From Halichondria panicea (taxonomy: Eukaryota; Porifera; Demospongiae; Suberitida; Halichondriidae): a stretch of 64,000 nucleotides of DNA. The notes below the pieces were generated by a model. It searched no databases. It saw only the letters and a program-made list of their open reading frames with translations, and was not told where the DNA came from. A program made the position numbers and the translations under genes. Of this stretch, positions 1 to 64,000 are shown one piece after another (the first letter of the stretch is position 1; every line of letters starts with the position of its first letter). The DNA is taken from positions 3,339,803 through 3,403,802 of the forward strand of contig NC_087380.1 in NCBI RefSeq assembly GCF_963675165.1, read 5' to 3'.

Positions 1-2700
1 TGCCTGTGTATAGCCTGGTACGCCTTCAGCAGTGCCAACAATGTCCTGGGGAAGCAGATCTTCAACGTGTTCCCCTACCCGATGACTGTGTGTATGGTGC
101 AGTTGCTCACACTGAATGCATTCCTGGGACCAGCCCTGGCTGTACTGGACGTACAACCTGCCCCCCACTTCAATAGGAGGTTCTATCTAAGGAGAATGGT
201 TCCTCTGGCGCTAGGGAAACTGTTTGCGACATTGTCGGCACATCTCAGTATACTCAAGGTGCCCGTCTCTTATGCACACACAGGTAGGTAGGTGTGTTGT
301 ATAGTGGTTACACGCAAGTTACAATCTACTTGTTGTTATGAGCAATTGGTGGTAATGTAATGAAAAACATAATTATGGGCTATTGAATTCAGTGACCATT
401 GCGTGCATTGTGCACGTGCATGAACATTTTTGCCTGATTGTATGTTTGCGTACGGTGTGTGTCTTAAGTGGTGCAAATTGCATGGAATGGTAGCTGTAAG
501 GTTTCTAGGAAGCTTTCCTCACTGCATATCTCTCCCTCCATGTTGTGATTCCCCACTCTCTTTACTTCCTCTCCTATTCATCGGATTACAGTCAAGGTGA
601 GACATTGTGTATTGTTGATAGGCAACTTTTAATGTTTAGGCTATCATTAACACGCCCCCATTTGAGCTATACAATCAAGAGTTTGTGTTAACGAGCCCCC
701 AGCTGAGCCTAGTACAAGAGTTTGTGTTAACGAGCCCCCCAGCTGAGCCTAGTACAGGAGCTTGTACATCAACAACACTCACCACCAAGCTCTATAATTA
801 TGTGGACTACTTCCTTAATTATATTGTAATACGTACTTTCAGTACATTCATTACTTAATAAATGCGCTGCCTACACTGTTACTTGTGTTACTCCCTCCCC
901 TCAGGCGATGCTCCCTTTCTTCACAGTGCTGCTCTCTGTGGTGATCATGAGGGAACACTACTCCATGAAGGTACATACAGGTACATGTACATGTTCCCTC
1001 CTGAGGGTACATACACAATGTCACTGTACATGTACATGTTTCCTCCTGAGGGTACATGTACAGGCAGTACGTCCCTTCTACAAGTGGTACAATTTCTAAA
1101 ACAACATTATAATCTCCTAGGTAATTCTTATTACATGTGTGCTTTAGACCACTGATTCCTTTCGTGCCCAAATCTGCTGTCTTTAGAAGAAAACAAAGAC
1201 GTGTGACCTCTCTAAAATATGCTTTCTGCTATCTACTATATCGCATGATATAATTTTCTGTCATTCCTACTTAAGGTGTACCTCTCACTGGTGCCGATAA
1301 TATCAGGTGTGCTCATAGCCACAGCAACCGAGCTGAGTTTTGACCTGGTGGGCATGGTGGCTGCTCTCAGTGCAACCATCCTCACAGCACTACTGAACAT
1401 ATACTCCAAAAAGGTGAGTCTGTGTGTCAAGTGTGTGTACAGCTTGAACTGCAGTCATACAAAAGTTGTGAAAGCTATAATTGTAACTTGCCCACATGTA
1501 AAATTTGCTTTAAGAGGCTTTTTCACTTTCCCTTACATTGTTATAAGTATGGGCCTGTCCATGATCAGCTAACGAATGTCTATTGTCGCTCTATGTAATT
1601 TATACAGTGCATGCGTGACACTCGTATCCACCACTTGAGGCTGCTGCTAGTGCTGAGTCAGCTCTGTTGTGTATTCCTGTTCCCAGTGTGGCTGTACACG
1701 GATGTCTGGGACATCATCATCACCCTACACAAGGTCGGTAGTACAGTGAAAATCTAGATGTAGCATTTTACATATAATAATCCCCGTACAACAGTCATAA
1801 CATAAAATAGTCACCACTACTTTAGTTTACTCCGTGTTTTAAATGTGTCAGAGGTCTTGCATAGATCTATAACCTTGCATCCTCCCCAACTCAATTTCTA
1901 AGCTAGCATCCTTTATCGTTATTGACTTTGACTTTCTCTATATATATAGATGTACAACACTCATTAACCACCCCCCCAACCACACCCCTCCAGGTGAGGC
2001 ATCTTGGCTGGCTCGTGTTTGCTCTCCCAGTGGACGGTGTGCTCATGTTTGGCCAGAATATCATAGCCTTCAGTATGATCTCAGCTGTTACACCAGTTTC
2101 TTACTCAGTAGCCAACGCCACAAAGAGGATTGTCGTCATCTCTGTCTCTCTGCTACTCCTGAAGAACCCTGTAACGATTTGGAACGTCTGTGGAATGATG
2201 ACGGCCATCGCTGGAGTGGCCCTCTATAATATGGTATGCATGCTTCAGTACCTTGTACGTATACGGAGTGGCCCTCTATAAACTTGTACTGTACTATTTA
2301 CAAATGTGTGTAACATGCGGGGTAAAACGATTGTGATAATTATTTAGCTGGCCGTGGTTGCTGCTGTGCCCATGTATAATAATTATGGTCCACGCATAGT
2401 ATACAGACGATACAAAGAGTGATAACATAAGTACTAGTAGCCAAGCTTACAGTTAACGCAAACTTTTCCAGAGAACGTATAATCGTGCAGTAAACGTAAT
2501 GTAGCTACACTAGTACTATATACACATTCAACTTCTCCCTTCAGGTCAAGATCACCAGTATGAATGAGAGTCCACCTGTGTTACCGGTGACTACCAAAGA
2601 CAACGACCCCCTCCACCTCTCTGACATGCACGCTGGATCGGAGGCATACCACATAGACATTGACGCTAGTTACAGGTCTAGCCCCATGAAGATCATTTGA
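1..2700 (+). CDS. SLC35E1: SLC35E1-like nucleotide-sugar/triose-phosphate transporter family protein (5' truncated)
   Basis: Multi-pass transporter of the SLC35/TPT drug-metabolite family, expected in Golgi or ER membranes; the human orthologue's substrate is not firmly known. Exons: 1-283, 592-596, 905-970, 1276-1413, 1608-1733, 1994-2233, 2545-2700 (stop TGA 2698-2700). They sum to 1014 nt in one open frame. Recognisable blocks are [51 protein letters not shown] and [20 protein letters not shown], which follow human SLC35E1 closely. The coding sequence enters from beyond the left edge, so the first transmembrane segments are missing. The short C-terminal tail ([10 protein letters not shown] to MKII) is not conserved by eye. 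The gene converges on the fucosyltransferase, whose stop codon lies only 139 bp away. High confidence in identity and exon structure. Confidence 0.93.
592..596 (+). other. SLC35E1: 5-nt microexon of the SLC35E1-like gene
   Basis: Exon TCAAG lies between a pyrimidine-rich AG acceptor (590-591) and a GTGA donor (597-600). The preceding exon ends in phase 1 (CACACAG, 283) and the next begins GCGATG (905). Joining all three gives H-T-V-K-A-M, the exact SLC35E1 family motif. Skipping the microexon loses V-K and shifts the frame. Confidence 0.85.
968..1062 (+). repeat. Two-copy TACATGTA-rich minisatellite at the intron 3 donor
   Basis: Two imperfect units of about 45 bp, each ending TCCTCCTGAG and containing TACATGTACATGT, start at the splice donor of the SLC35E1 exon ending at 970. 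They create spurious short open frames on both strands but no gene. Confidence 0.6.
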
Positions 2701-2839
2701 AGTCTATATTATATCATCATTAATTTTTAAGCTCAAATCACAGCATGCTCCAAATTTTTTCATGGTATTTATTATCCAATTCAACTTACAAAGCAGTATA
2801 TAATTATATAGATATGAACAAACAGTCATAATTGAATTA

Positions 2840-4318
2840 TTATTTAAAATTACGAGCACAGATATCAGTACACTCATTTTCTATTCTTTGGTTGAGCTCT
2901 TCTTGTGTCTCTCCTCTTCCAAAGCTCTTGTCCAGCACAGCTGCAACCTCCTCAGCACAGCCAGCCGTACGTCTCCAGAAGTCCATCTCATCTCTAGCTT
3001 CTTCATCCATCTTCTCCATACGTTCTTCAATCGTTTTCCCTGTCTCTTTAAGAAAAGGTTCTGGTACAGGACACACACAGTGGTCTCGGTTAGCTACCAT
3101 CAGCTCTGGGTTCTGCTGTTGTCGACGTTTGTGCAGTTCATTACATACAAAGCATTGGAATCCATCGATAAAGTCCAATCCATCATCATCATCCACTGTC
3201 CATTCTCTGTGTCTGTAGTGCTCCAGCAAGCGTTGATTTGTTATTCCACTTCGTTTAAACTCCAAATACTCGTTGTATTTGTTATCGTCTGTGTCCAATT
3301 TGAGAAGAAACTCTGCTAGTTCTTTAGGTGAGGCGAAATCATCCGCTACAATAATAGAGTGATCAGTAGGTGCCCAATCTTTAATCGTGGGAGATCCATG
3401 GACTATTGGCACTGTTCCAGCATACAGTGGTCTCCAAAATTTCTCAGTGATGTAATCGTGGCATACAGCATTCTCGAATGATATAGCAAACTTGTATTTA
3501 GCAACCAAATCTATGACATCCTGGGCATTGAAAGTAAGCGAATCTGTTAAGTGTTCGGGTAAGTCTCTATTGTGTAGACATCGTCCATATGAGTCGACTT
3601 TGACATATTTCATTAGCTCTTGAATGTATGAGTCTCTATCTGATGGAGGGTTGCAGTCGGACTGCATATACATGACTAGTCCCAGGTCTCCAGTGCTCTT
3701 GTCTTTCGTCGGTACTCTCTGAGGTTGCGATAAATTAATCAATGTGTGTAGGTAGTGCAATACAATAGGATAGTTTGAATAACGGCTGTAAGTCGAGGTT
3801 AAGTTGAACAAACTAATTCCTTTCTCAGTCGCAAATACCCAGTTATTCTTCGGAGATTCTTCGTTTAATAGAGCCCACATGTGACGAGGCTTCCTGGGAA
3901 GCGGTAGATCACTCCAATGCAAGTCCGAACCATAGAACATAAATACGTCCACTTGAGTATTCGGATTAGATAATTCTGTTCTGCTTTTTGTTATAAGACA
4001 CGATCCGAGGGAACATTCCCTGATTTTACGATCTTCCGGAATAAATGGAGTCCACCAAACGATTAAAGGGAGGTCTGTAGGTTCTTCAGCAGGCAAATAA
4101 ATTGGGGGTTGGCGATGTGGAGAGTGAATTCCAAATAGTGGCTGATCATCTTCATAGTTTTCATGATCAGTGTCAGACAGCCTGTCACTCACAAAATCAA
4201 GTATGATCGTTGACAGCACTGAAAGTAGGATGACAATCACAGCTAGCTTCAGTAACCTCTTCATGAAGGAACCACATCTCATTCTTGGTGAGCATGTGGA
4301 AGGGGGGTGGGGCTGCAC
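2840..4318 (-). CDS. Alpha-fucosyltransferase, GT10 family, FUT10/FUT11 (POFUT3/4) type
   Basis: Golgi/ER type II glycosyltransferase of family GT10, 492 aa in one exon. The architecture is a short cytosolic N-terminus, a signal anchor at about residues 22-42 (LLKLAVIVILLSVLSTIIL) and a lumenal catalytic domain. FUT10/11 hallmarks are MWALLNEESPKNNWVF, GISLFNLTSTYSRYSNYP, VDSYGRCLHNRDLP, YKFAISFENAVCHDYITEKF, YAGTVPIVHGSPTIKDWAP and FECFVC-like DGFQCFVCNELHKRR. The human FUT10/11 proteins have been reported as protein O-fucosyltransferases acting on EMI domains; whether this one does is inference. A second in-frame Met (residue 12) is an alternative start just before the anchor. It is tail to tail with SLC35E1. 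Lack of introns, unlike most neighbours, could reflect an old retroposition. Confidence 0.9.
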   Translation of the reverse strand: MQPHPPSTCSPRMRCGSFMKRLLKLAVIVILLSVLSTIILDFVSDRLSDTDHENYEDDQPLFGIHSPHRQPPIYLPAEEPTDLPLIVWWTPFIPEDRKIRECSLGSCLITKSRTELSNPNTQVDVFMFYGSDLHWSDLPLPRKPRHMWALLNEESPKNNWVFATEKGISLFNLTSTYSRYSNYPIVLHYLHTLINLSQPQRVPTKDKSTGDLGLVMYMQSDCNPPSDRDSYIQELMKYVKVDSYGRCLHNRDLPEHLTDSLTFNAQDVIDLVAKYKFAISFENAVCHDYITEKFWRPLYAGTVPIVHGSPTIKDWAPTDHSIIVADDFASPKELAEFLLKLDTDDNKYNEYLEFKRSGITNQRLLEHYRHREWTVDDDDGLDFIDGFQCFVCNELHKRRQQQNPELMVANRDHCVCPVPEPFLKETGKTIEERMEKMDEEARDEMDFWRRTAGCAEEVAAVLDKSFGRGETQEELNQRIENECTDICARNFK

Positions 4319-4497
4319 ACATTCTATTGAGCCGATTTTTCTCTATTTTAATAATGTGAACTTTTGCTACATTGGTATACATACATGTACATGTATGCAG
4401 CACCTCTGGTACAGCACAGTGGCTACAGTCACTTATTAATAAAAAAAAATGTGTTTTTAGCTAGCAGCAACAATGTCTCCAGGTTTTAATTGGACAG

Positions 4498-7400
4498 TTA
4501 TTCACACTCCTCCTCGTACATGGAGGCAATGACCACTGGACAGGCCTTTTCCATCTTAATAGCGTACCACAGCACCCTGGTGGTCACTCCAGACTCCACC
4601 CACTCGCTAATTAACTCAGCATACTCAACAGCACTCAGACTCTTCGTACCAGTGATCGTGGTTCGATACGTCGTCCTTGTCGGGGATTTGTAACATGTGA
4701 AGTAGCCAGGTTGAATATTCCTCATGGGAATGTCATTTCCACTCTTTTGACTTTGTACTGCCTTGGTGATGGCAATGTGCATGATCTTGTACATCAAATT
4801 AACCGTTTCATCCTATAAGAAATGAAACACATTGTTCAATGATGAATTTAATGACCAGGTGACTTACAGTCCACTCCACACAATAGCGAGTTGGCCCGAA
4901 CTTGAGTTGGATCATTGTATTGTCTGTATGAATGAGTAAAGTTTTTAATCTAATCTGGCTCAACAGGTTTACCGGCACAGAAGGGAGGGTCACATGACCA
5001 GGTGCCATTGGACTGACACACAGCTGAGGGGCATCCAGTGAGGTTGTAGCCTGTGGCACAGCTGTACACGACAGTGTCCATAAAGTGAGTGCCTTGAGAT
5101 GTGTTCACATGACCATTAGCTGGAGCCTCAAGAACACCACAATCCATGGCTACACAGGGTGATACCAAACAGCATAATTAAGGTGACATATTTTGGCGGG
5201 TATTAATTTCTGCTGTTTCTGCAAATCGAACTCGCAGATAATTGAAAAATGCAATGAATCTCATTTAAACCCACTTGCAAGTAATTAGAAACGCTATGAA
5301 TTTCATAACTTGAGCAGAATTTAAAGAAATTGTACGACACCTTGGTAATAGTATAGTATATACTGAGAAGATTATTGGAAAATCTATACATGTCCTTCTC
5401 CCTTCTGCTCGCGAGACTAAGCGGTACCATGACAACTCACGGTCACATGATGGTGCTGATGCTGACCAATCTCCACTGGCAGTACATGTACGACTAGCTG
5501 CTCCGTTTAATACGTAACCTTCATCACAACAAAACACAGCCACACTCGTGTAGGTTGTTCTCAACTCAGTGTTTTTAGGTTGTCCGTTCTCGGGAGGCTC
5601 CAGTGGACCACAATCAACAACTATATATTATTATTATGACTGTGTGTATGCAGATCAAAATTTGTTGGTGCCTAGGACACCTGTACATGTACATACGTAG
5701 ACTATAGTCTGCAATATTTTAGCTATAGCTATAATTACACCTGCACATCATTTTTGGGATTGATATACCCATCTTACTTTTACAAACTGGTTCTGAATGA
5801 GACCAATGACCATCTTCTTGGCACTCCCTTGAGCTTACTCCAACTAAATCGTACCCAACATAGCAAGTGTAGTTAGCTCTATCCATAAATTTTGTTCCAG
5901 ACGATGTGTCCACTCGTCCATTAGTAAGATTAAGGAGGGGACCACAATCCACAGCTGTATACCGACATGTAAATACAACCTATAAATTGACACCACACAA
6001 AAGTATTTACGATTGCAAGTAGGGGCTTCCGGTCTCCATTGTCGGTCAGCATTGCATGTACGTCTCTCGGGTCCATTCAGACAATATCCACTATTACAGG
6101 AGTAGATAGCCTCACGTGTATAGGTAGTCCCCAAGGATGTGTTGACAGTTCCATTTTGAGGATTTATTAAAGGCCCACAATCAACGGCTATAATTATGTG
6201 CAGGAATAGTATAGAGGTAGAGCAGTAGCCTAATACCCAGATGGATGCACCACATACTAGGGCAATCTCAAAGAGTGCTTATACGTAGATAAACTAAACT
6301 CACGATCACAGCTTGGCATTTCATCAGACCACTGCCCATCTTGTTGACACAATCGTGAGACCACCCCCTCCAAGACAAAGCCGCTAGCACAACTGTAGGT
6401 GGCCACACTGCCACACTCAGTGTTGGGAGAGCTCTCAACAGTTCCATTCATGGGAGCAGTGAGCCGGCCACAGTCACTGAGAACTAAAGAAGATTCATCA
6501 AAATACTCAGTGAACTCTGCTATGTGAGCACATTAATACAGTGGAGCCGCTTCGTAATTGAGACATTATAGCAAGGGAGCAATGTTTTGGCTGTTACATA
6601 ATTATACAAAGGTGGCCCATATATAATATATATGAGGTTGGTTTGGGGTGGCTGGAGGGGTTCAACTTTTTAACATCGTACGGTTATGACTGTACATCGG
6701 TTCCACTCAAAGATAATTACCACTTGATACAGATCACAACTACAGAGAGACAAGTTACCTCGGCAAGTAGGTGGATCAGGAACCCAGTCTCCATCTGCCC
6801 CACAAATACGTACTGAAACTCCGTTCATACGGAAACAGTTGTCACAGGTGTACTCGGCTTGGCTGTTGAAGAGTGTCCCTCTCGTTAAGCTTATTTGTCC
6901 ATGTGAAGGAGCAAAGATCTGCCCACAATCCACAGCTGATCATGAATTAATCATACACAATTATGTACATGAAGCATTTAACTCTTACGTTGACATGTAG
7001 GGGCTATACCACTCCATGTTCCATCATCCTGGCACCTCCTCACTGCTTCACCATTAAGAGTGTTTCCTGTGTGACAATCGTAAATGGCTTCGGTGCCTGG
7101 TGGTCTATCATCTCTGGTACCATCGTTGTACATAATAGTGATATCTGCCATATGCTTGTCTAAATCTCTGCAAAACACTGAAAGAATGGGATCGAATCAT
7201 ACCAATTTTTTTGAGGGAAACAAATTGCCATGCACTTACGAACCTCGACAATGTGGTGCTGATCCAGACCAGCTACCAGAGTTAGAGCACGTTCTAGTAT
7301 TGTCTCCAACCAGAGGGAACCATTTTTTGCAAGTATGAGTAGCCACAGTAAGTGTTGAGTTGGAGTAGGATATTATCCCGTTGGTCAGAGTGAGAGATGG

Positions 7401-7991
7401 GCATACCACTGGATGTACATGCAGAGCAAACGTGCACAGTGATGTTTCACATACATGTATAACAGACTGGAGTACAAACTACTCACCCAAGTTGGCACAA
7501 AGTGTCATGTCTCCTCTCATAGTTGGCACAGTGCAACAGTAGGACCCGGTTAGATTTAGAAAGTTAATACTTTCGAATTCTCTACGAGCCAGTCTGATGA
7601 GTTGGGAAGCATTCCTCACAATGTAAAACTGCTGTCCAGCATTCGCTGAAGCATATTTGTTCAGTATCACACTCCCATTAGGATACGCCCAATGTCCCAG
7701 TCCTCCATTACCATTGTTGTCAGCTCTACTTCTACAGCAGGCAGTGAGGTCAGTGTGACACGTGAGAGGAGGTAGACCACCATTAGCATCCTCTCCGATA
7801 GCAGTGATGAGGATATTAGTGTTGTTGATGGTGATGGTAGTTGATCTCAAAGTCAGAAACACTGCCAGGAGAAATGTTATGTTCCCTTCATGATAGGTAT
7901 ACAGGACATACCACTTACCTGGTTGTGCATGTCCAATTGAAATGCAAATAGTTACAGCCAAAATTAATGTAACGATACTGAAGGCCATCAT
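4498..7991 (-). CDS. Secreted Ig-like/multi-sushi (CCP) protein
   Basis: Twelve exons on the minus strand: 7919-7991, 7487-7861, 7244-7408, 6989-7177, 6759-6935, 6304-6483, 6011-6187, 5778-5954, 5441-5620, 4973-5149, 4868-4923, 4498-4812. The total is 2241 nt (746 aa plus stop) in one frame. Exon 1 encodes a signal peptide (MMAFSIVTLILAVTICISIG). Exon 2 is an Ig-like module with paired cysteines (TACCRSRADNNGNGGLGHW, GSYCCTVPTMRG). Exons 3-10 are eight sushi/CCP domains, one per symmetric phase 1-1 exon, each with the MDCG...C...C..GYxLxG...C...W...PxC pattern. The last two exons encode a cysteine-containing tail I do not recognise (RYCVEWT, QPGYFTCYKSPTRTTYRTT). There is no transmembrane segment. 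It is probably an extracellular recognition or adhesion protein. The donor at 7243/7242 (GT-TCGT) is weak and is the least certain junction. Confidence 0.82.
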
Positions 7992-8339
7992 TCACTTGTA
8001 TATATCAACTCTTTTTTTACTGTGTATATAATCTATGTAAATGTGGCACTCCCATATATATTAATTACATCATTGTAAACAGATGGGCAGTAATCTATAA
8101 ATACTTACAGGTTTTAGTCCGCATTACTTGAATATTCAGCTGTTCTGCGCTTTGTAATCAGACACCATTTGAGCGAGCAGTGAAACATTCCAATTCAGAT
8201 TCTCTAGTTTCAGACAGCCAGTCATGCACTCACACAATTACCGGTTACCAGGCTTATGGTATTAAGCTCAGGCTAAAACAGACACGTAATTGGTTGAACA
8301 TCTCCTTAGTTATAGGTGTACTGTCATTAATTCACTCTC

Positions 8340-8990
8340 ATCATTGTACATTAATTGAGGCAAGGACAACTGGACAAACCTTTTTGATCTTAATCACATA
8401 CCACTGCATTCCCTGGTCGTCACTCTAGACTCCACCCCCAGCTCATACTCGACAGCACCTGCATGCAGACTCTCCGTACCAGTGATTGTGGTTCGATTGG
8501 TCTTCTCAGCAGCAGTGGAGCGATAGCAGCTGAAATAACCAGGCTGAATGTTCTCCTTAGGAATCACATGACCTTGAAGTCGAATCCCTTTGACAACTGG
8601 ACAATTACATTGTCTTGTACATCAGTTCAACCATTCCTTCCTGCAATAATTATAACTGACTTTTACACAACATAATAAAACAAAAACTTACAGTCCAGCT
8701 AACACAGTGGGCCAAAATTCAGCTAAATTATCTATGCATGTATATCAAATAATAATATACAGTCATGTACATGCACATTATATATATATATATAATGCAT
8801 ATTTGGAATGCCGACCAGGGTACAGTGGTATGTGACATATATCTAGTACACAATAATGAAAAATACCGGCACAGTAATTAGATATCTATCTGTAGTACAC
8901 ATAATTAATGCATCATGGAATTATTTACTGGCACAGTGGGGTATGTGGATTACAGGACCAGTTACTGGCATTACGCACTAGAGCACCTAT
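8340..8990 (-). pseudogene. Decayed copy of the 3' end of the sushi gene
   Basis: Read on the minus strand, 8345-8600 resembles the terminal exon of the adjacent sushi gene (NRTTITGTESL, GYFSCYRST) but carries stops and frame changes. Positions 8690-8735 resemble the penultimate exon, ending with the same GT donor context. Positions 8930-8975 resemble the end of a sushi exon (NWSCNP then PLC) followed by a stop. Order and spacing match the real gene, so this is a tandem partial duplicate that has decayed. The rest of 8000-9070 shows nothing coding. Confidence 0.65.
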
Positions 8991-9071
8991 ACAATGTAGT
9001 TGCTAAATTTGGCAGTTGAAAATTGTACCTAGATCTATAGAGATGTCATCACATTACCGGTACGTTAATTA

Positions 9072-9904
9072 TTATATGTGGGAAAGAGCATAATTGAGGT
9101 TATCTTCTTTCTGATTAAGGATTTGTGAGTAGCTCGAAATCGTGTTAGTTGAGCTAATGAAAGAAGTGACACTAACTGAACTCCATACTAGTTTTCCAAA
9201 GCTTATTCCAATATAGAGTGTGAATAGAAACCAATGAACGAAAAGAAAGCTGTCTCCAGAAGGAGAATCATTTAATTGGTCAACACCAAACTGAATAACA
9301 TTGGCTAAAAATACAGCATTTGCAATCAACTGGGAGACAAGCAGAAAAATTCCAAGTACACAATTTACTATGTAGATAGACATAAAAAGACCTGCTTGGG
9401 AAGGATCATTCCAACTTTTATAGTTAACGTAATTGGTATAATAATAGCATTCACAATACCACCAATAACAACCACAGCCAAGAGTCCACACCACATAGTG
9501 CATATGCCACATCTCACAACTTTATACCTGCCATATCGAATGTCTGCCAAGTATCCGGCTAGAGGATAGAACAGCTCACAAATAGCAAATACAGCATATA
9601 CACAACTAGCTATCACTTCATTGGTAATAACAGGCGAGTACCCGAGTAGTAGTTTCATGAAATAACTGAATAAGAAATATATTTCAGGATTCAGTATAAA
9701 GCCGTACACGAAATACATTAACACAATCCAAATAAGAATCATTATTGCAGCCTTTGACTTGATCAGCACAGTTTTCTTCTTACCATATTTCTGGTCATTG
9801 CTACTCAAGAGTGGTGTAGCTTCAATTGAATCTCTGCTGGCATTTGGTACAGGAGTTTCATGAAGGGAAGCTTGCCTTATAATTCCTTGCTTAAAGCTAG
9901 CCAT
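9072..9904 (-). pseudogene. Frameshifted, truncated POT/SLC15-like transporter
   Basis: Two overlapping minus-strand frames together resemble the N-terminal half of a proton-dependent oligopeptide transporter (MFS). The first, 9904 to about 9420, has a cytosolic start, several TM helices and a POT-like loop (YPLAGYLADIRYGRYKVVRC). The second, about 9430 to 9072, continues with TM segments and ANVIQFGVDQLNDSPSGDS, a block I associate with sponge members of this family. Continuity needs a 1-nt frame change near 9415-9430, and the second frame stops after about 120 residues, well short of a full 12-TM protein. No GT-AG intron of plausible size repairs it. I call it a pseudogene, although an assembly indel plus missing downstream exons is possible. 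Confidence 0.6.
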
Positions 9905-10604
9905 TGCTCTTAGTGTAACCAGAAATGCCCACTTAGCAAATATCTAATCATAAGATCATGTGGTAAGACTGATAGAAGACTCTTAATTAACAATGAATTG
10001 GTAGACAATACAAGTATGTGGCAAGTCGTTTTTTTGCTACATACACACACATCACACACTCTCACCTTCTCTCGATGACCCTCCATAGTTGCATGCCTCC
10101 AGAAATGAGGTTCCTTTCATTTAATAAATGGAGTGAGGACCATGAAACTTTTCCAGTAGATTCTATATACCAGAGGCCCCTGTGAATAAGTCCCTTTTAA
10201 AACAACTGGTCCACTGTTCTCCTGTTGTCGTGAAGACTGAGTGAAGCCTGCATGGCCCAATTTGTCTATTTTCTGAAAAAAGTGTGGTCTATATTAGGAG
10301 GGTATAAGTATAATTATATATATTAAGTGATCTTACTCAATACCCACCACCCAATACTACTATCATTCAAATTAGGCATATATATAATTATACTGGTAAT
10401 TATATATTGAGTGTCAGTGAAATGGAGTATTGCGCACGCTAAGGTGAAAGGTTATTCCAGTAGCTCATTCCACTGATTCAAGAAACCCGGTATATTAAAG
10501 ACTCTACCACTTCAAGACAACAAAAATTAAGTTGCACAACAGGAAATCATGGTCAAGTGGAGATACATGACATAATAACCACAAATAAGCATAATAAGAG
10601 AGAC
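9905..10604. other. Intergenic, no gene seen
   Basis: AT-rich sequence without a supported open frame. AGAGAAGGTGAGAG on the minus strand near 10070 looks like a splice donor and might belong to an untranslated first exon of the transporter remnant, but nothing supports it. Confidence 0.4.
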
Positions 10605-12225
10605 TAGTCTTTAAGAGGTTTCATTCCTAGTTAGGCTCTAAGTTTGTTGGCCTGTCTAATCTCTTCTGTCTCTTTAGTGCTTCTTTTGCTTCTGCTCTTA
10701 CTCTTCTTTTTATTGTCCTTTTTCTCAGTCTTATGGCCATCTTTGTCGCTGCGAGACTTGCAACTGGAGTGCTTGGAGTGACGATGGCGCGAGGGTAAGG
10801 GTGAACGGCTCTGGCTCCTCTTGCGCCTGGGATGGTCTGATAAAGGAGAGTGGGGAATGGGAATGTGATTGACTTACTGTCACGTCTTTTGAATCCTGTG
10901 TAGACATATACACTGTCCTGGTTGAGCAGCTCATCAATGAACTCGTCAATATGTAAGAGCTCTAACTCTGCAAAAGAACAACATAGCATGGCTATAATAT
11001 CACTTCAATCTCACATGGTGGCTTTACCACGTCCAGGCAGACAATAATTGGCTTAAGCGGTTAAGTGCTAGACTCCTACATGTAAGTGAGGTTTGGATCT
11101 TTTATCAGTACCGTATACCCTTGCAAAAATACGCCAACCCTTTTCTGCAAGAAGTTGAGGCTTATTAGGAGATTGGGCGTATCATCCCGAACGGTTACAT
11201 TTGTGGCCATGTATGAACATATCATTGACAAAAATGTTAATAAACTAATGCATGAGTGCATGCATGTGATTAAAAAGTGATAAGAATGAACATGGAGAAG
11301 TTAAGTAGACTCTATAATCTATTCGTTGTTCGTCAGATGTAGCAGCAGAAACTTCCCGAACGATGGAAAAGTTGTATCCTATAGAGAGCTATCAGGTACT
11401 TTGTTTCAGCAATCCAAGGCAAAGTAACCTGCACAATTGGGTGATGACTTTGTTCTCCTGCAGATTTGTGTTAATTGTTCCCTTTCTCTGGATATAAGAC
11501 TAATAAAGTCCAAGTTTGGCCCCAGAAGTTATGTGGTCAAACATGGCTTCATTTATGTTTTAAATATGCTAAGGGTGAAGCTTACACGTGCTCTACAGAA
11601 GCGCTTTTAACAAGTATATGAAATTTTGAATTTCAGCTAGTGAAGTATGACAAGTTTTATGACAATTAACATGATGAAGATCAACCTCAACACAATTAGT
11701 TGTTCCCTGCATATACATCTTCAAGGCAAACAGATCCACAGAGAACCTGATCTTGGTCCAACAAAGAGTAGAGTCAAAATAGCTACTATACAACTAGCTA
11801 CTATATACCTGAAACATAAACATGTGGCATTTAGCTACTGCGCATGCTCAAACTCTTCCTTCTGGGTGGGCGTATATATCGAGTCAAATAAATACTCTTG
11901 TGTAAATAGGGAATGGGCATATTTTCGCGAGGGTATGGTATATACGCCAGCGAGGCAGTAAGTGGTGAGTGGTTAGTGTGGCACAGTAGTGCCCAAATCC
12001 AATGGTTTGCAACCACGGTTAAATACACTTACCTCGTTTATTTTCTTCAGCTTCCTGTATACAGTATTGTAGAAAGTAATTGTAGCACTCCATAATGCAG
12101 CCTCAGGTAGAAGGCACCAAGGGCACGCACATATCTAGAGGGAAAAGGGCTCAATAAAAAGAGTTTACTAAAAACCTTGTACGCTGTAAGAGTTTGAATA
12201 CAGATTGTCACTATTATAATGAAAG
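10605..12225 (-). pseudogene. Partial decayed duplicate of PRPF38A
   Basis: Near-copy of part of the intact PRPF38A gene at 22547-26184. Positions 12025-12120 match exon 3 with indels. Positions 11025-11105 and 11945-12005 match intron 3. The exon 4 match (ELELLHIDEFIDELLNQD) runs straight into exon 6 sequence and on to 10627. Intron 4, exon 5 and intron 5 are absent and the RS-rich frame is shifted. Because intron 3 was copied along with the exons, this arose by DNA duplication, not retroposition, with a later internal deletion. A transposon (11109-11944) has since entered the copied intron, and a MITE abuts the other end at 12225. Confidence 0.85.
11109..11944. mobile_element. Non-autonomous DNA transposon inside the PRPF38A pseudogene
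   Basis: The PRPF38A intron 3 copy is interrupted exactly between about 11105 and 11945 relative to 24470-24510. The insert has imperfect terminal inverted repeats: ACCGTATACCCTTGCAAAA on the left and the complement of TTTTCGCGAGGGTATGGTAT on the right. It has no transposase frame. The terminus resembles the MITE at 15289-15499. Confidence 0.65.
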
Positions 12226-12755
12226 CATCGCGGGTGCTGATGCCTCGGTGGAGGTGTCAAAGCTACATAACATAAAGCTACTATAGCTATACACACATTA
12301 TATATCATGATGCATTAATTTTGCTGCAGAAACTCAAGGAGTGGGTAATGATCAACTATGATTGTTGTCAAAAATGATCGATGCCAAAAGTCCAAGTCTA
12401 AAATGAATGGCTGCACCAGCAGAGCCTTGCAGCTCATTTTTCACTTTTGCAGTTACCAACAGCTAGCGTTCTAGTGCAGAGCTAAGTTACTAAGTAGAGT
12501 AGCACTGCAACACTCCATGGACAAGTTTTGCTATGCACTTTTATTCCAATTAAGTAAGCAAAACTAGGCATAACTCGAGAATGAAGTTGCAAATCCACGA
12601 ATTAAAATCCAAGAAAACATGACTTAAAGCCTATAGAAACTCTTACTTGAACTTCATTGATCCTTGAGCAGCTGTAGCAGTCTACACAGACACACAAACA
12701 AACACACTAGCGTATACCTCGCTTGCGCATGCGCACCGAAGCATGTAAACATCCA
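12225..12755. mobile_element. MITE family B, copy 1
   Basis: About 510-bp non-coding repeat running from GCTGATGCCTCGGTGGAGGT to CTTGCGCATGCGCACCGAAG, with imperfect inverted ends (ATGCCTCGGTG). Other copies lie at 13345-13840, 18378-18890, 20205-20640 (rearranged) and 23286-24180 (opposite orientation). Confidence 0.8.
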
Positions 12756-12882
12756 GCTCAACACAGCTACAGAGAGTGCGATACGGGTATATATCAAGTC
12801 AACATCTTGAATTTGGGCTTAAAAGGAATCTATGACTCACAATAGCACAATTTGCTACGTTGTACATGTAACTGCATGAACA

Positions 12883-15800
12883 TCAAAACACGCCGAATGC
12901 TGTATAGTTAGTACATGTACTACTTCGTACAATATTGCCTAGGAAGCTGACGAGCTTAACTATTATGCCATATTGTGTGAACTCACTTGTATGCTTGACA
13001 CAGGCCTTGTGAATGCTACGAATTGCCTCCCCGTCTTCATTCTTTGCAGCAATTGCCACTAATCGACCGTAAGTAGCTGTTGAATTAGATGGATTGTCGA
13101 AATCAATACTTCTCCTTTTCCACTTCTTTAGAGCAGCGTAAAATTTCCCTGGAACACTAAAGAATGTCTGGGGATTCTGATCGATATCCTCAATCTCAGC
13201 ATCACTGAGGCCTAGCCTGTGCTTGTAATTGCCATAGCCAGCAATTTCGGTAGACAACTGGAGAAGAGCTTCATCCGAGCAATGTTGACTCAACTGAGCT
13301 GCAGTCGCTGTCGTCTCATGATGATGAACTGCATAGATAAAAATAAAAGTGCTGATGCCTCAGTGGAGGTGCCAAAGTTACATAACATAAAGCTATATAC
13401 ATGTACTTAGTTTTGTACACACATTATAATTATCAAGCCGGATGAACATTTATTGCATTAATTAATTTTTGCTGCAGGCAGAATCCAGAATCATGCACGG
13501 GGAAACTTAAGGAGTGGGTAATGATCAACCATGATTGTTGTTAAAAACCAGTCTAAAAGTGATGGCTGCATCAGCAGAGCCTTGCAGCTTTCTTCTCTCC
13601 AACACTCGGTGAACAAGTTTTTCTACGCACTCTTCTGAAAAGGCTGCAATGGCATTCCAAGTAAGCAACTCGAGAACGAAGCATTATTTTGAAAATCCAC
13701 GAATTAAATCCATGACTAGAAGTCTATAAAAACTCTTCTTGCACTTCATTGATCCTTGAGCAACTGTAGCAGTCTACACAGACACGCAGACAAACACACT
13801 ACCGTATACCTCGCTTGCGTATGCACACCGAGGCATAATTATATGGACTGACAACGCACATACATTGTACATGTGCACGATTGTAACTGTGAAATGATCA
13901 CAAATTGAACAATACCTGACTCAGTGGGGACTCCATCAGTAACTTCATGTAGTTGAGTCGCTGTGAGGACATAACAGTCACATGAGACACACTTACACAA
14001 TGCAACGGTCAAGGCTATACCTAAACAACCTCTTTTAGACCAAGGACTGAGGTAGGCTATATAGATTGTACATTTAGTGCTAACATTCGTAAGTGCTCCC
14101 TAATAAACTTCACACTGGTACGTGGGTTTGTATAAGCTAAATTGTGAGAAGTATAGGATATACCACATCTACGAGGAGGATATGCACCTATATATCCTCT
14201 GCTACCGTGGTTACTCCGAGGGGTGTGTAACCATGGTAGCGGAGGATTATACAGAGTGCATATCCTCCGAGTAGGTGTGATATATCTGACTTATGCCACG
14301 TGACCGCAGCACTATATAGAAGGACCTCCTCCAGCAACAATTCAATCCATGGATGCATAATTATACTGCAAGAGCAGGACTATGCTGGATTTTGCAGTCA
14401 AGAGCTATAGCAGCATGAAAAACAACCTAGAACACTCTGCATGCCTGGGCTGTATGTTATTACCTGAGGCGCGTGTGGGCGGCCACGGGTATAGTAGTAC
14501 TTTGGTTTGTTTGACTGTTTGTTTATGATATGTGAGCCTACTCACCTGGATGCCATAGCACTGCGTTTACAGCATGGATAGCCTCCATACAACAAGTAAA
14601 AGTGACAGATTTCGATGTTAAAGCTTCGTTGTCGTATAAAAGCGAGCAAAACCTAAGAAGCTTGAACTTGCATGTGGCAGCTAGCTAACTACACGCGGTC
14701 TTTATTCGAGACAGACTACGTATTTACAGCTGAAGTGATCTCGTACCAGGAACAATGGGAAAGGGTCCCTAAAGTAGAAAGCTAGAATTGTGACTGGTTG
14801 TTGTCTCAGCTGACTCGACTCTGGATCCTAGCACCAAGACTCCAGGAGCCATACTTCTCTAAGACTCGACCAGACTTCTTTGAGTGCATGTCTCATGTAC
14901 CACGACAACTCTGTTTCATCATGCCTACGTTTCATCATGCCTCGATCCAGTCTGGTTTAGTTTTATTGTTTCTGACTTGTTGTGCTAGACAGTCAGTCAT
15001 ACGATACATACTACATGCACTGCATTATATCACTCCTCTGGTTTCATGTCACCAGCCGAGGGTTTGCACTTTAGTGCTCTAGTTTTTCTATGTATCATAC
15101 AGCTGTTGACCAATGAGATAAATTAGTGGTGACGTAAGTATAGTATAAGTATAAGTTTAAGTTGTTATTGTGAGGCAGACACAACATCGGAATGTACATG
15201 TAAAAAGCACTGAGCATTATGGGAGCCAAAAACACAAACTAAAAAAATCTGTCTCCAGTAAAACAAACCTCGGCCCACATAGACAGTATACCGTATAGCG
15301 GGTATATTTCGAGGGTATAAATTTTCGCGGAAATGCCTTTAAGAATGGTTTTCGCCGTTTTAATTTTCGTGGAATAACGCTTTTTTGCAGCAATGCATGC
15401 ATGCAATATTAAATTTGCGGTTATAAATTTTCGCGGTTCATGCCTAATCAGTGAAAACCACGAACATTTATACCCTTGAAATATACCCACTATACGGTAA
15501 GTTCGTGAGGTTAGATAACTCACTTGTTTCCTTTTTGTAGAGCGCTGTGTAGACAGTGAGGACCACTATCCCAGCAGCTTGATCCTTTACCTCACACCGG
15601 TAGTGACCAAAGTCTTTCTCACTCACACTTTGGAAGCTGAGAGCGTTGGGGCGATCATCAGTTGTCTTGATCTGACGTCTGGAGCCCTCTTTGGTCCAGT
15701 AGAAGGAGAAACCGTCCTCAGCAAACTGTAGTACCTCTAATTCCGTGCTGCTTCCTAGAGACACGTGCTGTATGTGTAAGAAACCTTTTAAAGCAGACAA

Positions 15801-18800
15801 GCTTGCCTTCGATCTGATTCACATTAATTTTACTTCTATACGTAGATATAGTTTAGTGGTACGATTTTATTTGCACACAACAGAATGCACAGCACATTCA
15901 TTTTGGCTACATGTACATGCATACACACAGTAAACTGAGGTAAATTTACTTGGCCCCTTTTCCATACATGTATCTTTTCGCCCAATAAAAAGAACACACA
16001 CTTATTTACGAAAACTCAACAAGACGAGAATGACAATTTTCACTTGCCTTCCCCAACCACACTTGTTGTCCTTCACTGAGGCTGACAGGACTTCTACCAC
16101 ACAGGAAGTGAATCTTTCGGCCTTGAACAAGGGTGCAAAGGCTGTTAAGACTCTTGCTTGCTGCATGTTTGGGGCATGAGCATTGGAATGCAATACTGAG
16201 AATCAATTTTGGAAATAAGATATTGAGCAAGTATAGGATTGCTGACAGAGTGTGGGAGCAAAGATCGTGAAGGGAGAAATCGCTCTGTTCTGGATTGCGT
16301 TCAACTCGTATCTCGTAGCTTCTATCGTGAGAGAGCAGTGTCACTTTGTGTACATAGTCAACATAAAAGGAGACAGCGTTTCTCTTTACATGATCTTCCA
16401 CTAATTCCCACGTCAATCCGAGAATTTCATGAGGGCCTTGGGAAACTAGTCGAGTGATCAGCCCACAGAAAACTCCTGTTGGTACGTAACCAAAGCTGAA
16501 TGTGATATGGAGTGGTTCTGGGTTGTTGGCATCTGGAGGTGGGTTGGTCAGCTTGTCTTGCGGAGCACAATCCAAAATAGCTGGCATCAGGTAGGTGGTT
16601 CGTTCACCATCTTCATCTTTGTGTGTGATCTCAGAGAGAAGGTTAAGGTACTTGAGAAGCTTCACAAGCGGCTGGGACGGTATCAGAAACTTGTTTTCTA
16701 TATTCTTTGTAACTTGAACATCCAATTGGCAATGCCGCTCGATGGCCTGCAGTGAAAATTGACCTCTCCTGATCAATTCGGCTCGCTCACATTCAGTATC
16801 GTAGCCTCCACCATGAACACTATGCATAGAAATGATTATCAGTTGGCTTATGCTATCGAAGATCACTTGAGGTAAACAGATGACGTGACGTTTGAGAAGC
16901 CAGCGTGGATCGTCATCGTTGGGAACATTCGTATAATACAGGATTGAGCCTATACAATGAAGGTAGAGGAGACATATTTTGGTTTCATCTTCATTCATCT
17001 CCAGCCTTTTGCCAATTTCAATACAATCCTCTACTGTGGCAATTTGATATTCCTTTCGAAGAATAATTCCTAGTACAAGCCAATTCTTTGATATTGGAAG
17101 AGAGGTTTTGCCGAAGCGAGAGTAGAATATTTTATTCATTAAGCCACGTAATGGAGAAATTTCAGTGTTCTCTGTGCCTTTATCATTATCGAGTGGAAAA
17201 AAGGACATCCTGTCAGAAGAGCAATTTGCATCTTTATCGGAAGTGTCATCAGGTTCATTTTGCTTGGGAAAAACTAAAATTTGTTCAAAAGTTTTGGTGA
17301 TTGGCTTCAATGCTGTGTTTATTTCTGCCATTTTTTCTCTGGTCAACCTTTCTTTTTCTGGGCCGTCTGTTGAATCTCTGCCAAGCTTATCCTTGTGGGT
17401 TCCTATTAGGGCTGCCACTGGAGGCGCTGTGAAGAAAGCATCAAATTTTTCCTTCAACTTAGTATTTTTTAAGAGAGGCTTTGACATTTCTGACATGTGA
17501 CGCACACTAGCAATTGATGAGAGGATTTGAGAGACTGCGGTTTTCACTGTGTGCATCGATTTATAAGGAGTGATGACTTTGCCGTCTCGACTAAATGGAA
17601 TATCGTAGGGCTTGTCAAGTTCCTTGCTCAGATCTAAGAACACTAGATACATGGCCGGGCCGTTGCTCAGAGCTGGTAGCATTTCTAAGAAGCCTGGCTG
17701 ACCTCCGACATCGTTGATGTTTAGCAAGGTGTTGCCAAGACATTTGGTCATTTGAGAGTAGTTTCCGCTCTTTATCAGTTTCCCCAGCCGAAGAATGATT
17801 TGTGCCAGTTTGTTTTGATGGTCTACAGCAGCTTTATCCTCCGAGTCAGCAGGTGTAGCTTGTTGTACAGTTTGTGTGTTGACTTTGTGAGGTACCCTTT
17901 CTTCATGTCGGCTGATGGGTGTGATGTCTTTTTCACCAGAAGGTGATACCAATATTTGACCACTTGTCATTTCATCCTTGGGTAGATCTAAATCATCGAG
18001 AGTCACATTGCCACATAGATAGCCAAAAATCATCTTGGCTTCTTCATCGACATCCTTGGAAGATATCCACTCATCTTCATTAATCAATGCCATGACCTGG
18101 ATACAGTTAGCTAGTAGAGTGCTGGGATGTTTGGCCTTGTCTCCAGCTGATCGAATGTTTTCGTACACCTGCAGTAGACGATTAAGTGTAGTCGTTTTCC
18201 CAACGTGAGGCGGACCAACAAGAAAGAGCTTCAAAGTGCACATATCGATTGTTTCTTTATCGACCATTAGAGTCATGAGTCTATCGAGGTATCGCCGCTG
18301 CCATTTGATAACTGCAGGGGGAACACCATTTACGTTTAACGCGATTAACACTAACATGCAAAATGAAAGCACCACGGGTGCTGATGCCTCGGCTACATAA
18401 CATAGGGCTACTAGCAGCTATTGCTATACCAATTAAGAGTTCATTAAGAACTCTTGCTAATACACACATGATTATTATGATGAACGTTTGCTCAATGAGT
18501 GGGAAATGATCGACTGATCGTGATTGTTGCTAAAAAGGATGCCAAAGGTACAAGGTCTAAAATTAATGGCTGCTGCATCACTCTTGCAGCTACCAATAGC
18601 TAGCGGTCTACATACTACTAAATAGAGTTGCAACACTCCATGGATAAGTTTTGCTACGTACTCTTTTGAAAAGGCTGCAATGGCATTCCAAGTACATGTA
18701 AGTGCAAAACTAGGAATAACTCGAGAGCGAACCATTATTTTGCAAACCCACAAATTAAAATCCAAGAAAACATGACTAGAAGTTTATATTTTACTTGCAG

Positions 18801-21800
18801 TTCATTGATCCTTGAGCAGCTGTAGCAGTCTACACAGACACAAATACACTATCGTATATACCACGCTTGCGCATGCGCACCGAGGTATTATTAATACTAA
18901 TCACTGTATTGTTAGTAAACACGCAAATTCTACACGCAAACTTATTTCCAACTTACCAACATCCTATATACCCCTTGCTATTTACCTTCATCAAGTTGTG
19001 TCCTGAGGTTGGCAGCAAGGTCGCTGTGACCTTTGTCACGTAGGAGCTGTTGTATTTGTTCGAATTTTAGTAGACGCAGGGCGGGGGGAACTTTGATTTT
19101 GTTGTCGAGGAGCAACTTTTTTAGAGCATCAGAGTCTTCATCAGTCAATGCAGTGCCTGCAACATAACGATGTTGGATGCATAATTACATATACTATATG
19201 TACATGTAATTTGGCACACTTAGGCTATTGATATAACGTCATACGTAATTGCAGTATAATACTAGAAAATAGAATCAGCATCTCGAAGAGGAATTAAGGG
19301 AGTTGCCTGGAACCGTTAGGAACTGTGTATATACACATGGGTAATGCAGGCACCTAGCATGATCATTGTTGTGCTATATATAATAGAGTCTCCTACCAGT
19401 TGTTTCTGGCTGTTCATTGCCAGCACTGGATGTCCGTTGACCGGAGAGAGAGCCAGAGGTCACTGGAGGAGGAATGAGAAAGTTACATGTGACAGTTGCA
19501 ATTAATAATAGTAAGTCACCTTTTCGATTTTTGGTTGGGGGTGGTGATCTATTCTCCTCACTCCTGGAGTCACTTTCTCCAGTCATAGCAGCTGTATACG
19601 GAGAGTAGCTGTGTTGAACCAGACTGTGTATACTCATAATCGTAGTGCGCTTACATTCTTGAGGTAGAGACTTGAGGTAGTCAGCAATTTCAGTAAAACC
19701 CTCCATTGTAGCAAGGTCAAGAGGAGTGTCCCCCTCATCGTCAGTTGCACCTGAACAAGAGTGAGTGTAGAAACAAAGCTGAGGGGTGTGTTTTACTCAC
19801 CGATATCACAGTTGACCTTCTCTACCAAGTATTGCACCACATCTTTGTGTCCTCTGTAGCATGCAAAGTGGAGAGGGGTCCTGGACCAGTTATCATCTTC
19901 CCTCACATCTGCACATTACAGACGTGCGTAATTATACAAGAAAATGACAAGTATACTATCAACTGAGGAAGGCTATTTTGGTAAGACATCTGTGTGTACA
20001 ATAAAATTAAGTGGGCATGCAGAATAGCCGTCATAGTACAATGTCAATTCTCAATTTAATAGCATTGTTGTCAGATAATTGATATTATGCACGGTCGTGT
20101 CCTGTTGTGCTGTTAGCTGATTAGACGTAATTAATGGCCCGGTTTTGCTAGTACCATTGAATTATACACACTCGAGCAGATAGGAATAATCGTAATATCT
20201 TGAGTAGTTAACATCTTGCAGCTACCAATAGCTAGCGTTCTAGTGCAGACAGATCTAGAAGGTAGCAAATTAAGGGTGCTCAAGCACCCTTTGGAGAATT
20301 ATCTGTGTGTCTCACTCATTGACTGATTGAAGGCTGAAGTCACTCCTAGCCTTGGTACTTGCTGAGTATAGCTGTCCTACAGAGCTAACTACTAAGCAGA
20401 ATATAATTTTATAGCTACTTAACACTCTATGGACTACACACTATTCTGAAATAGCTGCAATATGGCATTCCAAGTATCGAGAACAAGGCATTATTTTGCA
20501 AACAAAACACAACTTAGAAACCTATAAAAGCTCTATTTGCACTTCATTGATCATTAAACAGCTATAGCAGTCTACACAGACACATACCACACTATACCGT
20601 ATATACTTCGCTTGCGCATGCACAAAAGAGGCATAATGGCATAATGGCATAATGAGAACCATCTAGATTAGCTATAGTAAGGACAATAACCAAATAAGGG
20701 CATTAGCACCAAACCAGGACGTGATCATACACACAGTACACTAACACATAATATTATGCCATACATCATTTACCACTAACGAGGCTAAAGGTTGTTACAC
20801 TTCCTATAACACTCTGAAATCACCACAGGTACAATATACTGTATATTTGATCAGAGGCCGCTCTTATAATCATAAAGGTCGCATTCAAATAATAGCCTCT
20901 CTACAGCCCATCTTCAGTGCAATAGAAGCCGCTCTTAAATAGTAGCCTCAGTGAACTTTGAAGCTATGTCTCTGCATGTGGCAGCCAATTGATACTGGTA
21001 TCTACGACAAACTAAAGGTTATTGAAATAGCTGGGGCTAATAAACGCCTCTCTTGAACAGTGGCCTCTCTCGAATTGTAGCCTCCTCTGCCAGCAAATAA
21101 AACATTTAGTAACCGCGGCAGGTATATACGGTACATGTACATTATGACACTCACTCTTGGGATCAACCTTGTCTTGCTCAACCAGTTTCTTCACCACGTC
21201 CAGCTTGCCACACCGACATGCTGCACACAGTAGTTTGGCGTTGTTGTCCTCATCACTACCACAGCCACGACTCATCAGGTAAAGGGCAACATCCATACAG
21301 CCTTCATACAGATATACCAGAGCTATGTCCAACGGTGATTGTCCCTTATCATTCCTCACATCTGTACATTATACAGACATGCAGATTTCGTGTAAACTAA
21401 ACTCATTTCGCGGATAGAGATTCAAATGACCACACCCCTACAGTAGAGAGGTTTCAATACTGTTTTCGTTGAACTAAATTTTCAAGGTTCAAGGTCAATC
21501 CACAAAAATTTAGTGCCTAATCAGATACACAGAATATGATTTAAAAATACATGTGTACAGAGACCTTAATCAGTAAAGCTCACCAACATCCATCTTCAGC
21601 TCCTCCACCAGATACTTTACCAAGTCTTTACTTCCTTCCACACAAGCATAGTGAAGAGGAGTCATGTTATATTTATCCCTCACACCTGTTGTGGAACAGA
21701 GTTCAGCTATCACACAGAAAATATTATTGTCGAAATTATTGATTCAGATATGGAGGAACAATAATGTACACAAATAATTATAAAGACAACATTGTACTTA

Positions 21801-22260
21801 CCAGTGCTACATCCGACTTCTCGAATCAAGTAATCCACTATCTTTAAATGACCTCCCCAACATGCATAGTGAAGTGGAGTAATGTTATCCTTCCCACCAC
21901 CTTTATCAGTATGAGCTCTATGGGTAACAAGCGTCTTCACAATCTCAAGGTAGCCCTTACTACAAGCTCTGTGTAAAGGAGGCTCCCTCTTCCTCTCCTC
22001 ACTCCAGTAGAGCTGGTGGTTAGGGTCCGCCCCCTGTCCCAACAGGGACGTCACTTTGATGATATCACGATATGCTACAGCATCCCATAATTCCTTGGCT
22101 AGCTTCTTTTGAGCACTATAATTATGAGTACAACATGGGTGGGGGTCAGTCGAGTCCGATGATATATAAAAGTATAGATCTACAACTGAATACACCACAA
22201 GCAAGCATGCACTGTATATAATTCTTACTCTAGCTCAGAGTCTTGTTGACTTGTGTCCAT
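12883..22260 (-). CDS. Ankyrin - Roc/COR GTPase - Ig-like - Death domain protein
   Basis: Thirteen exons: 22229-22260, 21802-22115, 21584-21685, 21155-21361, 19801-19908, 19655-19750, 19520-19591, 19397-19462, 18986-19156, 16044-18311, 15524-15754, 13916-13960, 12883-13328. The total is 4158 nt (1385 aa plus stop) in one frame, nearly all joints in phase 1. Domains in order: about six ankyrin repeats (TPLHYACWGGHLKIVDYLI, TPLHFACYRGHKDVVQYLV); a polar linker and helical segment; a Roc-like GTPase with P-loop GPPHVGKT (422-429), G3 DVGGQPGF and G4 THKD; a COR-like region; an Ig-like module (FYWTKEG, FGHYRCEV) that resembles MALT1-type Ig folds but lacks the first cysteine; and a Death-type fold (LGLSDAEIEDIDQNPQ, KFYAALKKWKRR). 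It has no signal peptide, so it is cytoplasmic and DAPK/ROCO-like in layout without a kinase. It is likely a signalling scaffold or sensor. It could be two adjacent genes, split before the Ig exon. Confidence 0.68.
13345..13840. mobile_element. MITE family B, copy 2
   Basis: Same orientation and ends as the copy at 12225-12755 (GATGCCTCAGTGGAGGTG to CTTGCGTATGCACACCGAGG), with small indels. It lies in the intron just upstream of the Death-domain exon of the ankyrin/Roc gene. Confidence 0.8.
14157..14289. repeat. Palindromic MITE/hairpin in an intron
   Basis: Near-perfect inverted repeat: GGATATACCACATCTACGAG and the following sequence pairs with CTCCGAGTAGGTGTGATATATC. The centre is at about 14222, in the ankyrin/Roc gene intron. 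No coding sequence. Confidence 0.7.
14460..15085. repeat. Interspersed repeat family C, copy 1
   Basis: A repeat of about 620 bp beginning TACCTGAGGCGCGTGTGGGC and ending GCCGAGGGTTTGCACTTTAG with TGCTCTAGTTT. It is related over its length to 60705-62169. Lies in the intron between the Ig-like and next exon of the ankyrin/Roc gene. Its internal ACCTGGATGC...CTGTAAACG stretch can imitate a minus-strand exon, but it recurs in every copy. Confidence 0.75.
15289..15499. mobile_element. MITE family F (TACCGTATA ends)
   Basis: About 210 bp with long inverted ends: TACCGTATAGCGGGTATATT on the left and its complement ending TATACGGTA on the right. The right end lies 25 bp from the Ig-like exon donor at 15523. 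Confidence 0.8.
18378..18890. mobile_element. MITE family B, copy 3
   Basis: GCTGATGCCTCGGCTACATA to CTTGCGCATGCGCACCGAGG. It fills most of the intron between exons 18986-19156 and 16044-18311 and ends about 65 bp before the Roc exon acceptor. Confidence 0.8.
20205..20640. mobile_element. MITE family B, rearranged copy 4
   Basis: The 3' half of family B (ATAGCTAGCGTTCTAGTGCA to the CGCTTGCGCATGCAC end) is recognisable but interrupted by about 130 bp of unrelated sequence. It lacks the 5' third. Confidence 0.6.
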
Positions 22261-22546
22261 GTGTACGTGTGAAAGAGGAAGTACAGTACCAGTCCATGCA
22301 GTGACAGTGCAAGTGCTAGATCTAGTCAGTAAAGTTGAATGATCGAGTCTCAACACGGAGTTTGACCATACTGTTAGCCTGCAATCAGTGACGGCTTGCG
22401 AGTCTAACAGGTGCATGTGACTTCAAATGAATAATTATATCATACTACCCGAAAATACGCCCCCCTCGTATTTAAGCCCCCCCCAATCAGAGCAGGAAAA
22501 AAGTTTATGGCTCAGGAATGTAACCATTATAACAATAAAGAGAAAA

Positions 22547-25500
22547 CTAGACTTTAAGAGGTTTCATTCCGAGTTTGGCTCTAAGTTCGTTGGCCTGTCT
22601 AATCTCTTCTGTCTCTTCAGTGCTTCTCTTGCTTCCGCTCTTACTTTTCTTTTCTTTGTCCTTCTTCTCAGTCTTATGACCATCTTTGTCGCTGCGAGAC
22701 TTGTGACTGGAGTGCTTGGAGTGACGATGGCGCGAGGGTGAGGGTGAATGGCTCCTCTTGCGCCTGGGATGGTCTGATGAAGGAGAGTGGTGACGACGTG
22801 GGGAATGGGAACGAGAGCGATGACGGCGTGGGGAATGGGAACGAGAGCGATGGCGACGTGGAGAACGGGAACGTGAGCGACTGTGCCTTCTCTTACTGTC
22901 CTGTGGAGATCTGCTCCGTCTGCAAGGGAGATACAAATTTTAAACATTCCAGAGTGGATAAGCTTGCATCCTACAGAGACAGATACATTTTCAAATTTTT
23001 CAAGAATTAGAGGATTAAACAATCTCTTTCCTAAATGTACCTCTTATGTGATGGAGACGAGTGTCTCCTGTCAGTGGGGCTGGGGGAGTGTCTGCCCCTC
23101 ACATCCTCCTCCTCCTCGTCAGACTCCCCACCAGAGAGGTCCTCGTCCAGAGCACTCACCCTCGGCTCCAGCTGCTCCAATTGCTCGAGAATGTGTCTAA
23201 AACAAGAGAGTGAAATGCATACAACGTGAATGACGTGTCTCATCAATAGAAATAATGCTCCACTATTGCAGCATTGGATATGCTTTTATTATGCCTTGGT
23301 GCGCATGCGCAAGTGAGGTATACGGTAAGTGTGCTTGTGTGTATATGTCTGTGTAGACTGCTACAGCTGCTCAAGGATCAATAAACTGTAAGTAAGAGTT
23401 TCTATAGGCTTCTAGTAACGTTTTCTTGGATTCGTGGATTTGCAAAATAATGCTTTGTTCTCGAGTTATGCCTAGTTATGCTTACTTGGAATGCCATTGC
23501 AGTCTTTTCAGAAGAGTGTGTAGCGAAACTTGTCCATGGAGTGTTGCTACTAGTTAGCTCTGCACTAGAACGCTAGCTATTGGTACATGTAGCTGCAAGA
23601 GTGAGAAGAGAGCTGCAAGGCTCTGATGCTACTAGCAGCCATTTGGACTGTTGGCATCGATCATTTTTAACAACAATCATGGCCAATCATTACCCACTCG
23701 TTGAGTTTCTCTGTTCTGCATGCAGCAAAATTAAAAAATGTTCTCATGATAATTATAATCAATGTGTGACAGTGTATAAAAGCAAGAATTTATGATAGAG
23801 AGAGAGTATCGAACGTAGGCATACTGTGTATCAGATGTATGCGGAGAGTAACGTGACTTCCTGTATCTGTCACAAGCTTGGAATTTGCACACTGACCAAT
23901 CCAAGCGTGGGTGATGTAATCTATCAACCCATCCAAGTGTGGGTGATGTAATCTACTTTCTTGATAGATTACATCACCCACACTTGGATTGGTCAGTGTG
24001 CAAATTCCAAGCTTGTGACAGATACAGGAAGTCACGTTACTCTCCGCATACATCTGATGTACAGTATGCCTACGTTCGATACTCTCTCTCTATCATAAAC
24101 TCTTGATAAAAGCTATTGCTATAATAACTAGTAGCTGTAGCTTTGACACCTCCACTGAGGCATCAGCACCCGTGGTACTTTTATGTACAGCGAAATGGAA
24201 GCATTAACACAGCAACTAAACACACCTCTTTTGAATCCTAGGCAGGATGACATCACACGCTCTGTCCTGGTTGAGCAGCTCATCAACGAACTCGTCAATA
24301 TGTAAGAGCTCTAACTCTGCATAATAACATACCGATGAGTTAATCAACAGCTAACTGAACTTTGACCTGGATTAATTAGTGAATAAGACGACTTTTACCA
24401 GGTAGACAATAATTGGCTTGAGCGGTTGTGGGTGTAATTGGACTCCTACATGTAAGTGGGGTTTGGATCTTCTACAATATTATAGGCCTTCAATAGTCAG
24501 TCATTACAGCGAGGCAGTTGGCGAGTGGTTAGTGAGGCACAGTAGTGCTTTTTTTAAGCATATGTTCACGAACCAAACCAAATCCAATGGCGGGAGCTTG
24601 CTTACCTCCATTCTTGTTCATTCTTTTCAGTTTCCTGTAGTCATTGTAGAGAGGCTCCAAGTAGTTGTAGCACTCCATAGTATCCCCTGTCAGCCTCAGG
24701 TAGAAGGCACCAAGGGCACGCACATACCTAGAGGATCAAAGCCACTGTTTAACTAATGATTTGTACGCTGATTAAACAAGAGTTTAAATACATACATGTA
24801 GGCACTAAAGCTTAAGATTGTACACACTATTATAATTGGTATGGAAATATAAAGCTCTACACAAGTGCTAGTCCAAGAGTGAGCTACAGAATGTGATCAT
24901 TCATGGGTTATCAAGTCTAGAGACTTGGTCTGGAAATATAAATGGAATAATGACTTCACTTAGCCTCGTCCCCATATACCCATAGTCTCGCGAGCAGACG
25001 TGGGAGGGAGGGACCGTCTGGTCACTATTGCAGCAATTCCGTGGACCCCTGCCAGAATGTTGGCAGTGCCAATCAGATTTGTCCACATTATAGTGGGCGG
25101 TAACACCCCGTATATTTTCCTATTATAGCATAAAATGAACGTGAAAAGAAGGATTATTGACTCTAGCAAAGGCTAATTTTAGTGTTGAACCATACCTGGC
25201 TGCGAAGGAACTCAGTTTACAAGGAGTTCAGACCAAGCAAGAGCTAGCTAGCTGCGAATGAAAATATTTGTCTACATGTGAATTTGGTTAATTAACTAAT
25301 TATCTTGCACGTGACTACATTCCTCAGTGCCATGGAATTGCTGCAATAGTGACCAGACGTTCCCTTTAGGACAAGTCTGCTCGCGAGACTAATATACCCA
25401 CTCCTCTCCTTGTAAATGCACCCATCAAATTGCTAACTGGACATCTAAACACAAACACACTAGAACACCTGCTCATGTACGTTTTATAACATGCAACGCT

Positions 25501-26184
25501 CACTTATAGTCTGGCATCTTGATGAACTCGATGATGATGTCCTTGCTTGGTTGGATCTGCAACATCTTCAGAATGAGACACAGGAAGGGGGTGGGCTTAA
25601 TATTGGCACTAAATATCCCTCCGATGTGGTCAAGCTCCAGTGCACGATCCACAAGCAACTCAGCTGAGAAGGGAGAGGGATAATCAGCAATTCTATGAAA
25701 TAGTAACGTGATTTTAATGTCGTACTTCTTCTACATGTAAATAAGGCCGCCGCTTTTTAATACTTACGTTTTTGAGGCTAGTGTATGCAAACAAGAAATA
25801 GCCAATGAATTTATACGATACCTTATATGGTGCCTTATAGGAGAAATCTCCAGGTGGCGCCTTATTAGAAGGAGGCGTCTTTTAGAAAAAGTATGGTATA
25901 CATATTTTTTTTAAAGTTCCTGTTAATTGCATGCATTTGGTTCATGAATTCAGTAGCTCTCAGTCAATAATATAAGTAGTGTTTACTAGTCAATCAGACA
26001 AGCTCTCGGAACCCACCACATGCTGAAATAGACTACACTTGCTGCTATAGTTACCCGTGAGACCAAAGCAGTCCTCCTTCCAGTACTTGCAGTCATAGAT
26101 CCTAGTTCTTATGATCTTCTCAACAAGGTACTGTGGGTTGGTGCCTTTGATGGACTTGGCATCTTTGGCAGTTCTGTTAGCCAT
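22547..26184 (-). CDS. PRPF38A: Pre-mRNA-splicing factor 38A
   Basis: Component of the spliceosome (B complex, tri-snRNP recruitment and activation), nuclear. Six exons: 26055-26184, 25504-25663, 24606-24727, 24226-24316, 23041-23196, 22547-22919; 1032 nt, 343 aa. The start ANRTAKDAKSIKGTNPQYLV matches animal PRPF38A from residue 2. It is followed by the PRP38 fold (IKPTPFLCLILKMLQIQPSK, VRALGAFYLRLTGDTMECYN, YLEPLYNDYRKLKRMNKNG, HIDEFVDELLNQDRACDVIL), the linker QLEPRVSALDEDLSGGESDE and a C-terminal RS domain with RSHSPRRH-type repeats. Orthologue length is normal (human about 312 aa). It lies 286 bp downstream of the start of the ankyrin/Roc gene, on the same strand. A partial decayed duplicate is at 10605-12225. 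Confidence 0.95.
23286..24180. mobile_element. MITE family B, copy 5, interrupted by MITE A
   Basis: Opposite orientation to the other B copies: TATGCCTTGGTGCGCATGCG at the left end to CACCTCCACTGAGGCATCAG at the right. The body is contiguous to about 23788 and resumes at about 24099, split by the palindromic element 23789-24098. It lies in PRPF38A intron 4. Confidence 0.85.
23789..24098. mobile_element. Palindromic MITE family A, copy 1 (nested)
   Basis: A nearly perfect palindrome of about 310 bp. TATGATAGAGAGAGAGTATC opens it and GATACTCTCTCTCTATCATA closes it; arms of about 150 bp meet near 23950. Flanking TA on each side is compatible with a Tc1/mariner-type TA target. A second copy is at 31825-32148. 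Confidence 0.85.
24983..25391. mobile_element. MITE family D (TAGTCTCGCGAGCAGAC ends)
   Basis: About 410 bp in PRPF38A intron 2 with inverted ends TAGTCTCGCGAGCAGACG and GTCTGCTCGCGAGACTA. Sub-terminal arms GTCTGGTCACTATTGCAGCA and its complement are also inverted. A lone terminus-like stretch GCTCGCGAGACTAA occurs at about 5407. Confidence 0.75.
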
Positions 26185-26583
26185 GCTTTCATAGTTTCGG
26201 ATATACTCCACCCAGAGGGTAGAACTTCTACAAAGAAGGCACACCCCTTACCTGCAGTGCATGTGACTGGCTTCTTCCGATCGAGGAGCTTCTTGAATGG
26301 AATCATGGAATGATCTCAGAATGATCTCTACTGTACATGTACGTTCTACATGCATGTGAGTGAGTCTACTCTACTATATGAGATGCAGATCAATGTACTC
26401 GAATAGGCCTACTCTAGACTCTAGTATTATAGTGTAAGTGGTGGCTTTACTGATTAGATCCAGCTTTAGATCTATAACTATTTATTTAATAGGTCTATTT
26501 ATATTATAGCTTAGTTAAATAAAGCCAGAATGGCTTGTAGTCTAGGTTTATAATGGCCTGTAATAAAATAGCCTGTAGTATAG

Positions 26584-27421
26584 CATAGATACAAGAGGAA
26601 GAGGATTGGAAACGAGATCACGTGCGCTATCAATCCTACAGTATATAAGCCCCAGAATTGATCCGCGTTTTATGTAAATGAGCAAAGTTTTATGGCAAAG
26701 AAGACATATTTGGAGTGATTCTTCGATTACCAAGGTAAGCTAAGTTGATTTAAGAGCATCACTGCATGCATGCATCAATTATTGTTTTATGATATCCTGG
26801 AGACTATAGCCATGCAAACCTCTTGTAAGCACACAAAGTTGAAAAGATTAGCCATTACTTTGTGGGTAGTAACTCACCTACAGTACTATTGTAGGACTTG
26901 AAAACTGTATACAGCTAACACTTTGTCTTCTGATGCACTGCATCGGCTAGTTTGTATACCGTTGATCCGTAATTACATGAAATAAAAGGAAAAGATGGCT
27001 TTGTTGTGTGGGGGCTATACCACCATGTGCATGTAATATTTCAAGTTCTGATTTCAGTTCTAATAGATGCTGCATCAAATGTTCATAACATTTTTAACTA
27101 GTCTTGCATGTGGTGCTGTTTTTCCTAAACTGAATAGTGTGATGTTTTATGCCATTTTTGTCCTGGGCATACAGATCTGCTGCAGCATTGGTGGAGAAGA
27201 GAGCAAACCTGTGCTGAGAAAGAATACCAGATTGTGTACCTTACTAGCACCATAGATACAATGCTATATCTTTATTTAGCAATAAGTATTATGCCATTTT
27301 GTGGTTTGTGTGTACACTATTAGTGTAAGCCACGCCCACCATACTTTCGTCTAACAAGGATAGTTTGTGCTAATTGAGTTCACGTGACCTCGTTTCCAAT
27401 CCTTTTCCTCCTGTATCTATG
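26584..27421. mobile_element. 838-bp element with 40-bp inverted ends, directly upstream of the NLR gene
   Basis: Left end CATAGATACAAGAGGAAGAG, then GATTGGAAACGAGATCACGTG; the right end 27381-27421 is its complement with about four mismatches. No transposase is visible; the short frame at 27067-27255 has no recognisable domain. It fills most of the 1.3-kb gap between PRPF38A and the NLR start at 27512, so it probably supplies NLR promoter sequence. The end layout (CATAGAT..GGAAACG) recalls 46066-46570. Confidence 0.7.
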
Positions 27422-27511
27422 AATATAACGAGGCTTGTAAATGGCTTGTAGTTGTGTGTGTATAGAACAAGCAGCAGCAAATAATTATCGTCTCTCTCGT
27501 TTTCCACATCA

Positions 27512-30500
27512 ATGACTTCCACAGGTGACGTAGAACTCAAGCTGGTTACAATGCTGCAGTTTGTACGAAGTATCAAAAGAAAGTACTCGGAAAGGCTTTT
27601 GATAAGTCGAGAGGAGCAATGGCCGCCTGTCAAGAGAGATAAGTTGATTAACTTGCAGCTGATTGAAACAAGTAGAGCCGACTCTTTTGGTAGTTCTACT
27701 AACGAAGAGGTTAAGAAAACACCTATTCACTATGGGGATTTATTTTCTGGGAGAGATGATAAAAGGCCTGTAAAAAGAGTTTTGGTTGAAGGTCATGCTG
27801 GGATTGGGAAAACCACACTTTCGTTGACTCTTAGTGAAGGATGGGCCGAGGGGAAGTTGTTGCAACAGTTTGACTGTGTTTTGCTTTTGCCTTTGAGGGA
27901 GAATAAAGTTGCAACCGCTAATTGTTTTTCTGACTTGTTAAAATTGCTCCATGCCAGTGAGAATGTTCGATCAGCTGTAGCTAGTGAGTTGTCTGATAAT
28001 GAAGGGGAAGGTTTACTGATCATAGCTAATGGTTGGGATGAGCTAAGTGAGGCTGCAAGATCTAAAGATTCTTTTGTTTATGATCTCCTTTTTGGCTCCA
28101 TTGTACCATTTGCGTCTGTCTTAATAACCTCTAGGCCATCTGTATGCTCTGATATCCGTAGGCTGCCATTAATTAACCGGCTAGTTGCAGTGATAGGTTT
28201 CGATAAGCAAGGCGTCAAAGCATACATTAAAGCCGAATATGAGCATAATATGGACAAATATTCCAGGCTTCTGAAACAAATCGAAAGTAACCCGCTGTTG
28301 CAAAGTATTTGTAGCATACCACTTAATTGTGCTATCACCTGCCACCTTTGGGAAGTATTAAACGAAGAGCTTCCTTTGACAATGACTGGTTTGTATACAC
28401 AAATTATTCTTAGCGTTGTGTATCGTGATATCAGAAAATATGATGTTTTTGATATGACCTCCTTGAGTAATTTCGATTCGATTCCAGAAAACCTTAAGTG
28501 TACTTGGTGGAAACTATGTGAGTTTGCATTTGACTCAATATGTGGTAATCAATTGGTATTTTATGCCAATGAATTAAAAAGCTTTTTTCCAGATCTGCTT
28601 GTTGAAACTAAGATGTCCTTGTTCGGTTTACTTCAATTTTCCCCCTCATTGCTACCTGTTGGGCATGAATTGTCAGTTAGTTTTCTTCACTTAACTTTTC
28701 AAGAGTATTTAGCTGCTATGCACATATTAACACTACCCGTGCTCAGACAGATAACACTCTGCAGTGTGTATGGTTCAGCTACTCAGTTTTCCATGGTATG
28801 GAGGTTCTTTTTTGGGCTCCTATCTCTTAACGATAAAAGTAGGAGCATTGCTAATAAGCGAACATATAATCACATCGATATTGAAGGAATGTTGGCAAGC
28901 TTAATGAAATCTTTTACTAGTAAACAAAACACTTTGCTGTTTTGTCATTGTGCATTTGAGTACCAAGACGAGCACTTAACTTCACTCGTAGCATTAAAAG
29001 TGAACGAATTAATTCATGGGAATTTTCCTATAGCCCAAAATGCCCTTGATGGTGCTGCTATGTTTAACATGATAGCCCATACTAAAACATGCTCTTCTTT
29101 GGTGCTCCGATTTAATGGGTGTGACTTAGGAGATGACGGACTACAGCGGTTGACCACCATTTTCTCAAATGCTTGTGGATCTCTCCAAGTAAAAAGACTT
29201 TACCTTAACAAAAATCAGCTTACTAGCACGGGCATTTCTGAGCTGTTTATTAGAAGGAAGGCTTTTACCATACTTGAGGAGCTTTGCTTGAGCAAAAATC
29301 AGATTGATTACAGAGGCATTCACAGCATATTTTGCTCTTCTGGTTTCATGCCGTACCCTTCTTTGAGATATTTACGTTTGTCTCATAATCCTCTGTCTGT
29401 GGCTGGGTTTGAAAAATTAGAGAATGCTATCCTAGCTGATTCAACTCCTAATCTATACAGTCTTGATCTAACAAATACCATGACAATGGATCCGAACATC
29501 AATGGTAATATGGTAGCTTCACTTATGGAAGCGCTTTCAATCAAGTGCCCTCGACTTGTTGCCCTTTATTTGTCAATGAATAATCTAGGTATTCCTGGGG
29601 GAGCAGCATTGGGGGAAAAATTGCCGAGACTGACACAAAGAGTTGCCGAATTTGATTTGTTTATAGATGACACCCAACTCGGTGATAATGGTCTTGATGC
29701 TTTCATTAGCTCGCAATCAGAGAACTGCCATATTTTTTCACTTGGAATTAAACGCAATGAAATACACCATCAAGGATTATCACTGCTAGCTGAGAAACTT
29801 CATAGTGGGACCATGAGTTGCATTGTTTTAGATCTAGTAGGCAATCCCCTGGAATGTGAGGGTGTATTCCTTCTTTCGTCGCTATTGGCCAATGAACATT
29901 GTAGAACACGTCACTTATACCTCTCATCATGCCAACTTACTACATCTTCTAGTCTTAAAGAAGAACAAAGCAAAATTTCGCTAATGGGAAACATAAATTG
30001 TCAAGTAAAGTCGTTGGATCTTTCCGATAACAATTTTAGTGGCGAACGTGTTTACTACCTAGCAGCTCTGATGAGTAAATGCATGTATAGCCTAGAAATT
30101 CTTTACACATCGAATTGCCATCTCAATTCGAAAGACTTACAATTTCTTATTAAGATACTGAGTTCTGATTCATCGAAGAAATTTGTCAATTTGGGACAGT
30201 GGTATATCAATGATAATGATATAGATGATTCTGGGGTGTGTACTTTGATTGAATCTCTGAAACTGCTTTTTCCACGCTTAACTGTTATCGATGTAAATGG
30301 CAATCGTATTAGTCACATAATGAAAAAAAGGCTGGAAGAATGTAACAAAATGATTCTTAAGGTATGTTTGTGTACAGGAATCCCTCTAACGTATATATGA
30401 ACTTTTCCATATAATTATATTAATAGGTGATATGTACAGAGTTATTGGAGTGTGAACCGCAAAATTCTCTCTCCATACGGGTAAAACTTTTGGCGGAGTG

Positions 30501-31262
30501 GAAAACAACCGCACTTGTTCCAAGAGATAAGAATGTATACATTTTTTAAGTACTAAAGGTCAAATTGAGTATGTATTTTTTCACATGCAGGTAAGAAAGG
30601 AATTCTTTCGGATGTGGGATGACCTCCTTGCATTGATGTGCTGGCAGTTGGAAGACATGGTTGATGTTCCCTCTATTGACACTACATCTGTTCAAAATGA
30701 ACTAACATTATCTCTAAGCACAATGGACTCTACTACTACATGTACAAGTCAACAAAACCAAGTATGTATTTTGTTTGTTTTTTTAATCATTTTAAATTAT
30801 TCATTCAACAGGAAGCTGTGGATACTTCTGCTAATACTGCTCAAGTTATGCCCACACCCAAAAGTACGTATAATTTTTAATTATGTATACATACATAGTA
30901 AAATTACAATTATGTACATTTTGGCTTTGTCAATCGGTCACTATAATTATATTTATTATACAGTTGTTCTGAACGCCCGTGACCATCTGAGGGAAGCAAA
31001 GACAGCTTTATGGGATGTGAGGGCCAAATGGCGCAGCTTCGGCCTTGAGCTGGGAGTGGACCCCTATACATTGGACTCCATTGCCGTGAAATATCAAAAC
31101 AACCCTGACGAGTGTCTCCCTCAGTTGCTGCAACACTGGATGGACAGTGACAAAACGGACCCCACCTGGGAGAGGGTAGTCTACGCCCTCAGGGCTAGGC
31201 CTGTTGGGTTTACACAATTAGCTCAAACTCTTAAAAATAAGTACAATCTAGATCTACCATAG
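27512..31262 (+). CDS. NACHT-LRR receptor with C-terminal Death domain (NLR)
   Basis: Cytoplasmic NLR-type innate sensor. Exons: 27512-30361, 30427-30480, 30591-30761, 30812-30863, 30964-31262; 3426 nt, 1141 aa. The NACHT domain begins near residue 88 with Walker A GHAGIGKT (94-101). The Walker B region reads LLIIANGWDEL (168-178), with Asn where most NLRs have Asp; sensor ITSRP follows. A winged-helix-type region (SFLHLTFQEYLAAMHIL) precedes LRRs spanning about 540-950 (LYLNKNQLTSTGI, LCLSKNQIDYRGI). A Death domain closes the protein (RAKWRSFGLELGVDPYTLD, NNPDECLPQLLQHWMDSD, GFTQLAQTLKNKYNLDLP). The 54-nt second exon could be skipped without frame loss. No N-terminal CARD/Death exon was found upstream, though an undetected one cannot be excluded. 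It is tail to tail with PSME3IP1, stops 122 bp apart. Confidence 0.88.
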
Positions 31263-31384
31263 TGTCATTTGTTTCACATTTTGTGTTGTTTTCATTATTC
31301 AATAGTGCAATGTTATTTTAACTGACTAAACAAAACATGAAATGTTTATATAAACAAGAAGCAGGACAATGATCAACACACTAA

Positions 31385-32166
31385 TTAGTCACCATTATCA
31401 GACTCGCTAGAAGAGTAAGCTGCTAGTCCCGACAGTGCCCCTAACTGAGAGCTAGCTGAACTACTTACAGTTGTACTAGTATTCTCACAAGAAGCTTGGG
31501 CATCGGATAACTTAGCTTTCTTATCGGGGGTAGATTCACTTTCACGACCAGAAGCTGCTTCTTTGCTTTCACGGGAATCACTTGAAGTTCTGTAAATGAT
31601 AGTGAGCTATAGTGACCCAGAGCAGTAAACAGTTGATAATATATACATTTACACGTGTACACATTAAAGAGCATCAACATTTGAAGGAAAGAAGTATAGA
31701 GTTTACGACCCAAGAACATTGGACAAATTAGGTATTATCTTTCATCTCCCAAATATAAACATTGATGATACCGTATTTAAAAGGTTTCTTTCTAAGCTTT
31801 CAGAATGTGTATACAATAAGATCAAGAGTATATGATATAGAGAGAGTATCGAACGTAGTCATACTGTGTATCAGATGTATGCGGAGAGTAACGTGACTTC
31901 CTGTATCTGTCACAAGCTTGGAATTTGCACACTGACCAATCCAAGAGTGGATAATGTAATCTATCAACACATCCAAGTGTGGGTGATGTAATCTACTTTC
32001 TTGATAGATTACATCACCCACACTTGGATTGGTTAGTGTGCAAATTCCAAGCTTGTGACAGATACAGGAAGTCACGTTACTCTCCGCATACATCTGATGT
32101 ACAGTATGCCTACGTTCGATACACTCTTCTCTATCATATACTATTGATAAGATTGTATTGAACCGT

Positions 32167-32197
<31 letters not shown>

Positions 32198-34894
32198 CGT
32201 GCGTGCGTGCGTGTGGAGGGAAACAAAGCTTGGTGAGCAATAAACTTTTGGCAAGATGGCCTTTGTTGAGATATAATCATTTTTCATTTGGGACCTGGGT
32301 TTTGGGTGCATAGCATTTACCTTAATGTTACTATTATAGACGGGTAGTAATTTTAGCATTTTCAGATTTTTTCTGTTTTTAGGGTACTAATTTTGGCGGA
32401 TTTGTAGCAAATTCATTACCACAATAAATCTCAAAGATGTACAAGTATGAGTTTTAAGGTTGAATGGAAGTTTGGAGTCAGATACAGATAAAAAAAGGGC
32501 TAGCTTGCTTAGCATACTTTCAAAAATACATTAGAAAAAAAAGAAAAAAAGAATAAAAAAGGTATTTTTTTTAATGAGTTCATAATTTTTTTAATTGCGT
32601 TTTATTATTAGCGCGTACTTAATTCAGCATTAATAACAAATTCGCTAAAATTAGTACCCGTTTATAATACCATATTACTAGAATATTTTGCGGGTGAAAA
32701 ACCTTTGCAAATGAGCCAAATCAGCTGAAAATTCGACCCTTTGCGATCTGCATTCTGGCAAGGATCGTGTGTATTTACTAGTAGTTGCGAATTGATCAAC
32801 TATCGCAAGTTCGCAAATGTTTGATGCTCGCAAAACATTCTAGGTAGTAACAATAAGGTACATAGAATTTGGACTTTTTTTCAAGGGTGGCTGTTAAGCG
32901 GGTTTCACTGTGTATCCTAGCCTCCTTCACAAGGCCTAAACAATTAGGCCTGCTACTGACTGCTTGCGCATGCACAAAATTATTGGATAATATTCCCGTA
33001 ATGTTTCCCCCGAATTATATCCTGAATAACATATACAGACAAAGAATACTCTTCATAAAGTCAGACACAGAGCTATATAGCTAGCTAGCTAGAGACAGAG
33101 CTGTATTGGTTACAGCAGCAATTTCTTTCTGATAGAGTCGACTTTCACCAAGGTTAGTGTCAGATGGGCGTGGCCTATCCATATAGGCTATTGTCAGCCT
33201 TCCCCTCCGTTCAGAGGATTGTTATCCACACTGTTGCAGGCTGTGAGTCCTTTGTTAACATAGTAGGCTAAGGGTAGCTATTAGAATGCTATCACACGGG
33301 CTACAATCACACTTCTATCCACTTTCTTCAATCCACTTTCTTCAATCCACTTCCGTTCGTTGTGACGTCATTGTTTTACTGAGCAAAATACAATGGTATC
33401 CGAATTACCCACTTTCTGGGTAATAGGTGGCGCATGCGCAAACAGTCGATAACAGGCCCTCTCTTAGCGGCCTGGAATCGAGGCTATGTATAGCCTTGTA
33501 CAGTTCTAAATTCACCTCTTTCTCTTAGTCTTGATGGAGCCGGCAATTAACGACAGCTGGCTCTTTGATTTATTCTTTTTCACCACCAGCTGCGCTGTTT
33601 TATCTTTGCCTTCGGTGCTCCCCTCACCCACGTCCTTGACAGTGGGCTCAATGTCGTCATCATGGAGTTTGGAGACCGCCTCCTGTGTAAGAGAAAATGA
33701 AAGCACAATGCATTTTTTTGGCTATACATTTACCAATAAAATAAAAATCTATCAAACCAAAAAAGTACGAGAAAATATATGCTTTCTCAAATTCTCTACA
33801 AGCCACCAAATGTATTTTCTCGATAAGTGCAACTCTAATAGTTTAGCTGACGTACCCTGTAAGCGGTGACCTCGCTGATCTCAGAGCGAATGACGTCCGC
33901 CTCGTGCTCCGCCCTCCTCTCAGCCACATGTGTGAGAAAGACGGACTCATCATCGTCCAATCCCTTGTAGATCATGTTCTCTGCACCGGGTAGGGGTGGT
34001 GGGGGTCAAATAATATAGGATGGTATGCATTGCAAGTACGTACAGTGACATCTGCTTTGCTATAGAGACGCCCTAGGCAAACCAACAGTAGCTGAATAGT
34101 TGCAATACATGCATGCTAAATGGTTTTAGGGTACTAGCAATAATATTAGTACTTAATGCTCAATAATGCTAATGATACTTTGCAACAATACTATGTACAG
34201 GTTTTCCACCCCCCGTATTATCAAAGCACACTTTTACCCCCAAAGGCACAACAGTACAATCATGTACATTGTGGAACTCACTGAACTTGAACTTCTCCGT
34301 AAATTCCTCTTGTTTCTGGTCTTTCTGCTCCTTCAGACGCTCGTACAGTGTTCGGTTGTCAACTGCAGCCTCAGGGCGCTCTGCAACAGGTCAAAAATTG
34401 TATGTACACAGCAATTGAGTTAGACAATCAATATACCATAATACACTGCTGGTTCTGGAAGTGAACAGTGAAGTGTGTACATACATCTAACCTGCACATA
34501 TGCATCGAACCTTACATATCACCCCATACTACTGACACTAGGCTACTACAGTTGGTCAGTTGCTATACTCGTGAAGTAAGTGTCCTTGGAAATTGTTCCG
34601 CGGCACTTCTATACGATAAGCCGTAAATATCTGAATTAAAGTGCCACTAAAATATATTTGTATGACCAAATAAATATGTGAGGAGCGAAATAATCAAGTG
34701 GTGCTTATAGTGGCGACATCTACAGTGCCACACCTCCTCCTCCTCCCTTCCCCACGTCATGTGCAAGTGACACCCACGTATGTACCTAATGGGTCAGAGG
34801 GTTTCCTCACTCTCTCCCACTCTTCTTGCCGCTTCTTTTTCACCTCCTCTACCTCTTGCTCAGTGACAAAGGACTTGAAAATGGGGACAGCCAT
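31385..34894 (-). CDS. PSME3IP1: PSME3-interacting protein (FAM192A/NIP30)
   Basis: Nuclear protein that in vertebrates binds the proteasome activator PA28-gamma. Five exons: 34786-34894, 34282-34380, 33856-33980, 33516-33682, 31385-31589; 705 nt, 234 aa. Family features are the N-terminal helix FVTEQEVEEVKKKRQEEWER, VRKPSDP, LYERLKEQKDQKQEEFTEKF, KFKNMIYKGLDDDE, KSQLSLIAGSIKTKRK and the acidic-serine C-terminus GALSGLAAYSSSESDNGD. The short C-terminal motif ends the protein sooner than in human FAM192A (about 254 aa). The last intron (1.9 kb) is packed with repeats: MITE A at 31825-32148, a GT microsatellite, MITE E and repeat H. High confidence. Confidence 0.93.
31825..32148. mobile_element. 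Palindromic MITE family A, copy 2
   Basis: Nearly identical to 23789-24098, with ends TATGATATAGAGAGAGTATC and CTCTATCATA. It lies in the last PSME3IP1 intron. The two copies differ by a few substitutions, so both are young. Confidence 0.85.
32164..32217. repeat. GT/GC dinucleotide microsatellite
   Basis: Run of GTGTGTGT changing to GTGCGTGCGTGC next to MITE A copy 2, intronic. Confidence 0.9.
32330..32672. mobile_element. MITE family E, copy 1
   Basis: Inverted ends: ATAGACGGGTAGTAATTTTA on the left and the complement, TAAAATTAGTACCCGTTTAT, on the right. AT-rich interior. A related copy at 63135-63440 shares GAGTTTTAAGGTTGAATGGA. Confidence 0.75.
32908..33490. repeat. Repeat family H, copy 1
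   Basis: Shares blocks in reverse orientation with 55845-56165: TAGCCTCCTTCACAAGGCCT, CTGCTACTGACTGCTTGCGC, CACACTGTTGCAGGCTGTGA. Ends with GGCCT...GAGGCTA-like sequence on both sides, consistent with an inverted-end element. Confidence 0.65.
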
Positions 34895-35393
34895 TATTAT
34901 ATTGAGATGAGGGTGGACCTGCAAAGCAGCAGCAGGGCAGATTCAGTTCCTGAGTTAGGGAAAAGATCGTCCGGAAAGCTCCTCCTGTTTAGAATCAGTA
35001 AATGCACTAGTTACTGTGAGTACCATTTCCAACTTGGAAACTGGAAACTTGACTTGGAAGGAGAGATATTAAAAGAGCCTCTGGAAAATCCATGTAAGGC
35101 AAAGCTTAACTATTTTTCACAGTGCATGGGCATGGCTTTCCATTTAATTTTTTCCCTTTTGTAATCATCTAGACTATTTGGTGAGTATCTCTGTGCCCTC
35201 CCCCCAAATGATTTTGTACTTGTACTGTTGCTATTAAACGTTCAACGTATAAAGTACATAATGCATGTACTGATCAACGCAACTGTCTACCCTCCTCTAT
35301 ATTTGTGGTGGGGAGAGTGGTAGGTAATTCCTGATTTAAATAGATTATTATGAGTGAGTGCATTTGATCAAGTGATTCTTGTGTCTCTACAGC
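34895..35393. other. Gap between divergent PSME3IP1 and VMAC-like genes
   Basis: A 499-bp region between divergent starts. CTCTACAGC immediately before the VMAC-like ATG looks like a splice acceptor, so a 5' untranslated exon may lie in here. A plus-strand open frame crossing 34826-35164 has no recognisable content. Confidence 0.4.
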
Positions 35394-35801
35394 ATGAGTC
35401 TCAGTCGAGGGAACATACAGGAGGCTAATGAGCACCTCAAGCAGCTGCACCAGAAAGTGTTTGAACTCGAGAACCAGATACAAATGCAAGCCATGCACAT
35501 TGACGAACTACAAAAGACAAACTTTGAACTCCATAGAAAACTTCAGGAGACCGCCTCTGAGAAAGAAAGCGAAACTACATCAGAACTGAAAAAACGACTC
35601 CAAGACTCGGAAGAGCAGGTAGTAAAGCTTCTCTCAGCTGCCCAAGAGAGAGATGTGGCCATGGTGAGGTTGGAGGAGAAATCAAGACTGTTTTACGAGG
35701 CAGTGGAACACAAGGGCGCTCTTGTTAAGATAGTGGAGGTGTTGGAAGAACTGAGTAGAGACAGTACTGTGGAGAATGTTAGCAAGAATAGCGAACAGTA
35801 A
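35394..35801 (+). CDS. VMAC: VMAC-like coiled-coil protein
   Basis: Small single-exon coiled-coil protein, 135 aa. The start SLSRGNIQEANEHLKQLHQK and the arrangement of heptads follow vertebrate VMAC (vimentin-type intermediate filament-associated coiled-coil protein), whose N-terminus reads IREANAHLAAVHRR in human from memory. The coiled coil covers about residues 8-100; a second helix (FYEAVEHKGALVKIVEVLEE) ends the conserved part, and the tail is polar. Human VMAC is somewhat longer (about 169 aa). An upstream untranslated exon is likely because an AG acceptor abuts the ATG. Function in an invertebrate is unknown. Identity rests on a short, low-complexity match. Confidence 0.6.
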   Translation: MSLSRGNIQEANEHLKQLHQKVFELENQIQMQAMHIDELQKTNFELHRKLQETASEKESETTSELKKRLQDSEEQVVKLLSAAQERDVAMVRLEEKSRLFYEAVEHKGALVKIVEVLEELSRDSTVENVSKNSEQ

Positions 35802-36008
35802 AGTGGCTAGCTGGAATTGGCTGGTCTTGATTTTATTACTACCCATTTGACTGTGAATGATATGCAAAAATCATTATTCATTATGATTTGTACAGATTTG
35901 CAGGTCACCTTTATATAATTTATTCTAAATGTGTACATGCAGTGATCATGATCTCTCACAAAACTACTTGCAATATTATTATAGAGTGGCATCAACAATA
36001 GTTGGTCT

Positions 36009-37797
36009 TCATTTTCCGATGTAGTTCTTGGTCCAGTGAAGTCCCTCCTCGGTTGTTGTGGCAGGAATGTACTCGCACGCCAACCACCCCTGATAACCCA
36101 TAGACTGCAGGGCATCGATGAAGAAGGGAAAATTAACTTCCCCCTTTTCATCTGGCTCGTGTCTTCCAGGCACTTGGCTTATCTGAATGTGATCTGCATA
36201 ACACAATGAGGCCATTGTAACACACACACACACACATACACATACAAGACAATGAACTGGCCAGCAAAACACGGTTTTTGTATATGCATGCAGTCCTTAA
36301 CTAAGGGGGGGGGGGGTTGCAAAGAACAAGTATATAATACGTAGCTATATATGAATTGCTTACCTACATACTGAAGGTGGCTCCTGAGAAACTCAGTGAG
36401 ATTGCCGTCCATTCTCTGTGCATGGAAGACGTCCTGCATGGAGTGTGGGATGAAGTGTGTGTGTGGTTGGGGGGGGGGTAAATATGGTAGAACTTACAAA
36501 CTCCAACTTGACATTTGGGTAGTCAACCTTCTTGAGAATATCAACAGCTACAATGTAGTGGATATAGTAAACGATCACCAAGATATGATTAATGTATCCA
36601 CGTTACCCTGTTGCTGGTGTGTCAAGAAGTAGTTGGGTATCACAGAGATGGGTTCGATTAAGACTGTTATGTTATGCTGAGGAAAACAAATAAAAGCAGT
36701 CAATTTATTAAAAGGCACACAAGAGTTTCACCTTTGCACACTCTTGAGCTGCATGCTTCAAGTTAGCAATGAATGTCTGCTCAGCGTTGTCACGAATGGA
36801 AGGATCAACTGCCCCAGTCAGCATATGCACCCTGGGGGCACAAACATAATCCCTGAAGCCATACATCGCATTGCTAGCAGCTATATAAGATTGCAGATAG
36901 TGGGTAAGAAGGGGGGAAAGAATGGGAGATAGTGGGAAAGAAAAGAGGAAAGAGAGAGGGGGATAGTGGGAAAGGAGGAGAGAGAGAGATTGATAAAATT
37001 TATGTTTCTGTAAAGCATAATTGTCACGCACTTTAGAATACGTACCGTGGACACTTGAGAGCCACTGCATACTCAATGGCAGTGCTCAGGAATGTCTTGA
37101 AGTCCTCCTCTCTCCCAGGCACAGCTGCCACCCCGTACTCTCCAGGGGCTCCTGTAGGTGGGTGGGCAGGGGGTGACATAGAGTAGGTGGGCAGGGGGGT
37201 GACATAGAGTGGGTGGGCAGGGGGTAACATTGGGTGGGTGGGCAGGGAGTGACATAGAGTGGGTGGTAACCAGACAACACAACACTGGGGCTCTACAGGC
37301 TTAACGCTTGAAAACACGACTGTCAAAGGGAGGAAAGGCAGTATAAATACAGCGAATCTCATTTGCAGCTAAAACAATGTTCACCTTCTTCTTTTGTATG
37401 CAGTTAGATTAATAGTACTGCCTGACAATCATTCCTCAGCCTCATGGAGGCCAACCCCTCCCCTTTTTCAATAAGCAAGTTGCAGGCTATATACATCCCC
37501 CATAGCAACTGCTGAGCTCACCATTAGGTCCACACAGTCCCACAACCTCCACCCCAGCTCTCTCCTTAGCCATCACCAGCTCCTCTTTTGAAGAAGTTGA
37601 AACGACATCAGCTCCAAACTCAACTCCGTTGAAACCTGATAATTTCACACATAGAGTGATAGATCATAAACCATAAAAGCATTGTGTATCATAGTTGGCC
37701 TAGATAGCTTACCATTCCTGGAAGCAGCTTCAAATCTCTCCAAAAGTGGTTGCTCCTTGAACAGAAAGGACAGGTTAGCTGCTAACTTGAGTGCCAT
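36009..37797 (-). CDS. HYI: Putative hydroxypyruvate isomerase
   Basis: TIM-barrel enzyme of the xylose-isomerase-like family; interconverts hydroxypyruvate and tartronate semialdehyde. Eight exons: 37713-37797, 37522-37635, 37046-37151, 36732-36831, 36607-36676, 36498-36547, 36364-36433, 36009-36193; 780 nt, 259 aa. Blocks that match HYI: MALKLAANLSFLFKEQPLLE, GFNGVEFGADVVS, GEYGVAAVPGREEDF, VHMLTGAVDPSIRDNAEQTF, ITVLIEPIS, FDVFHAQRMDGNLTEF, DHIQISQVPGRHEPDEKGEV and NFPFFIDALQSMGYQGWLAC, including the metal- and substrate-site Glu/His/Asp positions typical of the fold. Length equals human HYI. Its start faces the next gene across 113 bp. Confidence 0.94.
37150..37268. repeat. GGGTGGGCAGG minisatellite
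   Basis: Four imperfect units of about 27 bp (GTGGGCAGGGGGTGACATAG) in HYI intron 2, directly next to the exon 3 acceptor at 37151/37152. A purine-rich stretch and homopolymer G runs (about 36303 and 36469) lie in other HYI introns. Confidence 0.85.
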
Positions 37798-37910
37798 GTT
37801 GCCGAGATTGCGCATGTGCACTTCTGCACAAAGAAGGGTGGGGCTGCCTCTTTGCACCAAGGAAATTATATTAACACTACTTGAAGTGCTATGTTTTTTG
37901 ACAACTAAAG
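37798..37910. promoter_or_regulatory. Candidate bidirectional promoter, HYI / multi-pass protein
   Basis: Only 113 bp separate the divergent start codons of HYI and the 660-aa membrane protein, so both promoters must overlap unless one has a distant first exon. No TATA-like motif stands out. Confidence 0.4.
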
Positions 37911-39893
37911 ATGGATAATACAGCTACAGTGACAGGTGTGAAAGAAGACAACAGTAAAGAAAGGATTGGAGATGTTGAAAAATGTGTGGTGGTAAAGATA
38001 GAAGAAACAAGCAACGACCGGTGGTTGGGTGCCAATAAACGCGGTAGAAAGGTTGGTTTTTTATGGCTGTCCGATGCCCTATTGTTGTGCCTAGAGCACT
38101 TGCAGATGTTTGCATTGATTCTCTCACTATCTTTGGCCTGGGCATGGCCACAGGTGTGGATTAGAGGAACAAGTTTTGCCTTTCTTCTAAATTTTGACTT
38201 GTGGGAGTTTGCTAAAACACACAATGTGTATGCAGGAAGAGAGCAAGCGTTTCCGGACCCTATCCAAGTACCTTTTAACTATCTGGGATACTCTATAGCT
38301 TGGATTGTATTTCTCATTTCAGGCGTGTCACTTTTTGGGATTGTATACGTGCTGCTTCCGAAGGTTCCCTCTTTAAACATTGTTGACAGTTTGCTTCTGC
38401 GTGCAAAACTCGTACGGTTATTTACTCTCATTGCACAAGCTCTGTGTTTTCCGTTTGGACTAGTATTAATCCGTTTATTTAACTGCCAAAATTATGCATC
38501 AGGCTCGAATAGAGAACTAGTATTCCGCTCGATTGTATTAGATGAAACCTGTTGGAGTCCCACACACCTTGGTGTGCTGGTCCCAATGCTCATCCTAGCT
38601 TTTGCTTACTTCATTGTATTACCATGCTGGATGATACACATTATCAGAAAGCAACTCCTCTTTCCAATCATTTGCACCTACAACACTTGCAATACTCATG
38701 AGAACTATCTTCGCCTGAAAGAAGCTGAATACATACATGGCTTGGATATCGCCTGGGAGATCAAACATTACTCATTGTTCGCTTCTTTTCAAAGACTATG
38801 GGTTTGGTTTCGCCCACTCTCATTCTTTGTCAAGGCTATTCTATTGATTTTGTATGGCAGTTTTTTCTATTTACCTTACTACCAGTCGATAGTGATGCTT
38901 GCATCGGTGGGTGGGATCACCCTTGCTTTGTCCGCTTTACCTGTTTATCGTATTCGCTCATTCAACTTTATGCTTATTTTTAGCGTTATTGTAAATATCT
39001 GCAACTGTGTGCTTGGTCTGCTGTTGGAACTGAGAGTACAGAGTGCTCTACTTTTGGGAATTCATTTAAACAGTGCTCTAATTGTGATAAATGCCACCTG
39101 GTTACTTGTTGCTATCGTTTGGCTCTCGTACCTAGTCGTTAGAAACTTAAACGTTGTCAAAATGAAATATGGTCCGTTTTGGCCTACCCTCACTGACCTA
39201 AACCGTACAAGCAAACAAAAATCTAATAATACCCGGAAATATTTTAAAGCTATCCTAGCCAGCCGTAAAGTATTAGAAATATGCTATTCAGGACCAGCCC
39301 TGTTCGCTCCCGTCCATAAACTATCAAGGCAGATCCAAATTATCAACGCTTACTGTAGAGAAACGGAAGCTGTTAAGAACTCAACTCATGACCTACTTTG
39401 GGCTTTACTCAATGAAATGATTGACACGCACAACTACCTTCTCACACAATCTGTATATGGAGCATCGAAAACAAACATTGTTCTACCACACATTCAACAA
39501 CTAATGAATCTCATGCCTGGTTTTACAAAAAGACTTGAACAGAGAGAATACAATTTAATCCTCTGGGTGCCTCACAAACGGAGAATCTTACTCAAGCTGC
39601 TAGCCATTATTACCTTCTTGGACATTCTAAAGAGAAGTAGCAGCTATAAAAGAGATTGTATGGAAGAAGAAAAAGACGAAGAGGAAGTAGTAAAGAGAAA
39701 GTCGATCAAACAAGTATCAAACAAAAGTGAATATGCTATATCTCACGAGCATACTCCCTTCTCACCAACAACCTATACTAGAAGTATTGGATCCAGCTAT
39801 GGGCCATCTGTAACAACACTGTGTCATGAAATTGAGCGACCCATTAGCACGACTGGAAGTACGCATGGTGCCAGCTGTGGAAACTACGTATAG
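37911..39893 (+). CDS. Uncharacterised multi-pass membrane protein
   Basis: Single-exon 660-aa protein that I do not recognise. A hydrophilic N-terminus (about 45 aa) precedes roughly eight hydrophobic segments: about residues 52-75 (LLLCLEHLQMFALILSLSLA), 122-148, 168-191, 220-245, 300-345 (two), 350-372 and 384-405. A long cytosolic-looking C-terminus follows, with basic and acidic clusters (MEEEKDEEEVVKRKSIKQ) and a serine/threonine-rich end. No signal peptide, no pore or GPCR signature. The layout recalls the C-terminal multi-TM blocks of large sponge surface proteins, including the one at 40937-44671, but I see no clear sequence match. Divergent from HYI; tail to tail with ALKBH7 (167 bp). 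Confidence 0.75.
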   Translation: MDNTATVTGVKEDNSKERIGDVEKCVVVKIEETSNDRWLGANKRGRKVGFLWLSDALLLCLEHLQMFALILSLSLAWAWPQVWIRGTSFAFLLNFDLWEFAKTHNVYAGREQAFPDPIQVPFNYLGYSIAWIVFLISGVSLFGIVYVLLPKVPSLNIVDSLLLRAKLVRLFTLIAQALCFPFGLVLIRLFNCQNYASGSNRELVFRSIVLDETCWSPTHLGVLVPMLILAFAYFIVLPCWMIHIIRKQLLFPIICTYNTCNTHENYLRLKEAEYIHGLDIAWEIKHYSLFASFQRLWVWFRPLSFFVKAILLILYGSFFYLPYYQSIVMLASVGGITLALSALPVYRIRSFNFMLIFSVIVNICNCVLGLLLELRVQSALLLGIHLNSALIVINATWLLVAIVWLSYLVVRNLNVVKMKYGPFWPTLTDLNRTSKQKSNNTRKYFKAILASRKVLEICYSGPALFAPVHKLSRQIQIINAYCRETEAVKNSTHDLLWALLNEMIDTHNYLLTQSVYGASKTNIVLPHIQQLMNLMPGFTKRLEQREYNLILWVPHKRRILLKLLAIITFLDILKRSSSYKRDCMEEEKDEEEVVKRKSIKQVSNKSEYAISHEHTPFSPTTYTRSIGSSYGPSVTTLCHEIERPISTTGSTHGASCGNYV

Positions 39894-40060
39894 CATGCAG
39901 AGTGGTACTTATTCATTCATACATGCACTGACTGACGAATTTTTGGAGCGAGTCAACATGTTTGGTAAAGTTTGAGAATTAGCACATTATCACATTATAC
40001 AGAATATTTAATTACAGAGAACAGCAAAATATGACTGTGCTAAAACATGTATTTACTAAA

Positions 40061-43000
40061 TTAACTATGAACAGGTTGTGTTCTACTAATTACTGATACT
40101 CTTCTTTGTTTGGTTATACGTTCTCCTTTAAATACTGAATTCTCATTGGTCGGAATGGCATGAGTGTACTTGTATCGAATCACACCCCTACATAAATAAT
40201 AAAATGGATACTTTCACAAAAGCTATGGTTATGCGACAATTGACAATCTATAACCATTAAAGAGTTATAGTCAGACAATTATGAATCATGAGTGACGTGG
40301 GCACAAACCTCATTATGTAGAGAGAGAACCTGGACAGTAGTGCGTGTATCCATCTGTCAGGGTACTCCTCGTGCTGCAGCTGCATCACACTATCCGAGAG
40401 AAGACTGATACCACAAATCACCTCTCCACAAAACTGCAAATTCACAGATTTAGACATACCCTATATATGTATTCATTAATTAATATCCACGGCTAATTAA
40501 AGTACTCATGCCAAGGGCGTGTGAAGAGAAGAGGGTATGCAACTACAATCTATTGTATTATAAATGGGCGGGGGCTTATGTTAAAAATAGCAAAGAATGC
40601 ATTGCACGTGCACTTTATACTCTAGACTAGCCTAGCCTCGATCGGTTGGCTAAATATAACATATCCTGCTGACTCATCAATAATACGACGCATACACAGT
40701 ATACATTGCGAGTTGCATGCCCTCTTCTCTTTATACGCCCTTGCTCATGCCAACTTTGATTGTAAGACAGGAATCGACAAAAAGAACATGCAAGCATGTC
40801 ATGTGTGAATGTCTGAATGAATGTAATATAATTATACATTATGGTCTAATATACAAACAAAGGAAAAAAATCCGTGTGAACAACTATAATAATTACATGT
40901 ATATAGTGTGTGGCATGCGAATTCACTACACATTTTTCAGTTTGTCTCACATTGTTTGTAACTACTATGGAAAGTGCTAAGTTCTACATCAGTTCCTTCA
41001 AGAACTTTTTCACCACTTAAGATATCGAGATACTCTAAAAACTCATTGTCTGAGTGTGTCTCAGTGGTCAATGTTTTCCTACAAGCACGCAGTTTCTTCA
41101 CAGCTCGGAATGTAAAAACAATGGCTAAAAAAATGATCGGTATATAAATGAGGAACAACTGGCTGTAAGCAACTGCCTTTAGTAAATGTGTTGGTTGGGA
41201 AAATTCTTGTAATTTTAAAACAACACCAAAACCAGTTATCAGTATTAGGTTACTAAAGAGTAAGCTGTCATACACGTTATGCTTTCTTTCTTTATATGGC
41301 TGTATCACAGAGTGTGTACTTAGCATGAGGAAAAAGAACAGCTCGGATATTAGGCCATAGACTAGTATATCACTACTGAAAGAGAAAGGTACTAGAATAA
41401 CGATTCGATAGAAAAAGTACAGGCCAGCAAAAAACCTGCACCGGTCTTTGAATCCTCCCTGGAATATATCAAACATAGGCATGAGAGAGTTGATACGAGT
41501 CACTCTGAGAGCATACAGCACCATTTTGTTCTCACTTAGTTTACACAACTGTAGAAGATGAAGAAATGATGGATAGAACAGGAGGACGAAACAAGGAACA
41601 AAGCCGATTAGGAATAGGGTAAATATTGAAATGATAGCATATAGCGTATGTTCATTCTCAAAATATTTAATCCCTCCAAAGTATGCCACTGAAGGACCAT
41701 AAGTTCCTCCAGCACCTATTAAGTTGCTCTTGCGTAAAATGAAAAGAGAAACTCGCACACACTCAGCATAGGAGATTACAAAAAATGCAGATAGTCCGTG
41801 AAGCACTGACACTTTGATGGTCTTGATAGGTTTTAAATATTTACTACAGCATGTGCAGTAACGAATGGATACGATCAGTAGTATCACGAGAATAAAAGCA
41901 AATACTGTGGTAACGTATTTGAAAGCCAGTACATTCATTACTGTAGCACCCTTGAAAAGGCAAAATGATAACTGCTCTACCGAAAAAAAGTCAAAGTTAA
42001 ATATTCCGTAGAATAGATTATAACCTACAACGAGGGTTTTGATGAAAGTATTTGAATGGTCAATAATGGTATACTTTGAGGGTATGATTGTTACAATTTG
42101 GCAGTAGAAAATGAATCCATTGCTAGCCCCTGACGAAAAGTTGACTTCAAAGATGATGCTCAAGGTGAAGAAAATGAACACAGGCAGCAGTTCTGAAACG
42201 ATAAACAGGAAAATACCGTATGAACATTTGCTTTCCTCTCCGCATGTGAAACTCTTTGAATGGTAAAAAGTAGAAAACCCATCCCTACACTGGCCACAAA
42301 CAACACCCTGGCGAGTCTGCCCACACATAAGTAAATTCAGTACATCATGATTGTTTGAGCCCGGGAGTGGATACTCAGTAGCAGTCGGATTATTGCTCAA
42401 ATTACAAAACAGAGTACAAGGAGTTGTATAGAAAATATCAGTGTGAGTGTAATAACCTGCCCAATAACCTCTCTTTATGATGGCTGTATGATTACACTTT
42501 TCTATTCCATAATATGCCTCTTGTTTATTGTCAGAAGAGCACTTGCAGCTTTGAGCCAACTCATCATAGTAGAATCCAGGCGGGCAATGTAGAAGTGTCA
42601 CTTTTAGTATATACTGTACAATACGATACGGATTCTGTGTTGCAATTATTAAAGAAGCTTCATCACCTTGAGCACCAAACAAAGTGATTGAACGATCGAC
42701 AGTGTATGGATATTGAAGCGATACACTGTTGTTCTCTTTTCTAATTCGAGTGTAAAACTCCGATGCCAGATTATGATTAAATTCATCAACGACTGTAAGT
42801 GATAGTTTTTGTGTACTCCCAGGCCATGCAAAAAGAGTCTTGTTTTGCATGGTTGTTTCGAAATGGAATGTTAAGGTACTCAAAACACGTGTGTTGTTTT
42901 CTTTAGCGGTATCCAGCGTAAAGTTACCAATATCTTTAAGAAAATCTTCAAGCTTGCTGTTCTGTAAAATAGCTTTACTACTGAAGTAACAAGAAAAGAA

Positions 43001-46000
43001 AGTTGAAGCAAATATTGAGGATCCACCAAGTTTTGCCGAGTTACCAGAAAAATGAACAGTTATGTTTCTATCTTCAACAGGTGTGGTTTGACTACCACTG
43101 TACTCCAAAAAGCAAGATCGGCTCGCAAAGAATTCCCGCTGCTCAGTGGTATGATAAAATATTGCCCCACCATACTCTGTAGCAGTGTTGTTGATGAACT
43201 GAATAAAAGAATGATTGCTAATGGAGAGAGAAGAAAAGCTGTGCAAGGACACGGCTCCACCATAAAATCCAGTGTTATTCACAAATCTAATTTCTGTGCG
43301 TGTGCCAAACTCAATTCTTGCTGAATTCAACAATAATGCTGTGTAAGCATTGCTATCAAAAAGGAATAACCCATTAAACCTGATTGTAACACGGGTAATC
43401 ACAAAAACACCATATGCAATTGATTTTCTAGTGCTGTTGAATACGATTTGATTTTGAACAAAGTTGCAGTCTTGAAATATAGGGTTTGGAAGGTTACCGC
43501 TACCATGGTGATCAAATTGTGATGGTGATATATCGACTGCCGAGCTGTATCTGCCAGTATTTCCAATCCAGTTGCAATGAACAAACTCCAAGTCATTAGT
43601 TTGAATCAAGTTGTCACGGCTATGAAAAGCAAACAGGTATGTACCACCTCCAAATTTGGCATCGTTATATTTAAAGGTAGTATTGTTCACTAAGAGCCTA
43701 TTATACGAAGCCTTCTCTGTAACACCCACTGCTAAACCACCACCACCAAACATAGCTTTACATTTACGAAAAACTGAATCGTTAATCACAACAGAGTTAT
43801 TCGTGCATTTATCTTGGAATCTGATATACATGCATCCACCAAATGGTGACCAAGATTCTTGGAGTGTACAATGGACTACAGAAACCGTACAATTCGCAAC
43901 ATTCTCTTCAAAAATGACTGAGAGTGCACCTCCTAAACCGTATCCTAGCCAATTCTTGTGTTTAGATGGTTCAAACTCACTGTAAAGTGGTGTATGAATG
44001 CTAGCAAACTGACTATCGATGATCGTATAGGTTGTATTGTTATTACTAATCACAATCTGAATGCCCCCAGCAAAGGAGCTTCCTGCTTCCACTTTGCCCT
44101 TTGTTTTAACATTTTTTTGCACAGTTAAGTTTCTCAGAGTGGCTTCTCCATTAGCATTATTTATAAGTAAAGAGTTGTTTTTGCTTGACTCAATGTCTAC
44201 GCTGTCTAGCAACACATCTCTACAGTTCACTATTGCAACAGCTGTTATAATAGGTATATCTCTCAGAAAGTACACAGCTCCACATGCAACTATTCTTACG
44301 TTGTAGATTTCGAGTGTTTGCACCCCAAAAAACTGGAGACCCACATCACGACTATTATATGAAGAAATACCACAACTCAGTTCTGGCTTCGAAATAACAT
44401 TCCCTGTAATTGTTAATGAAGAGACATTTTCAAACATCACTAATTCCATAATCTTTATATTCCCAAACAAGTGAACCTTAAGATCAGACGTGTTTGTTCC
44501 ATACTGCTTTGCAACTTGCTCAATACTGCAGCATGCAACAGTCAGTGAGTGCAGATTTCCTTCTAAGCAAATTGGTTCACAACTGCCATTTTGTCCCTGC
44601 CCTACATAGAACTCAAGACTAGCAACACTTTGAATAACGGACAAAACTGATATCAACGACCACACTCTCATTGTATTACAGTCTCAATGCTAATAGAATC
44701 TAAGATTTAGCAGTCATGTAGATCTACATACAACTCTTTTATCAGTTGGTTATGAATTCAGTTTCTTGGGTTTTCTTGGGAGAGCATCTAATCATTTGCC
44801 CAACTGGAAAACATTTAGCCTATATTTCGTACACTACAATTCAAAACACTGATACATGTAAGAGCTAGCTAGTTATTGACTTAATTGTATAAAAAGGGCT
44901 CCACACCACTTGCTATTATATAGTATAATATTAATAGTATGGCTAAGAGTGCAATATGAGATTAATAGCACGTGTAACAAGCAATAGCAAGCTAGGATAC
45001 TAATTGCACGAGGCGTAGCCGAGTGCTATTAACCTTGCCAGTGCTTAATTGTTATGAGTGCTATTAATTCCTTATTGCACGAGTAACCATAATATTATAT
45101 TGATTTAATTGTGTATGATGAAGTTCTCTGTAGTTTTTATTAACATTTTTGGCCGTGGCCGTTATTCAAAAACAATCCATTGTCATTGACAGCGTGCAAT
45201 ATTACTTGACAGGTAATTGCACATTGTCAATGACGACGTGCAATTACTGGACCAGATGTGATACGGGATTAATTACTGCACACTCTCCAGTCACTAATAG
45301 CACATCATATGATTTATGAATGAACTTTTTTTTCTATAGCATGGTTTCTTTCAGGATTTTGCAAGTGGGTGAACTGTGGGTTCCAAATATTAATCGATTA
45401 GGAAATTTACTTGCGTGAAAATTAACCCACTAACCCACACTGAAAGAAACCCTGAGAACTATTACCGTTTCACTAATACACATATCCCACCTTGACACTG
45501 TCCACATGAGGTTTTATGTGCCCATCCTCTGCCAGGTCCAGCACATGCACCTGCTCCAAAGGCACAACCACTTTGTCTGTTACAGCTGCTGCAGCCACGG
45601 CCTTGAGCCTCTGTATCACTGGTGTATTGCTTTCACTCCAGTTGCTCTTTTCTGTCTCACTGTACCCTTCTATTGCCTGTATGAATATACAAAGTAAACA
45701 GAAGTTCTATACTTGTGTATTTCCTGATAAAAGGTTTAGTGACAATTAGGGGATACTTTGCCCACACACATAATTATGAGAGGACAATCTATGGGAAGCT
45801 TAATCAAAGAATATACCGTAAGCGTCCCAATTATAGAACCAGCCTCTGTTAGGACGCCCTCGTTTATAACACCCATATACTAACATATAACATCTTTTTT
45901 TTCATACGTTGTTTCCAGAAAAATAAGTATTTTTTACTGGTTCTATAATTAGAACGATTACGGTAGCCAGAAAAAATTGATGCGGTTTTTTATTTTGTGT

Positions 46001-46863
46001 TGTTTTGATTTATTCATAGCCATAGATATTTATTCATAGCCAAAGTCTATGGCCCATACTCGTACCATAGATTGAAGAGTTAGAGGGATAGGAAACGGTT
46101 TGTATCTCGAGTAACATCCGCGCTATGCTGCGGTTTAATCGAGGCCATCACAACAATATCTATTTCTACACTCAGTGCATAATAAACTACAAGTAACTGT
46201 GCTTAGTCCGTGCAACTCACTTATATTTCAAGGTCTATACCTATTGTAGTAGTCATAACCAGCACGCTTACACGTTATATGTTCCAATAGCTCTAAAACA
46301 GCCTTGGGAACATATAACTTTATTGGAAAGTCTCTTTTTACTGGGTGTGGTCAGACATTAGCAAGTACTACACGTGGCTCATGGACTAGGCGTGTTATAA
46401 ATTGCTGAAAGAGATGATGTCTCGAGGAAACACAGCTTTGGGAGTTACCCGGCAAAAATGTGCTTAATAGCCTCGTAAGGCGGATATTTTTCGAGGCTCC
46501 ACTGCAGATTCAATGTAAAATCATCACGTGCACCACTCCGTTTCCTATCCCTCTAACTCTTCAATCTATGCTCGTACTCACGCCATCCCAGTGATCATAC
46601 AGGTATTTCCTTCCTCTCAACGTTCGACGGATATCGACCATCAACTGCTCTTCTTCTTCACTCGATACGAAGTTAGAAATTATAGCAAAACCATCCACAT
46701 CTTGAGCAGCAGCTCTTGAGCAGTCCAGCAGTGACGGGTCTGCTACTGGGGTAACGAGGCCGGTAGATCCACTGTACATTACGTGACTCAAAGGTCTTGT
46801 TCGGAGTAAGAAGTGGAGCTTGCAATATTGGAATTCAACCCTCCTTATTACGTTAGGTATCAT
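40061..46863 (-). CDS. ALKBH7: Mitochondrial 2-oxoglutarate/Fe(II) dioxygenase ALKBH7
   Basis: AlkB-family dioxygenase; in mammals mitochondrial, with roles in fatty-acid metabolism, programmed necrosis and mitochondrial RNA demethylation. Four exons: 46582-46863, 45491-45676, 40309-40433, 40061-40187; 720 nt, 239 aa. The start used is MIPNVIRRVEFQYCKL, an Arg-rich presequence-like N-terminus; an upstream in-frame Met (46998) is possible. Family blocks: VDGFAIISNFVSSEEEEQL, KYLYDHWDG, YSETEKSNW, VHVLDLAEDGHIKPHVDSVK and FCGEVICGISLLSDSVMQLQ. The Fe(II) ligands are H151, D153 and H207 and the 2OG-binding Arg is R233; spacing (56 and 26 residues) equals human H121/D123/H177/R203. Intron 2 is 5 kb and contains a whole gene on the same strand; intron 1 is mostly transposon. 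Confidence 0.93.
40505..40751. mobile_element. hAT-like MITE with 8-bp target duplication
   Basis: Element 40513-40743 has about 33-bp inverted ends (AAGGGCGTGTGAAGAGAAGA and the complement of TCTTCTCTTTATACGCCCTT). It is flanked by the direct repeat CTCATGCC at 40505-40512 and 40744-40751. Located in ALKBH7 intron 2. Confidence 0.85.
40937..44671 (-). CDS. Beta-helix / cysteine-rich / multi-TM surface protein nested in ALKBH7 intron 2
   Basis: Intronless 1244-aa protein. Signal peptide 1-18 (MRVWSLISVLSVIQSVAS). About residues 40-560 form a right-handed beta-helix-type region rich in Asn/Ser and repeated short hydrophobic strands (VVINDSVFRKC, RLLVNNTTFKYNDAKFGGG), with many N-glycosylation sequons. 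A cysteine block follows (CPPGFYYDELAQSCKCSSD, CGQCRDGFSTFYHSKSFTC), then about ten hydrophobic segments to residue 1190 and a short cytosolic tail. The layout, extracellular sensing or adhesion region plus channel- or receptor-like membrane domain, is what I associate with a large uncharacterised sponge family; function is unknown. The whole unit lies between ALKBH7 exons 2 and 3 in the same orientation. A broken relative sits at 51940-55630. Confidence 0.82.
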   Translation of the reverse strand: MRVWSLISVLSVIQSVASLEFYVGQGQNGSCEPICLEGNLHSLTVACCSIEQVAKQYGTNTSDLKVHLFGNIKIMELVMFENVSSLTITGNVISKPELSCGISSYNSRDVGLQFFGVQTLEIYNVRIVACGAVYFLRDIPIITAVAIVNCRDVLLDSVDIESSKNNSLLINNANGEATLRNLTVQKNVKTKGKVEAGSSFAGGIQIVISNNNTTYTIIDSQFASIHTPLYSEFEPSKHKNWLGYGLGGALSVIFEENVANCTVSVVHCTLQESWSPFGGCMYIRFQDKCTNNSVVINDSVFRKCKAMFGGGGLAVGVTEKASYNRLLVNNTTFKYNDAKFGGGTYLFAFHSRDNLIQTNDLEFVHCNWIGNTGRYSSAVDISPSQFDHHGSGNLPNPIFQDCNFVQNQIVFNSTRKSIAYGVFVITRVTIRFNGLFLFDSNAYTALLLNSARIEFGTRTEIRFVNNTGFYGGAVSLHSFSSLSISNHSFIQFINNTATEYGGAIFYHTTEQREFFASRSCFLEYSGSQTTPVEDRNITVHFSGNSAKLGGSSIFASTFFSCYFSSKAILQNSKLEDFLKDIGNFTLDTAKENNTRVLSTLTFHFETTMQNKTLFAWPGSTQKLSLTVVDEFNHNLASEFYTRIRKENNSVSLQYPYTVDRSITLFGAQGDEASLIIATQNPYRIVQYILKVTLLHCPPGFYYDELAQSCKCSSDNKQEAYYGIEKCNHTAIIKRGYWAGYYTHTDIFYTTPCTLFCNLSNNPTATEYPLPGSNNHDVLNLLMCGQTRQGVVCGQCRDGFSTFYHSKSFTCGEESKCSYGIFLFIVSELLPVFIFFTLSIIFEVNFSSGASNGFIFYCQIVTIIPSKYTIIDHSNTFIKTLVVGYNLFYGIFNFDFFSVEQLSFCLFKGATVMNVLAFKYVTTVFAFILVILLIVSIRYCTCCSKYLKPIKTIKVSVLHGLSAFFVISYAECVRVSLFILRKSNLIGAGGTYGPSVAYFGGIKYFENEHTLYAIISIFTLFLIGFVPCFVLLFYPSFLHLLQLCKLSENKMVLYALRVTRINSLMPMFDIFQGGFKDRCRFFAGLYFFYRIVILVPFSFSSDILVYGLISELFFFLMLSTHSVIQPYKERKHNVYDSLLFSNLILITGFGVVLKLQEFSQPTHLLKAVAYSQLFLIYIPIIFLAIVFTFRAVKKLRACRKTLTTETHSDNEFLEYLDILSGEKVLEGTDVELSTFHSSYKQCETN
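44672..45490. other. Rest of ALKBH7 intron 2 upstream of the nested gene
   Basis: Contains AT-rich sequence with loose inverted repeats (CACGTG-flanked GCTATTAAT and GTGCAATTA motifs at 44940-45310) and a short inverted pair around GGTTTCTTTCAGG / CTGAAAGAAACCC (45344-45455). These are probably more MITE debris. No coding sequence recognised. Confidence 0.45.
45814..45965. mobile_element. Short palindromic MITE (TACCGTAA ends)
   Basis: 152 bp with inverted ends TACCGTAAGCGTCCCAATTA, then TAGAACCAG, mirrored by CTGGTTCTATAATTAGAACG with TTACGGTA, in ALKBH7 intron 1. Confidence 0.75.
46066..46570. mobile_element. MITE with 33-bp ends, 11 bp from the ALKBH7 exon 1 donor
   Basis: Ends CATAGATTGAAGAGTTAGAG plus GGATAGGAAACGG and the exact complement at 46538-46570. 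It is flanked by a direct repeat CTCGTAC on both sides, as expected for a 7-8-bp target duplication. The right-hand flank carries the splice donor of ALKBH7 exon 1 (46581/46580). Confidence 0.85.
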
Positions 46864-47035
46864 CCTAGTCCTGTGAGTACGAGTAGATCCATTTTCATGT
46901 TTTCTAATAAGGATATTCTTAATTAGATAAAAGAGGTGGTGGTGGTCATTCATATCGAGCCCCACCCTCTTTTTAATATATCCACGCCACGTGGCCAAGC
47001 TGTTTACAAGATCTACTGTGGATTCTAGCTAGAAA
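46864..47035. promoter_or_regulatory. Candidate bidirectional promoter, ALKBH7 / WRN
   Basis: 172 bp separate the chosen ALKBH7 start from the WRN-type gene's first ATG; only 37 bp remain if ALKBH7 starts at 46998. Both genes are oriented outward. No strong motif seen. Confidence 0.4.
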
Positions 47036-48064
47036 ATGAGTATCCAGGAGCTCATCTCTACATTGCAAGCAAAGCTACAAAGGTTACAGAGTCTCCTGTC
47101 TGCTGCCGAGTCTCAAGAGCAGCAGCATGAGGCCGAGGGGGAGAGAAGTGGGATGAGTGTGTTGACTGATGTTGACAAACTGCTTGATGAATACACTGAT
47201 AGTCTGAGCAAGAGCCAAATCCATGAGCCTCTCAAACAAGAGCAGATACCTCTGGATCCTGATGATATGGAGTCTAGTAACAGTGATCAAACTCCCTCTA
47301 TCACAATGGGGTCGGAAAAAGACACAAGCGATCATACCCCTCCATTGGACTTAAGTGATAAACCTGCTGATAATCTAAGCTGTATTATATTCCGAGAACA
47401 CAGCTATACCAAACACAACGTTTCCAGTCTAAAAGAAATGACTGTTGATCTCACTTCAATACCTGAGGACAAGACCAATATTCCCATAGAAGAGAAATCA
47501 TCGATACTATTGCATTCAACTCCAAAGACTAAAGTCCCAACTAGGTCTAGTGAACCGATTATCATTACATATGAAATAGACGTAAAAAAGCAGTCACCCA
47601 CAGCCACACCCCCTACTGACTCGTATAGCAACAAGACCATACCTCCCACTGAGCCATGGGCTATACCTAAAGTCCCCACTAATGAGCCGATTATTATTAC
47701 AGATGAAACAGACGTAAAAAAACTGTCACCAACAGCCACACTCCGAACTGAGTCATGTGGCAGTGAGGCCATACCCCCCACCCCCACCGACTCGTGTACA
47801 CTCCCCACTGAATCATGTAGCACCGACCGTGTAAAGCTTGATGATAGTGGTGGTTTTAATGATCTTCTCGGGGAGTTTGACAATGCTGAAGATTTCTATG
47901 GCATGTTTGATGATTTGGTTGAGAGTGAATTGTCCAAACAGGACGCTGATTCCATCGCAACACAAGACGAAAAGCGTATGAGGAGGACAGTGGCAGAGGT
48001 CGCAGAAGATGCCAATATAACTGACCATTTTGATCCCCAAATCTTAGGCGAGTTATTCTCATGA
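47036..48064 (+). CDS. Acidic N-terminal exon of the WRN-type helicase (or retained-intron product)
   Basis: Open frame of 342 aa that begins with a predicted coiled coil (IQELISTLQAKLQRLQSLL) and continues as a Ser/Thr/Pro-rich acidic, presumably disordered chain with two copies of a motif (EPIIIT.E.DVKK.SPTAT). The first RecQ exon (48172) has no upstream in-frame ATG; its frame meets TGA at 48153. It therefore needs an upstream exon ending in phase 1. A GTATGA donor at 47976 satisfies this and keeps the frame, making 47036-47975 the first exon and the 342-aa version an unspliced alternative. It contains no 3'-5' exonuclease motifs. A separate gene here cannot be fully excluded. Confidence 0.65.
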   Translation: MSIQELISTLQAKLQRLQSLLSAAESQEQQHEAEGERSGMSVLTDVDKLLDEYTDSLSKSQIHEPLKQEQIPLDPDDMESSNSDQTPSITMGSEKDTSDHTPPLDLSDKPADNLSCIIFREHSYTKHNVSSLKEMTVDLTSIPEDKTNIPIEEKSSILLHSTPKTKVPTRSSEPIIITYEIDVKKQSPTATPPTDSYSNKTIPPTEPWAIPKVPTNEPIIITDETDVKKLSPTATLRTESCGSEAIPPTPTDSCTLPTESCSTDRVKLDDSGGFNDLLGEFDNAEDFYGMFDDLVESELSKQDADSIATQDEKRMRRTVAEVAEDANITDHFDPQILGELFS

Positions 48065-48171
48065 TTGTGTTGTTTTGAGGTGTAAATGAACTGTATTATG
48101 ACCAGGACTGAGGTTTACTGAATAGTGTCAATGTCTGTTGAAATCATATTTATGATTTCTGTTCCGTGCAG

Positions 48172-64000
<15,829 letters not shown>

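Follow-up and report, generated by a model that had tools for sequence, protein, structure and literature searches.

A Halichondria panicea gene of ankyrin, putative Roc-COR, Ig-like and Death modules belongs to a mosaic genomic family

Introduction

The ROCO proteins, among them LRRK2 and DAPK1, are of relevance to disease, while their ancestral role is debated. The ROCO protein DAPK1 (death-associated protein kinase 1) is described as possessing ankyrin repeats, Roc-COR and a C-terminal Death domain (PMC6320773). The gene examined here lies within a window of 64,000 nucleotides from the sponge Halichondria panicea (NC_087380.1, positions 3,339,803 to 3,403,802) and shares with DAPK1 the order of ankyrin, Roc-COR and C-terminal Death. 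It differs in lacking the N-terminal kinase, in possessing an Ig-like exon between COR and Death, and in having counterparts at about 110 places, against a single human gene for DAPK1. ROCO proteins without a kinase, MASL1/MFHAS1 among them, likewise have Roc-COR (PMC6320773), but they carry LRRs, whereas ankyrin repeats, Ig and Death are found here.

Among invertebrates, Roc-COR is joined to immune adaptor domains in sea anemone NG1/NG3 and in Aplysia TIR-Roc-COR proteins (PMC5094078; PMC9334734), whose partners are TIR, LRR, kinase or SH3, with no ankyrin-Roc-COR-Ig-Death order described in the excerpts of these sources. The LRR-ROC-COR genes of brown algae represent a ROCO expansion with exon shuffling and were proposed to be immune receptors (PMC11378527). 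The sponge family is similarly expanded and shuffled, but in the algae it is LRR exons that are shuffled, with no Ig or Death output in the excerpted account. NLRs (NACHT receptors) have in common with the window gene a layout principle of repeats, a nucleotide switch and a Death-fold adaptor, a comparison solely of how such proteins may work, as a Roc GTPase here replaces NACHT and the window protein gave no Pfam match to NACHT, placing it outside the NLRs.

Ig-like and Death-fold domains also stand side by side in cytoplasmic MALT1, whose Ig-like domains, arranged in tandem, assemble into dimers and tetramers according to the excerpted source (PMC3179463). The order in MALT1/paracaspase is Death-Ig-Ig-caspase-like, in contrast to the single Ig before Death in the window protein, for which neither a Pfam caspase match nor a specific sequence likeness to MALT1 was identified. 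An expanded oyster family, HEPN-Ig-DED-TRADD-N, resembles the sponge family in joining Ig repeats to a Death-fold domain, and is without Roc-COR as described in the excerpt (PMC8195603). No named protein with the order ankyrin-Roc-COR-Ig-Death was found in the excerpted literature searched, in line with an earlier reading of the window from its sequence only (hereafter the sequence-only reading).

Results

Gene structure

The sequence-only reading had proposed 13 exons on the minus strand (22260..12883) encoding a single frame of 1385 residues. This was reproduced by splicing (1386 codons including the stop, no internal stop, GT-AG ends on all 12 introns), with two of its boundaries being revised by comparison to copies of the gene elsewhere in the genome (Table 1). 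In 13 copies besides the window, the long Roc-COR exon ends in VWLGK followed by a V codon (GT donor), this exon being readable to its end in 14 of 30 Roc loci, window included. At 30 Ig-centred loci, the donor at the COR end was GT in 25 and GC in one (the window); the pattern scan picked a wrong place in three others (L032, L052, L057) and none in L046, and these four did not enter the GT count. In the copies, the Ig frame starts right after a Q that fits a CAG acceptor. As the window carries AAG|GCAAGT at the conserved junction of the copies, the homologous COR-Ig junction is read from this alignment as 16048|15767 (GC-AG, phase 0) and not as 16044|15754, giving a predicted protein of 1388 residues without internal stops.

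The second revision concerns the approximately 35 C-terminal residues of the earlier frame, which are probably intron given that the phase-1 donor after 12987 is kept while the frames past it diverge. A scan downstream of the Death exon did not find the true last exon of the window gene. A short exon (cag|GA LEVMDQSRP) is situated downstream of Death in the copy on C11 (L062) and in L052 and was seen neither in the window nor in any other locus examined, with blastn of the 5 kb downstream of the window Death exon against two copies returning a single short match. Using tblastn of the gene model against two copies, no match was obtained for exons 1, 8 and 12, so that it is splice signals which support them.

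Table 1. Features of the window gene after comparison with its genomic copies
Feature	Coordinates	Strand	Evidence
Exon 1, start codon, MDTSQQDSEL	22229..22260	-	Frame and splice signals only; unsupported by the two copies compared
Exon 2, first ankyrin repeats	21802..22115	-	Pfam ankyrin; 130 similar genome places at E <= 1e-10
Exons 3-6, further ankyrin repeats	21685-21584, 21361-21155, 19908-19801, 19750-19655 (span 19655..21685)	-	Pfam Ank_2; GT-AG, phase 1; exon 6 match in C11 copy
Exons 7-8, Ser-rich linker	19591-19520, 19462-19397 (span 19397..19591)	-	Exon 7 match in C11 copy; exon 8 in neither copy
Exon 9, linker between ankyrin and Roc, no assigned fold	18986..19156	-	51 and 47% identity in two copies
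Exon 10, 5' part, putative Roc GTPase (P-loop GPPHVGKTT, DVGGQ, THKD)	17260..18311	-	123 genome matches; Pfam Roc 13/13
Exon 10, 3' part, putative COR, end VWLGK	16048..17259	-	COR-A match about 17061-16804; COR-A in 10/13 members
Intron 10, GC donor AAG|GCAAGT, CAG acceptor, AATAAA at 15871	15768..16047	-	Copy comparison
Exon 11, Ig-like domain without B-strand cysteine	15524..15767	-	Ig_3 3.4e-5 with corrected start; Ig profiles in 22/22 copies
Exon 12, 15-codon linker (uncertain)	13916..13960	-	Splice signals, phase 1-1; no match in two copies
Exon 13, putative Death domain type A, core 13302-12988	12987..13328	-	Pfam Death in 22/26 copies, window row not included
Tail of earlier model to TGA, probably intron	12883..12986	-	GTGAGTT donor common to window and 5/5 copies read; frames beyond differ

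Linkage of the modules

Were two genes present, an ankyrin-Roc-COR gene would end after exon 10 and Ig-Death would be separate, for which the sequence-only reading had named transcripts with, for example, a stop or polyA site between 16044 and 15754 as the sign. In the genomic sequence, the open frame ends at 16006 soon after read-through of the exon 10 donor, and an AATAAA hexamer lies within intron 10, one that is absent from the place read as intron 10 in the other 28 loci scanned. Against this, for 54 of the 57 Roc places of at least 48% identity an Ig exon was identified downstream in the same orientation, at a distance of at most 4 kb (none on the opposite strand), the exceptions being C1:4664657 (Ig at 6.8 kb), its adjoining fragment C1:4662907 and the partial match C1:11232478. 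The COR-Ig junction is repeated at 25 of 30 Ig loci, where the intron is short (about 50-320 nt), and the acceptor at which the Ig exon starts matches the phase of the COR exon. The recurrent linkage and the common junction led us to reject two separate genes as very unlikely on comparison of the loci.

Of 30 Ig copies, 28 have a Death exon (type A, B or C) at a distance of up to 1.5 kb (0/30 antisense), and for the remaining two it lies downstream at 2223 and 2295 bp. Chains of ankyrin-Roc-Ig-Death were found at 11 loci, window included; these allow 9 kb between elements, meaning that some Death exons may be those of neighbours, and were built on the list of the first 57 Roc places, two of which are only 38–40% identical. 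The single-gene order of the sequence-only reading was thus found to recur genome-wide. An open frame running through Roc–COR and Ig in several copies was considered as a fusion and dropped, the short intron merely happening to be open.

Domain assignment

When the window protein was searched alone with Pfam, ankyrin (Ank_2, E 1.3e-44) was its only strong domain, with Ig_3 (0.004), COR-A (0.0065) and Roc (0.029) all below Pfam cut-offs, no credible match for exon 9 and no match to a protein kinase, which separates it from DAPK with its N-terminal kinase. Among aligned family members, Roc was matched at E <= 0.05 in 13 of 13 (best 4.2e-4, under the gathering score where scores are given), the columns of the GTPase motifs being invariant in all 13 except for the K of THKD; the best PDB rows for Roc were those of LRRK2 Roc (E 0.05). 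COR-A directly follows Roc in 10 of the 13 (best 5.8e-6). Roc motifs with COR after Roc assign the protein to the ROCO family as a putative GTP switch, and the kinase-less DAPK/ROCO-like layout suggested earlier was upheld.

Ig profiles were matched at E <= 0.05 in 22 of 22 copies (best 7.1e-7), the window itself being below cut-offs. V12 and C58 are invariant in these copies; by our own placement of strands on the alignment, they correspond to a V at the expected B-strand place and the F-strand Cys, so that the canonical B-F disulfide is absent from all 22. The resemblance to the MALT1 Ig put forward in the sequence-only reading was not supported, as the Pfam matches are generic (Ig_3/ig/Ig_2/I-set) and no MALT1 chain was present among the 60 listed of 117 PDB sequences. 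Death was matched at E <= 0.05 in 22 of 26 copies (best 3.8e-7); the window exon, which is not among them, gave a match only when searched alone (E 0.11), but copies 61-64% identical to it pass the Pfam cut-off. No significant PDB match was obtained with the Death profile, and AlphaFold models of the single window exons were too poor to use (Death, mean pLDDT 51.9, mostly helices; Ig, 45.4, mostly strands). The analysis in this way bears out an Ig-like module that precedes a Death fold, and the assignments of Roc, COR, Ig and Death are convincing through profile matches of the copies and not through the window protein alone.

Family size, mosaicism and selection

The sequence-only reading overlooked that the gene is not alone: the genome contains at least about 110 Roc places of its family. 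The Roc matches gave 114 places once split pieces had been merged by hand, 57 of at least 48% identity and 57 below. For the other modules, 65 Ig places were retained from 109 matches (COR-end pieces and weak matches left out), 101 ankyrin places from 130 (general ankyrin genes left out), and the best 100 of 137 Death matches were used. Third-position identity jumps within the Roc–COR exon in 4 of 12 copies (breakpoints), Roc and Ig identities are uncoupled among copies (48 pairs typed by hand, those with a partial or split match left out), and three Death types (A, B, C) occur behind the same Ig. The family is mosaic, with segments exchanged among copies, a feature newly described here.

Purifying selection was seen in all modules compared. 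Values of dN/dS were 0.18-0.25 for the whole Roc-COR exon (4 copies), 0.14-0.54 for the Death exon (against 6 copies) and 0.58-0.71 for the first ankyrin exon (104 codons, 3 copies only), with individual values for Ig (up to 0.50) and Death (up to 0.54) approaching those of ankyrin. The higher ankyrin values may reflect relaxed constraint.

Discussion

The best reading of the gene, for which we put the chances slightly above even, is that of a ROCO variant, DAPK-like without the kinase, acting as a GTP-switched cytoplasmic sensor or adaptor whose ankyrin–Roc–COR–Ig–Death modules recombine. The ankyrin solenoid would bind a ligand or guarded partner, and Roc-COR would in response change in nucleotide state and in dimerisation; the Ig-like module would support self-assembly or mask the Death domain, and Death domains, once exposed, would cluster and recruit Death-fold partners for a defence or cell-death signal. 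Given a conserved switch, fastest change in the binding repeats and three or more types of Death exon, such a family would link numerous inputs to several different outputs. A wider proposal is held more tentatively, at clearly less than even confidence: that some 110 intracellular receptors of an early-branching animal form a recombining repertoire with Roc as the counterpart of NACHT, in which ankyrin inputs diversify, switch segments are gene-converted and Ig-Death outputs are swapped among at least three types, amounting to a combinatorial system of innate immunity or allorecognition.

Together, the copies may constitute a group of danger sensors hitherto undescribed. If true, around 100 kinase-less ROCO genes with Ig and Death would suggest that ROCO switches serve as innate receptors in parallel to NLRs, and would provide many natural variants for studying the control of Death-fold assembly by Roc–COR. 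The mosaic exchange among copies bears directly on the means by which receptor repertoires might be diversified in an animal that lacks adaptive immunity.

These genes could instead encode a DAPK-like scaffold in ordinary cell death, cytoskeletal or developmental signalling, their number arising from duplication and gene conversion without selection for diversity. Tandem clusters in general often undergo gene conversion, every module compared is under purifying selection, and the layout equals that of DAPK1 after its kinase as excerpted (PMC6320773); yet approximately 110 places, an ankyrin exon that changes fastest and the occurrence of three Death types after a single Ig would be unusual for a housekeeping scaffold, which we consider somewhat unlikely. 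A family devoted to allorecognition, with polymorphic intracellular receptors that trigger death or rejection when unrelated individuals fuse, would be in keeping with its large, clustered and mosaic nature and with the excerpted literature citing allo-incompatibility in sponges and cnidarians together with cell death (PMC8195603), but a surface component is usually required in systems of this kind, and this explanation is improbable.

Even with the family functional, the window copy could be damaged, as no last exon was located for it, a GC donor stands where GT is found at 25 other loci read, and intron 10 holds AATAAA. That it is a decaying pseudogene is nevertheless more improbable still, in view of 1388 codons without a stop, of dN/dS well below 1 against the copies (pairwise values that partly reflect the copies' own constraint), and of AAG|GCAAGT being the usual form of a GC donor. 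Upstream of the gene, the open frame of the neighbouring gene ends at 22547, 287 bases from the start codon.

Gene model and exon junctions

The sequence-only reading had joined thirteen minus-strand exons into one 1385-residue frame. Splicing of these exons gave 1386 codons including the stop, with no internal stops; GT–AG ends were found at all 12 introns, and introns 2–12 were in phase 1. The frame stood in these respects, but its COR–Ig junction was moved and its 3' end is probably intron, since a GTGAGTT donor within exon 13 is common to the window and all five copies read, with the frames behind it differing between window and copies. The junction was corrected from the family copies. 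The long Roc–COR exon (exon 10) could be read to its end in 14 of 30 Roc loci, the window counted, and in all 13 others it ended in VWLGK followed directly by a V codon, which thus provides a GT donor. Among 30 Ig-centred loci, the donor was GT in 25 and GC in one (the window), with three misread by the pattern and one giving no match. The corrected junction yields 1388 aa with no internal stops.

Features of the window, with positions numbered over its whole length
Feature	Position	Strand	Observation
Gene under study	22260..12883	-	
Corrected COR–Ig junction	16048/15767	-	Donor AAG/GCAAGT after 16048; Ig exon starts at 15767
Exon 13 GTGAGTT donor	after 12987	-	
Cys/His set	16099-16182	-	Before the Ig exon
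Arg/Ser-rich tail of upstream gene	22547-23200	-	HIND motif 0.00057, below cut-off
Second copy of this tail	about 10595-12140	-	256 bases, 90% identity
End of a second, unrelated Death-domain gene	30966-31262	+	Pfam Death 30.6 bits (cut-off 22.6); 29.3 bits in genome scan
Sushi-repeat (CCP) gene near family member	about 6000-7990	-	One repeat, Pfam Sushi 3.6e-13
Similar 'gtgtagactgctac..tgctcaaggatcaatgaa' stretches	near 12640-12760, 13720-13850, 18760-18880, 20510-20640	-	Introns and flanks; an interspersed repeat, as seen by eye

Domains of the protein and its copies

Ankyrin repeats were strong in the window protein alone (Pfam Ank_2, 1.3e-44). The other domains of the window protein fell below Pfam cut-offs: Roc, by its P-loop only, at 0.029 (0.0013 for the piece), COR-A at 0.0065 (piece 0.00094), Ig_3 at 0.004 (piece 0.00018) and Death, with the exon searched by itself, at 0.11. 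Profile support for the Roc, Ig and Death assignments of the sequence-only reading came instead through the copies. Pfam Roc matched 13 of 13 family members; Ig_3, ig, Ig_2 and I-set each matched 22 of 22 Ig copies; and Death matched 22 of 26 copies (best 3.8e-7), the window row being absent from the matches at E 0.05. COR-A was matched in 10 of the 13 members (best 5.8e-6). When run on the genome, Pfam Death passed its cut-off at C1:5393964 and C1:5420984, both 61% identical to the window's Death exon, and at C10:4429630 (64%).

Against PDB sequences, the top rows for the Roc–COR profile were LRRK2 Roc at E 0.05, by itself not significant, with P-loop and switch II aligned. The GTPase motif columns were invariant in all 13 aligned members, except for the nearly invariant K of THKD. 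The Ig profile retrieved many Ig domains (top match 2.2e-6, a multi-Ig chain). No significant PDB match was found for the Death profile, where the top of eight rows was an unrelated effector (0.06) and RIPK1 Death occupied four rows at a non-significant 0.09–0.13. All 22 Ig copies keep the F-strand Cys and have V at the expected B-strand place (strand placement being our own reading), which suits the cytoplasm. An invariant Cys/His set in the exon 10 product (C710, C712, H715, C725, C737; 13 of 13 rows of alignment A1) could be a metal-binding element.

Distribution across the genome

Searches were performed over one 131.46 Mb genome, in which the window is G000:C4:3339803-3403802. At least 123 matches to the Roc query were merged by hand into 114 places; family counts are thus lower bounds. 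The layout was found to recur. At 54 of the 57 Roc places at least 48% identical, an Ig copy in the same orientation lies no more than 4 kb downstream (Roc-to-Ig gaps of 1208 to 1912 bp), with none of the 57 having one on the opposite strand; the other three showed an Ig at 6.8 kb, an adjoining fragment and a partial match. With gaps of up to 9 kb accepted, 11 loci, the window among them, carry ankyrin, Roc, Ig and Death (type A, that of the window) in this order on a single strand, and 7 further loci carry Roc–Ig–Death (A). A further 32 type A Death places and 41 ankyrin places stand alone, more than 9 kb from any listed Roc copy; these modules may be used by other genes.

None of the 57 more distant Roc places was accompanied by any of the 65 listed Ig copies. 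Weak Ig matches (E 0.004–0.12) were found 1.46–1.49 kb downstream of four of five distant Roc places on contig C2. An exon of similar size followed COR in all four distant loci read, and Death-like exons then followed in three, the sequence of the fourth ending there. Of these four, only the C4 locus passed Pfam cut-offs (23.2 bits for ig, cut-off 21.8; 24.8 bits for Death, cut-off 22.6); in the C2, C3 and C6 loci the exon in the Ig position gave no Ig match, the C2 Death exon scored 12.8 bits (cut-off 22.6), and that of C6 was judged Death-like by eye. A distant C3 copy (L088:2464-7770) was observed to carry a very long SDSTTADK/SKSDSTT-type repeat within its Roc–COR frame (open frame of 1769 residues).

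Three Death types were identified behind the Ig exon. Type A lies within 3 kb of 16 of the 65 Ig copies. Within 1.5 kb downstream of 30 Ig loci, type A was found at 5, B at 9, C at 13 and A with B at one, with none on the opposite strand; the other two loci have type A at 2223 bp (window) and 2295 bp (contig C11). Two of the 28 Death matches, those of L040 and L055 (its type A), end at the locus edge. Types A and C have 23 of 91 aligned residues in common, and no useful pairwise alignment was obtained for A–B or B–C. Pfam Death on types B and C gave 0.001 and 0.0028, both below cut-off. A stop is present in Ig copy L046, so that not all copies are intact.

Selection and mosaicism

The window was compared with copies by Nei–Gojobori dN/dS (own script), and the values indicated purifying selection: 0.18–0.25 for Roc–COR (4 copies), 0.20–0.50 for Ig (5 copies) and 0.14–0.54 for Death (6 copies). 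The first ankyrin exon (104 codons) gave 0.58–0.71 against 3 copies and 0.65–0.85 among those copies.

The copies are also mosaic. Along the Roc–COR exon of L006, L007 and L008, alignment column 685 marks a drop in third-position identity from 0.78–0.79 to 0.42, and in L023 column 602 marks a rise, from 0.46 to 0.84; 0 of 300 shuffles, which assume independent sites, reached the breakpoint chi-square in each. Breakpoints were weak in L025, L027, L029 and L030 (16, 7, 21 and 0 of 300 shuffles), and none was found along this exon in L002, L003, L004 and L009. Roc and Ig identities to the window were uncorrelated over 48 pairs (Spearman 0.17, p 0.25), with Roc at least 80% and Ig at most 51% in three pairs, and Roc at most 60% and Ig at least 70% in 24. 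This pattern is most simply explained by gene conversion or by unequal exchange between copies.

Possible role and related systems

GTP binding, GTP hydrolysis and dimerisation are established properties of Roc–COR units. In DAPK1, Roc–COR is described as following the ankyrin repeats and preceding a Death domain (PMC6320773), and the tandem Ig-like domains of MALT1 are described as forming dimers and tetramers (PMC3179463). The main rival to a sensing role is a DAPK-like scaffold lacking one. Under a sensing role, ankyrin binding would set the Roc state, the Ig-like module may aid assembly or gating, and partners would be recruited through the Death exon. An input that changes quickly, joined to a conserved switch and to outputs that can be swapped, is the pattern that a putative receptor repertoire would show.

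That no named protein has the ankyrin–Roc–COR–Ig–Death order, as initially supposed, agreed with the portions of the open-licence literature covered, where neither such a protein nor a description of the order was found, absence there not being proof. Among published systems, the nearest are Roc–COR proteins of sea anemones, where the partner is TIR, Death or kinase (PMC5094078), and of Aplysia, where it is TIR (PMC9334734); brown algal LRR–ROC–COR genes with shuffled exons (PMC11378527); one sea cucumber receptor with Ig and NACHT (PMC8699970); and an expanded oyster family that combines HEPN, Ig and DED–TRADD-N (PMC8195603). An LPS response of ankyrin, Ig and GTPase genes was described in the sponge Halichondria panicea, the architecture not being named in the accessible part of that study (PMC8242945).

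Neighbouring genes

The ankyrin–Roc gene is flanked by direct repeats of its neighbour's 3' end, because a second copy of the Arg/Ser-rich tail lies downstream. The neighbour looks like the splicing factor PRPF38.
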